NCBI RefSeq assembly: GCF_900184965.1
Contig: NZ_FXYA01000185.1
Span: forward strand, 1 to 64,000
Length of the DNA stretch: 64,000 bases
Direction of reading: 5' to 3'
Source: Akkermansia muciniphila
GTDB lineage: Bacteria > Verrucomicrobiota > Verrucomicrobiia > Verrucomicrobiales > Akkermansiaceae
Numbering within the stretch: position 1 is the stretch's first letter; every line of letters starts with the position of its first letter. The notes under the pieces were generated by a model. It did not search any database. It had not been told where the DNA came from and worked only from the letters and a program-made list of their open reading frames with translations. Below are positions 1-64,000 of this stretch, in pieces. Both the position numbers and the translations under genes were made by a program.

Positions 1-177
1 GGGCGTTGCGAGAGGGATGTAATCATTTGAATCCCCGAACGATTGGCAGCTTGTGGAGCTCAGGCAAAGGGAGAATCCTGCAAGGAGGGCGAATAAACGC
101 ATGTCTTGTTGCTACAGTAAGAAGTTTCATTCATCAAGCCCAAACTCCGCCTTTGAAAGAGAGCCGGACGAAAAAAA
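1..177. other. non-coding start of window, possible tail of an RNA or leader
   Basis: No convincing protein is seen here: two of the forward frames close within the first 30 bases and the third gives a low-quality reading. The stretch runs straight into a strong terminator at 178-208, so it is the 3' end of some transcript that begins outside the window. It could be an untranslated tail or a small RNA. I could not match it to tRNA, tmRNA, RNase P, SRP RNA or 6S RNA from the visible sequence. Confidence 0.35.
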
Positions 178-208
178 GCCGCGGATCAAACAATCCGCGG
201 CCTTTTTT
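178..208 (+). terminator. Rho-independent terminator
   Basis: A perfect 9-bp stem (GCCGCGGAT / ATCCGCGGC, 178-186 and 193-201) with a 6-base loop is followed by six T residues. A run of A residues just upstream means it could also work on the opposite strand. It ends a transcript entering from the left edge. Confidence 0.9.
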
Positions 209-668
209 CTCTATTAACTACCTATGGAACCAAAAACCACCCTGAACGGAGTTTGAATTATTTTTTTCACCCGTCGGACAGATCTTGTGAAGGATGAGAC
301 TCCGTGCAGGAAAAATGCGTTCAAAATATGTTCGTCAACAGTTCTTTCAGGAGGTGTTTCCGTATGCGCCCTGGCTTGCGTTCAGCAAATATATCAGAGA
401 TTTTTTCTGAACATATTCTGTTTTGCAGACATGTCAATTTTGCCGCTGGCATTTAAAATGCCGGGGATGCGTTGCTGATAGATTTAATTTCTGGAATAAT
501 AATTATTGAAGGAAAGAATTTGGCGGCTGTTTGAAGATGTTTGTTTGGCTTCCGGCTGAGAAGATTTTTATGTGGGGATGGCCGGAGGCGCCTTACGGCG
601 CCACGGTCAAGGGGCAAGGAAAGGTGCCCTGGAACCGGCGTTTTTCCCGGCGGAAAAGCAGAATCCGC
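209..668. other. gene-free stretch upstream of the dprA stop
   Basis: About 460 bases without a supportable gene. The first half is AT-rich compared with the neighbouring genes. A palindrome-like element around 443-463 (GGCATTTAAAATGCC core) and the repeat GGCGCC...GGCGCC near 587-602 are the only structures I see. The latter lies past the dprA stop and could be a weak terminator stem for the minus-strand operon, but no T-run follows on that strand. Confidence 0.5.
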
Positions 669-1796
669 CTACAGTTTCCTGCTGTTTATGGAGAAATACC
701 CTCCGGCGTCCGGAGTGATTTGCCCTGCAATTTGCATTTTTGCCAAAAGCGGGGTGATGATGTGCGCCGCTTTTCCCAGAGAGGTGCAGAGGGTGTCAAT
801 CGTATTGAACCCCAGTCTGATGGCGTGGAGAATTTCCTTTTCTTCCAAAGTGGGAAGCGGTGGGGGTGTGGCTCTGGAAGGAGCTCCTGGAGAGAAGAGA
901 GGAAGTCCCTGTTCCGGAACGGCCCAGTTCATGTCCTGCAAAATATCGGAGGCTCCGGTGGCCAGGATAGCTCCGTCCCGGATGAGGGCATGGCATCCGT
1001 CGGAAGAATGCCGGTCAACCGGTCCGGGGATGCAGAAAACGTCCCGGCCCTGTTCGGCCGCCGTCCGGGCTGTGATCAAAGCTCCGCTGCGTCCGGACGC
1101 TTCCACCACCAGCGTAGCGCGGCTCCAGCCGCTCACGATGCGGTTGCGCATGGGAAAAGTGGTGCGGGAGGGAGGCAAGTCCATCGGGAACTCGGAAACT
1201 ACCGCTCCATGCCCGTCCGCAATGCGCTGCGCCAAATTGCTGTTTTCCCGAGGATACAGTTTGTTGAGCCCTGCCCCGATGACGGCAATGGTGCGTCCTC
1301 CCGCGTCCATGGCCCCGGCATGGGCTTCCGTGTCCACGCCGCGCGCCAGTCCGGAAATAACGGTTACTCCGGCTTCCGCCAGGTCATGGGAGACGTTTCT
1401 GGCGCAAAGCCTGCCGTAATGGGTGGCCATGCGTGAGCCGACGACGGCAATGGAGCGTTCGGCATCCGTTTCAGTCCAGTTTCCCCAGGAGTAGAGGACA
1501 ATGGGCGGGGCCAGCAGATCACGCAGGGAGGATGGGTAGGAGTCGTCAAAAACCGTGGTGACTGAAGCTCCCGCGTTTTCCGCCAGTTCCAGTTCCCTGT
1601 ACGGGTTGACGGTGCTCCGCCAGGAGGAAATATGGCGCGCAAGTTGCGCCCCGATGCCGGGAATCTCCATCAACAGGGAGGCAGGGGATTCCAGAATCAG
1701 TTCCGGAGTGGCGAATACCTGCAGAAGGCGCATGATTCTGACAGGGCCCAGGCCCGGTATCAGGTTCAGGGCTATGGCTGCTTCCCGAGGAGTCAT
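669..1796 (-). CDS. dprA: DNA-processing protein DprA
   Basis: DprA (Smf) binds single-stranded DNA that enters during natural transformation and loads RecA on it. The 375-residue product has the Rossmann-like DprA core with GLARGVDTEAHAGAM and GRTIAVIGAGLNKLYP, and a helix-hairpin-helix-like N-terminus (ALNLIPGLGPVRIMRLL). A winged-helix-like C-terminus is also plausible. The chosen ATG at 1796 overlaps the stop of the upstream glycosyltransferase by four bases (ATGA), which implies translational coupling; the open frame continues further upstream but only as out-of-family sequence. It is the last gene of a three-gene minus-strand operon. DprA is often present in bacteria not known to be competent, so uptake of DNA is only a possibility here. 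Confidence 0.95.
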   Translation of the reverse strand: MTPREAAIALNLIPGLGPVRIMRLLQVFATPELILESPASLLMEIPGIGAQLARHISSWRSTVNPYRELELAENAGASVTTVFDDSYPSSLRDLLAPPIVLYSWGNWTETDAERSIAVVGSRMATHYGRLCARNVSHDLAEAGVTVISGLARGVDTEAHAGAMDAGGRTIAVIGAGLNKLYPRENSNLAQRIADGHGAVVSEFPMDLPPSRTTFPMRNRIVSGWSRATLVVEASGRSGALITARTAAEQGRDVFCIPGPVDRHSSDGCHALIRDGAILATGASDILQDMNWAVPEQGLPLFSPGAPSRATPPPLPTLEEKEILHAIRLGFNTIDTLCTSLGKAAHIITPLLAKMQIAGQITPDAGGYFSINSRKL

Positions 1797-2905
1797 GAAG
1801 AGGTGGTCAGTTCCTGGTAAACGTCCAGATGGGATTGAATCATATCCTGCATTTTGTAAGGGGAAGGGATTTGCCGGGGCAGGGGGGGGGGCTGGGCGTG
1901 CCAGCGTGCCAGCAGGTCCGCCATGGCGGCGGCATCTCCTACGGCGACATTCCCTTCCGGAAGGAAGGAGTCCAGCTGTTCCTTGACTCCTCCGTGAGCG
2001 TATCCGGCAACGGGTTTGCCCAGAGCAAGAGCCTCCAGGGTTGATTTGCCGAAGGCTTCCGGGCTTTTGGTCAGGGAGAGGGTGACGGAACACGTGGAAA
2101 TAATGTCCCGCAGATCCTGGCGATGTCCTGTCCAGGTGAAAGCCTGGGAGACGCCGGAACGCTCTATTGCCCGCAGGACTTCGTTTTTATATTCTTCTTT
2201 TCCTTTCTTGGCTTCTCCTACGATGACGGCGTGGGCCGGAATCCCCTGTTCCAGAAGCTGCCTGACGACCGGAATCAGATCCAGATGCCCTTTCAGGCGC
2301 GTGATGCGGCCCGGCAGGCACAGGGTGAATTTGCCCTTCAGCTCGGGATAGGACATGAACCAGCCCGTGAGCCATTCCCGGGAGGGGGAGTAATCCGGAT
2401 GATACTGGTCAGGAGAAATGGCGTTGGGTATGATTCTGATGTGGTCCGGCGGGGTGGACGGATAATGGGCGAGGATATAGTCCCTGATGCAGTTGGAGAC
2501 GGCGAGCACCCGCTCTCCCCGGCTCATGATGGCGGAGTACCGGTTGACGGAGTAAAAGCCGTGAACGCTGGTGACGAGGCCGGGCCTGTCTTCCGGCGGC
2601 AGCTTTTTCCATGCCAGGTAGCCCGCCCATGCAGGAACGCGGGAATGGAGATGCAGGATATCCGGCCTGACGGCCTGAAGCAGGGCGCGGAGGGCTCCGA
2701 TGCGGAAGAGAGTGGAGATGCTTTTTTTCCCTATCGGCATCAGGATATGGCGGGAGCCTTCCTTTTCCAGACGGGGCACCAGGCGTCCGCCTCCGGAAAC
2801 GACGATATTTTCCACGCCCCGGGAAGAAAGGCCGCTGCCCAGTTCCATAACGACTTGTTCCACGCCTCCGGATTCCATGGAGGGGACGAGATGCACTATT
2901 TTCAT
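1793..2905 (-). CDS. GT4-family glycosyltransferase
   Basis: A 370-residue GT-B fold retaining glycosyltransferase. The N-terminal domain opens with MKIVHLVPSMESGGVEQVV, typical of GT4 enzymes. The C-terminal donor-binding domain has the LCLPGRITRLKGH segment and the SPEAFGKSTLEALALGKPV nucleotide-sugar binding stretch with its conserved glutamates. It probably adds a sugar to lipopolysaccharide or another surface glycan in the cytoplasm; donor and acceptor cannot be told. It overlaps the ELM1-family gene upstream by 4 bp and dprA downstream by 4 bp, so all three are translated from one message. The resemblance to lipopolysaccharide-core heptosyl or glucosyl transferases is an inference. Confidence 0.88.
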   Translation of the reverse strand: MKIVHLVPSMESGGVEQVVMELGSGLSSRGVENIVVSGGGRLVPRLEKEGSRHILMPIGKKSISTLFRIGALRALLQAVRPDILHLHSRVPAWAGYLAWKKLPPEDRPGLVTSVHGFYSVNRYSAIMSRGERVLAVSNCIRDYILAHYPSTPPDHIRIIPNAISPDQYHPDYSPSREWLTGWFMSYPELKGKFTLCLPGRITRLKGHLDLIPVVRQLLEQGIPAHAVIVGEAKKGKEEYKNEVLRAIERSGVSQAFTWTGHRQDLRDIISTCSVTLSLTKSPEAFGKSTLEALALGKPVAGYAHGGVKEQLDSFLPEGNVAVGDAAAMADLLARWHAQPPPLPRQIPSPYKMQDMIQSHLDVYQELTTSS

Positions 2906-3825
2906 AAGGCGCGGAGCTGGGGGAAAAATCTGGAGAGGATGTAGTCTGCCGCACGGTCCGCTTCCAGAAGGGGGGAACCTGGAGCCGCCAGGCGGAAGTT
3001 CTGTTTTTTCCAGTCACTGTATCCAGTAACCATGCCTTCCTTCTCCAGTATCTCCAGGCCGGACAGGATGCGGGATTTGCGGTTGCCATGCCGGCGCGGC
3101 ACGGAAAGGAGGCCTACAGGCGCGCCGGAGCCGAGAGCCTCATAAACCATGGAGACGCTGTCCTGGCTGACCCAGGCGGCGGAGGCGTGCGCCAGATGCC
3201 GGGCCACCCAGCCCGGCCGGGTCTCCTCTACGGGAACGACGGTGATTTCCGGAACGGCTGTCCGGATTTTTTCCGCAAAGCCGTCCGGCGTCCGGCGTGA
3301 GGTGGTCAAAACGATGTTCCCGGGGGTGTGGATGCTGATGGAAGAGAGCTGATTGAGCATGCTTTCGTCATCCCAGTCAAAGTCTTTGCTGGGTCCTCCG
3401 ATGAGAATCAGGGTGATATCCTTTGGTCCGGATGGGTTTGGCCTCATGGGGTGGAGGGCTCCCCGGGTGGGGAAGATATCCGTGTCGGTGTAATCGCGGC
3501 CGGAATCCAGGTCGTGGCGGGGAATAAGGCAGAGGTCGAAAAAGGAGCAGGGAAGCGTGGGTTTCATGCAGAGGACGGCCCGGGTTTTGAAATGGTGCCG
3601 TGCGCAGATGAGCGGGATATGCGTTGCGTGGCCGGCGGAAATGAACAGGTCCGGCCGCGGAATATCGCTGCCGGAGACGACCTTCCGGATTTTCCCCAGA
3701 AGGGAAAGTCCCTGCAGATCCACCGTTTCCACGGTTCCTCCCGCTTTGGATATCAGGGCCTGCGCCAGCCCCAGGGACTGGTTGAGGTGGCCCTGTTTCC
3801 CATCGCTCAGAATCCGGATGTTCAT
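2902..3825 (-). CDS. ELM1-family (mitochondrial-fission-like) GT-B protein
   Basis: The 307-residue product resembles the bacterial ELM1 family. It starts MNIRILSDGKQGHLNQSLG and has TLILIGGPSKDFDWD and AWVSQDSVSMVYEALGSGAPV, the segments that look like a GT-B nucleotide-sugar site. Family members are often encoded near lipopolysaccharide genes, and here the next gene is a GT4 transferase, so a role in surface glycan assembly is likely. I chose the ATG at 3825 because the family begins there; the frame is open 69 codons further but that part has no family character. It is the first gene of the operon and is divergent from queG, leaving about 100 bp for both promoters. Confidence 0.8.
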   Translation of the reverse strand: MNIRILSDGKQGHLNQSLGLAQALISKAGGTVETVDLQGLSLLGKIRKVVSGSDIPRPDLFISAGHATHIPLICARHHFKTRAVLCMKPTLPCSFFDLCLIPRHDLDSGRDYTDTDIFPTRGALHPMRPNPSGPKDITLILIGGPSKDFDWDDESMLNQLSSISIHTPGNIVLTTSRRTPDGFAEKIRTAVPEITVVPVEETRPGWVARHLAHASAAWVSQDSVSMVYEALGSGAPVGLLSVPRRHGNRKSRILSGLEILEKEGMVTGYSDWKKQNFRLAAPGSPLLEADRAADYILSRFFPQLRAL

Positions 3826-3927
3826 ATAAGCGTTATTATGAAGCGGCGGCGAGGTGCAGGCAATCCAATTCCCTCCGGACAGAAGAAAATTCTTGGTGGA
3901 AGGCGCGTTCTTGTTCATGATTCCGGC

Positions 3928-4989
3928 GTGCTGACTCCGGATCCCGCTGTGATTAAAAATTCCTTGTGCGCCGTGTCCCGGCAGCTTGGATTTTCCGGCT
4001 GCCGGGTGGCCCGCGCGGGAAAGAGCCTGCATGCGGAGAAATTATTTCAATGGCTGGAGCGCGGATGGCACGCCGGAATGGAATGGATGGCGCGTTCCCC
4101 GGAGCGGCGCGCGGACCCCGCGGAAGTGCTTCCCGGATGCCGTTCCATCATCTGCCTGTCCTATGATTATGACAGCCCCGTTATGCGGCCGGAGGGGGAG
4201 GGAAGCATTTGCCTTTACGCCCATGGAAAGGATTACCACGGAATTCTTGAGGAAAAACTGGCGGATTTGCAGGAGCTGCTTTCCATTTACGGAGGAGAGC
4301 AGAAGGGGTATGTGGATTCCGGCCCTGTTATGGAACGGGATCATGCGGAGACGTGCGGCCTGGGATGGCGCGGAAGAAGCGGCCTGATTGTGCGCAGGAA
4401 AGGAGGTTCCCGCTTTTTTATCGCCACCTTGCTGACTACGCTGGAACTGGAGCCGGACGCTCCGGTATCAAACGGATGCGGCAGTTGCCGCCGTTGCGCG
4501 GCCCTGTGCCCGACAGGCGCGATTATGGAGAACGGTCAGGTTGATGCCGGCCGCTGCCTTTCCTACTGGACGATTGAACACCGGGGGGCTATTCCGGAAA
4601 AAATCCGTCCCCTGATAGGCGCGCGCTTGTACGGGTGCGATACCTGCGTGACGGTCTGTCCCTGGAACAGCAAACCTCTGCCGGACGCTGACGAACGGTT
4701 CCGCATGTCCCGTTTTCTGTCTTCTGTTTCCCTGCGCGATCTTCTTTCCCTGGATGCCGGCGGTTTTGCCGCCCTGTTCCGGAATTCTCCTTTGAAAAGG
4801 CTCAAGAGGGATGGATTGTTGCGCAACGGCTGCATTGTGATGGGGAATGCGGGAACTCCGGATGACGTTGATTTTCTGAAGACGCTTTACGGGGAGTCCC
4901 CTCTGGTGGAGGAGCATGCCTCCTGGGCGGTGGAGCGCATCCTCCGCCGTTACGGACGGCATGCATCTTCAAGCGGCGCAAGAGATTAA
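3928..4989 (+). CDS. queG: epoxyqueuosine reductase QueG
   Basis: QueG reduces epoxyqueuosine to queuosine at the wobble base of GUN-decoding tRNAs using cobalamin and two [4Fe-4S] clusters. The ferredoxin-like cysteines are present as CGSCRRCAALCPTGAI and CDTCVTVCPWN. The N-terminal half carries the family stretch MEWMARSPERRADPAEVLPG and the GYVDSGPVMERDHAETCGLG active-site region with the conserved Asp. The C-terminus looks like HEAT-type repeats (LLRNGCIVMGNAG...). At 353 residues from a GTG at 3928 it has normal length; an ATG at 3838 would add 30 residues that do not resemble the family, and a GTG at 3949 is possible. It stands alone on the plus strand. Confidence 0.92.
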   Translation: MLTPDPAVIKNSLCAVSRQLGFSGCRVARAGKSLHAEKLFQWLERGWHAGMEWMARSPERRADPAEVLPGCRSIICLSYDYDSPVMRPEGEGSICLYAHGKDYHGILEEKLADLQELLSIYGGEQKGYVDSGPVMERDHAETCGLGWRGRSGLIVRRKGGSRFFIATLLTTLELEPDAPVSNGCGSCRRCAALCPTGAIMENGQVDAGRCLSYWTIEHRGAIPEKIRPLIGARLYGCDTCVTVCPWNSKPLPDADERFRMSRFLSSVSLRDLLSLDAGGFAALFRNSPLKRLKRDGLLRNGCIVMGNAGTPDDVDFLKTLYGESPLVEEHASWAVERILRRYGRHASSSGARD

Positions 4990-5107
4990 AAATAGAAAAA
5001 ATGATGTTTTGGTCTTGTCAAAACCTCAATTTATGGTATCCATCTTGCCCCAAGCAATAGCTCTGCGCGAGGCAGAGAAAAATAACAGCTAGCAAATCCA
5101 ATCCATT
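4990..5107 (+). promoter_or_regulatory. leader and probable promoter of the rpsM operon
   Basis: The 118-bp leader contains TTGTCA (5015-5020), 16 bases, then TATCCA (5037-5042), a plausible but weak sigma-70 pair. The same place has a short inverted repeat, GTTTTG and CAAAAC around 5006-5024. No rpmJ (L36) gene, which often precedes rpsM, is seen. Confidence 0.3.
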
Positions 5108-5485
5108 ATGGCACGCCTTTTCGGTACAGAAATACCCAACGAGAAGCGCATCGAGGCTTCCCTTCCGTATATTTACGGAATTGGTCGCTCGACTTCTAAG
5201 AGAATCCTGGAACAAGCAGGCATCAATCCCGACATCCGCACGGGACAGCTTACCGACGAACAGCTCACGAAGATTGTTCAAGTGATCACCACTGACGGCA
5301 TTTTGATTGAAGGTGACCTTCGTCGTGAAAAGCAATCCATCCTCAAGCGTCTGACCTCCATCAACTGCTATCGCGGTCAGCGTCACCGCCGCGGCCTTCC
5401 GGTGCGCGGCCAGCGTACCCGTACGAACGCCCGCACCCGTAAAGGCAAGAAGAAGACTGTTGGCGCGCAGGCCAAGAAGAAGTAA
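5108..5485 (+). CDS. rpsM: 30S ribosomal protein S13
   Basis: S13 sits in the head of the small subunit and contacts the large subunit and P-site tRNA. The 125-residue protein has the standard start [20 protein letters not shown], the [14 protein letters not shown] helix-two-turn-helix region, and the basic C-terminus [17 protein letters not shown]. Length is normal. It opens the rpsM-rpsK-rpsD operon, with 32 bp to rpsK. Confidence 0.98.
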
Positions 5486-5517
5486 TCCGCCAATCTGAAT
5501 TTTAATATAGCTTTACT

Positions 5518-6069
5518 ATGGCTAGCGAAGAAATCACCAACGAAACCGCCGAACAGCCTGTGGAAGCGGCAGCTTCCGCTCCCGTCGCTGAAACTCCGGC
5601 CGCCGCTGTTTCCGCTCCTGAAGAAATCAAGAAGCCTGAACCCCGCAAGGACATCTTTGCGGAACTTGGTCTGGGCGGCGATGACGACAAGCCCAAAATC
5701 CTGAAGGCCAAGGGCAGCAAAAACGTTTCCACGGGCGTGGTTCACGTTTCCTCCACGTTCAACAACACCGTCGTGACTGTGACCGACCAGCGCGGCAATG
5801 TCATCGGCTGGTCCTCCGCCGGCAAGATGGGCTTTAAGGGTTCCCGCAAGAGCACGGCCTATGCCGGCCAGGTGGTGTGCCAGGACGCCTGCCGCCAGGC
5901 CATGGGCCACGGCTTGCGTGAAGTGGAAGTGCGTGTGAAGGGCCCCGGTTCCGGTCGTGAATCCGCTGTACGTGCCGTGCAGACGATCGGTATTGAAATC
6001 ACCTCCATCAAGGACGTGACTCCCATTCCCCACAACGGCTGCCGTCCTCCGAAGGCCCGCCGCGTCTAA
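5518..6069 (+). CDS. rpsK: 30S ribosomal protein S11 with long N-terminal extension
   Basis: S11 lies on the platform of the 30S subunit near the mRNA exit. The conserved core begins near residue 65 ([20 protein letters not shown]) and ends with [13 protein letters not shown], the invariant C-terminus. The usual bacterial S11 is about 129 residues; this one is 183 because of roughly 55 extra residues that are acidic and rich in Ala, Pro and Glu, followed by a short basic link. The extension is in frame, begins with an ATG 32 bp after rpsM, and no later ATG is suitably placed, so it appears genuine. Its function is unknown. Confidence 0.97.
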
Positions 6070-6102
6070 TTGAGAATCCTTTACCTATAGATCTAATATA
6101 TC

Positions 6103-6714
6103 ATGGCTCGTTATACCGGTCCCCGCGATAAAGTGTCCCGCCGTTTTGGCGTTGCCCTTTTCGGTTCCACCAAGGCTCTTGAAAAGCGCCCCTTCCCTCC
6201 CGGCCAGCATGGCATGCGCGCCGGCCGCAAGAAAAAGTCCGACTATGGCGTGATGCTTGCTGAAAAACAGAAGCTGCGTTTCCAGTACGGTGTGCTTGAA
6301 GGCCAGTTCCGCAAGTATTATGCAGAAGCCGCCCGCCGCCGCGGCATTACCGGCGATATTCTGCTTCAGCTCCTTGAGCTTCGTCTGGACAATGTTGTGT
6401 ACCGCCTCGGTTTCAGCAATACCCGCGCCGGAGCCCGTCAGCTCGTTTCCCACGGCCACATCACCGTGAACGGCAAGAAGACGAACATTGCGTCCTACTC
6501 CTGCCGTCCGGGCGATGTCATTGCCGTCGGCGGTAAGGCTTCCTCCCAGCAGCTGGTTACCCGTTCCCTTGACCTGACTCAGGCTACTGTGGTCCCGGAT
6601 TGGCTGGAATGCGACCGTGACAAGCTCACGGGCAAAATTGCCCGCGTGCCTTCCAAGGAAGAGATTGCTCCCATCGTCAACGAGCAGCTCATCGTGGAAT
6701 TCTACTCCCGTTAA
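6103..6714 (+). CDS. rpsD: 30S ribosomal protein S4
   Basis: S4 nucleates assembly of the 30S body and in many bacteria represses its own operon. The 203-residue product has the family start MARYTGPRDKVSRRFGVALF, FPPGQHGMRAGRKKKSDYG, and the S4 RNA-binding domain RLDNVVYRLGFSNTRAGARQ with VSHGHITVNGKK. Normal length. It is the last gene before a hairpin at 6740-6773; rpoA and rplQ, which usually follow in the alpha operon, are absent. Confidence 0.98.
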   Translation: MARYTGPRDKVSRRFGVALFGSTKALEKRPFPPGQHGMRAGRKKKSDYGVMLAEKQKLRFQYGVLEGQFRKYYAEAARRRGITGDILLQLLELRLDNVVYRLGFSNTRAGARQLVSHGHITVNGKKTNIASYSCRPGDVIAVGGKASSQQLVTRSLDLTQATVVPDWLECDRDKLTGKIARVPSKEEIAPIVNEQLIVEFYSR

Positions 6715-6739
6715 TCTTATTTCCTTCTGGATTTGCTTC

Positions 6740-6775
6740 AAAACCCCGGTTGCCTTTTGGCGGCCGGGGTTTTGG
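6740..6775 (+). terminator. stem-loop terminator after rpsD
   Basis: AAAACCCCGG (6740-6749) pairs with CCGGGGTTTT (6764-6773) around a 14-base loop. The T-run is contained in the stem and is short, so termination efficiency is uncertain. Confidence 0.7.
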
Positions 6776-6843
6776 GCATTCAGGGGGGAGTAATGGAGGA
6801 GTTGGGTGTTGAGAGTTGAGGAAAGCGGGTATAGGATGAAACC

Positions 6844-7611
6844 ATGACGGACGATTGGAAAGGAAGAGGCGTGGCTCTTTTTGATATGGACGGAACGCTC
6901 CTGCCCTGGGATACGCAATATGTTTTCTCCTGTTTCGTGGTAAGGCTCCATCCCTGGAGGCGCCTGCTGATTGTTCTCTTCCTGGCCTGTATTCCGTTTT
7001 ATGTTTTGAAAATATGGGATGAAAAACGGATGAAGCGAGCCTATCTCATGTATTTGTGGGGGCTCCCCGCTGAAACGGTACGGGAATATGGACGGAAGTT
7101 TGCCAGGATGGCGCAGGAATGGATTTATCCGGAGCTGAAGGAACGGCTGGAAGAAGACCGGAAGAAGGGGTATCTGTGCTTCATGGTTTCCGCCTCTCCT
7201 TCATTTTATGTGAAGCCTCTGGGGGAGCTGCTGGGGTTTGATGGAGTTTTGGGAACGGATGTGCTTCTGGAGAAACGCATGCCGGCAATGCCGGAACTGC
7301 CGCACGGTAATAATAAAGGGGCGGTGAAAGTGAAACGCTTGCGGGAGGGGAATGTGCTTCCGGAGCACGGCATTCTGGAAAACGCCGTTGCTTACAGCGA
7401 CAGTGCAGCGGATATTCCCATGCTGCTTTCCTGCAGGAGAAAGGTTCTGGTGAATCCTTCTCCTGACCTGAAGAAAGACAGGCGTCTGGATGGCGCGGAG
7501 TGTCTGTATCCTGCCAGACCCTGGAAGGGAAGGCTTGGGAAGATATGGAAGATTGTCTTTTTTGTCATGGGGCTGGTAAATGTAAATGACAGAAAATCAA
7601 TGGTTGGTTGA
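6844..7611 (+). CDS. HAD-superfamily (subfamily IB) phosphatase
   Basis: A 255-residue haloacid-dehalogenase-type hydrolase of the phosphoserine-phosphatase-like IB group. Motif I is FDMDGTLLPWD, motif II SASPSFYV, motif III the lysine in GNNKGAVKVKRL, and motif IV YSDSAADIPML. A hydrophobic stretch after motif I (LLIVLFLACIPFYVL) suggests a membrane-associated cap, as in related enzymes acting on lysophosphatidate or phosphatidylglycerophosphate. The substrate cannot be deduced. It stands alone after the ribosomal operon terminator. Confidence 0.85.
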   Translation: MTDDWKGRGVALFDMDGTLLPWDTQYVFSCFVVRLHPWRRLLIVLFLACIPFYVLKIWDEKRMKRAYLMYLWGLPAETVREYGRKFARMAQEWIYPELKERLEEDRKKGYLCFMVSASPSFYVKPLGELLGFDGVLGTDVLLEKRMPAMPELPHGNNKGAVKVKRLREGNVLPEHGILENAVAYSDSAADIPMLLSCRRKVLVNPSPDLKKDRRLDGAECLYPARPWKGRLGKIWKIVFFVMGLVNVNDRKSMVG

Positions 7612-7737
7612 TGGGTGGAGAGAAAAATGCTTTACTTTTGTGACGAAAATGTTTCACTTTTCTTAACAAGGGGGAAAAAAGCGTTTTTCTTTCCATGTTA
7701 GCAAATCAACAATTAATACCCTAACCAAGTAATAGTC

Positions 7738-8622
7738 ATGCAAACCAAGAACATCATCAGTGTTGCTGCAGTTGTGGCATCCTTTGCCGGAGCCGCTCTT
7801 GCGGGGACTCCCGTCAAGATTGTTGCTCCGACTCCGGTTCCCGCTCCTGTGGCGACTACCAGCCCGCTGTCCGGCGATATTTACGCCGGGTACGCTTCCA
7901 ATTACACCTGCCGCGGCATTGTGGCTTCCCACGCGCTGGCGGAAGGGGATAGCGTTATCCCTGCTGGTGTCAATCTGAATTACAAGCTGTGTGATGCCAA
8001 CTCCATCGTGGCTTCCGCTTCTTATACGACCTTGACTTCAGGCCACCATCTCATGGGGGACAGGGATACTTCCTTCCACAATGAGACCAATTTCAATCTT
8101 GGCTGGCAGAATAAGGACGGTTTGTTGAACAATCTGTCCACGACGCTTGGCTGGAATCTGATTCATGGCGGCCTGCTGGGCAGCTTTGCCAAGTATGACC
8201 ACGCTCATTCCGTCACGCAGGAGTTTTACCTGAACCTGAACTATGATGTGACCAAGAACTGGTTTGCCGGCGTGACCACGAGCTATGCCTTCCAGGGCAT
8301 GACCGGCTGGTGGTTCCAGCCTTACGTTGGCTACAAGGCAGCCCTCTGCCCTGCCACGGACATTGTCGTAACGGCCGGCATGTCCGCCACGTCCAGCTAT
8401 TTTGGCGCTGCGTTTGAGCAGGCCAATGGCGCTCAGGCCTGGTGGGTGAAAGCTGAACTTCCGGTGAAGCTGGGAGTGAAGAACCTTTCCCTTGTTCCCT
8501 TTGTCAGCTTCAACTGGGCCGGCTGCGGCGCGTTGAAGGTCAATAAGGGCCTGGATAAGGGAGACAAGCCTTACAAGAACTTCGGCGTGGTGGCTGGCGC
8601 CAGCCTCGTCTATTCTTTCTAA
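7738..8622 (+). CDS. putative outer-membrane beta-barrel protein (paralogue A)
   Basis: The 294-residue product has a signal peptide (about 1-22, ending SFAGAALAG) and a Pro/Ala/Val-rich linker. The barrel-like body begins LSGDIYAGYASNYTCRG and has many alternating aromatic strands, for example GMTGWWFQPYVGY. The final residue is Phe (LVYSF), the classic signal for outer-membrane insertion. I do not recognise a named family; it may be a porin-like protein. It is paralogous to the gene at 8999-9826 (shared SGxIxAGYxxNYxxRG, GITGWWF and GASLVYxF) and to the decayed copy at 8711-8877. It is followed by its own terminator. Confidence 0.75.
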   Translation: MQTKNIISVAAVVASFAGAALAGTPVKIVAPTPVPAPVATTSPLSGDIYAGYASNYTCRGIVASHALAEGDSVIPAGVNLNYKLCDANSIVASASYTTLTSGHHLMGDRDTSFHNETNFNLGWQNKDGLLNNLSTTLGWNLIHGGLLGSFAKYDHAHSVTQEFYLNLNYDVTKNWFAGVTTSYAFQGMTGWWFQPYVGYKAALCPATDIVVTAGMSATSSYFGAAFEQANGAQAWWVKAELPVKLGVKNLSLVPFVSFNWAGCGALKVNKGLDKGDKPYKNFGVVAGASLVYSF

Positions 8623-8656
8623 GCCATCCGGCCAACGATTGAATGATATTTTCAGG

Positions 8657-8686
8657 TGCGGCGGAGAAATCCGCCGCGCTTTTTAT
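8657..8686 (+). terminator. Rho-independent terminator after barrel protein A
   Basis: GCGGCGGA pairs with TCCGCCGC around a 4-base loop and is followed by a T-run (CTTTTTATTT). Confidence 0.88.
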
Positions 8687-8710
8687 TTCCAATGGTTCCC
8701 GGGCCTGATG

Positions 8711-8877
8711 ACTGAAAGTTGAACTTCCGGTGAAACTGGTCTCCAGGAACCTATCTCTCGTTCCTTTTGCCAGCTTCAACCGGGCCCTTGAAGGCCAACC
8801 GGGGTTCGGGCAGGGGCGGCAAGCCTGATAAGACTTTCAAAGTAGTGGACGGTTCTGGCCCCGTTTATCCTTTCTGA
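8711..8877 (+). pseudogene. decayed duplicate of the C-terminus of the upstream barrel protein
   Basis: This stretch aligns base for base with the last 170 bases of the gene ending at 8622. CTGAAAGTTGAACTTCCGG matches GTGAAAGCTGAACTTCCGG, and the translated start LKVELPVKL...RNLSLVPF matches VKAELPVKL...KNLSLVPF. After FNRA a 5-6 base deletion shifts the frame, and the end still reads ..TTTATCCTTTCTGA against ..GTCTATTCTTTCTAA. The copy lacks the N-terminal three quarters and any start. It is a remnant of a tandem duplication. Confidence 0.85.
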
Positions 8878-8998
8878 AGTTGACGGGGGCAAACTTGAAT
8901 GATGTTTCCTGAAACGGAGCAGGGATCAGCGGCGTTTTTGCTTGTTGCCAAGAGGAGTTTTTTTATCCAGAATACTTTCCGCACGGCATTTCGATGTT

Positions 8999-9826
8999 AT
9001 GAATTTCTTTTTTTCTTTTCTCCTTGGAGCAGGCATGGCCTCCGTCGCTTTCATGGCCGTTTCTTCGGCGGAATCACGCATTCCGGAGGTTCCTTCCGCT
9101 CCTGCTTTAAGACCGGTCAGCGGCAGTATCAAAGCCGGGTATTCCACTAATTACGAGTTTAGAGGCCTGATTCCCGCAGGCTGTAATCCCACGGCGCCTC
9201 TGCGGCTGGATTGGAGAAGCGATTTGAATGACCGGTATTCCCTGATTCTGGCTTTGAAGGAGGAGATTTTACTGGGGCATCCGGCGGCGGATATAGAGAA
9301 TGAGACGATGGTGGATCTTGGCCTTCAGCGGAAGCTTGGAAAGGCTACGTATGCGGCATTATCCTTTCGTGCGAATGACGGCGGATTAGCGGGGTTTGCT
9401 TCCGAACGTTTGTTCGGCAATGGGGGGACAACGTACGAAACGGCGCTGATTATGCGCCATGATGTGGGATTCCTTCCCGGTTTTTATGCGCAGGGAAGTG
9501 CCGCATATTCCTTTTACGGAATCACGGGCTGGTGGTTTGATATGTGCACGGGATCGGATTTCCGGATGACGGAGAACCTTTATATGGGCTTTAAATTCGG
9601 CGCCGTGTTGAGTTCTTCCTATTGGCCTTCCAGCAGCAACGGCTGGCAGTCTCTCTATTTCAGGGTGACGGCGAATTACCGCCTGTTCGGGAATGTTTTT
9701 ATAGAACCTTTCGTTGGCCTGCACTGGCTCGGCAAAGGTTCCCACGGGGTGAACCGCGTGTATGGAAGAACGCTGGTGAAGGGTAATAGCTGGGTGACGG
9801 GAGCCAGCCTGGTTTATGCTTTCTGA
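8999..9826 (+). CDS. putative outer-membrane beta-barrel protein (paralogue B)
   Basis: A 275-residue exported protein: a hydrophobic signal (MNFFFSFLLGAGMASVAFM) is followed by SGSIKAGYSTNYEFRG, which parallels paralogue A. The internal ITGWWFDM segment and the terminal LVYAF also match, so a C-terminal Phe barrel signal is present. A TTG at 8942 would add 19 residues, but the ATG at 8999 gives a proper signal peptide. Unlike A, it has no Pro/Ala linker. Its last 13 bases overlap the convergent acetyltransferase gene. Function is unknown. Confidence 0.72.
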   Translation: MNFFFSFLLGAGMASVAFMAVSSAESRIPEVPSAPALRPVSGSIKAGYSTNYEFRGLIPAGCNPTAPLRLDWRSDLNDRYSLILALKEEILLGHPAADIENETMVDLGLQRKLGKATYAALSFRANDGGLAGFASERLFGNGGTTYETALIMRHDVGFLPGFYAQGSAAYSFYGITGWWFDMCTGSDFRMTENLYMGFKFGAVLSSSYWPSSSNGWQSLYFRVTANYRLFGNVFIEPFVGLHWLGKGSHGVNRVYGRTLVKGNSWVTGASLVYAF

Positions 9827-10329
9827 GCAGCATGGGGGACCCCTTCTTCCCGAAGGGAGAGGTCCGCACGCATGCGGATCATGTCAATGCATTGCACGCC
9901 GTTGTCCCAGACGGGTTCCGGATAGTTGTCCGTGAAGTGGTTGTTGATAACGCCAGAAACCTGGAATCCGCAGCTTTCATAGAGGGCCATTGGCCCCGGA
10001 GACGCATCGGACGTTCCCACTTCCGCATACCGGCCCCCTTTGCTTCTGATGATGTCCAGGGCGTGCCGCACCAGGGCTGTTCCGCAGCGCTGCCTTCTAT
10101 ATTCAGGGGCTACGGAGCAATTCATGATTTCCCATGTATTTTCCCCCGTCTGACGGATAACGATGACTCCGGCGGCAGCTCCGCAGTTTCTTGCGACGTA
10201 AAGTTCGCCGTGGGCCAGATGATCCGCTATCCGGCGTTCGTCCGGATCTGCATCCCGCAGAAGTTCCCTGAGGGGGGCGGGCGGGGGCCATACGGCCGTC
10301 TCCCGCTCTATAGGAAAGGTGCGGGCCAT
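9814..10329 (-). CDS. GNAT-family N-acetyltransferase
   Basis: The 171-residue product has the GNAT acetyl-CoA fold: WEIMNCSVAPEYRRQRCGTA contains the motif A pattern R-x-x-x-x-G-x-A, followed by LVRHALDIIRSKG and SPGPMALYESCGFQVSG, the motif B region. The acceptor is unknown; a small amine is likely for this branch. Its start shares one base with the pyk stop (TAATG), so it is probably translated after pyk. It converges on barrel protein B with a 13-bp overlap. Confidence 0.85.
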   Translation of the reverse strand: MARTFPIERETAVWPPPAPLRELLRDADPDERRIADHLAHGELYVARNCGAAAGVIVIRQTGENTWEIMNCSVAPEYRRQRCGTALVRHALDIIRSKGGRYAEVGTSDASPGPMALYESCGFQVSGVINNHFTDNYPEPVWDNGVQCIDMIRMRADLSLREEGVPHAAQKA

Positions 10330-11750
10330 TATTCCACGCGCATGAAGATGATGGAGTCCGCCAGCAGTTCCCCTTGCAGACTGTCCCCCTGGATGACGAC
10401 AGGCTGACCGGAGGAGATCAGCCCTTTTTCCTTCAACAGGTCCAGAGCGGTGGAAATCATGCGGGCCGGATCTTTCAGGAAGGGGGATTCAAAGGCGGTT
10501 ACGTCGCGAGCCAGGGCGAGCTGCCTGACAACGACAGGGTCATTGCTGAAGGCGAAGATGGCCGCCCGTTCCGGCCTGAGGACGGCTGCCTGCGTGGCGG
10601 CCAGGCCGCGGCGGGTAAAGACGACCAGACAGGCGTTTTCCACGGAGTCCGCCAGGGAGATGGCTGCCTTGGTGGCTTTCTGGCGGTCTCCGTTCAGGAT
10701 GGCGGATGCCGCGAAGTTGAGGTTGCCGGAGCGTTCCATACGGTGGGCGATGGAGTCCAGCACTTCCACGCAGCGTACGGGGTAATGGCCCACGGAGGTT
10801 TCCCCGGAAAGCATGACGGCGTCCACTTGTTCAAAGATGGCGTTGGAAACGTCCGTGACTTCCGCACGGGTGGGCGTAGGCTGGGTGATCATGGATTCCA
10901 GCATATGCGTTGCCACGATGCAGCGGCGTCCCAGCCTGTGGCAATGGCGGATGATGCGGCGCTGGATGATGGGCAGTTCTTCAATGCTGACTTCAATGCC
11001 CAGGTCTCCGCGCGCGACCATGATGACGTCTGCGGCCAGGATGATATCGTCAATGTGGCGGATAGCCTGCTGGTCTTCAATCTTTGCGACGATCTGGGCT
11101 TTGCCTCCCAAGTTGTCGATATGTTCCCGGAGCTGGGCAATATGGGCGGCATCCCGGACAAAGGACATGGCTACGTAGTCCGTCTCGCATTCTACGGCCA
11201 CGGCCAGATCCGCCAGGTCTTTTTCCGTCAGGGCCGGGAGCCGCAGCGCTACGCCGGGCAGGTTGATGTGGCGGCGGGAGCCGAATACGCCTTCCGTGAG
11301 CACGTCGCAGATAAGCCTGTCCGGGCGCACTTCCGCAATGCGCATGAGGATGCCTCCGTTATCCACCACCATGGTATGGCCCGCCTGAACGTCCTGCAGG
11401 AGGCCGTCATAGTTTACCGTGGTGGAAAAAGGAAGTTCCGGCTTGGCCGTGCCCAGGCGGATTTCCATTGTGTCTCCCTTTTTCAAATGGTAGGGTTCAA
11501 CCAGATCTCCCGTGCGGATGGAAGGCCCCTGGAGGTCAAAGAGGATGGCCACGTTCGCTTTCAGTTCCGCTGCTTTCCGGCGGATGCGGAAGACGACTTC
11601 CCGAACCCAGTCGTGCTGGGAATGGCTCATATTGAGCCGGAAGACGTTGGCTCCGGCTTCAATAAGCTGGCCCAGCATGTCGGAAGTGTCTGTTGCGGGT
11701 CCAATAGTGCAGATGATTTTGGTGGCCCGAGGCCGGGAGGGTGTGTTCAT
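10329..11750 (-). CDS. pyk: pyruvate kinase
   Basis: Pyruvate kinase makes pyruvate and ATP from phosphoenolpyruvate and ADP in the last step of glycolysis. The 473-residue sequence has KIICTIGPATDTSDML at the N-terminus, the catalytic KIEDQQAIRHIDDI lysine segment, the MVARGDLGIEV motif that binds metal and substrate, and MLESMI with SGETSVGHYP. A C-terminal regulatory domain follows. Length is normal. The cat at 11748-11750 is the start; the 112-bp gap to cinA on the other strand must hold both promoters. The GNAT gene follows with a 1-bp overlap. Confidence 0.96.
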   Translation of the reverse strand: MNTPSRPRATKIICTIGPATDTSDMLGQLIEAGANVFRLNMSHSQHDWVREVVFRIRRKAAELKANVAILFDLQGPSIRTGDLVEPYHLKKGDTMEIRLGTAKPELPFSTTVNYDGLLQDVQAGHTMVVDNGGILMRIAEVRPDRLICDVLTEGVFGSRRHINLPGVALRLPALTEKDLADLAVAVECETDYVAMSFVRDAAHIAQLREHIDNLGGKAQIVAKIEDQQAIRHIDDIILAADVIMVARGDLGIEVSIEELPIIQRRIIRHCHRLGRRCIVATHMLESMITQPTPTRAEVTDVSNAIFEQVDAVMLSGETSVGHYPVRCVEVLDSIAHRMERSGNLNFAASAILNGDRQKATKAAISLADSVENACLVVFTRRGLAATQAAVLRPERAAIFAFSNDPVVVRQLALARDVTAFESPFLKDPARMISTALDLLKEKGLISSGQPVVIQGDSLQGELLADSIIFMRVE

Positions 11751-11862
11751 GGTCTTTGTCAGTGCCCATAATGTATCTTACGGGGCATTTAAATGAAGTT
11801 TTTTATGATACATGGCAGGATTGTTGCATGTCACGGAGCTCTTGAGGGAGCATACTGGATAC

Positions 11863-13101
11863 ATGAAAGAGATCAGGGTTGAATTGATCAACACCGGGAC
11901 GGAAATTTTGCTGGGGAGTATTGTGAATACAAATGCCGCATGGCTGGGCAACAGATTATTTGAGGCCGGATTCCGTGTGGGGAGGGTAACCGTCGTGCCC
12001 GACGGTTACGCTATTAACGAGGCTATGAGGGAGAGCGCCCGGCGCGCAGATATCGTGATTGTGAGCGGGGGGCTGGGACCGACGAGCGATGATGTGACCC
12101 GGGAAGCCCTGTGCGACGTGTGCGGCGTGGATATGCATCATGATGAGCGTGTGGCGGAGGGACTGAAGAGTTATTTTGAACGGAGGGGGATTCCCATTGC
12201 GGAGTGCAATTTCAAGCAGGCCATGGTTCCGGATGGAGCTGCGGTATTGAAGAATTCCAACGGAACGGCGCCCGGGCTGGTGATGCCTGCCAGCGGTTCC
12301 CTTCCCATGTTTATCCTGCTGCCGGGGCCTCCGGCAGAGTTAAGGCCGATGGTGGAAGATTCCGTAATGCCGCTTCTGGAAGATTTGGCGGATGAGGATA
12401 TTCCGCATTTGCGCGTGTTCCGCCTGGTAGGGATAGGGGAGAGCGATCTTCAGGAACTGGTGGATGGTTCCCTGCACCAGGTGGAGGGGCTGGAAGTGGC
12501 GTATTGCGCGCGCGTCGGGGAAGTGGACGTCCGTCTGGTGGGCAGCGAGACGGCTTTGAAACAGGGTGAGGCCCGTTTGCGCATTTTGGCCGGGGCGTAT
12601 GTGCTGGCTCCTGTTGGGGCCTCTCTGGAGAAAGCGGTTGTGTGCCATCTGGCGCAGCAGGGGCTGAAAGCGGCGACGGCGGAAAGCTGCACCGGCGGCC
12701 TGATTGCCAAGAGAATTACGGATGTGCCGGGATCTTCCGGAGTTTTTGAATGCGGATGGGTTACTTATGCCGACCGGGCAAAGACGGAGATGCTGGGCGT
12801 GCCGAAGGAGGTTCTGACGCGTTACGGTGCTGTGAGCGAGCCCGTGGTCAGAGCGATGGCGGAAGGAGCCCTGGAACGCTCCGGAGCTGATGTCGCCGTT
12901 GCCGTCAGCGGTATTGCGGGCCCCGGAGGCGGTACGCCGGAAAAGCCTGTGGGGACCGTATGGCTTGCCTGGGCTTTCCGGGGAGGAGAGACGCGGGCGG
13001 AGATAATGTTTTATCCGAGGGACCGCCTGTCTTTCCGTAAAATGGTTTCCCAGCGGGCCCTTGCGGGGCTTCTGGATGCCAGGGGAAAGGCGCCTGTTTA
13101 A
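11863..13101 (+). CDS. cinA: CinA-family competence/damage protein, nicotinamide-nucleotide amidase
   Basis: A two-domain protein of 412 residues, normal for CinA. The N-terminal MoaB/MogA-like domain starts MKEIRVELINTGTEILLGS and has VSGGLGPTSDDVTREAL. The C-terminal amidase domain has AESCTGGLIAKRITDVPGSS and SGIAGPGGGTPEKPVGTVW, the residues of nicotinamide-nucleotide deamidase that recycles NMN to NaMN. The N-domain may act as an ADP-ribose pyrophosphatase in the family. I chose ATG 11863; a frame-matched ATG at 11812 gives 17 extra residues without family similarity. Confidence 0.93.
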   Translation: MKEIRVELINTGTEILLGSIVNTNAAWLGNRLFEAGFRVGRVTVVPDGYAINEAMRESARRADIVIVSGGLGPTSDDVTREALCDVCGVDMHHDERVAEGLKSYFERRGIPIAECNFKQAMVPDGAAVLKNSNGTAPGLVMPASGSLPMFILLPGPPAELRPMVEDSVMPLLEDLADEDIPHLRVFRLVGIGESDLQELVDGSLHQVEGLEVAYCARVGEVDVRLVGSETALKQGEARLRILAGAYVLAPVGASLEKAVVCHLAQQGLKAATAESCTGGLIAKRITDVPGSSGVFECGWVTYADRAKTEMLGVPKEVLTRYGAVSEPVVRAMAEGALERSGADVAVAVSGIAGPGGGTPEKPVGTVWLAWAFRGGETRAEIMFYPRDRLSFRKMVSQRALAGLLDARGKAPV

Positions 13102-13164
13102 GCTGCTACGGGGTTCCGGCAAGGGCGCGAAGATGTTTTCCGTGACGTTCCCGTCATTCATCTG

Positions 13165-13203
13165 GAAAATAAAACAGCCTGTACGCGGGGCATACAGGCT
13201 GTT
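13165..13203 (-). terminator. terminator for the PEP-CTERM gene, probably bidirectional
   Basis: ACAGCCTGTA (13174-13183) pairs with TACAGGCTGT (13193-13202). On the minus strand the stem is followed by TTTTATTTT, so it ends the PEP-CTERM transcript. It also lies just after the cinA stop. Confidence 0.88.
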
Positions 13204-13228
13204 GAGAAAAGATAGGGGGGATGAAAGG

Positions 13229-14056
13229 TCAGGCGCGCCTGCGGCGCAGCATCAGGGAAGCCAGCCCCAGCAGGCTGAGGGTGGCCGTAGCAGGTTCCGG
13301 CACTGCTCCCGCCACTACGTACTGCACCTTGACGTTTCCGTTTTCCGTGTAGAGATAGTACTGGCCCTGGTAGTCTGCGGCGTTCCCTTCCATAATTCCG
13401 GACGCCTTGGTCAGCGCGCCGCCGTCTTCCGCGGTGAAGTCTCCCAGGGAAATGGAACCGCCGTCAAAACCGGCGGAGGTAATCAGCGTGCGGGTAACAA
13501 ACTGGAATTCTCCAGCAGCCAAGTCAGTGGATATGGTGGCCAGCATGCCGGAAACGGAGAAGCCGGATGCTCCCCAGATTTGCTGATTAACGTTCATGAT
13601 ACCGTTTGTTCCGAAAACAAGCCGGGCTCCATTGCCTCCATTGTCAATGCCGCAAACGCCAAGATGGAAGATCCCGTCCAGGATGATCTCACTGCTTTTG
13701 AAGTCCACTTGTGTGAGGGAAAGAGAGGAATTGGCTCCAATGGTGACGTTTCCGGTCCAGCGGGTTCCCCCAACCGTAACATTGCTGTTGCCTGTGACGG
13801 TGATGCTGCCACCGTCGGAGGTGTCCACCATGGAGCCGCTGATATTGATAGTTCCGGTGTTATTGAAGATGACGTCCGGCCCCTGCCCGTTGCTGCGGGC
13901 GGGAACTCCATTGCTCCAGTTGTCCGCATTACCCAGTTCATAGGTATTGCCTTCCGTAGGACCAGCGTTGCCAGTCCATTCCGTAACCATGCTGGCGGCA
14001 TTGGCGCAGATGCATGATCCGCAGAGGATTGCCGCAATAAATAAGTTTTTTTTCAT
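13229..14056 (-). CDS. PEP-CTERM sorted surface protein
   Basis: The 275-residue protein has a signal peptide (MKKNLFIAAILCGSCICANA) and a secreted body rich in Gly, Asn, Ser and Thr with beta-helix-like repeats (SITVTGNSNVTVGG, SLSLTQVDFKSSEIILDG). The tail VPEPATATLSLLGLASLML followed by RRRRA is a textbook PEP-CTERM signal, which exosortase cleaves and sorts to the surface in exopolysaccharide-producing Gram-negative bacteria. The N-terminal WTGNAGP...DNWSNGVPA pattern also occurs in autotransporter-type repeats. Function is unknown. No exosortase gene is in this window. Confidence 0.9.
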   Translation of the reverse strand: MKKNLFIAAILCGSCICANAASMVTEWTGNAGPTEGNTYELGNADNWSNGVPARSNGQGPDVIFNNTGTINISGSMVDTSDGGSITVTGNSNVTVGGTRWTGNVTIGANSSLSLTQVDFKSSEIILDGIFHLGVCGIDNGGNGARLVFGTNGIMNVNQQIWGASGFSVSGMLATISTDLAAGEFQFVTRTLITSAGFDGGSISLGDFTAEDGGALTKASGIMEGNAADYQGQYYLYTENGNVKVQYVVAGAVPEPATATLSLLGLASLMLRRRRA

Positions 14057-14444
14057 ATTAAAAAAATAACTAGATTAATAAGCCCAGAGAAAACGCTGGC
14101 GCTACCGTGATGCTACCGGGTTAGCAATCCGTTATAGGCAAAAACCGAAGAAAATCCTGTTTGACTTAGGAAAAGTTTCAAAGAGCTACAGCCATTGAAA
14201 GGCAGACTTTTTCTTACATATAACGTATTCCAGAAAAGAGAGTTATCAAAATTTAACTACAGATTTAAATAACGCAAAGGATCTCAGGGCTTTCATTGGA
14301 AGCCAATGGCGCCGGGCAGACTTCATTTCATAAAAACGCCTCTTGGCATGGAAGGAAACGCCAATACAAGTCATTCCCGCTTAGAATCAAAGCTTGACCC
14401 CGGATTGCTAATCCGTAGAGAACAGGCGTCTGGAGAGAAAGTTT
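14057..14444. other. 388-bp region between the PEP-CTERM gene and dnaB
   Basis: No gene is supportable. It must contain the promoter of the PEP-CTERM gene (minus strand) and the tail of the dnaB message. An inverted pair, GGTTAGCAATCCG (14119-14131) and CGGATTGCTAATCC (14401-14414), brackets the AT-rich part. Several short reading frames show no family character. Confidence 0.5.
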
Positions 14445-15899
14445 TTATTCGCTTTCTTGGTCGTGTTCATCCGCTTCGCGGGTGGAGAAGCGCATGAGTT
14501 CCGCTTCGAAGTGGAGCGGAACGTCCCCCGTGGGGCCGTTGCGGTTTTTGGCCAGATGCAGATTGGCCCGTCCGGCCATTTGCTGGCGTTTTTCCTCATC
14601 TTCCGCATAGTAGGCGGAGCGGTAGAGCAGGCCGATCATGTCCGCGTCCTGTTCGATGGAGCCGGATTCGCGAAGGTCGGAGATGCGGGGGACGCCCAAG
14701 CTGGCTCCCGTGCGGCTTTCCGGACCGCGGTTGAGCTGGGCGAGGACGATAACAGGCACTTTAAGTTCCTTGGCCAGGGCTTTGAGGCCGGCGGATATTT
14801 CCGCTACTTCTCGTTCACGGCTGTTGGCCGCCTGTTTGGAGTGGGAGCGCATGAGCTGGAGATAGTCTACGCCGATGGCTGCCAAACCGCCCTGGTCCCG
14901 CATGACCCGGCGCGCTTTGGCCCGGAGTTCGTTGATGGAGATGGCTGCGGTATCGTCAATGACAAGCTGGGAAGCCCCCACTTCCTTGACGGCCTGTTTG
15001 AAGTGCTTCATTTCAAGCTGGGTGAGGTTGCCTCTCTTGATGATTTCCCGGCTGCGGACTCCGGAGCGGGCGAAAAGAAGGCGTTCCACAATCTGGACCG
15101 CGGGCATTTCACAGGAAAAGAGCAGAGTAGGTTTTTTCTCATTCAGCGCGATGTGCTCAATGATGTTGAGCAGGAAGGAGGTTTTACCCATGGATGGACG
15201 GGCGGCGATGATGAACATGTCCCCCGGTTTAAGGCCGTTGCTTTTTTTATCCAGTTCCTCAAATCCCGTGGTCAGTCCCTGGATTTGGCCTTTGCTTGCG
15301 ATGAATTTTTCAAAATTGGTGACGGCCTGTTTAAGGATGCTGGCCAGGCTTTGTTCATCCTTGGCGCTGTTATAGCGTTCCCGTATCTGGAAAATATGGG
15401 TTTCCACAGAATCCAGCAGTTCCGCTACGTCGTCCGGATTGTCAAAGGCCTGCGTAGTGGACTGGTTGGCGATGTCAATGATGGAGCGAAGGATGAATTT
15501 GTCCTTCAGGACATTGAGGTAGTGCTCAAAATAGGCTCCGGTGGTGGTAAAGGTGTAGATTTCCGCCAGGCCCGCGCTTCCGCCTACGGCTTCCAGCTGG
15601 TGCATGTCTTCCAGGGCCTGGGTGATGGAAACGATGTCAATGGGTTCGTTTTTGTTATATCGGGCCTGGAAAAGGCGCCAGAGCAGCTTGTGCGCAGGGA
15701 GGTAGAAGTAGTCCTCCGTCATGCCGATGGTGACGCATTGCCCCACATAAGTGGCCGGGTCCATGGCCATGAGGGCCAACACTCCCTTTTCCGGGCCGGG
15801 AGCCTGCGGGATGTCCCTGAGGTCCAGGGACTGAATTTTTCGGGGGGCCCTGGTCAGTTCCAGCGGGGGAACGGCAGTGGTGGTTGTTGTAGTTTCCAT
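14445..15899 (-). CDS. dnaB: replicative DNA helicase DnaB
   Basis: DnaB unwinds DNA at the replication fork as a hexamer. The 484-residue product has the N-terminal helical domain (KGVLALMAMDPATYVGQC, HKLLWRLFQARYNKNEPID) and the RecA-like domain. The latter has FIIAARPSMGKTSFLLNI (Walker A), the GVDYLQLMRS Walker B segment, and the SREREVAEISAGLKALAKEL arginine-rich stretch. The ATG at 15899 is preferred over an upstream one that adds a Pro/Ser-rich tail. It ends the long minus-strand run, 100 bp after rlmN. Confidence 0.96.
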   Translation of the reverse strand: METTTTTTAVPPLELTRAPRKIQSLDLRDIPQAPGPEKGVLALMAMDPATYVGQCVTIGMTEDYFYLPAHKLLWRLFQARYNKNEPIDIVSITQALEDMHQLEAVGGSAGLAEIYTFTTTGAYFEHYLNVLKDKFILRSIIDIANQSTTQAFDNPDDVAELLDSVETHIFQIRERYNSAKDEQSLASILKQAVTNFEKFIASKGQIQGLTTGFEELDKKSNGLKPGDMFIIAARPSMGKTSFLLNIIEHIALNEKKPTLLFSCEMPAVQIVERLLFARSGVRSREIIKRGNLTQLEMKHFKQAVKEVGASQLVIDDTAAISINELRAKARRVMRDQGGLAAIGVDYLQLMRSHSKQAANSREREVAEISAGLKALAKELKVPVIVLAQLNRGPESRTGASLGVPRISDLRESGSIEQDADMIGLLYRSAYYAEDEEKRQQMAGRANLHLAKNRNGPTGDVPLHFEAELMRFSTREADEHDQESE

Positions 15900-15999
15900 G
15901 GCGGGGCGGCAGGATGGGTGGCATCCGGCCGGAAAGGATAGCACAACGGCGGGCGCCGGGCAATAGGCAACGTTGCCAATCAGGAAAAGTCCCGTTCCG

Positions 16000-17079
16000 T
16001 CAACGGGGCGTACTTCCGTTTTTTTCCTGTTCCTTCCTTAGCCTCAGCTGCCCGCAGGCGGCGTTGATGTCATGGCCTTTTTCATACCGCATGGTGACGG
16101 GGATACGCGCTTTGTGAACAGCATCCCGGAAGGAGCGGCAGCGTTCTTCCGTGGGGCGTTTCCACGGAAGCCCCTCCACGGTGTTGTACGGGATGAGATT
16201 GACTTTGGCGTGTAGGCGTTTGGCGATCCGGATGAGATGGGACGCGTCTTTCGGAGAGTCGTTGATGTCCCGGATGAGGATGTATTCCAGCGTGGGCATC
16301 TGGTTTCTTCCCCTGCTCCATTCCTCAAGGGCCGGAATGAGCTGGGAGAGCGGCCATTTTTTGTTGACCGGCATGATCTGGTCGCGAACTTCGTCCGTAG
16401 CTCCGTGCAGGGAGACGGCCAGACGGATTTGCCTGGGATAGGCCGCCAGTTTTTTCAGTCCGGGAACGAATCCTGACGTGGAGATGGTGATGTGGCGCGC
16501 CCCTATTTCCAGACCGCGGTGGGAAGTGATGATTTCCAGGGCATCCGCCAAGTTGTCAAAGTTGGAGAGAGGTTCCCCCATGCCCATGAAGACGATGTTG
16601 TTGACCCGTTTTTCCGCGATGGTTTCCGCGGAGAGGATTTGCCCGATGATTTCTCCCGTGGTGAGGTGGCGTTTAAGGCCCAGCAGACCGGAAGCGCAGA
16701 ATTTGCAGCCGAAAGCGCAGCCTACCTGGGAGGAAACGCAGAGGGTAACGCGCTCTGATTTTTCTCCATTTTCCGCAACGGCGGCGGGAATGATGACGGA
16801 TTCCACCAGGCTGCCGTCTTCCATTTTGGTAAGGAATTTCCGTGTGGTGTCCGCAGAACCGTGAATTTCCACGATTTCCGGTGTATGGAAGCGGAAATGT
16901 TCCGCCAGCAGATTTTTGAGCGCGGGGGGGAGGTTGCTCATCGCGTCAAAGGTGGTGACGCGCTTGCGCCACACCCAGTCCAGAACCTGCTGGGCGCGGA
17001 ATTTGGTGTGCCCGTGTTCCGTCAGGAAGGCGAGCAGCTTTTCCTCCGTCTGGGCGGTGATGAGGGGAAGTGGGGACAT
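16000..17079 (-). CDS. rlmN: 23S rRNA/tRNA adenine-C2 methyltransferase RlmN
   Basis: RlmN is a radical-SAM enzyme that methylates C2 of A2503 in 23S rRNA and A37 in some tRNAs. The cluster motif CAFGCKFC (CX3CX2C) is present, along with GMGEPLSNFDNLADAL, ITISTSGFVPG, LAVSLHGATDEVRDQIMP and the C-terminal NAACGQLR with the catalytic cysteine. The 359 residues match the family. It lies 18 bp after ftsY in the run. Confidence 0.96.
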   Translation of the reverse strand: MSPLPLITAQTEEKLLAFLTEHGHTKFRAQQVLDWVWRKRVTTFDAMSNLPPALKNLLAEHFRFHTPEIVEIHGSADTTRKFLTKMEDGSLVESVIIPAAVAENGEKSERVTLCVSSQVGCAFGCKFCASGLLGLKRHLTTGEIIGQILSAETIAEKRVNNIVFMGMGEPLSNFDNLADALEIITSHRGLEIGARHITISTSGFVPGLKKLAAYPRQIRLAVSLHGATDEVRDQIMPVNKKWPLSQLIPALEEWSRGRNQMPTLEYILIRDINDSPKDASHLIRIAKRLHAKVNLIPYNTVEGLPWKRPTEERCRSFRDAVHKARIPVTMRYEKGHDINAACGQLRLRKEQEKNGSTPR

Positions 17080-17097
17080 GGATTTGAGGCGGTCCCG

Positions 17098-17946
17098 TTA
17101 CAGCAGGGAATCCACGTAGCGGTCCCGATTGAAGGGTTCAAAGTCTTCGGCTCCTTCCCCGGTTCCCAGAAAGGAGGGGGGGATATGCATTTCATCCATG
17201 ATGGCTACGGCCACTCCTCCCTTTCCGGAGCCGTCCATTTTGGTGATCATAACGGAGTCCAGGGGCGTCGCTTTATGAAATTCCCTGGCTTGCGCCAGGG
17301 CATTGGCGCCAGTGGTGGCATCCACCACCAGCAGGGTGTGATGGGGAGCGTCCGCATCCTGCTTGGCGAGAGTCCGGCGGATTTTGGAGAGTTCCTCCAT
17401 GAGGTTGTGGCGCGTATGGAGGCGCCCCGCGGTATCGCAAATGAGGTATGGGAAACCTTCCCTGATGGCCCGCGTATGGGCCTCATAGCAGACGGAGGCC
17501 GGATCCTGGCCGGGAGCTCCCTTGTAGATGGGAATGTTCAGCTTGTCCGCCCAGCTTTGAAGCTGTTCCACAGCGGCCGCGCGGAAAGTGTCCGCCGCAG
17601 CCAGGAGAACGCGGGAACCCTGTTTTTGCAGCAGATGGGCCAATTTGGCCGCAGAAGTGGTTTTCCCGGTGCCGTTGACGCCCACGACCAGAATGACCAG
17701 CGGTTTCCCTGCCGGAGGGACGGGCAGGGACGGGGCCGCGGAAGGAAAGGCCTGGCGAAGCGCTTCACGGGTGGATTCCACCAGATTTTCCGCATTCAGG
17801 CCTTTGCTTTCTTTCAGCTGGTCCACAATACCCATGGCGCGCCTGATGCCGATGTCTGCGGCTACCAGGTCAGCTTCCAGTTCATCCCAGTCTATCCGGG
17901 AGCTTCGGGAGAATTTGGTGAATAGTTTTTTAAAGAATCCTGCCAT
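17098..17946 (-). CDS. ftsY: signal recognition particle receptor FtsY
   Basis: FtsY is the membrane-side GTPase that docks SRP-ribosome complexes. The 282-residue NG domain has VVGVNGTGKTTSAAKLAH (G1), DTFRAAAVEQL, DTAGR (G3) and ITKMDGSGKGGVAV (the TKMDG G4 region), and ends FEPFNRDRYVDSLL. The acidic A domain found in enterobacteria is missing; instead it starts directly MAGFFKKLFTKFS, a common compact form whose basic amphipathic start may bind membrane. Confidence 0.96.
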   Translation of the reverse strand: MAGFFKKLFTKFSRSSRIDWDELEADLVAADIGIRRAMGIVDQLKESKGLNAENLVESTREALRQAFPSAAPSLPVPPAGKPLVILVVGVNGTGKTTSAAKLAHLLQKQGSRVLLAAADTFRAAAVEQLQSWADKLNIPIYKGAPGQDPASVCYEAHTRAIREGFPYLICDTAGRLHTRHNLMEELSKIRRTLAKQDADAPHHTLLVVDATTGANALAQAREFHKATPLDSVMITKMDGSGKGGVAVAIMDEMHIPPSFLGTGEGAEDFEPFNRDRYVDSLL

Positions 17947-17960
17947 GGCGCGAAGCGGAG

Positions 17961-18845
17961 TTATGCCGGGCGTTCCGTTTTTGAGATTCCGGCCAGGACG
18001 CCGTTGACGAAGCGGGGGGATTCCGCAGAGGAGAAGCGTTCCGACAGGCGGATGGCCTCCGAGATGACGATGGGAGCCGGGAGGTCTTTGCGATGAAGGA
18101 GTTCATAGGCGCCCAGGCGCAGGATGGCGCGGTCAATGGCGCTGACGCGTTCCGGGGAGTAGTTTTCCAACGTGGAGTCGATGGCTGCGTCCAGCCCGTC
18201 CCGGCGGCGCAGGATGTCTTCCCCCAGGGTTTTGGCTTCCCGGTAGAGTTCATCCGCATCCCGTCCTGCTTCCACCACTTTTTTTATTTCCGCCAGGGAG
18301 GGGCGGTCGTCCGGGTGGATGAGGCAGTTGATGCGGTCATTGATTTCCTGGAGTTTCCTGCAGGAGGAGATGAGGGAGGGCCAGATTCCGTTATAAGCTG
18401 GGAAGTCCTTGAGCGTGTCCAGCAGGCGGCGGCGCATCTGCATCAGCGCGGTATTGAGTTCCTGGGCGGCGTCGCAGGCGGCGGAAAGCGAGCCCTTGTC
18501 ATTGGCGGGGTCTTCGTGCAGGGCTTTTTTCAGCCGGAGCAGGGCGGCGTTGAATTCTCCTTCCTTGGTCAGCAGGTCCTGAAGCTGGTCGCGGACGGGG
18601 AGGGTAAGAGGGTCTTGCTGCAGTTTGTCCGCCGTTTCCCGCGCACGGGTGATGAAGAGGCGCAGTTTGTCCGGATAGTCCCTTGTAAGGTGGCCGGAGA
18701 CGGCCCTGGCTTTGAGTTTGCAGTAGTCGCCCCGGAAAGGTTCCATCAGGATATCCCAGATTCCCTCCCATTCCGTTTCCGGCGTCTGAGAGGCGGCGTA
18801 AAGGTATTGGAGGGTTGTTTGTCTGATTTGATTACGAGAGAGCAT
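17961..18845 (-). CDS. nusB: NusB-like transcription antitermination factor with large insertion
   Basis: NusB with S10 binds boxA RNA and supports antitermination of rRNA operons. The N-terminus reads MLSRNQIRQTTLQYLYAASQ and the C-terminal third (residues about 195-294) reads DAAIDSTLENYSPERVSAID, RAILRLGAYELLHRKDLPAP and FVNGVLAGISK, which are NusB family sequences. The usual NusB is 130-160 residues; here about 140 extra residues, mostly charged helix with coiled-coil character, lie between these parts. Position before ribH and ribBA fits the common ribH-nusB pairing. Confidence 0.88.
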   Translation of the reverse strand: MLSRNQIRQTTLQYLYAASQTPETEWEGIWDILMEPFRGDYCKLKARAVSGHLTRDYPDKLRLFITRARETADKLQQDPLTLPVRDQLQDLLTKEGEFNAALLRLKKALHEDPANDKGSLSAACDAAQELNTALMQMRRRLLDTLKDFPAYNGIWPSLISSCRKLQEINDRINCLIHPDDRPSLAEIKKVVEAGRDADELYREAKTLGEDILRRRDGLDAAIDSTLENYSPERVSAIDRAILRLGAYELLHRKDLPAPIVISEAIRLSERFSSAESPRFVNGVLAGISKTERPA

Positions 18846-18871
18846 GGCGATGGAGAAGAGAGAGATGGGCC

Positions 18872-19360
18872 TTATTGCCGGGACAGGGAGTTGAGGAAGA
18901 GTTCCGCCATGCGGGCGGCGGTACGGGCCGCTTCACGGCCGCGGTTGAGCTGAGAGGCGATACAGCGGGCGAAGGCCTGCTTTTCATCATTCAGGAGCAG
19001 GACTTCATGGATGACGGGGATGGTGAATTCCAGGGCAAGCTGCATCAGTGCCTGGGTAATGGTGGAGCCGATCAGATCCGCATGGTCTGTGCTGCCGCGC
19101 AGGATGACCCCCAGAGCCACCACGGCATCGGGACGTTTTTCCGGAGAACGGGAGAGAACGGATTTAATGGTTACCGGAATTTCAAAAGCTCCCGGGACGC
19201 GGATGATTTCCAGGCGAACCGAGGGAAGCACGGTTTCCAGTTCTGCCGAGCAGTTGTCTACCAGGGCCTGGGTGTATTGTTCGTTGTATTCCGAGGCGAC
19301 GATGCAGATTTTGGCGCGCGTGCCCGTGGCGCGCTGGCGGCGGGGAAGTTCCGTGGACAT
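18872..19360 (-). CDS. ribH: 6,7-dimethyl-8-ribityllumazine synthase
   Basis: RibH condenses 3,4-dihydroxy-2-butanone 4-phosphate with the ribitylaminouracil to make lumazine, the penultimate step of riboflavin synthesis. The 162-residue product has ICIVASEYNEQYTQALVD, RVPGAFEIPVTIK, VALGVILRGSTDHADLIGST with the catalytic His, and IPVIHEVLLLNDEKQA. The family length is 150-160. It is 19 bp downstream of ribBA and 26 bp upstream of nusB. Confidence 0.97.
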   Translation of the reverse strand: MSTELPRRQRATGTRAKICIVASEYNEQYTQALVDNCSAELETVLPSVRLEIIRVPGAFEIPVTIKSVLSRSPEKRPDAVVALGVILRGSTDHADLIGSTITQALMQLALEFTIPVIHEVLLLNDEKQAFARCIASQLNRGREAARTAARMAELFLNSLSRQ

Positions 19361-19379
19361 GAAGGGATGGAGTGAAAGG

Positions 19380-20582
19380 TTACAGGATATGGCCCAGCTT
19401 GCATTTTTTGGTAGCCAGGTATTTGCTGTTTTGTTCGTTGGGTGGGATGATGAGAGGAACCTGTTCCGTGATTTTTATGCCAAAGCCTTCCAGCCCCACG
19501 ATTTTCCGCGGGTTGTTGGTAAGCAGGCGCAGCTGGTTTGCTCCCAGGTCATGCAGGATTTGCGCGCCGATGCCGTAGTCGCGCAGGTCGTCCGGGTAGC
19601 CGAGTTTGAGGTTGGCTTCCACAGTATCCAGACCCTGTTCCTGAAGTTTGTAAGCCTTGAGTTTCGCCGCCAGGCCGATGCCTCGGCCTTCCTGCCGCAG
19701 GTAGAGCAGGACGCCTCCTTCCTGGGCGATGCGGCGCATGGCGGTGTGCAACTGGCTGCCGCAGTCACAGCGGCGGGAGCCGAAGACATCCCCTGTCAGG
19801 CATTCACTATGCACGCGTACCAGCGTGGGCTTGTCCGGGGAGATTTCTCCGTGAACCAGGGCCAGGTGAAGAGCCCCGTCCAGCTGGGATTCATAAAGGT
19901 GGCAGGTAAAGTTCCCGTAGTCTGTGGGCATGTTGACGGTTTCCACCAGCCGGATTTGCTTTTCCTTAGCCCGGCGGTATTCAATGAGCTGGGCTACGGT
20001 GCAGGCTTTCAACCCATGTTTTTTCTGGAATTCTCCCAGGTCCCCAATGCGGGCCATGGTCCCGTCTTCCTTCATGATTTCACAGCAGACGCCGGCGGGC
20101 TGGAGGCCCGCCATATGCACGAGGTCAATGGTGGCTTCCGTATGGCCGGCGCGGCGCAGCACGCCGCCGGGCACAGCGCGGAGAGGGAATGTGTGCCCCG
20201 GCTGTACAAAGTCGTTGACCGTGGCTTTGGGGTCCGCCAGCGTGCGGATGGTGAGGGACCGTTCCGCGGCGCTGATGCCTGTCGTGATGTCATGGGCCGC
20301 ATCCACGGAGACGGTGAATGCGGTGGACATGTTTTCCCGGTTGACGGAGGTCATGAGCGGGAGCTGGAGGGCATCCGCCCGTTCCGGGGAAAGCGGCGCG
20401 CAGACGAGGCCCCTGGCGTGGGTGACCATGAAGTTGATGGCTTCCGGCGTAGCGAATTCGGCGGCAATAATCAGGTCTGCCTCGTTTTCGCGCCCGGGGT
20501 CGTCCGTAACGATGATCATCCGTCCCCGCCGTATTTCTTCCACGGCTTCTTCAACGGTGCAGAATTGAAGCTGATTGTCCAT
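19380..20582 (-). CDS. ribBA: bifunctional DHBP synthase / GTP cyclohydrolase II
   Basis: RibBA supplies both precursors of riboflavin. The N-terminal half is 3,4-dihydroxy-2-butanone-4-phosphate synthase: MIIVTDDPGRENEADLIIAA, ATPEAINFMVTHARGLVCAP and RAGHTEATIDL are its conserved pieces. The C-terminal half is GTP cyclohydrolase II, with HSECLTGDVFGSRRCDCGSQ bearing the three zinc-binding cysteines and RQEGRGIGLAAKLKAY. The 400 residues match the fusion. The ATG at 20582 was chosen since upstream codons have no family character. It follows glnS by 19 bp. Confidence 0.97.
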   Translation of the reverse strand: MDNQLQFCTVEEAVEEIRRGRMIIVTDDPGRENEADLIIAAEFATPEAINFMVTHARGLVCAPLSPERADALQLPLMTSVNRENMSTAFTVSVDAAHDITTGISAAERSLTIRTLADPKATVNDFVQPGHTFPLRAVPGGVLRRAGHTEATIDLVHMAGLQPAGVCCEIMKEDGTMARIGDLGEFQKKHGLKACTVAQLIEYRRAKEKQIRLVETVNMPTDYGNFTCHLYESQLDGALHLALVHGEISPDKPTLVRVHSECLTGDVFGSRRCDCGSQLHTAMRRIAQEGGVLLYLRQEGRGIGLAAKLKAYKLQEQGLDTVEANLKLGYPDDLRDYGIGAQILHDLGANQLRLLTNNPRKIVGLEGFGIKITEQVPLIIPPNEQNSKYLATKKCKLGHIL

Positions 20583-20601
20583 AAAAGGGGATGAAGAGAG
20601 G

Positions 20602-22281
20602 TTATTTTTGCTTTTTCGCCCAGGAGTCCTTGAGAGCCACGGTGCGGTTGAACACAGGCCTCCGGCCCGGCACATGGTCCCTGCGGTCCGCCACAAAGTA
20701 GCCGAGGCGTTCGAACTGGCAGCGGAATTCGGGTTCCGCTCCGGCCAGGGAGGGTTCCAGCTTGGCGTTTGTGATGACGGACAGGGAGGAAGGATTCATG
20801 ACGGAAAGGAACCCTTCCTCAGCAGCGTCCGGGTTTTCTTCCGTGAAAAGACGGTCATAGATGCGGATTTCCCCGTCCACCGCGTATTTGGTGCTTACCC
20901 AGTGGATGGCGGCGCGGCACTGGATTCCTTCCGGCGGGTTGGAGCCGATGGTGCCGGGAATGTGTTCGCAGAAGATTTCCGTGATATTTCCCTCCGCATC
21001 CTGTTTGTAGTCCGTGCAGGTGATGCAGTAGCCCCCCCGGAGGCGTACGGTGCGGCCGGGCGCCAGGCGGAAGTATTTTTTAGGAGGATCCAGCATGAAG
21101 TCGTCCCGTTCAATCCAGACTTCCCTTGTGATGGGGAGACGGCGGACGCCTTCTTCCGGTTTTTCCGGATTGTTCAGCACTTCAGCCATTTCTTCCGCGT
21201 TTTCCGGCAGGGTGGTGATGGTGACCTTGAGGGGATTGAGCACGGCCATGCGGCGCGGCGCGTTGGCATTCAGGTCTTCCCTGACGCTGTATTCCAGCAG
21301 GGCCACATCCGTGAAGCCGTTGAATTTAGTGATGCCTATGGTTTGGCAGAAGTTGCGGATGGCGGCAGGAGTGTAACCCCGGCGGCGCATCCCGGAGACG
21401 GTGGGCATCCGTGGATCGTCCCAGCCGGAGACGTGTCCTTCCTGCACCAGTTGCAGCAGCTTGCGCTTGCTCATGACGGTGTAGGTAAGGTTCAGGCGGG
21501 CGAATTCCGTCTGACGCGGGCGCGCCGGGACAGGGCAGTTTTCAATGACCCAGTCATAGAGGGGACGGTGGTTTTCAAATTCCAGCGTGCAGAGAGAGTG
21601 GGTGATGTGTTCGTAGGCATCTTCCAGCGGGTGGGCAAAATCATACATGGGATAAATGCACCAGGAACTGCCCGTGTTGTGGTGTTCCGCGAACATGATG
21701 CGGTACAACACGGGGTCACGCATGTTCATGTTGCTGGAACTCATGTCTATCCTGGCCCGCAGGATGGCTCTGCCTTCCGGGATTTCCCCGTTTTTCATGG
21801 CCTGGAACCGTTCCAGGTTTTCTTCCACGGAGCGGTTGCGGTAGGGGGATTCCTGCCCGGGCACGTTCACGTTGCCGCGCTGGGCGCGTATTTCCTCCAC
21901 CGTCTGTTCGTCTACGTAGGCCAATCCCTTGCGGATGAGGGAAACGGCGCATTCGTAAAAAAAGCCGAACATGTTGCTGGCAAAGAAAAGGTTGTCGCCC
22001 CAGTCAAAGCCCAGCCAGCGGATGTCTTCCTGAATGCTGTCCACATATTCCTGGTCTTCCTTGCTGGGGTTGGTGTCGTCAAAACGCAGGTGGCAGCGCG
22101 CACCCGGGAATTCCTGGGCGATGCCGAAGTTAAGACAGATGGATTTGGCATGTCCGATATGAAGATACCCGTTGGGTTCCGGAGGAAAGCGTGTTACCGG
22201 GGCCTGATGCTTGCCGGAGGCAAGGTCATCAGAAATCATATCGCGGATGAAATCTCGGCGTTCGGCAGGCTGCAATGACAT
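20602..22281 (-). CDS. glnS: glutaminyl-tRNA synthetase
   Basis: A class I aminoacyl-tRNA synthetase that charges tRNA-Gln directly. Conserved parts include PPEPNGYLHIGHAKSICLN (HIGH at about 41-44), the NPSKEDQEYVDSIQEDIRWL segment, and VMSKRKLLQLV (KMSKS-like) near residue 270. Two beta-barrel anticodon-binding domains follow, with a QFERLGYFVADRRD end. The 559-residue length matches bacterial GlnRS, a type acquired from eukaryotes. It is the first gene of the minus-strand operon; the frame extends 12 codons upstream, but the ATG at 22281 fits the family. Confidence 0.97.
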   Translation of the reverse strand: MSLQPAERRDFIRDMISDDLASGKHQAPVTRFPPEPNGYLHIGHAKSICLNFGIAQEFPGARCHLRFDDTNPSKEDQEYVDSIQEDIRWLGFDWGDNLFFASNMFGFFYECAVSLIRKGLAYVDEQTVEEIRAQRGNVNVPGQESPYRNRSVEENLERFQAMKNGEIPEGRAILRARIDMSSSNMNMRDPVLYRIMFAEHHNTGSSWCIYPMYDFAHPLEDAYEHITHSLCTLEFENHRPLYDWVIENCPVPARPRQTEFARLNLTYTVMSKRKLLQLVQEGHVSGWDDPRMPTVSGMRRRGYTPAAIRNFCQTIGITKFNGFTDVALLEYSVREDLNANAPRRMAVLNPLKVTITTLPENAEEMAEVLNNPEKPEEGVRRLPITREVWIERDDFMLDPPKKYFRLAPGRTVRLRGGYCITCTDYKQDAEGNITEIFCEHIPGTIGSNPPEGIQCRAAIHWVSTKYAVDGEIRIYDRLFTEENPDAAEEGFLSVMNPSSLSVITNAKLEPSLAGAEPEFRCQFERLGYFVADRRDHVPGRRPVFNRTVALKDSWAKKQK

Positions 22282-22611
22282 GGCGGAAATTCTACTACCA
22301 AATTTTCTCTTCTGCAAGCGTGTTCACTCGGAATGACGTGAGGCGGGAGGATAAGCATGACGAGTGTTTTTGTCTTTTTTTCAATGGTCCGTGTCGTCAA
22401 ATTCAAATAATTTATATGAAGGGGCGTTTGGAGATGTGAGCCTTTTATTTATGAAAGCGGACTAAAAAAACATCCTTTCGTCAGGAAAAAATGGGAACTT
22501 TCTCCTTACCTTGTTTTCCGGAGTTTACGGAATAGTTTTCAGGTGAATAAGATTTTCAATAAGAGCGGTTTGATCAGAATTTTAAAATTCTGAAGAAATC
22601 AGAACTGCGGA
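22282..22611. other. 330-bp divergent intergenic region
   Basis: No gene is visible. It must hold the promoter of the glnS-to-dnaB operon on one side and of the zinc-ribbon protein on the other. It is AT-rich near 22380-22600, consistent with promoter DNA, but I see no clear -35/-10 pair or hairpin. Confidence 0.5.
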
Positions 22612-24321
22612 ATGAAAAGAAGATATAACGGGAATGGGGTTCGGTGGGAGTTTCTTGAAAATTTGAGCGGGCGCATGATCAAGAAAAAGTTTGGAAGACT
22701 GGTATTGCAAAAGAATGAAAAACGTGCATATTGGAGCCCGGTGAATCTGAATTGTCCACAGTGCAAACGACATATCAATGTTCCTTCTTCCGCGGAAGGT
22801 TCTATGGTGAATTGCAGCAAATGCGGGCATGAGTTTCTTTGCGACAGGGAAAAACTGATTCCTAAGAAACCTTTTGCCAAGGCGAAGAGGGCCGTTTCCG
22901 TCCATCCTCCCAAAGACAGAAGGGAGGTCATCCAAAGCGCCCTGGTGGAAACGGGGCTGATTCAATTGGTGTGTCTTTGCGCGTCCCTGGCTGTTGCCGC
23001 CGGTTGCGTGTGGATTTTTTACAATGCTTCTTCCAAGATGGATGGGTCCTTTTTCCTTTCCATGCTGCAGCAGCCCCAGCAGAAGGCATTTGCCCTGTTT
23101 TTTGCCTGTCTTGCCGGAGGCTTGATGGCCTGTGCCGGACGCAGGCACAAGATTGTTTTCATTTTGCTGGGTTTGCTGGTTGCTGGGGGGATTGCTTCCC
23201 TGCCTTTCGTGTATCCGGTCAAGGTGAATCCCTCCCTGCTCGGAGGGCATGAAGAGGGAAACGCCGGGGAAGAAGATGTCTCCGGATTTACCAGTATGGG
23301 CCTGGAGCAGCTGCCCTCCAAGAACGCTTCTGTCCAGAATTATGGGGCGAGTGATTTGAAACCTCTGTTTTCCGCTATTGACCGAAAGGAATCCCAGGGG
23401 GTTCTGGGCGTATGGGTGGTGGGGGTGAATGCGGCCAACCGGGATATGGTGAAGGCGTATTTGAAGAGGATGACCCAGTCTGAGGACGAACCTATTTTTT
23501 ATGACCGTAAGGGAACGGGCGGCGGGCTGTTCGTTATTACTCCCACTCCCATTACGTTTAAGGAATTTGTAGAGGTCGCGGGTAAGATGGGGAAGGTGTC
23601 TTTGCAGGATAAGGAGCGTTTTTTTGTGGAAGTGATTTTGAACCGGGACAGGTTTGAAGCGCGGCCCGCTTCCGCCGCGTTGCAGGATGAGCGCCACCAG
23701 TATTTTGTGCTGGCCAATTTGAAGGAGCTGTCCTGTCTGGACATCCGCCGCGTTATTGCCGCTGCAAAACGCCTGTCAGCCGTAAATCCGGATAAGATGC
23801 GGGGCGAGGTTTCTGACAGGCTGGTGGAGCTTCTCCGGGAACCGTGGGGGCGTGATGCGGAATATGTGACTGCGTTGGCTTCGGCCCTTGTGGTATGGGC
23901 TGAACCGGATCATGAGGAGGCTCAGCGCGTGGTTTATTACGTGGCTACGGAGCTGAAGAAGGCGGATTGCGAAATTCCGGCGTCTCTGGTCAGGTTTTTA
24001 CTGCATGGCCCGGAAAAGGGAAGTTTCGCATTGCTTCTGGAGGAATGGAAAAAGGATCCCCAGAAATGGGAGGACGAATGCAAGGCTGCCGGCCCAACGG
24101 GAGAAGCCGATATTATTCGTTCGCTGAATGAGTCCGACGATTTTGTGTTGAAACGTTCCGCCGCCCGCATTCTTGGGGAAATTGGTTCGGAAGCTTCCCT
24201 GTCCGCGCTCAAAGCATTCACTCATGACGCCGATAATGAATTGCGCCTGTGCGCGGAGTTGTCTGTGAATCTGATTGAAAAGCGGCTCGGGATAGATTCT
24301 TCCGCCAAAGGGGGCCGATGA
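22612..24321 (+). CDS. zinc-ribbon, membrane-anchored protein with HEAT-like C-terminus
   Basis: I do not recognise a named family. The 569-residue product has CPQC and CSKC at residues about 48-51 and 68-71 (a zinc ribbon of the kind that starts many bacterial membrane proteins) and two to three membrane helices between about 110 and 205. A soluble region of about 350 residues follows. Its end (RSAARILGEIGSEASLSALK and NELRLCAELSVNLI) looks like HEAT or PBS-lyase repeats. The topology suggests a cytoplasmic ribbon and a soluble C-terminal domain. ATG 22612 is used; ATG 22675 is a reasonable alternative. It stands alone upstream of the sugar porter. Confidence 0.6.
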   Translation: MKRRYNGNGVRWEFLENLSGRMIKKKFGRLVLQKNEKRAYWSPVNLNCPQCKRHINVPSSAEGSMVNCSKCGHEFLCDREKLIPKKPFAKAKRAVSVHPPKDRREVIQSALVETGLIQLVCLCASLAVAAGCVWIFYNASSKMDGSFFLSMLQQPQQKAFALFFACLAGGLMACAGRRHKIVFILLGLLVAGGIASLPFVYPVKVNPSLLGGHEEGNAGEEDVSGFTSMGLEQLPSKNASVQNYGASDLKPLFSAIDRKESQGVLGVWVVGVNAANRDMVKAYLKRMTQSEDEPIFYDRKGTGGGLFVITPTPITFKEFVEVAGKMGKVSLQDKERFFVEVILNRDRFEARPASAALQDERHQYFVLANLKELSCLDIRRVIAAAKRLSAVNPDKMRGEVSDRLVELLREPWGRDAEYVTALASALVVWAEPDHEEAQRVVYYVATELKKADCEIPASLVRFLLHGPEKGSFALLLEEWKKDPQKWEDECKAAGPTGEADIIRSLNESDDFVLKRSAARILGEIGSEASLSALKAFTHDADNELRLCAELSVNLIEKRLGIDSSAKGGR

Positions 24322-24557
24322 GGGCGGCTCCGTTTCCGTGATGGCGCATCGCTCTGTTTTCTGGGCAGGAAGGGAATATAGACGAGGCATTGGTGCAGAG
24401 GTTCTCAAATGGGTTCCTGCTCCCGAGGGTTTGTTACCTGTTTCTTTTGCGATATTTTCACCATTTGAGCATATTTGCGGGAAGGAAATTTGTTTTTGCC
24501 CGGGAAGCGTCTTTTTTTGGTTGCGGAGGAAAGCCAATTTACTAAAATGCAACGACC

Positions 24558-26519
24558 ATGACAGACCAAGAAAACATGAAGGCCGCCATTCCGGATGTGG
24601 CCAGGCGGTATATGCGCTATCTCCTCATCATGGCCGGTTTGGGCGGCCTGCTCTACGGTGTGGACGTTGGCGTGATTGCTGCTGCGCTTCCCTATATTGA
24701 GCAGACGGCCGGTTTTAATCCTTCCCAGCTTTCCCAGGTGGTGGCCGCCGTGCTGTTCGGCAGCGTTCTTTCTTCCCTGTTTGCGGGCTATCTGGCCGAC
24801 AAGATGGGACGCAAGGCGTTGATTACCGTGGCTGCCGCCTTGTTCACGGCAAGCATTCCCGTGATCTGCCTGTCCCAGGAAGTATTCGGCATTATGTTGC
24901 TGGGCCGTATTCTCCAGGGAGCCAGCGCCGGTATTGTGGGCGTGGTTGTTCCGCTGTATCTGGCCGAGTGCCTGAGCGCCGAGTCCCGCGGCAAGGGAAC
25001 GGGGATGTTCCAGTTCCTGCTGACGGTGGGCCTGGTGTTTGCCGCCGTCGTCGGTTTGCTTGCCGCCAGTTATGTGGGCGGCGTCGAAAATTCCGGCGCG
25101 AGCGAAGAGTCGCTGACTTCCGCCAAGGTTCTGGCCTGGCAGGCTATTTTCTGGGTTTGCGCCATTCCCGGCCTGTTCCTGTTTTTCGGTTCCTTCCGTT
25201 TGAGCGAATCTCCCCGTTACCTGTTCCGCCGCGGCCGCAAGGATGAAGCCATGACTGTGCTGGTGCGCAGTTATGGAGAGTCCCGCGCCAAGGAAGTGTT
25301 TGATGAGATGGTTCACATTGAAGAGGAAGAGAAACAGAAGGCGGAGGAACTCAAGAAGCAGAGTTCTTCCGGAGAGTCTCTTCTTCAGCGCAAGTATATC
25401 TATCCCTTTGTTCTGGCGGTGCTCGTTCTGGCGTTCACGCAGGCTACGGGTATTAATTCCGTGCTGAATTATTCCGTAAAGGTGTTCCAGCAGGCAGGTC
25501 TGGAAGGCACTACTGCCAACTGGGCGGACTTTACCATCAAGGTCGTGAACTGCTTGATGACTATCGTCGCCATGGTGCTGGTGGACCGCAAGGGTCGCAA
25601 GTTCCTGCTTAAAATTGGAACGGCCGGCATTGTAGTCGGCCTTCTCGGCACCGGGTTCCTGTTCAATAATGTGGAAAAAGCCCGCAAGGACGTGACTGCG
25701 GATGTGGCCGCCCTGCTGGCCGCCCAGAGCCCTGCCGTCCAGAAGGAATTTGAACAGGGCAAGGATGTGGGTTCCATCCGCACGCTTCAATTGGAACGCA
25801 CTCCGGATTCCCCCTTCATCAAGAATCTCCTTGCCAAGAACGGCATGGCCGACAAGGACATCAACAGGATGCAGCTCATCATCACCTATGACCAGCCGGA
25901 AGCCAATCCCGCCTGGTACCAGTTCCTGATGGGGTCCTCCACCCAGCTTTCCGTCGTAGAGTTTTCCGAACTGACCAAGGATACTAAGGATATCAAGAAG
26001 GAAGAGGACAAGGCTTCCCTGGCCGTGATCAAGGCTGTTCCGGATTCCACCAATAAAATGGTGGTGAACGGCAAGGACGGCTATGCCATGAAGCCCGTTT
26101 CCATTCTGAAGGCGGAATTAGGTGAAAAGCCGGATACCTCCATGGGCTGGGGCGTGACTGCGTTTTTCATCATCTTCATTGCTTTTTATGCCACCGGCCC
26201 CGGCGTATGCGTCTGGCTGGCGCTGTCCGAGCTGATGCCTGCCCGAATCCGCTCCAACGGTATGGCGATTGCCCTGCTGATCAACCAGCTGGTTTCCACG
26301 GTCATTGCCGGTTCCTTCCTCCCGTGGGTGGGCAGCTGCGGTTATTCCGGCGTGTTCTTTACGCTGGGCGGCATTACGGTGCTGTATTTCATTACGGTGA
26401 CCTTCTTCCTGCCTGAAACCAAGGGGCGTTCCCTGGAAGAAATTGAAGGTTACTTTACGACAGGCAAGATGCCGGAAGATCCCAAGATGATCGGCGAAGG
26501 CATTGAAGCGGAGGAATAA
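24558..26519 (+). CDS. MFS sugar porter with large periplasmic-loop insertion
   Basis: A sugar transporter of the major facilitator superfamily (probably proton symport). Signature motifs are GGLLYGVDVGVIAAALP, GYLADKMGRKAL, GRILQGASAGIVGVVVPLYL, LSESPRYLFRRGRKDEA, FTQATGINSVLNYS, DRKGRKF and FLPETKGRSLEEIE, all standard sugar-porter residues. The family length is about 450-480 but this product has 653 residues. The extra is about 160 residues (about 370-530) between predicted helices 9 and 10, a soluble, mostly helical domain. It has its own terminator and no visible operon partners. The transported sugar is not determinable. Confidence 0.9.
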   Translation: MTDQENMKAAIPDVARRYMRYLLIMAGLGGLLYGVDVGVIAAALPYIEQTAGFNPSQLSQVVAAVLFGSVLSSLFAGYLADKMGRKALITVAAALFTASIPVICLSQEVFGIMLLGRILQGASAGIVGVVVPLYLAECLSAESRGKGTGMFQFLLTVGLVFAAVVGLLAASYVGGVENSGASEESLTSAKVLAWQAIFWVCAIPGLFLFFGSFRLSESPRYLFRRGRKDEAMTVLVRSYGESRAKEVFDEMVHIEEEEKQKAEELKKQSSSGESLLQRKYIYPFVLAVLVLAFTQATGINSVLNYSVKVFQQAGLEGTTANWADFTIKVVNCLMTIVAMVLVDRKGRKFLLKIGTAGIVVGLLGTGFLFNNVEKARKDVTADVAALLAAQSPAVQKEFEQGKDVGSIRTLQLERTPDSPFIKNLLAKNGMADKDINRMQLIITYDQPEANPAWYQFLMGSSTQLSVVEFSELTKDTKDIKKEEDKASLAVIKAVPDSTNKMVVNGKDGYAMKPVSILKAELGEKPDTSMGWGVTAFFIIFIAFYATGPGVCVWLALSELMPARIRSNGMAIALLINQLVSTVIAGSFLPWVGSCGYSGVFFTLGGITVLYFITVTFFLPETKGRSLEEIEGYFTTGKMPEDPKMIGEGIEAEE

Positions 26520-26539
26520 ATTCTTCCTTCCTGTGATTT

Positions 26540-26580
26540 TCAAAGCCGCTTTCCCTGAGTTGGGGAAGCGGCTTTTTTAT
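26540..26580 (+). terminator. Rho-independent terminator after the sugar porter
   Basis: AAAGCCGCTTTCCC (26542-26555) pairs with GGGAAGCGGCTTT followed by a T-run, closing at about 26578. The stem is strong. Confidence 0.93.
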
Positions 26581-26725
26581 AATAGGAAACAGAGGGGGCT
26601 GCCTGTATGGCTTCGGAAGCGCAGCAGTTCCTTCAGGGCCTGTAACCGGGCCGTAACGGTTACCCTCCCTTTTTTCGCGAACCAGAAGGGGAGAATGGCG
26701 GGCTGTGAAGTCCGTGATGACGGTT

Positions 26726-27787
26726 CTACTTGGCGGGGCCCCCTTTTTTCTGTTTGGACTGCCAGAGCTTGATGGTTTCCGCAATGGAGGGATAACCGTT
26801 TTTCATATGGAAGTCATAGGCTGTCTGGCCGTCATCGTTGCGGAGAGAGGGATTGGCCCCGTGATTCATGAGGCAAACGGCTATTTCCGGAGAGTTGCAG
26901 ACCATCAGCGGGGTCAGGCCATCCACATCCGGCTGGTTGGGGTCCGCTCCCGCCTTGATGAGAAGTTCAATGAGCGGAATGAGGCGTTCCGACGGTTTTT
27001 CCTTGGTGCAGATCAGGTGAAGGGGTGATTGCTTGCTTTCAAAAAAGCGCTCGTTAACATCGCATCCCGCCTTGATGAGCCGTTCGTAAATGGCGGAGGA
27101 CAGGCTGAGGAAGCCGACCCCGCGCGCCTGAGCGTTCATTCTGCGCTTGAGATCCGGGGAACCTGCGTCCAGAAGCGCCAGCGCTATTTTTTCCTGGCCC
27201 GGATCGGAGTCATTGAGGGCGGCGGAATACATGAACGGGGTGACGCCCCAGGGCCCCGGCAGGTCCGGGTCGGCGCCGTGTTTGAGCAGGGCGTGCACCA
27301 GCGGCAGTCTTTCTTCTGCGGTGGAATTCATATAGAGGCCTGAGAGGCACGCCCAGGTAAGGGGAGTGTCTCCCGGCTCTTTGGTGCCGTCATGCATGAA
27401 AATGGATTGAGCATTGACGGGAGCGCCCTTTTCTACCATCCGGACGGCCAGCTGGTTTAATCCCAGGGCAATGCAGAGATGCAGGGGCGTAGTGCGGTCC
27501 GGCGTCTGGAGCAGGAGGCTGCCGGTCTGGCGGAATTGTTCCAGCATCTGATGGCATTGAAGAATGGAGTGGAATTCCTCCTGCGCTTCTCCGGGAAACA
27601 TGATTTCCAGCGGCCAGGAGTCATGCAGGAAACGAAGGGTAAGGCCCAGCAGTTTTTCGTTGGCCGTCTTGATTTCCTGCTGTTCCGCTTCCGTGAGCCG
27701 GATCGTCTTTTCCTCCGCATGCGTCCAGGGAGCGGCTATGACGGCTGCTGAGGACAGAAGCAGCATGGTCCCTGTCATTGGTCTCAT
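26726..27787 (-). CDS. exported ankyrin-repeat protein
   Basis: The 353-residue product has a signal peptide (MRPMTGTMLLLSSAAVIAAPWTHAE) and a chain of ankyrin repeats, for example TPLHLCIALGLNQLAVRMV, HALLKHGADPDLPGPWGVTP, IELLIKAGADPNQPDVDGLT and MNHGANPSLRNDDGQT. Ankyrin repeats mediate protein binding. With export, it probably acts in the periplasm or is surface-linked. No partner is clear; it lies between a plus-strand transporter and hemL. Ankyrin repeats are common in Verrucomicrobiota and are not by themselves evidence of a host effector. Confidence 0.88.
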   Translation of the reverse strand: MRPMTGTMLLLSSAAVIAAPWTHAEEKTIRLTEAEQQEIKTANEKLLGLTLRFLHDSWPLEIMFPGEAQEEFHSILQCHQMLEQFRQTGSLLLQTPDRTTPLHLCIALGLNQLAVRMVEKGAPVNAQSIFMHDGTKEPGDTPLTWACLSGLYMNSTAEERLPLVHALLKHGADPDLPGPWGVTPFMYSAALNDSDPGQEKIALALLDAGSPDLKRRMNAQARGVGFLSLSSAIYERLIKAGCDVNERFFESKQSPLHLICTKEKPSERLIPLIELLIKAGADPNQPDVDGLTPLMVCNSPEIAVCLMNHGANPSLRNDDGQTAYDFHMKNGYPSIAETIKLWQSKQKKGGPAK

Positions 27788-27839
27788 GAAGTCCTTATAG
27801 GGGAAGGGTAGTGAGCTGTCACTTCAAATCAGGGGCATG

Positions 27840-29120
27840 TCAACCCAACCTGGAGAGACTGATGCGGACGGCTTCCACCGTGCGGTCAATGTCTTCTTCC
27901 GTATGGGCCGTAGAGATAAAGCCCGTTTCATACGGGGAAGGAGCGAAGTAGACGCCTTGTTCCAGCATGTTCCAGAAGAAGGATTTGAAGAGTTTTTTGG
28001 AAGCTTTTTGCGCGGATTCCAAGTCATAGACTTTCTCTTCCGTGAAGAAGAGGCAGAACATGGAGCCTGCACGGTGGAAGGTGTAATTTCTGCCGTGTTT
28101 TTTAAGGGCTTCGCGAATGCCTTCTTCCATGCGCGCTCCGAGCTGTTCCAGGCGTTCATAGGCGTTTCCTTTCAGGAGTTCCCGGAGCTGGGCCAATCCC
28201 GCCGCCATGGCGACCGGATTGCCGGACAAGGTTCCCGCCTGGTACACGGGGCCGAGCGGAGAGAGGCAGTCCATGATTTCCGAGCGGCCTCCAAAAGCTC
28301 CCACGGGGAGGCCTCCGCCGATGACTTTGCCCATGCAGGTAAGGTCTGGAGTGATGCCGTAAAGCTGCTGCACGCCTCCGGGAGCGACCCGGAAGCCCGT
28401 CATGACTTCATCAAAGATGAGGAGGGCGTCGTGGCGGAGCGTGATTTCCCGCAGGAAGTGAAGGAAGTCGTTTTGCGGAAAGTAGAGTCCGGCATTGGCG
28501 GGGAAGGGCTCCAGGATGACGGCGGCAATGTCGCTTCCATGGAGTTCGAAGGCTTTTTTCACTGCTTCCCGGTCATTGTAGGGCACGGTGAGGGTGAGCT
28601 GCGTCATTTCCCTGGGCACTCCCGCGCTGTCCGGTTCTCCGAAGGTGAGCGCTCCGGAACCCGCCGCCACCAGAAGGGAGTCCACGTGACCGTGGTAGCA
28701 GCCGATGAATTTGATGATTTTGCGGCGTCCGGTATAGCCGCGCGCCAGCCTGATGGCGGACATGGTCGCTTCCGTTCCGGAGTTGACCATGCGCACTTTT
28801 TCCACGGAGGGCACCATGTCCGTGATCATTTCCGCCATGTCCACTTCCGCCGGCGCAGGAATTCCGTAGCCCAGACCCCTGTCCACGGCGGCATGTACTG
28901 CGTCCAGAACGGGTTGCGGAGCGTGGCCCAGAATGGCCGGGCCCCATGTGCCGATGTAGTCAATAAGCTGGCGTCCGTCCGCATCCGTGATGTAGGCTCC
29001 TTTGGCCGATTGAACGAAGAAGGGGTCCCCGTCCACATTGCGGAAGGCCCTGACGGGGGAGTTGACTCCGCCAGGGATAACGGAACGCGCGCGGGAGAAG
29101 AGCTGGGCTGACTGATTCAT
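27840..29120 (-). CDS. hemL: glutamate-1-semialdehyde 2,1-aminomutase
   Basis: HemL converts glutamate-1-semialdehyde to 5-aminolevulinate, the first committed haem precursor in the C5 pathway. The 426-residue PLP enzyme has the start LFSRARSVIPGGVNSPVRAF, MVNSGTEATMSAIRLARGYT, ALLIFDEVMTGFRV and MGKVIGGGLPVGAFGG with the PLP lysine. ATG 29120 matches the family. It is close to rpsU (83 bp) on the same strand. Confidence 0.97.
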   Translation of the reverse strand: MNQSAQLFSRARSVIPGGVNSPVRAFRNVDGDPFFVQSAKGAYITDADGRQLIDYIGTWGPAILGHAPQPVLDAVHAAVDRGLGYGIPAPAEVDMAEMITDMVPSVEKVRMVNSGTEATMSAIRLARGYTGRRKIIKFIGCYHGHVDSLLVAAGSGALTFGEPDSAGVPREMTQLTLTVPYNDREAVKKAFELHGSDIAAVILEPFPANAGLYFPQNDFLHFLREITLRHDALLIFDEVMTGFRVAPGGVQQLYGITPDLTCMGKVIGGGLPVGAFGGRSEIMDCLSPLGPVYQAGTLSGNPVAMAAGLAQLRELLKGNAYERLEQLGARMEEGIREALKKHGRNYTFHRAGSMFCLFFTEEKVYDLESAQKASKKLFKSFFWNMLEQGVYFAPSPYETGFISTAHTEEDIDRTVEAVRISLSRLG

Positions 29121-29203
29121 GTGCGAGGGAAGCAAAAAGGGCAAACCTTGAGAAAGGGTTGCCCTCATGGAAATTGGGTTCTTATTCCCGAACCAATATT
29201 GTT

Positions 29204-29455
29204 TTAAGCTTCAGGAGCGGAAGCGGGTGTTTCGGCGGTTTCGGAAGCGGTTTCTTCGCTCTTGTTGCTGAAACGCCATTTTACCTTGTTGCGCTTGCTG
29301 GCGGAACGGGCCTTGCGGCGGCGTTCGTCCATCGGGGTTTCAAAAGCGCGGCGGCGGCGCATTTCATCCAGAATGCCTTCAACATCCAGTTTTGTTTTGA
29401 GGCGCTTGAGAGCGCGGTCGATAGGTTCACCTTTTCTTACGGTAACTTCACGCAT
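29204..29455 (-). CDS. rpsU: 30S ribosomal protein S21
   Basis: S21 is a small basic protein near the 3' end of 16S rRNA that aids mRNA binding. The 83-residue product begins MREVTVRKGEPIDRALKRLK and contains RRRRAFETPMDERRRKA. The usual length is 58-71; here about a dozen to twenty extra Glu/Thr/Ala-rich residues end the protein (ETASETAETPASAPEA). ATG 29455 fits the family; an upstream in-frame start would add 14 residues. Confidence 0.94.
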   Translation of the reverse strand: MREVTVRKGEPIDRALKRLKTKLDVEGILDEMRRRRAFETPMDERRRKARSASKRNKVKWRFSNKSEETASETAETPASAPEA

Positions 29456-29683
29456 GATTTGTTTTCCTTTTTCTATTCGTCCGGGAACGGGAGACAATAG
29501 GTAGTGCTTTCCTGCTTACAGGTCAAGATTTTTATCATGACTGACCTATTTTTTGCTCCTGAATGAGAGTTCTGCCGTCCGGAACGGCGGGGAGCGGCCG
29601 CGTTGCCCCGTTTCCCGGTTTCGGAGCGCGGTTCAACTGTCCTTGCCTTATAACAGGGGGCGTGGTAGAAAGAGGCGTCTCCC

Positions 29684-31174
29684 ATGAACCGGCTGCATAC
29701 ATTGATTGACGGATTTTCCCGGGTGCGGATTCTCTGCATCGGGGACGTAATGCTGGATAAGTTCCTGTATGGGAGCGTCAGCCGTATTTCCCCGGAGGCC
29801 CCGGTTCCCATTATGAAGATGGACCGGGAGACGCGCATGCTGGGAGGCGCGGGCAATGTCGTGTCCAATCTGTGCGCGCTGGGATGCCTCACCACCTTTA
29901 TCAGCGTGGTCGGGGATGATGACCATGGGCGGCAGGTAAGGCGTTTTCTGGAAGAGACGCACTGCGTTCCGGAGCTGGTGGTGCGCGAGGGGTATGAGAC
30001 GACCGTGAAGATCCGTTTTGTGGCGGGCAAGCACCATTTGCTGAGAGCGGATCAGGAACAGCCGCTGAACATGGAGCCGGAGCTTGCTTCCCGTTTTCTG
30101 GAACGGGTGGATGCCTGTTTGCCGGAGGCGGATCTTGTTCTTTTATCCGATTATGGGAAAGGCCTGTTTGACGGACGTACCACCCCGGAGGTGATTGCCC
30201 GGTGCCGTGCCGCGCGCAAGTCCGTCATCGTGGACCCGAAGGGAGCGGACTATTCCCGCTACCGGGGGGCCACGCTGGTAAAACCCAATATGAAGGAGTT
30301 CCAGGAAGCTACCGGCGTGGCGCTCAATCCTGCCATGACCGGGTGGGAACGGGATGCCGTGGCGGGGGCGCAAAGGCTATTTTCCGAATTCGGCATTGAG
30401 AATCTGATTGTTACTCTGAGCGAACACGGCATGATTTTCATTCCTTCCTCCAACCCTGCCGATTTTGTCTGCATTCCTACGGAGGCCCGGGAGGTTTTTG
30501 ACGTGTCCGGCGCGGGGGATACCTCCCTTGCCAGTCTGGGCGCGGCGCTGGCTGCCGGAGCCGCGGTGCCGGACGCTCTGGTCGTGTCCAATGTGGCCGC
30601 CGGCATCGTAGTGGGCAAATTCGGAACGGCCAGCGTGACCGGAACGGAGTTGAAGAAGGCTCTGAAGGAGAAGGATATCCGGACGCCTTCCTGGCATCAC
30701 CGCGACAATATCCTGACGCCGGAGGCCGCGGCGGAGCTGGCGGCGCGTTTCCGCCGGGAAAAGAAGATGGTTGGGTTTACGAACGGTTGTTTTGATTTGC
30801 TCCACCTGGGGCATATGCATTCCTTTATGAAGGCGCGTGAAGCGTGCGACGTGCTTTTTGTAGGGCTGAATACGGACGCCTCCATCAAGCGGCTGAAGGG
30901 CGAGGACAGGCCGATTAATAATGAGGAGATGCGTTCTCTGCTGCTGGCGTCCCTGGATTTTGTCGATTACGTAGTGCCGTTTGATGAAGATACGGCTCTG
31001 CCGCTGATTGAGAAGCTGCGTCCGGACGTGATTGCCAAAGAGGGATATCCCCTGGAATGCTGGCCGGAAGGCCAGTTCGTGAAAGCTTATGGGGGGCAGG
31101 CTCTGGAACTTCCCCGCCTGGAGGGCTTTTCCTCCACCAATATCATCAACCGCATGAAAAGCAGCCCGGAATGA
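29684..31174 (+). CDS. hldE: bifunctional heptose 7-phosphate kinase / heptose 1-phosphate adenyltransferase
   Basis: HldE makes ADP-heptose precursors for lipopolysaccharide inner core. The N-terminal PfkB-type kinase (about 1-325) has MLGGAGNVVSNLCALGC and VFDVSGAGDTSLASLGAA (anion hole GAGD at about 277-279). The C-terminal nucleotidyltransferase (about 355-496) has GFTNGCFDLLHLGHMHSF with HLGH at 374-377. Length 496 is as expected. It heads the hldE-gmhA-gmhB operon with a four-base ATGA overlap into gmhA. Confidence 0.95.
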   Translation: MNRLHTLIDGFSRVRILCIGDVMLDKFLYGSVSRISPEAPVPIMKMDRETRMLGGAGNVVSNLCALGCLTTFISVVGDDDHGRQVRRFLEETHCVPELVVREGYETTVKIRFVAGKHHLLRADQEQPLNMEPELASRFLERVDACLPEADLVLLSDYGKGLFDGRTTPEVIARCRAARKSVIVDPKGADYSRYRGATLVKPNMKEFQEATGVALNPAMTGWERDAVAGAQRLFSEFGIENLIVTLSEHGMIFIPSSNPADFVCIPTEAREVFDVSGAGDTSLASLGAALAAGAAVPDALVVSNVAAGIVVGKFGTASVTGTELKKALKEKDIRTPSWHHRDNILTPEAAAELAARFRREKKMVGFTNGCFDLLHLGHMHSFMKAREACDVLFVGLNTDASIKRLKGEDRPINNEEMRSLLLASLDFVDYVVPFDEDTALPLIEKLRPDVIAKEGYPLECWPEGQFVKAYGGQALELPRLEGFSSTNIINRMKSSPE

Positions 31175-31740
31175 GCGAATACATCAGGAACCAGATTTTA
31201 GGGATAGCGGATAATTTCAAAACCCTGGCTTCCATGGCCGGGGATATTGAGCAGGTCGCCCGCATTTGCACGGATACCCTCAGGGCCGGGAATAAGATCA
31301 TGTTTTGCGGCAACGGGGGCTCCGCCGCGGATTCCCAGCATCTGGCCGCCGAATTGGTAGGGCGCTACAAACTGAACCGTCCCGCCATGAATGCGCTGGC
31401 CCTGACGGTGGATACCTCCATCCTGACCGCCGTGGGTAATGATTACGGATATGAGACGGTATTTTCCAGGCAGCTGGAGGGAGTGGGCCGCCCCGGGGAT
31501 CTTCTGGTGGGGCTTTCCACGAGCGGCAACAGCCGGAACATCGTTTTGGCGATGGAGCTGGCGCGCCGGATGGGCGTCCGGACTGTAGCTTTGACGGGCC
31601 GCGGAGGGGGCGAGATGAAAGAAGCTGCGGATTTCTGTATTGCCGTTCCTTCCGAGGCCACGAACAACATTCAGGAGATGCACATTGCAGTGGGGCATCT
31701 GGTTTGCGAACTGGTTGAACGGGAGATATATGGCGGGTAA
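31171..31740 (+). CDS. gmhA: phosphoheptose isomerase
   Basis: GmhA isomerises sedoheptulose 7-phosphate to D-glycero-D-manno-heptose 7-phosphate. The 189-residue SIS-domain protein has IMFCGNGGSAADSQHLAAEL and LVGLSTSGNSRNI, the active-site segments of the family. Start ATG 31171 overlaps the hldE stop by four bases; the stop at 31740 overlaps gmhB by 11. A frame-matched start further left has no family similarity. Confidence 0.96.
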   Translation: MSEYIRNQILGIADNFKTLASMAGDIEQVARICTDTLRAGNKIMFCGNGGSAADSQHLAAELVGRYKLNRPAMNALALTVDTSILTAVGNDYGYETVFSRQLEGVGRPGDLLVGLSTSGNSRNIVLAMELARRMGVRTVALTGRGGGEMKEAADFCIAVPSEATNNIQEMHIAVGHLVCELVEREIYGG

Positions 31741-32236
31741 GGCTTTGTTTCTGGACAGGGACGGCGTGGTTAATGTGGATGGCGGATATGTGCACCGCAT
31801 CGAGGATTTTCGTCTGGTGCCCGGAATTCTGAATCTCTGCCGCCAGGCTAAGGAGAAGGGGTACCAGGTGCTGGTGGTGACCAACCAGTCCGGCATAGGA
31901 CGCGGCATGTTTTCCGAAGATGACTTTGAACGGCTGACGGAATATATGAGAGGGGTGTTCCGTTCGTCCGGCGCGGAGATTGCAGATGTGTTTTACTGTC
32001 CCAGCGCGGATGACGGGCATCCGGACCGGAAGCCGAATCCCGGCCTGTTTCTGAAGGCTGCCGCCGCGCATGGGCTGGATATGAAAGCCTGCGTGTCCGT
32101 AGGTGACCGGGAACGGGATATCCGGGCGGCTCTTGCCGCCGGAGTGGGTCGCAATTTCCTGTTTTCTACGGAAGATGTTTCCACCCTCGCCACAGCCCGT
32201 GTGGAGACGTTGGAGGAAGTAGCGGCAAGGCTGTAG
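31730..32236 (+). CDS. gmhB: D-glycero-D-manno-heptose 1,7-bisphosphate phosphatase
   Basis: A HAD-family phosphatase that removes the C7 phosphate in the same pathway. The 168-residue product starts MAGKALFLDRDGVVNVDGGY, has motif II VVTNQSGIGRGMF, and the motif III/IV region RKPNPGLFLKAAAAHGLD with SVGDRERDIRAALAAG. Length matches GmhB. It completes a compact three-gene set for ADP-heptose with the HldE functions upstream; the epimerase HldD is not in this window. Confidence 0.94.
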   Translation: MAGKALFLDRDGVVNVDGGYVHRIEDFRLVPGILNLCRQAKEKGYQVLVVTNQSGIGRGMFSEDDFERLTEYMRGVFRSSGAEIADVFYCPSADDGHPDRKPNPGLFLKAAAAHGLDMKACVSVGDRERDIRAALAAGVGRNFLFSTEDVSTLATARVETLEEVAARL

Positions 32237-32263
32237 GCCGGGAATGACTGCTCCCGGGAAGAA

Positions 32264-32911
32264 TCATTGCCGGGAGAATCGTTTTTCCGCCAGGTGCATG
32301 CAGCCGAGGATGAGGGCGATGATGACCAGCGGCCCCAGGATGTCCGCGTACCCCACCATGCCCGTGTTCACGGGGGCCACGCAGAGCAGGAACCACCAGG
32401 CCAGGGACAGCGCGCGAAGCAGGGACGGAGCCCCGCTGCCGGAGAGGAAGACATAGATGACGAGAGCCCAGAATTGCTGGAAACGGGGCAGCGTGACCAG
32501 CCATTCCCGGTCCCCTCCGGGCCAGACAAGCGTACCGTAGGGGCCGGATGCGGGGAGGTCGCCCCACATGGCGCTTGCGGGAAGCGCCAGGTTTATCAGC
32601 AGGTTCAGGAACAGTCCCGCATATACGGTCATCATCAGGACTCTCCACTGGGCTCCCGTTCGCACCGCCAGGAACAGGAAGGCCGGCACCAGCAGGAAGG
32701 GCGTCAGTTCCAGCGTTCCCATCCAAAGGGGGATATCGGTTCCTATCGTTGCAAGGCAGTCCGCTCCTTGGGGAATGGCGGAAAGAACAGCCCAATACAG
32801 GAGCGTCAGAAAAATGCAGCGGTACCTGACGGCCCGGCTTGCCGGACGTTCTTCATCCGGTGGAAGGCCCAGCCATGATCCGGATGAGTGCTGGTTGGAG
32901 AGGAACTGCAT
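32264..32911 (-). CDS. hypothetical multi-pass membrane protein
   Basis: I do not recognise a family. The 215-residue product has a short N-terminal polar part and about six hydrophobic segments (for example IFLTLLYWAVLSAIP, LELTPFLLVPAFLFLAV, MVGYADILGPLVIIALILGC). ATG 32911 is preferred; the longer frame to 33025 adds a polar stretch without family support. It converges with gmhB and is divergent from the ABC transporter. Function is unknown. Confidence 0.7.
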   Translation of the reverse strand: MQFLSNQHSSGSWLGLPPDEERPASRAVRYRCIFLTLLYWAVLSAIPQGADCLATIGTDIPLWMGTLELTPFLLVPAFLFLAVRTGAQWRVLMMTVYAGLFLNLLINLALPASAMWGDLPASGPYGTLVWPGGDREWLVTLPRFQQFWALVIYVFLSGSGAPSLLRALSLAWWFLLCVAPVNTGMVGYADILGPLVIIALILGCMHLAEKRFSRQ

Positions 32912-33140
32912 AGGCGGGTTGGGAATGGAGTTTTTGTAACGGGAACGGACAGGTTTGTCAATAGAGCCCGGTTCAGCTCCGGAGACGGGCTTTTTTTCAA
33001 CAAAACGGGCATTTTTGTTGTCCACGTTGTGACAAAGTTGCTGCCTTCGGATTCCTGCCGCGGGCGTCTCTTTTTGTTAGTCGGCGCCTGAAAGGCCGCA
33101 GAAAAACAGCTGTGACTCAGATATCTCATTCTTTTTGCTT

Positions 33141-34184
33141 ATGCCCTGTTCCAGATTCCTGACGATTTTACCGGTTCTGTTTTTTTGCCTGCTGGCTGTT
33201 TCCTGCGGAAAGAAGGAGAAGGATGATCCTAACGTCGTGGAATTGAATTTCGGCCATTTTCCCAATGTGACGCATGTGCAGGGCCTGGTGGCGCATCATT
33301 TTTCCCAGCAGGGGAAGGGGTGGTTTGAAGAACGGCTGAAGGAGGCCACCGGAAAGGACGTCAGGATCAACTGGTACGTGTACAATGCGGGCCCCAGCGC
33401 CATGGAGGCCGTGTTCGCCCGCTCCGTGGAATTGGCTTACGTGGGGCCCAGCCCGGCCATTAACGCGTTTGTGCGTTCCCGAGGGGAGGATATCAGGATG
33501 ATTGCCGGAGCCGTGGAAGGAGGCGCCGCCCTGGTGGTTCCGAAGGATTCCACGCTGAAGGAGCCTGCGGATTTCCGCGGCAGGGTGATTGCGACCCCCC
33601 AGCTGGGGAATACGCAGGATGTTTCCGCCCGCGCCTGGTTTTCCCGCGGCGGCCTGCATGTGACGCAGCGCGGCGGGGACGTGACGATTCTGCCGACTCC
33701 CAACCCCGAACAGCTCAGCCTGTTCCGGCAGGGCAAGCTGGACGGCGCGTGGACGGTGGAGCCGTGGGTGAGCCGCCTGGTGATGACGGCGGGAGGCAGG
33801 GTGCTGGTGGACGAGAAAGAATCCATCGCGACCGTGCTGGTATGCGGAGCTGAGTTTCTCAGGGAAAAGCCGGATGTGGCGAAAGCCCTGGTGCAGGCGC
33901 ATGCGGAGCTGAACGAATGGATAAGGCTGCATCCGGAGGAGGCCCAGTCAATCGTGGTCAGGGAACTGGAGCAGCTGACGCATTCCAGAATAGATCCGGC
34001 ATTGATTGCGGAGGCCTGGAAAAGCATCGTCATCAAGGACAGGATTTCCATTCCCAAGCTCCGGCAGTTTGTGCAGGACGCCCATCAGGCCGGGTTTATG
34101 AAAGAGGTCCCGGATGTAGGCGGCCTGGTAGCGCCGGATGCGGCTGAGGAACAGTTGACCATGGTGAAGGAGGGCGGAAGATGA
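33141..34184 (+). CDS. ABC transporter substrate-binding lipoprotein (SsuA/NrtA/TauA-like)
   Basis: The 347-residue product has a lipoprotein signal with the lipobox LAVSCGK (cysteine near residue 22). The binding domain resembles the sulfonate/nitrate/taurine group, with ELNFGHFPNVTHVQGLVAHH, VELAYVGPSPAINAFV, DFRGRVIATPQLGNTQD and KLDGAWTVEPWVSRLV. It probably binds an alkyl sulfonate, taurine or nitrate-type anion; the substrate cannot be fixed. ATG 33141 is used rather than the frame-open TTG at 33135. Its stop overlaps the ATPase gene by four bases. Confidence 0.88.
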   Translation: MPCSRFLTILPVLFFCLLAVSCGKKEKDDPNVVELNFGHFPNVTHVQGLVAHHFSQQGKGWFEERLKEATGKDVRINWYVYNAGPSAMEAVFARSVELAYVGPSPAINAFVRSRGEDIRMIAGAVEGGAALVVPKDSTLKEPADFRGRVIATPQLGNTQDVSARAWFSRGGLHVTQRGGDVTILPTPNPEQLSLFRQGKLDGAWTVEPWVSRLVMTAGGRVLVDEKESIATVLVCGAEFLREKPDVAKALVQAHAELNEWIRLHPEEAQSIVVRELEQLTHSRIDPALIAEAWKSIVIKDRISIPKLRQFVQDAHQAGFMKEVPDVGGLVAPDAAEEQLTMVKEGGR

Positions 34185-34969
34185 TTGCGGGTGCAGAACA
34201 TTGCGGCCCCGGAGGCTGCAAGCTCCGTATTGCGGGCGTGAGCAAGGTGTTTGACGGAAGGCGCGGAAAGGTGGTGGCTTTGGAGGACATTAATTTGAAT
34301 ATCAGGGGGGGCGAGTTCGTGTGCCTGGTGGGAGCCAGCGGGTGCGGAAAGACTTCCCTGCTGAATATTATTGCGGGGCTGGAGTTCCCCTCTTCCGGGG
34401 TGGTGGAGCTGGATGGGGAGCCTGTGAAAGGGCCCGGACGGGACCGCACCGTGATGTTCCAGGAGTCTGCCCTGTTTCCGTGGCTGGACGTGATGGGAAA
34501 CGTGATGTTCGGCTTGAAGCTGACGCCCGGACTGACTCGGGGAGACCGGCTCGCCATGACGGAGAAGAATCTGGAACTGGTGGGGCTGAAAGAGTGCGCC
34601 CATGCTCATATTCATGAACTTTCCGGCGGGATGAAGCAGCGCGTGGCGCTTGCCCGCGCCCTGGCTGCCAGCCCCCGAATTTTGCTGATGGACGAGCCTT
34701 TTGCCGCCCTGGACGCCATGACCCGCGAACAGCTTTATCAGGATATTCAGGAAATTCATTTGCGCTGCGGCATGACGATTATTTTCGTTACGCACAATAT
34801 GCGCGAGGCCGTGTGCCTGGGGGATCGCGTGGTGTTGCTTACTCCGCATCCGGGGCGTATCTGTGAGGAGTATTTCGTGGATTTCCCTCATCCCAGGGAT
34901 ATCAACAGCAGCGGTTTGGCGGAATTGTCCGCCCGCATCATCCGTGATTTGAAAGGAGCCACGGCATGA
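34181..34969 (+). CDS. ABC transporter ATP-binding protein (SsuB/NrtD-like)
   Basis: The 262-residue ATPase has Walker A GASGCGKTS at about 51-59, the signature LSGGMKQRVALARALAA, Walker B ILLMDEPFAALDAM and the H-loop VTHNMREAV. It resembles transporters of sulfonates, nitrate or taurine. It overlaps the binding-protein gene by 4 bp and the permease by 4 bp, so the three are made together. Confidence 0.92.
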   Translation: MIAGAEHCGPGGCKLRIAGVSKVFDGRRGKVVALEDINLNIRGGEFVCLVGASGCGKTSLLNIIAGLEFPSSGVVELDGEPVKGPGRDRTVMFQESALFPWLDVMGNVMFGLKLTPGLTRGDRLAMTEKNLELVGLKECAHAHIHELSGGMKQRVALARALAASPRILLMDEPFAALDAMTREQLYQDIQEIHLRCGMTIIFVTHNMREAVCLGDRVVLLTPHPGRICEEYFVDFPHPRDINSSGLAELSARIIRDLKGATA

Positions 34970-35757
34970 ACCGGAATAAATGGTCCAAGTGGAGGGCTCA
35001 CGCCTGTTCGCTCGTGTTTTTCATTCTCGTGGTCTGGGCATGGCAGTATTTGAGCGACTTAAGGGTCTGGAAGCCTTATTTGTTTCCCTCTCCGCTGGAA
35101 GTGTGGGAGTATCTGCGTTCTTCATTTCAGGACGGGTCTTTGGAGGAGGCTTCATGGATTACCGTGAAAAGGCTGGTAATGGGGTATGGAATAGGCCTGG
35201 TGACGGGAATTCCCCTGGGCATGCTGTGCTCCCGTTTCCAGCTTATCCAGAATACCCTGGGGCTGGTTTCCCTGGGGTTCCAGGCTCTGCCCAGCGTGTG
35301 CTGGGTTCCGTTGGCGACCCTGTGGTTCGGCCAGACGGAAGGGGCTATGCTGTTCGTGGTGATTATGGGGACGCTGTGGTCCGTAATCCTGGCTACGGCC
35401 AACGGCATGCGGAACGTGCCGCCCATTTACGCCCGTGCGGCGCGCACCATGGGCGCAGGCCCCATTTATTGCCTGGTCCATGTGACGCTTCCCGCTTCCG
35501 CTCCGTTTGTCGTGAGCGGGATGAAGCAGGGTTGGGCTTTTGCCTGGCGTTCCCTGATGGCTGCGGAAATTTTTGTTCCCATCCTGACCGGGTTCGGATT
35601 GGGGCAGCTGCTGCATTTCGGACGCGAGCTGAACGCGATGAACCAGGTTGTAGGCATTATGTTCGTAATTGTGGTGATTGGGCTGCTGTCCGACAAGATT
35701 CTGTTTTCTCCTCTGGAACGGTTTCTGCACCGCCGCTGGGGGACCGGACAGGCCTGA
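34966..35757 (+). CDS. ABC transporter permease (SsuC-like)
   Basis: The 263-residue permease has five to six membrane segments and the coupling EAA-loop around NGMRNVPPIYARAARTMGAG, followed by VHVTLPASAPFVVSGMKQGW, which is typical of the sulfonate/nitrate group. It overlaps the ATPase by 4 bp. A convergent lpxD gene begins 60 bp downstream of its stop; no clear terminator is seen between them. Confidence 0.92.
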   Translation: MNRNKWSKWRAHACSLVFFILVVWAWQYLSDLRVWKPYLFPSPLEVWEYLRSSFQDGSLEEASWITVKRLVMGYGIGLVTGIPLGMLCSRFQLIQNTLGLVSLGFQALPSVCWVPLATLWFGQTEGAMLFVVIMGTLWSVILATANGMRNVPPIYARAARTMGAGPIYCLVHVTLPASAPFVVSGMKQGWAFAWRSLMAAEIFVPILTGFGLGQLLHFGRELNAMNQVVGIMFVIVVIGLLSDKILFSPLERFLHRRWGTGQA

Positions 35758-35816
35758 AGCGGCGGAAGACAGAAACGCGGAGGTGAGGGCCGAGCGTTCA
35801 GACGATATGATGCCCG

Positions 35817-36854
35817 TTATTTGCCGGAAGAATCCAGCTCTTTTTTGAGCGCCCGGACTTCCTTAATCAATGCCGGAAGTTTTTTGAGGGCAGCGTACTG
35901 GCGGGTGGCGTCCTTGTAGGGAAAAGCCGGCATGCCCCAGTAAGTAGAGTTTTCCGGAATGTCCGAGAGGACTCCCGTTTTGGCTCCCAGCGTGGATCTG
36001 GAACCGATTTTGAGGTGTCCTGAGATGCCGACCTGGGCGGCAATGGTGGCGTAGTCCCCCACTTTGGTGCTGCCGGCTATGCCGGATTGGGCGACGATGA
36101 TGCAATGCCTGCCGACAACGACGTTGTGACCGAGCTGGATCAGGTTGTCTATTTTGGTGCCTTCCCCCACAATGGTGCGGCCGAATCTGGCGCGGTCAAT
36201 CGTGGTGTTGGCTCCTACGTCCACGTCATCCCCCAGTTCCACAATGCCCACCTGGTCAATGCCCACATAGCGCCCATTGTCTCCCATCAGGAAACCGAAC
36301 CCGTCGGAACCGATGACGGCTCCGGGCTGGATGGTTACCCGGTTGCCGAGTTTGCAGCGTTCCCTGATAGTTACGTGGGCATGCAGGCGGCAGTTTTCCC
36401 CCATGGAGACGCCGTCTCCGATATCGCAGCCGTTGCCGATGTCCGTTCCGTCTCCGATTACGCAGTGAGCGCCGATGCAGGTATAGGCTCCTACATGGAT
36501 TTTGTCCGGGTTGAAGCTGGCCGTGGGGTCGATAATGGCTGTAGGATGAATTCCGGGGGTAAACCGGTAGGCGGAAGCCATGAAGTATTTCACCAGGGCG
36601 TTGAATGCCATGGAGGGGTTGTCCACTTCCACGAATGCGGCATGTTCCGGGTACGCAGGCAGACCCGGAGGCACCAGCACGATTCCGGCGGAGGTGTTCA
36701 GGAAGTCCTGGAAGTATTTTTCGTTGCCAAGGAAGGAGGCTTCCTCGCGGGATGCGTCAAGAAGGGAAGCGACCCCGAATACAGTCAGTTCGGGGTCGCC
36801 GGAAAGGATTTTTCCCCCGGTGAGGGCGGCCACGGCTTCAAGTGTAAGCTTCAT
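35817..36854 (-). CDS. lpxD: UDP-3-O-acylglucosamine N-acyltransferase
   Basis: LpxD adds the N-linked fatty acid in the third step of lipid A synthesis. The 345-residue protein has the uridine-binding N-terminal domain (MKLTLEAVAALTGGKILSGD) and the left-handed hexapeptide helix with DNLIQLGHNVVVGRHCIIVA, bearing the catalytic His of the family, and a C-terminal helix. Start ATG 36854 fits the family better than the frame extension to 36890. It lies 39 bp downstream of skp, the usual order. Confidence 0.96.
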   Translation of the reverse strand: MKLTLEAVAALTGGKILSGDPELTVFGVASLLDASREEASFLGNEKYFQDFLNTSAGIVLVPPGLPAYPEHAAFVEVDNPSMAFNALVKYFMASAYRFTPGIHPTAIIDPTASFNPDKIHVGAYTCIGAHCVIGDGTDIGNGCDIGDGVSMGENCRLHAHVTIRERCKLGNRVTIQPGAVIGSDGFGFLMGDNGRYVGIDQVGIVELGDDVDVGANTTIDRARFGRTIVGEGTKIDNLIQLGHNVVVGRHCIIVAQSGIAGSTKVGDYATIAAQVGISGHLKIGSRSTLGAKTGVLSDIPENSTYWGMPAFPYKDATRQYAALKKLPALIKEVRALKKELDSSGK

Positions 36855-36893
36855 GGGTATATGATTCCGCCTTCCCGGGGGTAATGTCAAGGG

Positions 36894-37529
36894 TTAGTTG
36901 GCCGGGGCCGCGGGAGCAGCGGGAGCGGCCGGGGTCTTTTTCTTGGTGGGGTCAAACCCTTTGGGGGCGTCCTTGTTGAGTTCTTTCATCACCGTAGGGG
37001 TAATGTCCATGCCGGGCTTCGTGTAAACGAATACCTGGTTGGACCGGAGGGCCTGGGCGCTTTTGTCCAGAACGAGGTCATAGTTGCCCTTGGTGGCGAT
37101 GCCTTCCGTGATTTTTGTGATTTCCCCCATGATTTTGGCGGAACGCACTTTCATTTGTTCCTGAAGGGATTTAAGCTGGCGTTCCACAAATCCGCGGCGT
37201 TCCTGTTCCAGCGCAATGACTTCCTGGCGCTTGATCTGGGCTTTTTGTTCCAGCTCCTTTTTGTCCTTTTCATTCAGCATGGGATCCTGGAGCCTTTTGA
37301 CCATATCATTGAAGTCCGCTTCCATTTTCTTGATGGTTTCCGCGCGGGTATTGTTGGTTTCCTGCACCGTCTGGGCAGCCTTGTCTACTTCCGCCTGGGC
37401 TTCATGGGTCTTGTAGTAGTCAGCGAAGAGTTTCTGCACATCCACCGTCGCTACCTTCAGTTCAGCGTTGGCCGTGGCGCTTAATGCCATTGCTGCTGAT
37501 ACACCTAATGCTGTTTTGAAGAATCTCAT
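36894..37529 (-). CDS. skp: periplasmic chaperone OmpH/Skp
   Basis: Skp is a trimeric periplasmic chaperone that holds unfolded outer-membrane proteins. The 211-residue product has a signal peptide (MRFFKTALGVSAAMALSATANA), LKVATVDVQKLFADYYKTHE and a long charged coiled-coil middle (QTVQETNNTRAETIKKMEAD). A Pro/Ala-rich tail (PTKKKTPAAPAAPAAPAN) is unusual. Gene order skp-lpxD matches the common envelope cluster, though bamA is not in the window. Confidence 0.9.
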   Translation of the reverse strand: MRFFKTALGVSAAMALSATANAELKVATVDVQKLFADYYKTHEAQAEVDKAAQTVQETNNTRAETIKKMEADFNDMVKRLQDPMLNEKDKKELEQKAQIKRQEVIALEQERRGFVERQLKSLQEQMKVRSAKIMGEITKITEGIATKGNYDLVLDKSAQALRSNQVFVYTKPGMDITPTVMKELNKDAPKGFDPTKKKTPAAPAAPAAPAN

Positions 37530-37639
37530 AATTTTTAGCGTCTTCTGACTTTACCAGTTTACATGTGGAATGGCATGCGTCAACCTTCTAGCAATATTTC
37601 AGGATTGAACTTTTGTCATCATGGGGCCACTTTAGGTGC

Positions 37640-38485
37640 ATGCAAACATTTTCCACCAAGGCCCAGTTGAGAGCTGCCCTCCTCAAGCATCACCGCAAGC
37701 ATGACCATGTGGTTCTCGTCCCTACAATGGGGGCTCTTCACGCCGGACACCGCGCTCTGCTGGAACAGGCGCGCAAACTGGCCGGGGAGGATGGCGTAGT
37801 GGTTGCCAGTATTTTCGTCAATCCTATCCAGTTCAACAATTCCTCCGACCTCCAGACTTATCCCCGGACTCCTGAAAAGGATTTGGAGGTGTGCGAAGGA
37901 GCAGGCGTGGATTATGTGTTTTCCCCGGCTTCTGAAGAAATGTATGCCGGAGAACGCAGCATTTCCGTGGAAGAAGGCTTTTTGTCCGCAACATTGTGCG
38001 GCGCGTCCCGCCCGGGGCATTTTTCCGGCGTCTGCACGGTGCTTGCCAAGCTGTTCAACCTGGTGCAGCCCACGGACGCCATTTTCGGCAAGAAGGATTA
38101 CCAGCAGCTTGCGATTATCCGCCGCATGGTGCGCGACCTGGATTTTCCGGTGCGCATTCACGGGGCGGAAATTGTAAGGCACAGTAACGGGCTGGCCTAT
38201 TCCTCCCGGAATGCCCGCCTGACGCCGGAGCAGAAGGAACAGGCCGTGGTAATACGGCAGGCCATGCTTCAGGCCCGGGACGAGTTCCAGGCCGGAGGGG
38301 ACGTCTCCAAAGTGAAGGAGCATGCCGCCGCCATGATTGAAGGGGTGCCCGGCACGAGCATCGATTATCTGGAGATTGTGGATGCGGAGACCATGCAGCC
38401 GCTGGCAGTGAACCGGAAGCCGGCCCTGATGGCCGCCGCCGTTTATTTCGGAGACGTGCGTCTTATTGACAACATAGAACTTTAA
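37640..38485 (+). CDS. panC: pantothenate synthetase
   Basis: PanC joins pantoate and beta-alanine with ATP to give pantothenate, a coenzyme A precursor. The 281-residue product has LVPTMGALHAGHRALLEQAR with the HIGH-like HAGH, ASIFVNPIQFNNSSDLQTYP and the FGKKDYQQLAIIRRMVRDLD segment. Length is normal. ATG 37640 is chosen over a leftward start. It is divergent from skp. Confidence 0.97.
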   Translation: MQTFSTKAQLRAALLKHHRKHDHVVLVPTMGALHAGHRALLEQARKLAGEDGVVVASIFVNPIQFNNSSDLQTYPRTPEKDLEVCEGAGVDYVFSPASEEMYAGERSISVEEGFLSATLCGASRPGHFSGVCTVLAKLFNLVQPTDAIFGKKDYQQLAIIRRMVRDLDFPVRIHGAEIVRHSNGLAYSSRNARLTPEQKEQAVVIRQAMLQARDEFQAGGDVSKVKEHAAAMIEGVPGTSIDYLEIVDAETMQPLAVNRKPALMAAAVYFGDVRLIDNIEL

Positions 38486-38515
38486 TCCGGCGAGGATTTT
38501 CTTATACTGCGCCCC

Positions 38516-39169
<654 letters not shown>

Positions 39170-39200
39170 GGCTGCCGAGCGTAGGGACTGCCTACCGTTA

Positions 39201-39596
39201 TTATTTGATGTCCACCGCAAGATGCCGGGCGGCTTGGAGCATTCCCCGGATCACCTGCGCTATGCAGCGGTAATCCGGCGTTTCCGGACGGTCTCCCTGC
39301 TGATGGCAGTTCGGGTTCCGGAAAAGAAAGGAGTCCGGCATCATGACGGCGGCCAGGTTTTGGCCCGAAAATGGCGGAAGTCAAAAGCTGGTGCTCCAAC
39401 TTCTGACTTCCGCAGGGTTGAGACAGACGGCAGATAGGAAGGGACGCCTATGTTTCTAAATTGTCCGAGCCCGTCTGCCGCTGTCTTTTTTGCCGATGAC
39501 GGCGATGAAGTCCTCTGTATCCGGATACAGGGTGTCCATGCCATACGGAATGTTCACCATTGATTCGGTTGCGGACGGCGATCGATCATACATTAT
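39201..39596 (-). pseudogene. remnant of an M28-family zinc peptidase
   Basis: On the minus strand one frame reads ...MVNIPYGMDTLYPDTEDFIA VIGKKDSG..., then two in-frame stops, then MMPDSFLFRNPNCHQQGDRP ETPDYRCIAQVIRGM...AVDIK and a stop. The first part matches the YPDxGDFIAxVG segment and the second the C-terminal RNPNYHxxxDTPETLDYERMAxVVRGL segment of M28-type aminopeptidases. The central region between them does not match, so it looks internally deleted and interrupted. The stop-bearing frame and missing N-terminus make it non-functional. Confidence 0.75.
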
Positions 39597-40081
39597 TCCT
39601 TGTAGTCTTCGTCGGAATCACCTTTGCATAGAAATGCGAAATCCGGGGAACTTCCCGCTGTGTCCAGCAGTGAGCTCCATGTGAGATTGGGGTAATCAAT
39701 GAGATCGTGTGCATAAGCCAGCATATTGTCCGGCGCCTGTCCGTATCCACGTCCTACTTCACAGATGCATAAGATGAGAATGAGGTGTATGGCTGGTGAT
39801 ACAGGAGCGTCTTCCGGGATTCCCTCATTGAAATATTTGATAAATGCATTTGCAGATTCCTGGCTGTCATTATCCAATTCCTGAAAGAGTTTTTTATAGG
39901 ATTGGGGCCTTCCTTTTTTTATTACCGGGTCATATTTTTGCCAGCCTCTTCCCAATTTTATATCCAGTTTTCCTTTAATTTGTTCAAATATTTGCGTAAC
40001 TTCAGCAGGATCCCTGTCTTGAAGTTTCACCCAGGCGAGCCAGATTTTTCCTGCTCCTTTCAATTGTTCGACTGTTATCAT
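39593..40081 (-). CDS. hypothetical protein, AT-rich orphan
   Basis: I do not recognise a family for this 162-residue product. It begins MITVEQLKGAGKIWLAWVKL, has charged and polar helices, a hydrophobic stretch (PAIHLILILCICEVGRG) and an acidic C-terminus (GDSDEDYKE). Its base composition is visibly more AT-rich than the neighbours. It ends at the border of the M28 remnant. The setting suggests horizontal acquisition or a small selfish or immunity-like gene, but nothing in the sequence proves this. Confidence 0.5.
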   Translation of the reverse strand: MITVEQLKGAGKIWLAWVKLQDRDPAEVTQIFEQIKGKLDIKLGRGWQKYDPVIKKGRPQSYKKLFQELDNDSQESANAFIKYFNEGIPEDAPVSPAIHLILILCICEVGRGYGQAPDNMLAYAHDLIDYPNLTWSSLLDTAGSSPDFAFLCKGDSDEDYKE

Positions 40082-40398
40082 TTTGCGGTATTATTTTCGT
40101 GTTTGTTTTTTCAGCGTATCCGTCGCAAGCTCATGCGCAGAGCCGGGGAAAATCCCTGTTTTTTGAAGTCTTGCTTTATGCGGATTTACATCGTTAATTT
40201 AATCCGATTTTTGCTTATTGTTATTATTTGTTTCCCAAAGAGCCGTTCTTTTTTTTGAGAGCTTCTATCTGTCTCCGGAACATACAGGGATGTTTTCAGA
40301 TTTGGGGAATTGAGATGAACGGTAAATTCCCGGCGCCTTCCGGCAACGCGAGAGGATCGGTATTGCATTCGGGTGGGTTGTTGTGTAGCTTGTTGGGC
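40082..40398. other. 317-bp region upstream of cdaA
   Basis: No separate gene is supportable. The left part is AT-rich (40090-40260), as with the orphan gene next door. It likely holds cdaA's promoter; the cdaA frame is open through 40228-40398, including an ATG at 40315. Confidence 0.4.
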
Positions 40399-41190
40399 AT
40401 GTGGGACTGGATTGTGATCAAGGATGCGCTCCGGGCGATCGTTGAAATTTTCATCCTGTGGGTGTTCCTGTACCAGATTTACCGCGCTTTCCACGCAACG
40501 CGCGGCGCGCGCATTATGGTGGGGCTGTTCGCCTGCTTTCTGGCCCTGGTGGTGCTGGCCTTTTTCTTTCAGCTGAATGTTATTTCATGGATATTGACGC
40601 GCATTTTCGCCCCCGGTCTGGCGTTGGCTTTGGTGGTGATTTTCCAGCCGGAGCTGCGCGTAGGGCTGGCAAAGCTGGGAAGCCACCCGTTTTTCTCTTC
40701 CTTCGCCAAGCTTCAGCGGGTAGATTTCCTGGATAATTTCTGCAAGGCGGTAAGCAAGCTTTCCAACCAGCGGTTCGGCGCCCTGTTCGCTTTTGAGCGG
40801 AGCATCAGCATGAAACCTATTGAGGATTCCGGCGTGAAGCTGGACGCCATTTTTTCTCCGGAGCTGGCCCTGACGATTTTCCATACCAAGACGGCTCTTC
40901 ACGACGGAGGCGTGGTGATTTCCGGCGACCGCATTTCCGCTGCTGCCTGCGTGTTCCCGGTTTCCCAGAAGGAAATGAGCGACCGCACCCTGGGGCTGCG
41001 CCACCGCGCGGGCGTGGGCATGTCCGAGGAAAGCGACTGCGTGGTGGTGGTGGTGTCCGAGGAAACGGGGGCTATCGCCCTGGCCGTAGGCGGGAAACTG
41101 GAACGCAACCTGACTCCGGAACAGTTGAAGGGGCGTCTTGAGGAACTGCTGAATATTTCTTCTTCCAATGAAAAAACTGCTATTGCTTAA
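40399..41190 (+). CDS. cdaA: diadenylate cyclase CdaA (DisA_N domain)
   Basis: CdaA makes cyclic-di-AMP from two ATP. The 263-residue product from ATG 40399 starts with three hydrophobic segments (AIVEIFILWVFLYQIYRAF, VGLFACFLALVVLAFFF, LALALVVIFQPE), then the cyclase domain with KTALHDGGVVISGDR and LGLRHRAGVGMSEESD, the DGA and RHR motif regions. The DGA motif here reads DGG. A start at 40315 (ATG) would add 28 residues without similarity. It overlaps the following 50-codon stub by 23 bp, consistent with the cdaA-cdaR pairing. Confidence 0.92.
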   Translation: MWDWIVIKDALRAIVEIFILWVFLYQIYRAFHATRGARIMVGLFACFLALVVLAFFFQLNVISWILTRIFAPGLALALVVIFQPELRVGLAKLGSHPFFSSFAKLQRVDFLDNFCKAVSKLSNQRFGALFAFERSISMKPIEDSGVKLDAIFSPELALTIFHTKTALHDGGVVISGDRISAAACVFPVSQKEMSDRTLGLRHRAGVGMSEESDCVVVVVSEETGAIALAVGGKLERNLTPEQLKGRLEELLNISSSNEKTAIA

Positions 41191-41320
41191 CTGGCCGGCC
41201 AAGCTGTTCTGTCTGGTGCTGGCCGTGATTATCTGGTCTTTCATCAATCACTGGGTGACTACGAATGACGGCGTGTCCACCCGTGGGCAGCTTGAGGAGA
41301 TTAGAAGATCCCATCCCTGA
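41168..41320 (+). CDS. CdaR/YbbR-like stub (membrane anchor only)
   Basis: A 50-residue product, MKKLLLLNWPAKLFCLVLAV IIWSFINHWVTTNDG..., starting at ATG 41168 inside the end of cdaA. It reads like the N-terminus of CdaR (YbbR), which regulates CdaA: a short basic start, a WPAKLFCLVLAVIIWSFI membrane helix, and the beginning of the extracytoplasmic part. Normal CdaR has several YbbR repeats of about 80 residues after the helix; here the frame stops after about 20. It may be a truncated but working anchor, or a decayed gene. It is too short for usual gene lists. Confidence 0.65.
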   Translation: MKKLLLLNWPAKLFCLVLAVIIWSFINHWVTTNDGVSTRGQLEEIRRSHP

Positions 41321-41332
41321 ATATTTACCGTT

Positions 41333-41974
41333 ATGAGGAATTTCATTGTTACCGGTACCGATACGGAAGTCGGGAAAACTTATGTGAGTTGCCTGATCGT
41401 CAAATCTTTAAGAGAGGCGGGCATTAATGCCGCCGGGGTCAAGCCCGTGGCCTGCGGAGACAGGCAGGATGCCCGCCTTCTGCGTGAAGCCGGGCCAAAG
41501 GGGCTGACGCTGAATGAACTGAACCCCGTTTTTTTGAGGAATGCCACATGTCCCTATGTAGCCGCACGGCTGGAGAATACGCAGGTGGATGAAGAGGTTA
41601 TCTGGAACGCTTATGACGCGCTGTCCGCTGCACATGAATGCGTGCTGGTGGAAGGGGTGGGGGGCTGGGAAGTACCCATTGGCCCCGGACGGAATTTCAG
41701 CGACATGGCTGCGGATTTCAAGCTGCCTATTCTTCTGGTGATAGGCAACAAGCTGGGGGCCATCAACCATGCCCTGCTGACGCTGAATGCGATCAAAAGA
41801 CGCGGCTTGGAATGCCTGGGCATCGTGTTTAATAATGTGAAAGAGGAATGGGATACTGCCTGCGTGACGAACAGGAGCATGGTAGAGGAGTTTTCCGATG
41901 CGCCCATTCTCGGCGAACTGATTCATGGGCAGGATTACATGGATATGGAACCCCTGCTGAAACGTTTGCTCTGA
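41333..41974 (+). CDS. bioD: dethiobiotin synthetase
   Basis: BioD closes the ureido ring of dethiobiotin with ATP and CO2, the step before biotin. The 213-residue product has the P-loop VTGTDTEVGKTYVSCLIVKS, the KPVACGDRQDA substrate region and LVEGVGGWEVPIGPGRN. Length is normal. It is 12 bp after the CdaR-like stub, so it may be in the cdaA transcript. bioA, bioB and bioF are not in this window. Confidence 0.95.
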   Translation: MRNFIVTGTDTEVGKTYVSCLIVKSLREAGINAAGVKPVACGDRQDARLLREAGPKGLTLNELNPVFLRNATCPYVAARLENTQVDEEVIWNAYDALSAAHECVLVEGVGGWEVPIGPGRNFSDMAADFKLPILLVIGNKLGAINHALLTLNAIKRRGLECLGIVFNNVKEEWDTACVTNRSMVEEFSDAPILGELIHGQDYMDMEPLLKRLL

Positions 41975-42218
41975 CAGGGCGGGGGTAGCGAATGAGTGGG
42001 ATAGCGGTGAAGGCTCCTGTCCCTTATTGCTAGGGTTGCGGAGTGAAACAGCGATGTGAAGGAATAATCATGTCGTGTTGGAGCGGATGGGGAGAACGCT
42101 ACGGTTTCCCAGGCGTGGAAGCCCTGTTTTTGCGGAACGGCATCCGTTGCGGGAAATTTCTTTGTATGGAGTATGATTCCTGTCCAGATGTCTGCTGACA
42201 GGGCGCCCCTTCCCGTCA

Positions 42219-43598
42219 TTATTCTTTTTCAAAGACGGAGAGGATGGCTTGATGGACATCCTCAGCGGCATGAATTTTCGGCAGGGAGGCCGGGCCGATG
42301 AACACGGGCTGCTGGTTTGCAGGCACCCGGTCCCTGCCATGGGAGCCTTTCACCTGGTCTCCGTTGAGGGGGATAACTTTCATCAGGGCGCGGAACCCCA
42401 GCTTTTTTTTCAACAGAAAAGCGGCGGCATGGAACATGGGGAAGGCAAGGCCCGGATCAAAGAACATTTCCGCGGGGTCATAGCCGGGTTTGCGGTGGAT
42501 GTCCACGCAGCGGGCGAAGTCCGGCGCCTTGGTGTCATCCAGCCAGTAATAGTAGGTGAACCATGCGTTCGGGGCCGCAACGGCGGTGAATTCCGGCAGG
42601 CGTTCCAGAGCCGCGGAAGAAAGGCCGGAGAAGTCCGTTTCCCTGATTTCTTCCACTCCGGGGGTAGCGGAGAGCAGCGCTTTCACTTCTTCTTTTACGG
42701 AAGGATCATTGATGTAGATATGGGCAGTCTGGTGATCCGCCACGGCAAAGGCGCGGGAGGCGCCGCAGTCCAGCATTTCCGTACCCATTTCCGGTTTGAC
42801 GGTGATCCAGCCCCGTTCCCGGAAGATACGGTTGAGGGCAATGCTGCGGGATACGTCGGAAATGCCGTATTCACTGAGGACGACGGGGGTGACGCCTTCC
42901 CGTTCCAGAAAGTCGATCAAGTCGCAGAGAAGACCGTCCATAGCCTCCGCCGCATGGGCCGCCTGAGTTGAGGATGGACCGAATTTCTGAAGGTCATAGT
43001 CCAGATAGGGCAGATAGATGAGGCTGAGGTCAGGGCGGTGTTTCCGTTCTATCCACCGGGCGGAGTCCGCTATCCATTGGGAGGACCGGATCCCTGCCAT
43101 GGGGCCCCAGAAGGTGGGGAAGGGGAATTCTCCCAGGTCCTTTTTAATGGTTTCCCGGAGTTCCATGGGTTGGGTGTAAATGTCGAAGATTTTGCGGCCG
43201 TCCGCCGGGTACATGGGGCGCGGCGTGATGGTCCAGTCCGCCGTGGAATACATATTGTACCACCAGAAAAGTTTGGCGCAGGTGAAGCCGGAGCCGTACC
43301 GTTCACGCAGTTTCTCCCAGAGGCGCGGGCCCTGCACCAGCTTGTTGGACTGCTTCCAGAATTGGATTTCACACATGTTCCGGTTGTACCATCCGTTGCC
43401 GGGAATGGCGTGCTCCCGCGGGGAAAGCCCTGTCACGTAGGTGCTCTGGGCGGAGCAGGTGAGGGCCGGAAAGGCCGGAGGGAAGGAGGAAACGCTCCGC
43501 TCCCCCGCCCAGGCGGAGAACCGCGGCATGTGTTCCATCATCTGGAGGGAAAGGGCCACCACGTCAATGACGGCCACACGGGTGCGAGGGTGTTTCAT
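42219..43598 (-). CDS. alkaline-phosphatase-superfamily protein (nucleotide pyrophosphatase-like) with altered metal site
   Basis: The 459-residue product has the superfamily fold: VAVIDVVALSLQMMEHMPRF, FPPAFPALTCSAQSTYVTGL with the nucleophile Thr, and HAIPGNGW. Where active members carry D..GH and the SDHG metal ligands, this protein reads LPYLDYDLQKFGPSS and VVLSEYGISDV; ADHQTAHIYIND keeps a His. I recall a conserved group with this SEYG form, resembling proteins of the ebo cluster, but no ebo genes are visible here. ATG 43598 is chosen. It is divergent from rph. Substrate and even activity are uncertain. Confidence 0.7.
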   Translation of the reverse strand: MKHPRTRVAVIDVVALSLQMMEHMPRFSAWAGERSVSSFPPAFPALTCSAQSTYVTGLSPREHAIPGNGWYNRNMCEIQFWKQSNKLVQGPRLWEKLRERYGSGFTCAKLFWWYNMYSTADWTITPRPMYPADGRKIFDIYTQPMELRETIKKDLGEFPFPTFWGPMAGIRSSQWIADSARWIERKHRPDLSLIYLPYLDYDLQKFGPSSTQAAHAAEAMDGLLCDLIDFLEREGVTPVVLSEYGISDVSRSIALNRIFRERGWITVKPEMGTEMLDCGASRAFAVADHQTAHIYINDPSVKEEVKALLSATPGVEEIRETDFSGLSSAALERLPEFTAVAAPNAWFTYYYWLDDTKAPDFARCVDIHRKPGYDPAEMFFDPGLAFPMFHAAAFLLKKKLGFRALMKVIPLNGDQVKGSHGRDRVPANQQPVFIGPASLPKIHAAEDVHQAILSVFEKE

Positions 43599-43651
43599 GG
43601 GAGGGATATTAGCTGTTTGGAAGGGGAATTCCATCTTTCCATTTGAAAAAG

Positions 43652-44464
43652 ATGACGGCATCCGTCATGATTCCCCGCATGGAACGTCAGGATAAACGAC
43701 TTGTGGACCAGTTGCGTCCGATCAGCTTTGAAACGGGTATTGCCCCGAATGCCACGGCTTCCGTGCTGGTGACTTTCGGACGCACCAAGGTGATTTGCGC
43801 CGTTACGATTGAGGAGGATGTGCCCCGCTGGATGAAGGTTCAGCGTGTGGAGGGAGGATGGCTGACGGCGGAGTATTCCATGCTTCCCTATTCCACGCTT
43901 GACCGTAAACGCCGGGATATTACGGCGGGGAAACTGGACGGACGTTCCAGCGAGATCCAGCGTCTGATCGGCCGTTCTCTGAGGGCGGCCGTGGATCTGG
44001 GCAAGATTGGCCAGCGCACGATTTGGGTGGACTGCGACGTCTTACAGGCTGATGGCGGTACCCGCACCGCTTCCATTACCGGGGCTTCCGTAGCTCTGGC
44101 CATTGCCGTAAACAAGCTTGTCGCGGAAGGAAAACTGGCGGAGTCTCCCATGAAGAGGCTGGTTTCCGCCGTATCCGTGGGAATACTGGGGGGAGAGGCT
44201 CTGCTGGATCTCTGCTATGTGGAGGACAAGGATGCGGAAGTGGACATGAATCTGGTGATGACCGACCAGGGAGAGTTTGTGGAGGTGCAGGGTTCCGGTG
44301 AAGAGGCCGTGTTCACGGCTGACCAGATGAACCGGATGCTGGAATTAGGCCGCAAGGGGCTGGAAGAGATTGCAGAACTCCAGCGGCAGGTGATTGCCGA
44401 GGAGGACAGGCCGGACGCCGGAGCTTTGGAAGGGTTGAGTTCCTTTTTCGGCAGCGGCAGGTAG
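43652..44464 (+). CDS. rph: ribonuclease PH
   Basis: RNase PH trims the 3' ends of tRNA precursors by phosphorolysis. The 270-residue product has RLVDQLRPISFETGIAPNAT, VEGGWLTAEYSMLPYSTLDR, SSEIQRLIGRSLRAAVDLG, DCDVLQADGGTRTASITGA and EVDMNLVMTDQGEFVEVQGS. The starts ATG 43652, 43667 and 43679 are all possible; the last aligns best with other RNase PH proteins. It has a terminator at 44478. Confidence 0.96.
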   Translation: MTASVMIPRMERQDKRLVDQLRPISFETGIAPNATASVLVTFGRTKVICAVTIEEDVPRWMKVQRVEGGWLTAEYSMLPYSTLDRKRRDITAGKLDGRSSEIQRLIGRSLRAAVDLGKIGQRTIWVDCDVLQADGGTRTASITGASVALAIAVNKLVAEGKLAESPMKRLVSAVSVGILGGEALLDLCYVEDKDAEVDMNLVMTDQGEFVEVQGSGEEAVFTADQMNRMLELGRKGLEEIAELQRQVIAEEDRPDAGALEGLSSFFGSGR

Positions 44465-44476
44465 GAATTTCCCCTG

Positions 44477-44503
44477 TGGCCCGGGGGTTCCCCGGGCCTT
44501 TTG
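44477..44503 (+). terminator. Rho-independent terminator after rph
   Basis: GGCCCGGGG (44478-44486) pairs with CCCCGGGCC (44490-44498) around a 3-base loop, followed by TTTT. Confidence 0.85.
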
Positions 44504-44659
44504 CAAGGGGGGCGGAGGCGGAGTTTTCACGCCCTTGCAGGGCCAAGATTTTTATGAGAATATGCTTGTCCTGACTGGGAAATCGCGTTAATAGTAGAAA
44601 CGAACATAGATAACCACGTACGGTTTTCTTAAACTGTAAACATTCCATCATATCCAACA

Positions 44660-45418
44660 ATGAAAGTATCTTTTGCAACACGCCAGTTACGCAGGGGGTT
44701 TACCCTGATTGAACTTTTGGTTGTCATTGCCATTATCGCCCTGCTGGCTTCCGTGGCATATGGTCCTATTCTGAATCAGATCAACAAAGGCGACCAGATG
44801 CAGGCCCTGACCAACATGAAGAACGTGGGTGTGGCGATGAACGAGTTCAAGGCCAACAGCAAACTGGGCAATTTTCCCGATGATATCACTGCCGACCGCG
44901 TTGTGGCCCAGCATAATTACATGAGCGGCCTGGGCGCGCTTCAGGGCGATACTTCCAATGACTATTTCCGCCAGCTTCTGGGTAATGAGTCTGTTTCCGA
45001 AAGCAACTTCTACGCCAAGGTTCAGACTCCTTCCGGCGGTTCCACCGTTACTCCCAACGGCGAAATTTACGACGGACAGGCCCTGACTCCCGGTGAAGTG
45101 GGCATTTCCTATGTCATGCGCAAGGGCGACAATAACAAGAAGGTAGGTATTGGAAGTTCCGTAGGGGAATATCCCCTGATGGTCACTTCCGTGCTTCCCG
45201 GTGAAGACGGCAGCACCGTTGTGGCCGGCAATGCCGTGCGTTTCGACCCGGAAAGCTTCCGCGGCAAGGTTCTGATTTTCACGACTGCCCAGAGCGCCAA
45301 GACTCTGGAACTGGACGACAACGACAACCTTCAGGATACCTTCATTCCCAAGAGAAGGGGCAAGGACATCAGCGACCAGTTCCTGATCCTCACGCCCGAT
45401 TTCAGCGGCCAGGAATAA
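44660..45418 (+). CDS. type II/IV-pseudopilin-like protein with prepilin signal
   Basis: The 252-residue product starts MKVSFATRQLRRGFTLIELLV with the prepilin cleavage site G/FTLIE at residue 13, so a prepilin peptidase would cleave after the Gly and methylate the Phe. A hydrophobic helix follows (VVIAIIALLASVAY) and then a soluble domain with SYVMRKGDNNKKVGIGSSVG and a FIPKRRGKDISDQFLILTPD end. This is the class of pseudopilins abundant in Verrucomicrobiota. It is monocistronic with its own terminator. The secreted or filament role is not known. Confidence 0.88.
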   Translation: MKVSFATRQLRRGFTLIELLVVIAIIALLASVAYGPILNQINKGDQMQALTNMKNVGVAMNEFKANSKLGNFPDDITADRVVAQHNYMSGLGALQGDTSNDYFRQLLGNESVSESNFYAKVQTPSGGSTVTPNGEIYDGQALTPGEVGISYVMRKGDNNKKVGIGSSVGEYPLMVTSVLPGEDGSTVVAGNAVRFDPESFRGKVLIFTTAQSAKTLELDDNDNLQDTFIPKRRGKDISDQFLILTPDFSGQE

Positions 45419-45442
45419 GTTTGCCGGCAGTATGATTTTGTA

Positions 45443-45474
45443 CAGGGCGCATCCGAAAGGATGCGCCCTTTTTC
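45443..45474 (+). terminator. Rho-independent terminator after the pseudopilin gene
   Basis: AGGGCGCATCC (45444-45454), GAAA tetraloop, GGATGCGCCCT (45459-45469) and TTTT. It is an excellent terminator. Confidence 0.95.
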
Positions 45475-45940
45475 ATGCCTGATTTTTGAAAAGGAAATCT
45501 TCTGTTTTACGGAAATCTCCTGCCGAGTTGACCAGTTCTGTCCGTTGTTTGCTTAAAATAGATTTTACGATGTAAGGAAAGCGCCGGGTTTCCAGACGAT
45601 AAGAAGATTGTCTATACAGACAGGAGACGGAACAGAACCTTTTGGAGATGATATCGTGGCTGATTTCAGGAAGCAGGCGTTTTTCCCGGGGGCCTGCCGT
45701 TGGTATGGGGTTGCAGGGCTCTTGCCGATTTCAATATGTTCCGCATATCGCTGGGGCTGAAGATGCAGCCATGCCGGACCGTCTCTTTGACCCTTTGGCC
45801 GTTGCGGCAATATACGGGATATTCCCAGCCTGCTGAAGCGCTGCAGGATGAGTTGGGAGGAATTCCGGCTTATATTCTCCTGCTTGTTTTGATGCCAGTT
45901 TGTGTCGGAACCTGTTTCGCAAAAATGAATTCGTGCCGCA
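45475..45940. other. 466-bp gene-free region between converging genes
   Basis: I find no supportable gene. Some frames stay open for 60-130 codons (for instance 45700-46089) but none shows family character or a signal. The composition is moderate. Decayed coding sequence is possible; nothing recognisable remains. Confidence 0.45.
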
Positions 45941-45974
45941 AAAAAGGCATTCCGGCCGTAAAAACCGGAATGCC
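45941..45974 (-). terminator. Rho-independent terminator after the fucosidase gene
   Basis: Read on the minus strand, GGCATTCCGG, a 9-base loop, CCGGAATGCC and a T-run (TTTTTT) follow the fucosidase stop at 45999. Confidence 0.92.
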
Positions 45975-45998
45975 CTGGTGGGGAAAGTCTGGGAGGTT

Positions 45999-48077
45999 TT
46001 ATTTGTCTGCGGGAGTGCCGAAAACGTTTATTTCCGCAGCGGAGGCGCCGTTGCCGTCCAGAGATCTGGTGCCGATGAAGCGGAAATAACGCACGGGTTC
46101 ATTCACGTTCTTGAGATTAATGGATTGCTCAATGGGGTTGGCGCGCAGATTGGAGAATTCCCCTTCCGCCGCTTTCGTCCAGTTCTTCCCATCCGCGCTT
46201 ACTTCAAATTGGTATTTATCCGTCATGCCGGAGGTTTTCCCATCCTGTCTGGGAAGGTAGGAGAAGCTGGAAACCTGGTACGGTTTTCCCATATCCACCA
46301 CAAAGGATTGAGGCGCTTCCGCCTTGGCAAGCCAGGAGGTTTCCGGGTTGTCGTCGATGGCCGCCGCCGCATTTCCAGATGTGGCGGTTTTCACTTTCCA
46401 TCCGGTTTTGCTGATGCCGAATTTGGCCTGGCTGACGGGGCCCAGTTTACCGTTGGAGAATTGGCAGCGGGCTTTGACAGTGCCGCACTTCGTAAATTTA
46501 GCACCCTGGCTGTAAACGGGAGATCCTGCCTTGGGTTCGCTGCCGTCCGTCGTGTACAGGATTTTATTTTTGCCGTCCGCGATGATGATAAGGTTGTCTC
46601 CGCGGCGGAAAATGGAGGGCCGTACGGCGCCCGCGGGCTGGCGGAAGAGGGAGAATTCCGAGATGCAGGGCGTGGCCTGGCTGCCCGTGATGCGCAGACG
46701 TAGTTTCTGGGTGGTGATGGGGCGGGGCAGGCGGCGCATGACCTGGTTGCCGATGGTTTTCCCCTCATTGTCGATACAAACCCATTTGCCATTGATGAAA
46801 GCGTCAATATTGAAGGAGTCCACGCGTTGTCCCAGGCGTGTTTGTTCGCGCAGCCGGATGACGTCGAAAGTGGCGGGTTTGGGCAGCGTAATAATGGCGG
46901 TGGGGGTCAGATTGTCATCTTCCACGGCCCAGTAGGTTTCAATGTTGCCGTCCGTCATGTTGGAGGGAGAGAATTTTTTGTCGTTGCCGCGCGTCTGGCT
47001 GGCTGTGACGGTTGCTCCCAACGCGTAATCCCTAGCATATAGCTTATCGCGCAGTTCCTTGAATTCCAGCAGGGATTTGACATCCGCAGGATCCAGTCTG
47101 CCTGTTTTGTCCGCCGCCACGTTCAGAATGAGATTAGCTCCGCGGCCTACGGAATCAAACCATACCTGCATAAGTTCTTCAGGGGATTTGACGCGGGATG
47201 CCTGTCCCTGATGCCAGAACCAGCCGGCATGGTTGATGGTGGTGTCTCCTTCCGCCGGCACCCAGCGTTCTCCGCCGCGCATGCCGGTGCCTCCGCCTCC
47301 GCCGTTCAGCCCTACGGTGCTCCAATGGGGATAATTGACGTGGCCTTTTTCGGAGCCTCCCCAGCGGGCGTCTCCGTGGTGGCCCGCTCCCCAGATGATG
47401 CAGCCGGGCTGGATTTTGCGGATCATTTCCACGATTTTTTCAAAGTTATAGTATTTTTCCGCGTCACCGATATTGCGCTTTTCCCTGGCTCCTCCGTAAT
47501 AGCCGTCTCCTCCATTGGCTCCGTCAAACCAGATTTCAAAGACAGGCCCGTAATTGGTCAGCAATTCCCGGATTTGTTTATAGTAAACGTCCAGGTAGCC
47601 ATCTTTGCCGTAATCCGCGTTGTTGCGGTCCCAGGGGCTGAGGTAGGTGCCGAATTTGATGCCGTGCTTTTTGCAGGCAAGGGCGAATTCCCTGACTACA
47701 TCTCCTTTGCCGTTTTTCCAAGGACTTTTGGTGATGTTGTGGTCCGTGGATTTGGTGGGCCAGGCGCAGAAGCCGTCATGATGTTTGGCCGTATAAATCA
47801 TTCCTTTCATTCCGCCTTTTTTAAAGGTGGAGACGATATCGGAGGCATTAAAATCCGTGGGGTTGAAGATTTTCGGGTCTTCATCGCCGTAACCCCATTC
47901 CCGTCCCGTGAACGTATTCAGGCCAAAGTGGATGAAGCCGTAGAATTCCATGCGCTGCCATTTGATTTGGGCAGGTGTAGGAATTGCGCCGTATGGTTTG
48001 GGCGGTGCTGCGGTCCAGCCGGGCAGCATGGAGGAAGAGAGAACTGTTCCGAGGAAGAGTGTTGTTAGCTTATTCAT
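45999..48077 (-). CDS. secreted multi-domain alpha-L-fucosidase, GH29
   Basis: The 692-residue product has a signal peptide (MNKLTTLFLGTVLSSSMLPGWTA) and a GH29 catalytic domain (about 30-345). The domain contains FYGFIHFGLNTFTGREWGYG, YTAKHHDGFCAWPT and YGPVFEIWFDGANGG with the nucleophile Asp near residue 185. A C-terminal part carries a F5/8-type carbohydrate-binding module (about 370-495: GATVTASQTRGNDKKFSPSN), a chitobiase-like segment (about 515-570: ILYTTDGSEPKAGSPVYS) and a second F5/8 module (about 585-692: SYLPRQDGKTSGMTDKYQFE). It removes terminal fucose, for example from mucin or host glycans, likely in the periplasm or at the surface. ATG 48077 gives the signal peptide. Confidence 0.94.
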   Translation of the reverse strand: MNKLTTLFLGTVLSSSMLPGWTAAPPKPYGAIPTPAQIKWQRMEFYGFIHFGLNTFTGREWGYGDEDPKIFNPTDFNASDIVSTFKKGGMKGMIYTAKHHDGFCAWPTKSTDHNITKSPWKNGKGDVVREFALACKKHGIKFGTYLSPWDRNNADYGKDGYLDVYYKQIRELLTNYGPVFEIWFDGANGGDGYYGGAREKRNIGDAEKYYNFEKIVEMIRKIQPGCIIWGAGHHGDARWGGSEKGHVNYPHWSTVGLNGGGGGTGMRGGERWVPAEGDTTINHAGWFWHQGQASRVKSPEELMQVWFDSVGRGANLILNVAADKTGRLDPADVKSLLEFKELRDKLYARDYALGATVTASQTRGNDKKFSPSNMTDGNIETYWAVEDDNLTPTAIITLPKPATFDVIRLREQTRLGQRVDSFNIDAFINGKWVCIDNEGKTIGNQVMRRLPRPITTQKLRLRITGSQATPCISEFSLFRQPAGAVRPSIFRRGDNLIIIADGKNKILYTTDGSEPKAGSPVYSQGAKFTKCGTVKARCQFSNGKLGPVSQAKFGISKTGWKVKTATSGNAAAAIDDNPETSWLAKAEAPQSFVVDMGKPYQVSSFSYLPRQDGKTSGMTDKYQFEVSADGKNWTKAAEGEFSNLRANPIEQSINLKNVNEPVRYFRFIGTRSLDGNGASAAEINVFGTPADK

Positions 48078-48264
48078 GCAGAAAAAAGTGTGTTGAAAAA
48101 TACGGAGTCGCTCCTCCCTTCTTTCATACGGGGGCTTTGCTGTCAAGTTGAAAGGAAGCGGGAAACATGGGACAGCGTGTTAGTGAATTCTAACTTCGAC
48201 ATGCGGGGAATTCCGCTTGATACGGAGGAGGGTGCCGTTTAGCATACAAAGGACTTTCGTTCCC

Positions 48265-48942
48265 ATGTCCTATTTCCGTTTTTTACTGCTGGCGCTGGTT
48301 TTTCTGACCGGTTCCGCGTTGATCAGCGAGAGCGCTCCCGTTTACATGGCCCGGCGGGACAGCAAGTTTGCGCTTGTTCCTCTTTGTGACGGTTTTGATT
48401 TTCCGGTAGGGAAGCCTGACGGCAACGGCTATTACCGTTCCCGCGGTTTGCGCCTGAAAAGTCCCCGTCACATGGGCGAGGATTGGAACGGCAATAAAGG
48501 AGGCAATTCCGATTTGGGCGATCCCGTTTATTCCGTAGGCCACGGGGTGGTAACTTATGCGGCGGATGCCCGGGGCGCGTGGGGAAAGGTGGTGATTGTG
48601 CGCCATGCTTTCCGTGAACCCAAGTCCGGAAAGGTTCTTTGCTGCCAGACGCTTTATTCCCATTTGAACGATATTAACGTTGTGCTGGGACAGTTGGTGC
48701 TGCGCGGCACCCAGGTAGGCACTATCGGCACGAACCGCGGCATGTATCCTGCCCATCTTCATGTTGAGCTGCATTACAACCCGGATGTGAATTGCGGCCA
48801 TCAGGGGATTCCCAAGACGGAGCGCAATTACGGTCGCCTGACGGATTTTATTACCCGCTTCCGCCGCCTGCCTCTGGAGAAAAGGATGGTGCGCGTCCCC
48901 ATCGGCGGGTTTCTGCCTTACAAGGGAACGGAAGGACTCTGA
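48265..48942 (+). CDS. secreted M23-family metallopeptidase
   Basis: The 225-residue product has a signal peptide (MSYFRFLLLALVFLTGSALIS) and an M23 (LytM) domain with the zinc ligands HMGED and HLHVELHY, plus VYSVGHGVVTYAADARGAWG. Such enzymes usually cut peptidoglycan cross-links, and some are inactive regulators; here the ligands are present. ATG 48265 is preferred to 48217. It lies just upstream of nadD, 10 bp apart, and is divergent from the fucosidase. Confidence 0.88.
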   Translation: MSYFRFLLLALVFLTGSALISESAPVYMARRDSKFALVPLCDGFDFPVGKPDGNGYYRSRGLRLKSPRHMGEDWNGNKGGNSDLGDPVYSVGHGVVTYAADARGAWGKVVIVRHAFREPKSGKVLCCQTLYSHLNDINVVLGQLVLRGTQVGTIGTNRGMYPAHLHVELHYNPDVNCGHQGIPKTERNYGRLTDFITRFRRLPLEKRMVRVPIGGFLPYKGTEGL

Positions 48943-48952
48943 CTTCTGCTGG

Positions 48953-49534
48953 ATGACGGTGAAGCTGTGTATTTTCGGCGGTTCGTTTGATCCCGTGCAT
49001 GAAGGGCACGTTTGCGTGGCCGGGCATGCACGGAAATATTGTGGAATGGACCGCGTGCTGTTTATGCCGTGTTCCCTGTCTCCTCTGAAGGAACAGGCCC
49101 CCTCCGTGACGGATGACCAGCGCTGCCGGATGATTGAGCTGGCTCTTCAAGGGCTGGATTGGGCTGTGCTTGACCGGACGGATTTGGAACTTCCGCCTCC
49201 TTCATGGTCGTGGAGGGTGGCTGAGCGGACGGCGGAGCGTTATCCCGGTGCGGAATTGTTCTGGCTGATGGGCAAGGATCAGTGGGATTCTCTGGAACAG
49301 TGGGGACGCTGGGAATATTTGTCCAGCCTGGTGACGTTCATTGTTTACCGCCGCGGCGGGGCTCCATCACCCAGAAAAGGGGTGCGCGCCCTTTTCATTG
49401 AAGGGGATGAACCCGCTTCTTCCACCCGCATACGGCATGATTTGCGTTCGGGCGTATGTCCGGTTCCCCATCTGAACCGGAAGGTGGAGGATCTGATCAG
49501 GAGGGAAGGGCTGTACGGCGCGGCACGCGTCTAA
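48953..49534 (+). CDS. nadD: nicotinate-nucleotide adenylyltransferase
   Basis: NadD adenylates NaMN to NaAD in NAD synthesis. The 193-residue product has KLCIFGGSFDPVHEGHVCVA (HxGH motif), WLMGKDQWDSLEQW and the C-terminal SSTRIRHDLRSG, all characteristic. The length is normal. It follows the M23 gene by 10 bp and converges with truA, 19 bp apart. Confidence 0.95.
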   Translation: MTVKLCIFGGSFDPVHEGHVCVAGHARKYCGMDRVLFMPCSLSPLKEQAPSVTDDQRCRMIELALQGLDWAVLDRTDLELPPPSWSWRVAERTAERYPGAELFWLMGKDQWDSLEQWGRWEYLSSLVTFIVYRRGGAPSPRKGVRALFIEGDEPASSTRIRHDLRSGVCPVPHLNRKVEDLIRREGLYGAARV

Positions 49535-49553
49535 AAGGACGGCTGTTTCCAGT

Positions 49554-50345
49554 TTATTTCTTTTTGTCTCCGAACGTTTCTTCCGGGTAGTGGACCTGCA
49601 TCAGCGTGAGTCCGTCCGGCGGGGCGCAAAACGGGCTTTTGTCATCCGGAAGCGGAGCGTTGATGAGGCGCGCCAGTTCGTCCAGCGTTATTTTTCCCCG
49701 TGCGGCTTCATGGGCGGCTCCCGTCATGAGGCGTACCATTTTGTAGAGGAAACCCGTTCCGGTAAAGGTGATGAAGACATGTTTCCCCGCCTGTTCCACT
49801 TGCGCCTGCATGATGGTCCGGCGGAAGTAATCCTCCGGAATAGGGCGCGGTTCATTGCCGCGCAGGGCGGCAAAGGCAGTGAAGTCATGCGTTCCCCGGA
49901 ACAGGTGTACCGCCTGTTCCAGAATATCCACGCTCCATGCCAGAGGGCGGTGCCAGGCCAGCCCGGCGTCAAAAGGGTTGAGGATGGGCGCGCGTGAAAT
50001 GCAGTAACGGTAGGTTTTTCCCGTGGCGCTGAACCGGGCATGGAAACCGGGCGGAACGTATTCCGCATGGGTAATCCGGATGGTTCGGGGTAGGCGCGTG
50101 TTGAGCGCGGCAGGCCATTTGTCCGCAGGAATGCGGTGGGTATCCGGAGCGTCTGCATGAAAAACCTGGCCCAGCGCATGAACGCCGGCGTCTGTCCTGC
50201 CGGAACCGTGGATGCGGCAGGAGGTCCCAAAGAGCCCGGAAAAGGCTCGTTCCAGCACGTCTTGGATGGTCCGGCCTCCCGGCTGGCTTTGCCAGCCCAG
50301 GTAGGGGCGTCCGTCATATGCGGCAATGAAACGAATGCGGGGCAT
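49554..50345 (-). CDS. truA: tRNA pseudouridine synthase A
   Basis: TruA forms pseudouridine at positions 38-40 of tRNA anticodon arms. The 263-residue product has PRIRFIAAYDGRPYLGWQSQ, SGRTDAGVHALGQVFHAD with the catalytic Asp, and YRYCISRAPILNPF. The length is normal and ATG 50345 matches the family. It is divergent from the phage-like operon. Confidence 0.96.
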   Translation of the reverse strand: MPRIRFIAAYDGRPYLGWQSQPGGRTIQDVLERAFSGLFGTSCRIHGSGRTDAGVHALGQVFHADAPDTHRIPADKWPAALNTRLPRTIRITHAEYVPPGFHARFSATGKTYRYCISRAPILNPFDAGLAWHRPLAWSVDILEQAVHLFRGTHDFTAFAALRGNEPRPIPEDYFRRTIMQAQVEQAGKHVFITFTGTGFLYKMVRLMTGAAHEAARGKITLDELARLINAPLPDDKSPFCAPPDGLTLMQVHYPEETFGDKKK

Positions 50346-50459
50346 AGGGATGATTGTGTTGGAACGGCCCGGTTTTGGCAAGTGGCAAGTGTCGGACGGT
50401 GACGGTTTGGAATGGATGCCGTCCGTTCCATCCGCTCTCTAGCTTGGAAGCCGTTAACG
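50346..50459. other. leader region of the phage-like operon
   Basis: A 114-bp divergent intergenic region between truA and the operon. It contains an imperfect inverted repeat, TGGAATGGAT and GTCCGTTCCA, around 50409-50432. No clear promoter pair is visible; it should contain both promoters. Confidence 0.35.
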
Positions 50460-51758
50460 ATGGCTATACGAATACAGGATTTTGGAATGTTGCATGTGGC
50501 TCCGGATTTGTCCGGCGTGATTCCGTTGAATGCTTTTGAAGCACAGGCCGCCAGTGTGCGGGACCTGGCGGCGGGCGTGATGGATGTGTCCGGAGCGGCT
50601 GGAGCCGCGCTGAAGGAAATGCAGGAGGTGAGGGATGCCGGCCAATGGGCGCAGGCCCGTGACGGGATGTACCGTTTTGAACAGGACGTGATGCGGGAGC
50701 TGGAAGCAGGAGGGGATTCGGAACACCTTCAGGAGAGATGGAAGAAGGCGCTGACAGAACGGCTTCCTTCCTATCTGCCTGCCCGGATGTCCGGCCCGGT
50801 GAGGGAGCGCGTGGCCCTGGCGAGGGAGAATCTGGAGACGGCCGGGAGCATTTATTTGCAGAAGATGTCCCGTCTGGGGCAGTTGGAGGAGGCGCGCCGG
50901 TTTTGGGCCGGGGGGGTGGAGTCTGCCGTGGAGCAGGGAGAGGCCGCTCTGGCCGAACGCAGGATTAGGGAGGGCAGCGGAATATTTGTAACGGGAGACG
51001 AGGCTTCCCGTATGGCGGAGGAAGCGCATTCCCGCGCAGCGCTGAATCGGGCGGTGGAGGAGGTTCGCCGTGATCCTGCTGCTGCGGTACGTCTCGTTTC
51101 CCGGCAGGAGAAGATGCCGGAAACTCCGGAGGAGAAGAAGGTGGCGGAAGAGGCTGCTGCGGCGTATGGGGAGTTGAAGCGGCGTTATGCGGATGCTCTG
51201 GCGGCCACTGTGTCCGGCGGCGGGTTGCTACGGGATGACGGATTGGCGAATGCGGAGAAGCATGGCTTGATCAGTTCCGAGCAGTTGAGGCGTTATACGG
51301 CTTCCCGCGACCGGAGGCAGACGGCGGAATTTTCCGGTATCAGCATTCCGGAGGACGATATGCTGTTGTGCCGCATGACCTCTCTGATTGATGAGGACTG
51401 CGGGGGGGAGGAAGATGCTGATGCTTTGATAGAAGTGGCTACTTCAGGTTTGCCTGCCGTTCAGGTGGAAAGGCTGCTCCGGCGGCGCGAGGTAATGTCA
51501 GGAATACCCCGCGAATTGCGTCGCGCTGTTTCCCGGCGCCTGTCCTCCATGTTCCGGAATGGCGCGTGGGGGCCGCCTGATGATGCCCGCGCGGCAGAGG
51601 AATGGAAGCGTGTCCAGACGGAATTGGCGGAGGCGGTGAAGAGGGCCCCGGAGCAGCCGGCGGCGGAGATGGAAAAGGTTTTTGAGAAAGAGAAACGCCT
51701 TCAGGATGCCGGCTGGGTGGGGTTTTCAGATATGAATAACGAAAAAGAAAGAAAGTGA
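50460..51758 (+). CDS. helical, possibly virion-associated protein (first gene of phage-like operon)
   Basis: I do not recognise a family. The 432-residue product from ATG 50460 is rich in Ala, Glu and Arg, with long charged helical segments (for example RFWAGGVESAVEQGEAALAE, ETPEEKKVAEEAAAAYGELK). It lacks a signal peptide and membrane segments. It ends in a stop whose last base shares the start of the next gene (TGATG). By position and composition it may be a scaffolding or inner-virion-type protein, which is inference only. An ATG 48 bases upstream is possible. Confidence 0.7.
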   Translation: MAIRIQDFGMLHVAPDLSGVIPLNAFEAQAASVRDLAAGVMDVSGAAGAALKEMQEVRDAGQWAQARDGMYRFEQDVMRELEAGGDSEHLQERWKKALTERLPSYLPARMSGPVRERVALARENLETAGSIYLQKMSRLGQLEEARRFWAGGVESAVEQGEAALAERRIREGSGIFVTGDEASRMAEEAHSRAALNRAVEEVRRDPAAAVRLVSRQEKMPETPEEKKVAEEAAAAYGELKRRYADALAATVSGGGLLRDDGLANAEKHGLISSEQLRRYTASRDRRQTAEFSGISIPEDDMLLCRMTSLIDEDCGGEEDADALIEVATSGLPAVQVERLLRRREVMSGIPRELRRAVSRRLSSMFRNGAWGPPDDARAAEEWKRVQTELAEAVKRAPEQPAAEMEKVFEKEKRLQDAGWVGFSDMNNEKERK

Positions 51759-54700
51759 TGATGGAGGATCATGGAGACAGGAAACAGGCAGAGACGCTCC
51801 CTATGGAAGGGAGTTCTCCGAAAGAGGTTCCCGAAATTGTGGGGGAAAGCCATATCCGGGAAGAGAACGCGGCGCTCTCCGAACCTTCCGGTACGGAAAA
51901 ATTCCCGGAACGGGAGTCGGAAAGGGAGGAATATTGGAATAGCGTATTGACGGGGGATGTGATGACCATTCCGCGGGAAGTGAGGATGAAAGCGGAGGCG
52001 ATGTATCCGGCTGGGACGGCGGACCGGGAAAGAATTGCCGCGTGCGTCATGCAGTCCTGGGTGGCGGATTCCGGGGCGATTCCCCGTGAACGCATCCGGA
52101 GGGACTGGAAGAATATCCGGGAACAGGTGGCGCGGCAGTATGGAGCGTCCGGAAAGTCTGATGACGAATTATTCGTGGCAGTTTCCATGCACAATCAGGT
52201 GCGCCTTTCCCGGAGGGAGACTTTGTTTGAATTGTACCAGGAAGAGTATGAACGTACTCTGTCCGGTGGCGGGACGGTTCCTGACGAACGGGGAAGGGAA
52301 GCCATTTCCTTATGGCCGGAGGAGTTGCAGGCTGTGGCGCGGCAATTGAAGGGCCGGGCCGTGTCCGATGCTCTGGATGACAGGAACCGTCTGGCGGATG
52401 CCGCCGGGATTATCCGCAAGGGATTGGAGGGGCTGGTAGCCAATGATGAGCCGGCGAAAGAAAGTTTTCCCGCTGTGCAGTTGAACCGGCAAGCCGTCGC
52501 CGGAGCTCCGGACGTCATACGCGCCGTGGATTGCCTGGCTTCCCTGGGGGATGGAGACCGTCAGAAGGTGTTCCGCATGATGGCTCCCTATTTGCGTTCC
52601 CGTCCCGCCTTCCGGGATGCCCTGGGGGGAGCGCTTAAACGCGGCGCCGCAGAGGTCGCGGAGAATGCGGCCCAGCTGGCTGTAAACGGCGCGGCATGGC
52701 TTCTGCCGGAGGGGCGGGAAAAGGAGGCGCTGGACAATTATTCCCGGAGTTTTGAAGAGCTGAGGAATTTTGCCAGGATGGAGTTTGCCCCGCTGCGCGG
52801 GGGAAAGGATTCTCCCTGGTTCCGGGAGATGCTGGTGGATATGGCCCAGCAGGGAGCGTCCACGGCTTTGGCGTTTTGCGGCCCTGCCGGGCTTGGCATG
52901 TTGATGGCGGGGGAGACGGGGCGCCATATGGCGGAGGCCCGGCGCATGAATCCGGACGGCGTGTTTGATGCTCAGATGGGGGGATCTGTCGTCTCCGGCG
53001 GGGTGAATACCTTGCTTTCCTTTGGAATGACGAAGCTGGGCCAGAAGATGCTGGGGCAGGGAATGCGGGCGTTCCGGGCCATGAGGCCCGCATCCGGGAA
53101 TTCCGGTGCGTTTTTTCCCGGAATGGGAGCCGTTGCGGCGGATGCCGTGAAGATGGAGGCGGAAAATAAATTGATGGAGTTGACGCCCATGGTCATTCAG
53201 GAAGGCGTGGGCGCTCTTACAAATAAGGCGTCCGGCGTGGACTGGGAGGGATGGCGGGCCAGACAGGCTTCCGCGGATGACCAGTTGAGGGAGGCCGTCA
53301 TGATGATGCCTTTCCTGCTGATAGGCGCGGGAAAGATTACCCTGAACCATTTCCGCCATGCCGGAATGCTGCTTGGAGACGGTTCCCCGCTGAAAGTATT
53401 CGGCATTCCGGATGAAACGGTTTCCCGAATTTTGCGGGAGAAGGATGTAAGCCGTGCCGGGGAATTGTTGCAGAAGTCCCTGCGGAATTCTCCGCTATGG
53501 GGGTCTTTATACATTTCCAGAAAGGCTTTGGAGTGGTCTCGCGCACTGGATGAAGCCGGAGAGCCTTTTTTGAAGACGGAGCAGGATGTAAGAGATTTTT
53601 TGGACTTGCCTTCTCCTGTACGTACAAGACCTTGGAAGATGCGGGATTTCCCCGAATCGGAAGCGGTGTTGAAAAAGCTTTTTCCTCATCCGGATTATGC
53701 TGCGGCCAGAACCAAGTGGCTGCTGCGTGCCGGCCTGCCCCGCGTGGGGGAAGCCGCTGCAGCGGACGGGCAGCCCGTTTATGGGGCGGAACCGGCGCCC
53801 GGCGTGAAAATGAAGCGAACGCAGGGCCGGCCTTCTGTGGAGGAGGCTCTTTCTTCCTGGTATGAGACGCTGGTCCGTATGGAAGAGGAAGATTTGGGGC
53901 TGGTCCGGAACAGGAATGGTCGGGAAATCCCATGGCGTTTAAGGAATGCGGAGGAATATGACATCCAAGCGGATGCTTTGCGCCGGGCGTTTGTGGAAGA
54001 GAGGCTGAAGAAGCGCGCTTATCGGCCGTACAGGATGTTGTTGCTGGCTTATCCGGAAGAGGCGGGAAGCCGTGCGGGTTTTTCCGGCAGGGACTGGGAC
54101 GCCGTTACGGCGGATATGGATCTCCGGACACGAGCCAATGTTTATGAAGGAGTGATGGAACGGGTGCACGGCGTCCCGCATGAGGAGGTGTCCGGCCATG
54201 TGGCTTTTCGTTTATGGAAGTCATTTTGCCGGGATGAAGGCGCTTGCGCCAGAGCGCGCCGGTGGCTTGAGGAAGGAAGTGCGTTGCTGAACGCTCCGGA
54301 TTTGTTGTCTGAATCTTTTAACCCGGACGGCCTGCCCTCCGCCCTGGCCAGGATGAGCGGCATGATGGCCGTCCTTGGAGGAGCGGAACGCCACGGGGTA
54401 AGTCCGGAGCTGCGGGAAATGAACCGCATGGTATGGGGAACCCAGGCGGATGTGAACAGCCTGTACCACGTGCTTCCCAACATGAAGGAATTTGACGTGC
54501 ATGTGGGGCGCGGCTACACGCCTGTGGAGAGTTACGGGCGGCTGCTGGCCCGGTTTCTGGAGGTGGCGCCGGAAAATGTGGCCCGTTATGCCTCTGTGCT
54601 GGATGCCCCGCGTCTGCATGCCGGGCCGGAACAGGTTTCTCCGCGTATTTATCCGGGGACGCGGAAAACGGTGGAGAATCTTCTCCAGTTGACTCCGCGC

Positions 54701-56941
54701 CTGTTCCAGTCGTCTCCCGGAGGGGAGGGGGCGGAAAGGCTGTGGAGAATAAAATATCCCAATGGCAGGTGGTCGGACTGGCATCCTTCTCGGGAGGCGG
54801 CGGAAGCGGACCTGATGGCCAATGTTTCCATGATGTTTTCTGCCGCCTGCTCAGCCAAGAGGGATTTGATCCGTAGCTGGAAATGGCATGCCCTCAACGG
54901 GCGGCCGGAGTGGGATACCAATTATCTGCGGCTGACAGCCGGGTTGGAAAATGTGCAGGGGGGGCGGCTTTCCTGCCTGTATGACAGCCTGACGGCCATG
55001 GCGGTGGCGGATATGCTGAAAGCCGGTTACGGCGTGCGTGGAGCAGTGGGGTCCGGGGATCGTCTGGAGGTGACGGGCCGGGGCCGTCTTGCCGCTGAAA
55101 CGCTGATGAGCCGTGACGCCCTGTTGGAGCGCATGAATATTCACGAAAAGTATGTAGGTTACGCGCAGAGGCTGGGCGTGGATGCGGACAATTTGCCCGT
55201 TTCCTCAGCCAAGGGGTTGGTAATGCACCGGCTGAGGCTTCACAATACGGCCAATCCCCTGGCTTTGATCGAAGACAAGGCGGAAGTCGTATGGGACCGG
55301 CTGATGCGCACGGATCAGCTTTCCCCGGAAGACGCTTGGGAAATGTTGAAACGTCTGGAACGTGTGCCGCGCCGCAGGAAGCTCTCTGGGGAAACGGAAT
55401 TGATTGAGGAGTTGTCCCAGCTGTCCAAGGAGTATTTTTTTGCCCATCTGGATCATGACGCCGTACCGGAAACGGTAGCCTCCTGGGCGCGCTACGGGGC
55501 AGCAAGCCCGGATAAGGCTATGGAGCCTCTGGAGGAGCTGGCGCGCCGCGCCGGGCTGCTGAAGAGAACGCTGAAGGAGGAACCGGAAACCGTTGAATTC
55601 ATGGGCATGCTCCGTGAGACGGTGGGGATGAATGACCGGATACGGGCTGAACGCGCCTGGGAGCCGGCCGGAGGGGAGGTCCGCCTCCCCATGGTGGAGA
55701 GGTACTCTCACAGCCTGATGTCCGGTCGGCTGCTGTCTACCGTCCCGGACCACGTGAAAGAGGGGCTGGCGCGTTCCCTGTCCGCTCTGGACGGATACGC
55801 GGGCGGTTCCGTACGCAGGATGGAGCGGCTGGCGGAAAACCGCATGAGGGAACTGTCCCGGGCGTTTCAGGAGTTCCCCCAGCTGAATTCCTGGCGGCCT
55901 GATCCGGAACATCCCGGCCTGTACCTGCATTTGGTGAAAAAGCCGTTCCGAGCCGGACTGGGGCCTCTGCGCGCGAAGGATGTTTCCCTGGAGGCTTTGG
56001 GAGAACATCTTCCGGAACCCATTCTGGAAGCCCCCCTGTATGTGGAAGAAGATTTTTCCGTCAGGCGTGGCGTTCCCGCCCCTGCCGCATGGCGCAGCCG
56101 TCCGGATGTGGTCCGGGCTGTGGAGACCCTGGATGCCGTGAGGCGGGATTTTGCAGACCGACCGGAAGCTACGGAGTCCGGCGTTAGCTGGAAGGGGAGG
56201 ATTTACCGGATTGATTCCGAAGCGGCTCCCGCGGGGGTGACGTCTGCCTGGAAACGGGAACTCCCGTTGGATGAGGCCATTTCCCTGATTGATGTTCTGG
56301 ACCGCAGGCAGGAGGAATTAAGAGGCGGCATGCTTCCCTTCCTTCCTGAGCCGGAGGAAGCGCGCGCGATGTATGCCAATTGCGTGATTTACCGTGACCC
56401 GGACGACCCGGGGCATACCGTACGCCTGATGCCGGGCATTCCGGAAAGTCCCGTACGGCAGGCGCGCGCGCCTTATGTGGTGCATGCATGGAACGGCGTT
56501 TATCTGGACAGCCGGGGAGCGCCTGCGGTGTCCGAACGGGATTCCTATATTCCGCTGGAGTGTTTTACGGGAGCCGGGGAGGAACCTTCCCTGAAAGATT
56601 CACGGATGAGCCGCACCCGGTTCCTGGACCGGATTTTGGAAACGCTGGGGGATGCAGATGTTCAGGAACGATGGTGGTGGGACAGAAGGCAGGCTGTGGG
56701 ATGCTTCATGGAGGATGTCGTCAGGCTGTATGAAGAACTGGGCGTGCGTGAAAATTATTTGAAGGGAAAGTTTGATTTGCTTGATCCCGTGATGGTGCAG
56801 ACGCTCCGGTTCGTTTCCCACGTGCTGAACGATCCACTGGCATACCGCCTTCCCCTGGACAAGGGGACGGAGGCCCAGAAGGGGATGACCAGGGAAGGGG
56901 CCTTGTTGAAAGAATTGATAGAGGAACATGGAACATTCTAA
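51758..56941 (+). CDS. 1,727-residue protein of unknown function in phage-like operon
   Basis: I do not recognise a family over its length. After a polar N-terminus there are charged helical segments, a hydrophobic, Gly/Ala-rich stretch around residues 360-470 (MAQQGASTALAFCGPAGLGM, GGVNTLLSFGMTKL) and then a long soluble part. Such size with a Gly/Ala-rich segment, next to a terminase, resembles the internal-virion or DNA-ejection proteins of podovirus-type phages. No lysozyme or peptidase motif is evident. The frame has no stop for 5.2 kb, and codon use looks normal for the host, so it is maintained. Start ATG 51758 follows the upstream stop directly; ATG 51761 is equally possible. Confidence 0.8.
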   Translation: MMEDHGDRKQAETLPMEGSSPKEVPEIVGESHIREENAALSEPSGTEKFPERESEREEYWNSVLTGDVMTIPREVRMKAEAMYPAGTADRERIAACVMQSWVADSGAIPRERIRRDWKNIREQVARQYGASGKSDDELFVAVSMHNQVRLSRRETLFELYQEEYERTLSGGGTVPDERGREAISLWPEELQAVARQLKGRAVSDALDDRNRLADAAGIIRKGLEGLVANDEPAKESFPAVQLNRQAVAGAPDVIRAVDCLASLGDGDRQKVFRMMAPYLRSRPAFRDALGGALKRGAAEVAENAAQLAVNGAAWLLPEGREKEALDNYSRSFEELRNFARMEFAPLRGGKDSPWFREMLVDMAQQGASTALAFCGPAGLGMLMAGETGRHMAEARRMNPDGVFDAQMGGSVVSGGVNTLLSFGMTKLGQKMLGQGMRAFRAMRPASGNSGAFFPGMGAVAADAVKMEAENKLMELTPMVIQEGVGALTNKASGVDWEGWRARQASADDQLREAVMMMPFLLIGAGKITLNHFRHAGMLLGDGSPLKVFGIPDETVSRILREKDVSRAGELLQKSLRNSPLWGSLYISRKALEWSRALDEAGEPFLKTEQDVRDFLDLPSPVRTRPWKMRDFPESEAVLKKLFPHPDYAAARTKWLLRAGLPRVGEAAAADGQPVYGAEPAPGVKMKRTQGRPSVEEALSSWYETLVRMEEEDLGLVRNRNGREIPWRLRNAEEYDIQADALRRAFVEERLKKRAYRPYRMLLLAYPEEAGSRAGFSGRDWDAVTADMDLRTRANVYEGVMERVHGVPHEEVSGHVAFRLWKSFCRDEGACARARRWLEEGSALLNAPDLLSESFNPDGLPSALARMSGMMAVLGGAERHGVSPELREMNRMVWGTQADVNSLYHVLPNMKEFDVHVGRGYTPVESYGRLLARFLEVAPENVARYASVLDAPRLHAGPEQVSPRIYPGTRKTVENLLQLTPRLFQSSPGGEGAERLWRIKYPNGRWSDWHPSREAAEADLMANVSMMFSAACSAKRDLIRSWKWHALNGRPEWDTNYLRLTAGLENVQGGRLSCLYDSLTAMAVADMLKAGYGVRGAVGSGDRLEVTGRGRLAAETLMSRDALLERMNIHEKYVGYAQRLGVDADNLPVSSAKGLVMHRLRLHNTANPLALIEDKAEVVWDRLMRTDQLSPEDAWEMLKRLERVPRRRKLSGETELIEELSQLSKEYFFAHLDHDAVPETVASWARYGAASPDKAMEPLEELARRAGLLKRTLKEEPETVEFMGMLRETVGMNDRIRAERAWEPAGGEVRLPMVERYSHSLMSGRLLSTVPDHVKEGLARSLSALDGYAGGSVRRMERLAENRMRELSRAFQEFPQLNSWRPDPEHPGLYLHLVKKPFRAGLGPLRAKDVSLEALGEHLPEPILEAPLYVEEDFSVRRGVPAPAAWRSRPDVVRAVETLDAVRRDFADRPEATESGVSWKGRIYRIDSEAAPAGVTSAWKRELPLDEAISLIDVLDRRQEELRGGMLPFLPEPEEARAMYANCVIYRDPDDPGHTVRLMPGIPESPVRQARAPYVVHAWNGVYLDSRGAPAVSERDSYIPLECFTGAGEEPSLKDSRMSRTRFLDRILETLGDADVQERWWWDRRQAVGCFMEDVVRLYEELGVRENYLKGKFDLLDPVMVQTLRFVSHVLNDPLAYRLPLDKGTEAQKGMTREGALLKELIEEHGTF

Positions 56942-58559
56942 TCATTTGACGGAATCATGGAGCCTGCCGTGGCAGTCCGTCCTGTCCAGCCAGCTTTGGA
57001 GGCTGGAACACCTGTACTGGATAGAGAACAAAGCCGGTCAGCTTCAGCGTTTTTCCCTGAACAGGGCGCAGCGGCGGCTGCATGAGCGGCTGTGGTACAG
57101 AAATGACATCCTGAAGGCGCGCCAGTTGGGCATTTCCACGTATGTGGCCATGCTGATGCTGGATATGAGCCTGTTCCGGTCCAATTTCCATTGCGGCATC
57201 ATTGACAAAAGCCTGCCGGACGCCCAGCAGAAACTGGCCAAGCTGCATTTTGCCTGGGACCATCTGGATTACGTGCCGCCCAACCCCTCTGCGATGGATG
57301 TGGCCCTGGCCCGGCTGGGAGAGAGAATCAAGAGCCTTTCCGGCGTGGAAAAAAAGGGGGAATGGCAGCCCTGTACGCTGGCGCGCAGCCGCCTGGCTTT
57401 CTCCAATGGGAGCGATGTGCGGGTGGGGACGAATCTGCGAGGGGGAACCATGCAGTTTCTCCATGTTTCCGAGCTGGCGTATGTTTCCGTGCATGCCCCG
57501 TGGAGGGCCAGGGAAATCCGTACGGGAGCAATCAATACAGTTCCTCCCGGCGGTTTTATTCTGAAGGAAAGCACTCATGAAGGCGGACGGTACGGAGTGA
57601 ATTACGAATTGACGCGCCAGGCTATGGAAAACATGGGTAAAAGCGAGCTTTCCCCCTTGGATTTCAGATTCTTTTTTTTCAGCTGGTTTGACCAGGACGA
57701 GTACACCTTGCCGGGGCGCGGCAGATGGAGCAGGGAATTGGACGAGTATTTCCTTTCCCTGGAACGGGAGACCGGAGTGGTTCTGGATGCGGGGCAGAAG
57801 AGATGGTATGCCCGGATGGCCCGGGTGATGGGCTCCTCCATGAAGCAGGAGTATCCGGGAACGCCGCAGGAGGCTTTTGCTACAGGGGAAGAAGGCAGTA
57901 TTTACGGCAGCCGTATCATGGCCCTGCGGGAACGGGGGCGGGTGGGGGTGGAGTTTGAGGCTGATCCGGACGCTCCCACTTTTACGGCATGGGATCTGGG
58001 GCTGAGTGACCATACGGCCATTTGGCTTGTGCAGATCATGGGAGACAGTTTCCACTGGCTGGACCATTATGCCGCTAGCCAGCAGCCCCTGGCCCATTAT
58101 GTTGAAAGAATGAAGGAATGGGAAAAAAATTATGGTGTTGCGGTAACGTTCCATCTTTTGCCCCATGACGCTGCACGGAGGGATGCCCACGGCATTTCCT
58201 ACGTGGAGAATATGGGAAGGCTGGGATTGGTGAATGTGCGCGTCGTCCCCAGAACCACGGATGTCTGGCGCGGCATTAATACGCTGAGGGAATTGCTGGA
58301 GCGCAGTTTTTTCCATGCCCGCACCCAGGAAAAGGCGCGAGGCATTTGCGGGGAAGAAGAGCCCGGAGGTGTAGAGCATCTGGAGTTGTACAGGTCCAGG
58401 CCTCCCGGCGTAGGCGGGGCCATTGCGGAAAGTCCCGTGCATGACGGGCATTCCCACACGGCGGATGCCGCGCGTACTTTTGCGGAGGCGTGGTCTCATG
58501 GCCTGCTCCATGGAACCGGGAATGGCCGGGAGCGCGGCAGGCGCGCCCGGATGTGGTGA
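56928..58559 (+). CDS. phage terminase large subunit
   Basis: Terminase large subunits pump DNA into phage capsids and cut it. The 543-residue product has the motor motifs ILKARQLGIST (Walker A-type, about 61-71) and MQFLHVSELAY with the Walker B Glu at about 182. The coupling motif ILKESTHEGG follows, then the RNase H-like nuclease with FTAWDLGLSDHTA (Asp 356), HLLPHDAARRD (Asp 414) and SHTADAARTF (Asp 513). All expected catalytic residues are present, so the protein looks functional. It overlaps the giant gene by 14 bp, with AGAGGAAC as a good Shine-Dalgarno-like site. No portal, capsid or protease follows; chromosomal genes resume within 120 bp. Confidence 0.93.
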   Translation: MEHSNHLTESWSLPWQSVLSSQLWRLEHLYWIENKAGQLQRFSLNRAQRRLHERLWYRNDILKARQLGISTYVAMLMLDMSLFRSNFHCGIIDKSLPDAQQKLAKLHFAWDHLDYVPPNPSAMDVALARLGERIKSLSGVEKKGEWQPCTLARSRLAFSNGSDVRVGTNLRGGTMQFLHVSELAYVSVHAPWRAREIRTGAINTVPPGGFILKESTHEGGRYGVNYELTRQAMENMGKSELSPLDFRFFFFSWFDQDEYTLPGRGRWSRELDEYFLSLERETGVVLDAGQKRWYARMARVMGSSMKQEYPGTPQEAFATGEEGSIYGSRIMALRERGRVGVEFEADPDAPTFTAWDLGLSDHTAIWLVQIMGDSFHWLDHYAASQQPLAHYVERMKEWEKNYGVAVTFHLLPHDAARRDAHGISYVENMGRLGLVNVRVVPRTTDVWRGINTLRELLERSFFHARTQEKARGICGEEEPGGVEHLELYRSRPPGVGGAIAESPVHDGHSHTADAARTFAEAWSHGLLHGTGNGRERGRRARMW

Positions 58560-58600
58560 CGGGGGAGGAGTAACGGGAAAGAGATTTTTTTGATTGATAG

Positions 58601-58629
58601 TTGACAGTTTTGTCAAAAAGCGGTTCTTT
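58601..58629 (+). promoter_or_regulatory. promoter-like element with overlapping inverted repeat upstream of the L,D-transpeptidase
   Basis: TTGACA (58601-58606), the consensus -35, is followed 17 bases later by TTCTTT, a poor -10. The -35 lies in a perfect inverted repeat TTGACA-gttt-TGTCAA (58601-58616), which could be a regulator site. Confidence 0.35.
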
Positions 58630-58673
58630 TTTCCGGCCTTCAGCTGTCTAACGCAGTGATGCGATTTATTGAG

Positions 58674-59537
58674 ATGAAATTATCCCTTTTCCATCCGTTG
58701 GTTTCCTGCCTGTGCGTTCCGTTTTTGATTTCGTCCTGCGATACTACGGGAAGGGCCCCTTCCCCTGTTCCATCTTCCCATATGCCGGTAGAAGAAATGA
58801 CGGGATATTTTGAGGAAACGGGGACTATTCCGGGGCACCTGCTCAAGTGGGAAGATGATCCGTCGCTGCCCGGAAAGCTGCTGGTCGTAGTGGATAAGAA
58901 AAAGCAGATGATGTATATCTACCGGGGGACGCACCGCATTGCGTATGCTCCCATCAGTTCCGGGAGAAGTTCCGGCATGACGCCCTCCGGCTACTTCCTC
59001 ATCTCTTCCAAGGATGAGGATCATCATTCTTATTACGGCGCGTTTATTAATGCTGACGGAGAATTGCGGGACGGGGATATACGAAGGGATTCCCCCCGCC
59101 CCGGCGAGAGGTTTGAACCTGCCAAGATGCCCTATTTCATGAGAGTGAACGGGGCCGTAGGAATTCATGAAGGGTACTTGCCCGGTCATCCGTCCTCCCA
59201 TGGATGTATCCGTGTCCCCCACCTGATCGCGAAAAATCTTTTTGAAATAGCTCCCGTAGGAACCCGTGTGGTTGTCAGGGATGGAAACTGGAACATTCAC
59301 GAGCTTCAAAAAAAGCCGTCCGGAATATTCAGGACGGTGCACAAGTCTTCCGCTCCGGTGGCTGGCGCCAATTCGGCTTCCTCCGGAAAGAAGGAACTTG
59401 TAAAATCGGAAATGTCCGTAAAAAAGGACGCCGCCGCCATGCCGTCTGTGGGAAAACAGAAAAACAGGCAACTGCCTTTTTCTGAGGCGGACGCTGTGAA
59501 CTCTTCTTCATCCAATGGCCTCGAAGGACTGGAATAA
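58674..59537 (+). CDS. L,D-transpeptidase lipoprotein (YkuD domain)
   Basis: The 287-residue product from ATG 58674 has a lipoprotein-type signal (LVSCLCVPFLISSC with the cysteine as lipidation site). The YkuD domain has KLLVVVDKKKQMMYIYRGTH, GMTPSGYFLISSKD and the catalytic HPSSHGCIRVP with the active-site Cys. It should form L,D cross-links in peptidoglycan or attach proteins to it. A low-complexity Ser/Lys-rich tail of about 70 residues is unusual. It overlaps the following acetyltransferase by 23 bp. A GTG at 58656 or ATG at 58659 would add a few residues. Confidence 0.9.
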   Translation: MKLSLFHPLVSCLCVPFLISSCDTTGRAPSPVPSSHMPVEEMTGYFEETGTIPGHLLKWEDDPSLPGKLLVVVDKKKQMMYIYRGTHRIAYAPISSGRSSGMTPSGYFLISSKDEDHHSYYGAFINADGELRDGDIRRDSPRPGERFEPAKMPYFMRVNGAVGIHEGYLPGHPSSHGCIRVPHLIAKNLFEIAPVGTRVVVRDGNWNIHELQKKPSGIFRTVHKSSAPVAGANSASSGKKELVKSEMSVKKDAAAMPSVGKQKNRQLPFSEADAVNSSSSNGLEGLE

Positions 59538-60165
59538 CATGCTGTCCGGGCGCCTATATCATGCCCAGGATTCTGAATTGGCCGCCGCCCGGCTTAGGGC
59601 GCGCCGGCTCGTTTTCCGCTACAACCAGTCCGCTCCGGAAGATGAGTGTCTGCGCCGGGATTTGGCCCGGGAGCTTTTCGGCCAAATGGGAGAGGGGTGT
59701 TATCTGGAACCTCCGCTGCGTTGTGATTACGGCTCCAATATACGGCTGGGGGACCGGGTGTATGCCAATTTCAACCTCGTGGTGCTGGACTGCGCTGCCG
59801 TTACCATCGGCAATGACGTGCTGATAGGTCCCAATGTGGGCATTTATACTGCCGGGCATCCCGTAGACCCGGAGCTGAGGCGGCAGGGGCTGGAATTTGC
59901 CCGGCCTATTACCATTGAGGACGGAGTATGGATAGGCGGTCACGCGGTGATTGCTCCGGGCGTGCGTATCGGAAGAAATTCCGTGATAGGAGCGGGCAGC
60001 GTGGTGACGAGGGACATCCCCGCCAATGTCGTGGCTGTGGGCAATCCCTGCCGCGTGGTTCGCTCCTTGACGGAGAAGGACCGCGAAGTTTGGAATACCG
60101 GGAAAAATGAAGAGGGGCCGCTTTCGCAGGAACAAAGGCAAATTCCCCGGAATGACGAAATTTGA
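59515..60165 (+). CDS. maltose/galactoside-type sugar O-acetyltransferase
   Basis: A hexapeptide-repeat acetyltransferase of 216 residues. NNMLSGRLYHAQDSELAAAR and FRYNQSAPED match the LacA/Maa/NodL start; LEPPLRCDYGSNIRLGDRVY, VLIGPNVGIYTAGHPVD and DGVWIGGHAVIAPGVRIGRN form the beta-helix and include the catalytic His. It acetylates a sugar with acetyl-CoA, presumably in the cytoplasm. It begins 23 bp inside the L,D-transpeptidase gene. The C-terminus is longer than usual by about 30 residues. Confidence 0.9.
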   Translation: MASKDWNNMLSGRLYHAQDSELAAARLRARRLVFRYNQSAPEDECLRRDLARELFGQMGEGCYLEPPLRCDYGSNIRLGDRVYANFNLVVLDCAAVTIGNDVLIGPNVGIYTAGHPVDPELRRQGLEFARPITIEDGVWIGGHAVIAPGVRIGRNSVIGAGSVVTRDIPANVVAVGNPCRVVRSLTEKDREVWNTGKNEEGPLSQEQRQIPRNDEI

Positions 60166-60256
60166 ATTGCTTTTAGGGCTGGATGGTGCATAGTTGGCGC
60201 CCTCACAGTGTCGATTAGCCGCTGCCACGAGCTAAATACATTCAAGGAAAACACTT

Positions 60257-60511
60257 ATGAGTAACGAAATCAATTTGCAGGAATTCAAGATGCATGAGAA
60301 GGATTCCGGTAGCTCCAGCTACCAGATCGCCCGCCTGACCCAGCGCATCGCCCACCTGACGGAACACCTGAGCACGAACAAGCACGATGTTTCTTCCCGC
60401 CGCGGGTTGTTGAAGATGGTGGCTCTGCGCCGCAAGCTTCTTGATTACGTCAAGCGTGAAGATCTGGCTCAGTACCAGAGCCTGATTCAGCGTCTTGGCC
60501 TTCGCCGCTAA
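60257..60511 (+). CDS. rpsO: 30S ribosomal protein S15
   Basis: S15 binds the central domain of 16S rRNA. The 84-residue product has the family elements [40 protein letters not shown] and [12 protein letters not shown]. Its usual length is 88-89. A promoter-like pair, TTGCTT (60167-60172) and CATAGT (60189-60194) with 16-bp spacing, precedes it. It is followed by a terminator and then pnp, the classic rpsO-pnp order. Confidence 0.97.
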
Positions 60512-60537
60512 AAGGCGGAGCATATTCCCGTTTGATT

Positions 60538-60574
60538 CGGCCGTTGCGGTTTTCCGCAGCGGCCGTTGTTTTTA
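60538..60574 (+). terminator. Rho-independent terminator after rpsO
   Basis: GGCCGTTGCGG and CCGCAGCGGCC pair around TTTT and are followed by GTTGTTTTT, giving a good terminator between rpsO and pnp. Confidence 0.88.
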
Positions 60575-61127
60575 CGGCTTTTCCGGGAGGAAGTTGCCGG
60601 GGCGGTAATGCCGTCATGGAAAGGGTGTCGGCATGGTGGATTTGCGTTTTAGTCGGGAGAGTTTGGAAGGCCTGTCTTTTATTGTAGGTATGATGCAGGC
60701 GCGCAAGGAATAGGAAAATATGGATGAAAGCAGGATGGCTCCTGATGCGGATGAGATATTTAAGATTCTTGAAGGAAATGAACTGCTATGGCTATCAAAC
60801 TATTTGCTTGCATTATCCTTGACAGGGATTATGCTCGCATTCGACGTTTGGGGATTCGTTTCCCGAAACGTTTCTGTCGGGCATGCCTTGAGAAATTTTC
60901 GGATTTTCACAGGCTGTCAAGCCGGTAAGACTGGGCCGGAGCGTTTGATCCATCTGGGATGCGCGTCCTGCCGCGCGGACAGTATTTCCCCTCTGTTTCT
61001 GGGAAAGGACTGTTGCGGATAACATCTTCCTGAGGCACTGCCCGTACCTGACGCCATTCAGGCTTCCCGCCCGGAGCCGGTCTGGATGGGCTGATGAGGC
61101 TGCGGGTGATTGAAAGACAAAAATATA
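60575..61127. other. 550-bp region upstream of pnp with a broken or marginal small ORF
   Basis: No confident gene is seen. One frame reads MVDLRFSRESLEGLSFIVGM MQARKE (from 60633), a TAG at 60711, then ENMDESRMAPDADEIFKILE GNELLWLSNYLLALS... to 61022. The same frame is open on both sides of the stop, so it could be a decayed small gene with a hydrophobic C-terminus, or two tiny genes. I do not recognise it. It also contains the pnp promoter. Confidence 0.4.
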
Positions 61128-63272
61128 ATGAGCATACATTCAGTTGAATGCAACGTTGGTACGAATCCCATCACGATTGAAACCGGTAAGATGGCCCGTC
61201 TGGCGGACGGCGCTGTTGTTGTCCGCAGCGGCGATACCGTCGTTCTTGTGACCGTGGTAAGCGCCACCAAAGTCAAGGAAGGACAAACCTTCTTCCCCCT
61301 GTCCGTGGAGTATAAGGAAAAGGCCGCTGCGGCGGGTATGTTCCCCGGCGGCTATTTCAAACGCGAAGGGCGTCCCACGGAAAAGGAAATCCTGACGTGC
61401 CGCATGACGGACCGCCCCCTGCGCCCGATGTTCCCCAAAGGGTACTTCTACGATACGCAGGTAATTACTCTTCTGCTCTCCGCCGATGGTGAAAACGAAC
61501 CGGACATTCTGAGCATTAACGGCGCTTCCGCCGCTTGTGTCGTTTCCGACCTTCCTTTTGCCGAACCTGTGGGGGCTGTGCGCGTGGGACGTATTGACGG
61601 CCAGTTCGTTATCAATCCGACCAATTCCCAGCGCGAACATAGCCAGCTGGATCTGGTATTTGCCGGCACGAAGGACCAGGTCATCATGATTGAAGGTTCC
61701 GCTAATGAATTGCCGGAAGAAGATTTTATCGCCGCTTTGCGTGTCGCCCAGGAAAACGTGAAGGTCATTTGCGAAAAGCAGGAAGAGCTCCGCGCCGTTT
61801 GCGGTAAGGAGAAGCGCGCTTATGAACTTTGCCTTGCCAAGCCGGAATTGCTGGAAATCGGCTATGAAATTGCCGGCGATCGCATTGAGGAAGCTATTTA
61901 TGCCCCTTCCAAGGTGGAGCGCCAGAAGAAAGTGGGAGCCCTGCGCGACGAGGTGGAGGCTGCCATTAAGGAACGCCATCCGGAAGCTACTGACTTTGAT
62001 GTGGAACAGGTTTTTGAATATATTCAGAAAAAGGCCTTCCGCATCTCCATCATGGAAAAGGACAAACGGGCCGATGGCCGGGCTCTCAAGCAGCTGCGCC
62101 CCCTGACCGCGGAAGTCAATGTGCTGCCTCCTGTGGTGCACGGTTCCGCGCTGTTCGCCCGCGGTGAAACAATGTCCCTTTGCCTGGCGACGCTCGCTCC
62201 GATGGAAGAACGCCAGTACATGGACAATTACACGGGAAGCGTGAATGAAAAGCGCTTCATCCTGCATTACAATTTCCCGCCTTTCTCCGTGGGAGACACT
62301 GGCCGTTTCGGTGGTCAGAACCGCCGGGAAATCGGCCACGGTGCTTTGGCGGAACGTTCCATTGCTCCGGTCGTGCCTGGCGAAGAGGAATTCCCGTATG
62401 CCATTCGTGTCTCTTCTGAAATCATGGAATCCAACGGTTCCACCTCCATGGCTTCCGTCTGCGCGGGCACGATGTCTCTGCTGGCGGCCGGCGTGCCCCT
62501 CAAGCGTCCTGTAGCGGGTATTTCTGTGGGCCTGGTGACGGAACAGAATGACCAGCATGAAATCACCTCTTACAAAACTCTGCTGGATATCATCGGTTCC
62601 GAAGACTTTTACGGTGATATGGACTTCAAGCTTTGCGGCACGTCGGAGGGCGTGACTGGCTACCAGCTGGACCTCAAGCTGCCTGGCATTCCCCTCTCCA
62701 TACTGGAGGAAGCCATTCACGTGGCGAAAGCCGGTCGCACGGATGTTCTGAAGGTCATGAATGACGCCATTGCCGCTCCGGCCCAGATGAGCCCGAATGC
62801 TCCCCGTATTGAGACCACCAAGATTCCCGCCGACCGCATTGGCGAGCTGATTGGCCCCGGCGGCAAGAACATTAAGGCTATTCAGGCTGAATCCGGCGCC
62901 GATATCAATATTGAGGAAGATGGCACCGTGCATATTTACGCCGCCAAGCAGGAAGGCCTGGACCGTGCTCTGGAATTGGTTACCCGCATGTTCAAGACCA
63001 TTGAAATCGGGGAACTGTACACCGGTAAGATTGTTTCCACGACCACCTTTGGCGCGTTTATGGAAGTGCTGCCCGGCAAGGATGGCCTGATTCATATCTC
63101 CGAGCTGGCCGAAGGCCGCACCGCCAAGACGGAGGATGTCGTGAGCGTTGGAGACGTGGTGACCGCCAAGTGCATCGGCATTGACGACAAGGGGCGCGTG
63201 AAAATGTCCATACGTGCCGCTCTACGCGATGCCAAGGCTGCCGAAGCAGAAGCTGCCGGCATTACGGAATAA
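61128..63272 (+). CDS. pnp: polyribonucleotide nucleotidyltransferase
   Basis: PNPase degrades RNA phosphorolytically from the 3' end and forms part of the degradosome. The 714-residue product has two RNase PH-like domains (GKMARLADGAVVVRSGDTVV, YFKREGRPTEKEILTCRMTD and VRVSSEIMESNGSTSMASVC regions), the KH domain (IPADRIGELIGPGGKNIKAI, about 563-620) and S1 domain (GELYTGKIVSTTTFGAFMEV, about 628-700). Length is normal. ATG 61128 is used; the open frame begins earlier with a TTG. Confidence 0.97.
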   Translation: MSIHSVECNVGTNPITIETGKMARLADGAVVVRSGDTVVLVTVVSATKVKEGQTFFPLSVEYKEKAAAAGMFPGGYFKREGRPTEKEILTCRMTDRPLRPMFPKGYFYDTQVITLLLSADGENEPDILSINGASAACVVSDLPFAEPVGAVRVGRIDGQFVINPTNSQREHSQLDLVFAGTKDQVIMIEGSANELPEEDFIAALRVAQENVKVICEKQEELRAVCGKEKRAYELCLAKPELLEIGYEIAGDRIEEAIYAPSKVERQKKVGALRDEVEAAIKERHPEATDFDVEQVFEYIQKKAFRISIMEKDKRADGRALKQLRPLTAEVNVLPPVVHGSALFARGETMSLCLATLAPMEERQYMDNYTGSVNEKRFILHYNFPPFSVGDTGRFGGQNRREIGHGALAERSIAPVVPGEEEFPYAIRVSSEIMESNGSTSMASVCAGTMSLLAAGVPLKRPVAGISVGLVTEQNDQHEITSYKTLLDIIGSEDFYGDMDFKLCGTSEGVTGYQLDLKLPGIPLSILEEAIHVAKAGRTDVLKVMNDAIAAPAQMSPNAPRIETTKIPADRIGELIGPGGKNIKAIQAESGADINIEEDGTVHIYAAKQEGLDRALELVTRMFKTIEIGELYTGKIVSTTTFGAFMEVLPGKDGLIHISELAEGRTAKTEDVVSVGDVVTAKCIGIDDKGRVKMSIRAALRDAKAAEAEAAGITE

Positions 63273-63299
63273 CGTTTTTCGTTGAGCCTTTAAACTCTC

Positions 63300-63336
63300 A
63301 GTCCCGTTTCCGGTTATTCCGGGAACGGGGCTTTTC
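63300..63336 (+). terminator. Rho-independent terminator after pnp
   Basis: GTCCCGTTTCCGG (63301-63313) pairs with CCGGGAACGGGGC (63319-63331, one G-T pair) and is followed by CTTTTCG, so the T-run is short. Confidence 0.8.
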
Positions 63337-63561
63337 GATTGCTGGAAAGATGTTTTGCAGTTGGTTCAACTGCTTGAGCGATCAGCCAGAATTTTTTCTG
63401 TTTATGCCGGAAGTTGGAAGTTTGGCAATGCCGGAAAGGACCGGGAGGGATGGAGTTCCTTCCGCATGGCAGATTTTTTTGTTTCCCGTTCTTGACAGGA
63501 TTTTTTCGGTTCCTATGATGCGGACGCCCGTTGCGTTCTGCGGACACCCCCCCTGCCATAC

Positions 63562-64000
63562 ATGATTCTTTTTGTCACTTTCGTTATTGTTTTTCTGATT
63601 CTGGTCAACGCCTTTTATGTTGCGGCAGAATTCGCTGCAGTAAGCGTACGCCGCAACATGATCCGGGAAATGGCGGAGAACGGCAGCAGGGTGGCTGTTC
63701 AGTTGCTTAAGATTTTGGAAAATACCAAGGAGCTGGACCGGTACATTGCGGCCTGTCAGTTCGGTATTACCATTTCCAGCCTGGTTCTGGGCGCGTACGG
63801 ACAGGTTGAACTGGCCGCCTATCTGTTCCCTCTGTTTGAGCGGTTTGGCGGGATGGATTCCGTAATGGCCAATTCTGCGGCAGCCCTTGTTGTGCTGATC
63901 GGTCTGACGGTTTTTCAGGTAATTCTTGGGGAATTGATGCCCAAATCCCTGGCGCTTCAGTTTCCCAAACAGGCAGCTTTGTATACCTATTATCCCATGC
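63562..64000 (+). CDS. CNNM/CorC-type membrane protein (hemolysin family), partial
   Basis: The gene runs off the window. The visible 146 residues start MILFVTFVIVFLILVNAFYV and show the CNNM transmembrane domain: AAEFAAVSVRRNMIREMAEN, YIAACQFGITISSLVLGAYG, LIGLTVFQVILGELMPKSLA. This family pairs with CBS domains (HlyC/CorC type) and is linked to magnesium or cobalt efflux. The C-terminal CBS domains are not visible here. Confidence 0.88.
   Translation, partial: MILFVTFVIVFLILVNAFYVAAEFAAVSVRRNMIREMAENGSRVAVQLLKILENTKELDRYIAACQFGITISSLVLGAYGQVELAAYLFPLFERFGGMDSVMANSAAALVVLIGLTVFQVILGELMPKSLALQFPKQAALYTYYPM

Follow-up and report, generated by a model that had tools for sequence, protein, structure and literature searches.

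Examining a three-gene operon of Akkermansia muciniphila in a 64-kb stretch of DNA (hereafter, the window), we conclude that it is probably locus A, one of the scattered chromosomal sites of a T7-like (podovirus-type) particle that the host has domesticated. The particle is most likely a gene transfer agent (GTA). On balance, and with somewhat less assurance, we favor the broader proposal that Akkermansia holds an undescribed T7-like GTA, whose particle genes lie at five or more chromosomal loci, several of them single genes, and are inherited as cellular genes; it would move chromosomal DNA between gut cells, and the lineages that lost it would have lost all of its parts. If true, its dispersal would be finer than that of any other GTA known to us, and it would be the first in Verrucomicrobiota in the literature we found.

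As a beneficial gut bacterium, Akkermansia muciniphila is the subject of much study; to our knowledge, little is known about how its genes move. If the proposal is correct, a host-encoded DNA shuttle under genus-wide selection would provide a concrete and testable route of gene flow, and would account for host DNA in gut virus-like particles, which is usually dismissed as contamination. It would also illustrate to what extent a phage can be dismantled while its parts are retained as a functioning organ of the cell. Lone “phage” genes among host genes may together form a single unlinked machine, of a kind that would escape prophage callers relying on clustering.

The operon at locus A

An earlier sequence-only reading described three overlapping genes between truA and an L,D-transpeptidase gene, and we reproduced its coordinates and overlaps (Table 1). 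The three genes share one strand. The start of g1 is the ATG at 50460, with a second in-frame ATG at 50412, and its stop ends at 51758. For g2, which stops at 56941, the start may be the GTG at 51755 (1,728 residues) or the ATG within TGATG at 51758 (1,727 residues). The overlap between g2 and g3 is 14 bp. Scanning the window for Rfam families and tRNAs gave nothing at threshold.

Table 1. Genes of locus A and the adjoining host genes, in window positions
Feature	Position	Strand	Product	Remark
g1	50460..51758	+	432-aa helical protein; candidate T7 gp15-type internal core/ejection protein	locus A
g2	51755..56941	+	~1,728-aa protein; putative gp16-type internal/ejection protein, by position and indirect homology	
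g3	56928..58559	+	terminase large subunit, 543 aa	
truA (host gene, 5' flank)	49554..50381	-		divergent from g1; named in the sequence-only reading
L,D-transpeptidase (host gene, 3' flank)	58656..59537	+		named in the sequence-only reading

The gene order g1-g2-TerL was kept in all 20 orthologous loci that we fetched, whose gene frames were chosen by codon-usage scoring, and g2 was present in 59 of the 76 Akkermansia genomes; the conserved synteny in other Akkermansia that had been suggested as a check was thus found. Orthologs of truA and the L,D-transpeptidase gene lay at the same place in five of the 20 loci (L051-L055). In five other loci, seven of the ten neighbors were host genes and three had no Pfam match. 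The site is constant in the muciniphila lineage, and other lineages carry the trio at other sites.

The last gene had been read as a complete terminase large subunit (TerL), and its full length and PHROGs matches bear this out: g3 matched phrog_2 (TerL) with E 8e-18, and two PHROGs of unknown function matched its N- and C-terminal parts (E 2e-40 and 6e-40), with Pfam Terminase_6C under the cut-off (E 0.026). Against PDB sequences, TerL showed a weak match to T4 gp17 (E 0.02-0.04). All 24 TerL sequences compared (20 from operons, four from prophages) have the residues R65-Q66-G68-S70-T71, E182, D356, D414, and D513, and we take these to be the putative ATPase and RNase H active sites. In the TerL tree, the operon sequences form one clade with short branches (support 99/98), separate from the Akkermansia prophage terminases. 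Their identity to the prophage TerLs that we found does not exceed ~52%, and the closest IMG/VR TerLs among the matches listed are ~31-37% identical.

Internal core proteins of T7 serve DNA ejection. Neither g1 nor g2 matched a named family in Pfam, PHROGs, or NCBIfam; the only Pfam row for g1 was a sub-threshold DUF2379 (E 0.078), and its profile had no match among PDB sequences. The g1 profile matched a 750-aa protein that adjoins a g2-like protein in genome G135 (E 1e-10) and a 710-aa protein of a podovirus prophage on its own contig, C39 (E 2e-8). The g1 model (pLDDT 80.7) is all-helical; the sequence-only reading had called the protein helical. When it was compared with structures, the top seven VIA-align rows were all phage core or ejectosome proteins, at Z 5.9-8.2, and for helical proteins a Z below 13 does not settle the matter; the best-superposed T7 row had an rmsd of 6.3 over 207 residues. 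Foldseek against the PDB alone returned nothing at E 0.001. By fold, and with moderate scores, g1 appears to resemble the T7 gp15-type ejection proteins.

The g2 profile matched the N-terminal part of a 2,324- and a 2,543-aa protein (E 5e-36 and 9e-39), which belong to integrated elements in two other genera, and hhalign of g2 with this N-terminal part gave E 1e-22. The C-terminal part of the same element proteins matches giant internal proteins of related prophages; g2 had no direct match to these giant proteins and none to annotated phages. Searching IMG/VR with the g2 profile yielded 39 pattern candidates, none of them confirmed, and PDB sequences gave a chance row only (E 1.1). The model of residues 540-1728 (pLDDT 71.5) had no viral structure match at E 0.001, and its best PDB row, a transporter at Z 6.2, was taken as chance, with no clear fold. 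Hydrophobic stretches rich in glycine occur in the protein near residues 368-386 and 515-533. Position and indirect homology suggest that g2 is a gp16-type internal/ejection protein. The T7-like link proposed earlier for these genes looks good for g1, from its profile matches and moderate fold scores, and is indirect for g2. Their retention is consistent with DNA delivery, and we claim no more from it.

Particle genes at other loci and their inheritance

The 8-kb operon itself holds neither a portal nor a capsid gene, and neither a small terminase nor an integrase gene, in agreement with the sequence-only reading. The lack of capsid and portal does not extend to the genome, as the same genomes carry both elsewhere. 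Locus B, unlinked to locus A, holds a portal gene (phrog_332), a protease-like gene, and the tail gene gp11 (phrog_394). The tail gene gp12 (phrog_376) forms locus C, the major capsid gene (phrog_3437) locus D, and a gene for a gp14-like internal protein (phrog_418) locus E, for which some of the weaker matches may be prophage copies. Three of the five loci are thus single genes. In the one-contig genome G119, the loci lie at ~0.46 (A), ~1.79 (D), ~1.89 (E), ~2.21 (C), and ~2.50 Mb (B); the known set, which totals ~15 kb, is spread over ~2 Mb, so no single fragment could hold all of its genes. All ten flanks of loci B-D tested in G119 were host genes, and in genome G000 the five loci lie on five contigs. 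As with the trio, the sites are conserved in the muciniphila lineage and differ between lineages. A small terminase (phrog_51) was found in 26 of the 76 genomes and was absent from G119, G028, and G147. No small terminase of the prophage type was assigned to the set, nor did an unsystematic look turn up a tail-fiber or lysis gene for it; a regulator was likewise not found. Inspecting 12 upstream stretches from three genomes by eye, we saw no convincing motif shared by loci A-D.

Capsid or portal genes beside the operon in related genomes had been named in advance as the mark of an ordinary prophage remnant, and such neighborhoods were found in part. The capsid gene lies ~7 kb from the terminase gene in G181, a gp14-like gene lies ~1.4 kb from it in G147, and g1-g2-TerL-gp12 are contiguous in G358. 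We read this contiguity as the shared origin of the dispersed set and not as decay, given the purifying selection and the joint presence of the genes elsewhere.

Among the 76 genomes, 51 hold all four of loci A-D, nine (drafts) hold three, none holds one or two, and 16 hold none, as counted with score cut-offs that were chosen after the scores were known. All-or-none genomes thus number 67, compared with at most 36 in 20,000 shuffles that ignore kinship, which the joint distribution partly reflects. For the portal the cut-off was at least 770 bits, versus at most 485 for the rest. For the capsid the gap is thin (at least 529, versus prophage-type copies of up to 523), and the three genomes with such prophage-type copies each also hold a higher-scoring one. 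For gp12 the cut-off was at least 354, versus 330 in G389, and G169, where gp12 is split over two contigs, was scored as present. Absence of the set corresponds to three changes on a tree of one host gene, pnp (22 genomes, six of them without the set), and G132, one of the genomes lacking the set, retains only a terminase fragment.

For eight genes of four loci, dN/dS was 0.02-0.18, with dS like that of adjacent host genes. In three species comparisons, the operon genes gave 0.04-0.18 (g1, 0.10-0.18; g2, 0.15-0.17; TerL, 0.04-0.06). The frames are open in most copies, with one in-frame stop in a few draft copies. Values this far below 1 agree with the earlier argument from open frames to selection. 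Taking five proteins from four loci, we found their pairwise distances to be correlated with one another (r 0.79-0.96, 16 genomes) and also with those of pnp (r 0.48-0.83, reached in 0 of 5000 permutations; 16 genomes, one host gene). The main split of the TerL tree is also that of the pnp tree.

A proposed GTA and the alternatives

According to the excerpted text of PMC9662315, GTAs are formally characterized by caudoviricete-derived proteins, endogenized genes that often occupy multiple loci, and mostly vertical inheritance, and further by a particle too small for the gene set, so that their own genes are never packaged in full, by packaging of mostly random host DNA, and by delivery of the DNA to other cells. 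In Akkermansia, TerL, portal, protease-like protein, gp11, gp12, capsid, and gp14-like protein are caudoviricete-derived particle proteins; their genes are endogenized across multiple loci, with host genes around A-D; and they are inherited mostly vertically, co-diversifying with the host. We infer that a particle is made, that it contains mostly host DNA, and that it delivers this DNA to other cells. Among mouse-gut particle contigs that showed transduction patterns, Verrucomicrobia were over-represented 3.5x, as stated in the excerpted text of PMC7667829, which is only suggestive with respect to host-DNA packaging.

In the GTA that we propose, TerL (A) would cut chromosomal DNA, and the portal (B) would be the route by which TerL pumps it into a head built of the major capsid protein (D) and matured by the protease-like protein (B). 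The short tail would be formed by gp11 (B) and gp12 (C). Together, g1 and g2 (A) and the gp14-like protein (E) would make up an internal core that leaves the particle and provides a channel through the envelope of the recipient Akkermansia cell, where fragments of the donor chromosome could recombine.

The gene content would be identical in a PBSX-like particle, which packages host DNA and kills related cells without gene transfer; PBSX itself, in the excerpted text of PMC7667829, packages random 13-kb host fragments and acts as a bacteriocin. However, the core genes g1, g2, and gp14-like have been kept, with g1 and g2 under selection in all comparisons made, and we consider such a particle unlikely. 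It is more doubtful still that the domesticated particle has another job, for example, supplying decoy capsid, portal, or terminase proteins against incoming phages. Related podovirus prophages do occur in the genus, with paralogous copies of terminase, portal, and capsid, but a decoy would need neither a full head, tail, and core nor a terminase with all putative active-site residues. PADLOC, moreover, returned no match for g1, g2, or g3, and a defense system was rejected on this ground.

The trio could also belong to a helper-dependent mobile element or phage satellite that hijacks the particles of co-resident podoviruses. Genome G125 groups an integrase and replication genes with g1-like and g2-like genes, G135 groups replication genes with g1-like, g2-like, and small-terminase-like genes, and the trio occupies different sites in different lineages. 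Nevertheless, in the loci inspected, the Akkermansia trio has no integrase or replication gene next to it, the muciniphila lineage keeps one site, and head and tail genes with the same distribution as the trio lie elsewhere in the genome; in G119, the single portal, gp12, and capsid matches are all of the dispersed type. We therefore do not class the set as a phage satellite, and judge this explanation very improbable. A decaying prophage remnant, to which the phage-derived genes might point where integrase, repressor, and lysis genes are lacking at the locus, is scarcely credible in view of the low dN/dS, the mostly open frames, the wide occurrence of g2, and the all-or-none pattern; single genes or trios among host genes do not constitute an intact or recently decayed prophage. 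The sequence-only reading weakly preferred a repurposed packaging module to a prophage tip. Repurposing fits the selection, the conservation, and the lack of a surrounding prophage, but a module without capsid and portal does not, as both are kept at other loci and A-D are present or absent together.

Comparison with known systems

T7-like and Bcep22-like podoviruses, including the Akkermansia prophages L031-L033 and L079, have the same TerL, portal, gp11, gp12, capsid, gp14-like, and gp15-like families as the GTA that we propose. They differ in that a single genome unites these genes with those for integrase or replication, as seen for some of them. RcGTA, the alphaproteobacterial type I GTA, differs in its main head-tail cluster and siphovirus-like tail. 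It is similar in that, in the excerpted text of PMC9662315, its phage-derived particle genes are endogenized over several loci (five in R. capsulatus) and vertically inherited. PBSX of Bacillus subtilis is likewise a host-encoded, phage-like particle set that packages host DNA, as the excerpted text of PMC7667829 states. FpGTA of Faecalibacterium prausnitzii, as presented in the excerpted text of PMC12946183, is a GTA-like system of a gut bacterium, with podovirus-like morphology, near-ubiquitous in its genus and encoded at more than one locus, its two operons being ~125 kb apart. It differs in its 10.5-kb operon with small terminase, TerL, portal, scaffold, and capsid genes, and in that its particles and packaged DNA have been seen (PMC12946183), whereas the Akkermansia particle is proposed from its genes. 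In Akkermansia, in turn, the head and tail genes are distributed over five loci, in a Gram-negative phylum.

The terminase operon and its neighbours

Re-reading the DNA bore out the three overlapping frames g1, g2 and g3 (TerL) that the sequence-only reading had placed between truA and an L,D-transpeptidase gene (locus A). Its claim of a complete terminase large subunit also held, as g3 is full-length (PHROGs family phrog_2, E 8e-18), and the putative ATPase and nuclease residues are invariant in an alignment of 20 operon and four prophage sequences. The absence of portal, capsid, small terminase and integrase genes that it described was confirmed locally, within the trio's 8 kb. g1 and g2 matched no named family in four libraries. 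Two PHROGs listed as of unknown function match the two parts of g3 (phrog_26724 the N-terminal, E 2e-40; phrog_2472 the C-terminal, E 6e-40), and so are probably terminase halves.

Conserved synteny in relatives, proposed earlier as a check, was found, with g1, g2 and TerL in this order on one strand in all 20 orthologous loci fetched. Of 195 Akkermansiaceae genomes, 43 carry TerL relatives, prophage terminases included. Across the order, the g2 profile matched 55 of 386 genomes; 52 of these came from the 69 own-genus genomes, and a full search of the genus Akkermansia recovered g2 in 59 of 76. g1 and g2 evolve fast (~20-30% identity to distant orthologues) and TerL slowly (57-68%). Five of the 20 loci (L051-L055) occupy the truA/L,D-transpeptidase site, L056 from genome G147 has three genes further downstream in common with it, and neighbours vary in the remainder. 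In L057, L060, L062, L066 and L067, ten neighbours were tested: seven belong to host families (two aldose epimerases, sulfate permease, formate-tetrahydrofolate ligase, tRNA synthetase, histidine phosphatase and YhcG nuclease) and three gave no match.

Scattered particle genes and their inheritance

The podovirus portal family phrog_332 was detected in 63 of 76 genus genomes and 0 of 14 control genomes; no terminase adjoined it in those genomes with the operon that were inspected. At 20 portals (locus B), a protease-like gene follows in every case, usually after a small frame, and a gp11-like tail gene lies on the opposite strand in 16. Two small conserved frames after gp11 (~98 and 86 aa, in 14/20 and 11/20 stretches), the first of them weakly similar to transcription regulators (E 2e-4), may encode a regulator or components of the particle. 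The gp12-like tail gene (phrog_376, locus C) and the major capsid gene (phrog_3437, locus D) each occur in 62 of 76 genomes, as single genes in the 20 and 19 loci fetched, respectively; L259, retrieved with the capsid batch, is another locus and lies outside the 19. For the gp14-like internal protein (phrog_418, locus E), the family model matched 47 of 76 genomes and the G147 protein 58, and some weaker matches may be prophage copies. This gene has its own position in G119, G038, G000 (the window's genome), G113, G028, G047 and G063. In G119, a single contig of 2,664,102 bases, all ten tested neighbours of loci B, C and D belong to host families. Dispersal is incomplete in places: g1-g2-TerL-gp12 are contiguous in G358, the capsid gene lies ~7 kb from TerL in G181, and the gp14-like gene ~1.4 kb from TerL in G147.

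Coordinates of the features discussed
Feature	Stretch or genome	Position
g1	window	50460-51758
g2	window	51755-56941
g3 (TerL)	window	56928-58559
Locus A	G119	463-470 kb
Locus D (capsid)	G119	1,787 kb
Locus E (gp14-like)	G119	1,893 kb
Locus C (gp12-like)	G119	2,208 kb
Locus B (portal)	G119	2,504 kb
YhcG-type PDDEXK nuclease gene between locus A and capsid gene	L066 (G181)	16232-17368
Small frames after gp11 (and equivalents)	L207	12470-13023
Terminase frame, 185 codons	L268 (G132:C33)	16768-17322
Giant phage protein	L079	8094-16880
Giant phage protein	L192	12029-19657

We told the set from prophage copies by its own profiles, taking gp12 and g2 from their separate genus searches. All four loci A-D were present in 51 of the 76 genomes and absent from 16; the other nine, drafts with a completeness of 71-95%, had three, and no genome had just one or two. 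The 67 all-or-none genomes compare with at most 36 in 20,000 shuffles, which ignore kinship. Most genomes lacking the set may form one clade; on a tree of the host gene pnp (22 genomes, six without the set), absence needs three changes, forced by supported branches; three losses would explain it, as would a single gain with two losses. In G132, where loci B, C and D are missing, a terminase fragment persists, likely the remnant of a lost locus A. Of the 60 genomes with three or four of A-D, 57 have the gp14-like gene; among the 16 others only G389 has it, alongside prophage genes. The scattered loci are probably parts of one machine.

A dN/dS below 1 had been proposed as support for selection on the trio, and Nei-Gojobori comparisons of the window's genome with three species gave such values (g1 0.10-0.18, g2 0.15-0.17, TerL 0.04-0.06). 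Similar estimates were obtained for the portal (0.04-0.07), protease-like (0.10-0.13), gp11 (0.07-0.08), gp12 (0.09-0.12) and capsid genes (0.02-0.05), and host genes nearby gave 0.05-0.21. In every species comparison, particle and host genes had dS of the same order. Protein distances among TerL, g2, portal, gp12 and capsid correlated across 16 genomes (r 0.79-0.96), as did those of the same five with pnp (r 0.48-0.83; 0/5000 permutations in both cases), with lower r among the 11 distant genomes alone (0.52-0.82 and 0.31-0.81, respectively). A tree built from 39 terminases groups the 16 operon copies in one clade (99/98), separate from 11 Akkermansia prophage copies and with shorter branches.

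Related phage elements

Prophages on contigs C116, C3 and C39 of the window's genome carry paralogous terminases (45%, 44% and 38% identity, respectively). Podovirus-type prophages, namely these three and L031, L032, L033, L075 and L079, have paralogues of the terminase, portal, gp12-like and capsid genes, and the C116 capsid comes close to the dispersed one in score (496 vs ~591 bits). The C39 prophage has, in a row, small terminase, TerL, portal, protease-like, phrog_418, 710-aa and 2,929-aa proteins and capsid; the g1 profile matches the 710-aa protein (E 2e-8). For the predicted g1 fold, the seven top matches are phage core or ejectosome proteins (T7, cyanophage A4, DEV, PhiM1), with Z scores of 5.9-8.2, a moderate range for helical proteins. 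When compared with viral models, the g1 model gave seven matches at E <=0.001, all uncultured tailed-phage proteins.

In two other genera, adjacent g1-like and very long g2-like genes lie beside replication genes. The G125 element (L192/L193, G125:C9) has an integrase and adjoins dnaK-like, groES and groEL genes, and the G135 element (L194, G135:C12) has a small-terminase-like gene. No g3-family terminase was found in these stretches, and the elements may be satellites or partial prophages. Their g2-like proteins align with g2 in their N-terminal part (hhalign E 1e-22) and with giant prophage proteins in their C-terminal part (hhalign E 1e-43). g2 itself does not match the giants directly, so its assignment as a putative gp16-type protein is indirect, resting on position and the link through these proteins. 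The giant proteins in L079 and L192 (2,500-3,200 aa), which match PBECR3 (nuclease-like, E 3e-9) or, below threshold, ART-PolyVal, are, judging by these matches, polyvalent proteins of podovirus prophages.

Comparison with gene transfer agents

The set comprises a full complement of head, portal, tail and core genes and a terminase keeping its putative active-site residues, and the Akkermansia loci inspected contain no integrase or replication genes. With that complement, no such genes at these loci and no single fragment large enough for all of it, the set fits the sequence-checkable criteria for a gene transfer agent (GTA) in the available part of PMC9662315, where packaging and delivery are experimental criteria. 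The small terminase of the prophage family matched 26 of 76 genomes, none of them G119, G028 or G147, and the three matches in the window's genome are all on prophage contigs; none was assigned to the dispersed set.

The titles and abstract openings searched, which leave bioRxiv and most subscription papers outside, describe no Akkermansia GTA, and "gene transfer agent" together with Akkermansia appeared only in incidental mentions. A. muciniphila YL44 has four predicted and three induced prophages (PMC10197239, in part), a confounder for any particle experiment. According to the accessible part of PMC7667829, Verrucomicrobia are over-represented 3.5-fold among those mouse-gut contigs that show transduction patterns. 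The main text of PMC12946183 mentions neither Akkermansia nor Verrucomicrobia, and the portion available calls the GTA-like element of Faecalibacterium prausnitzii, FpGTA, the first in the gut and the first with podovirus-like morphology.
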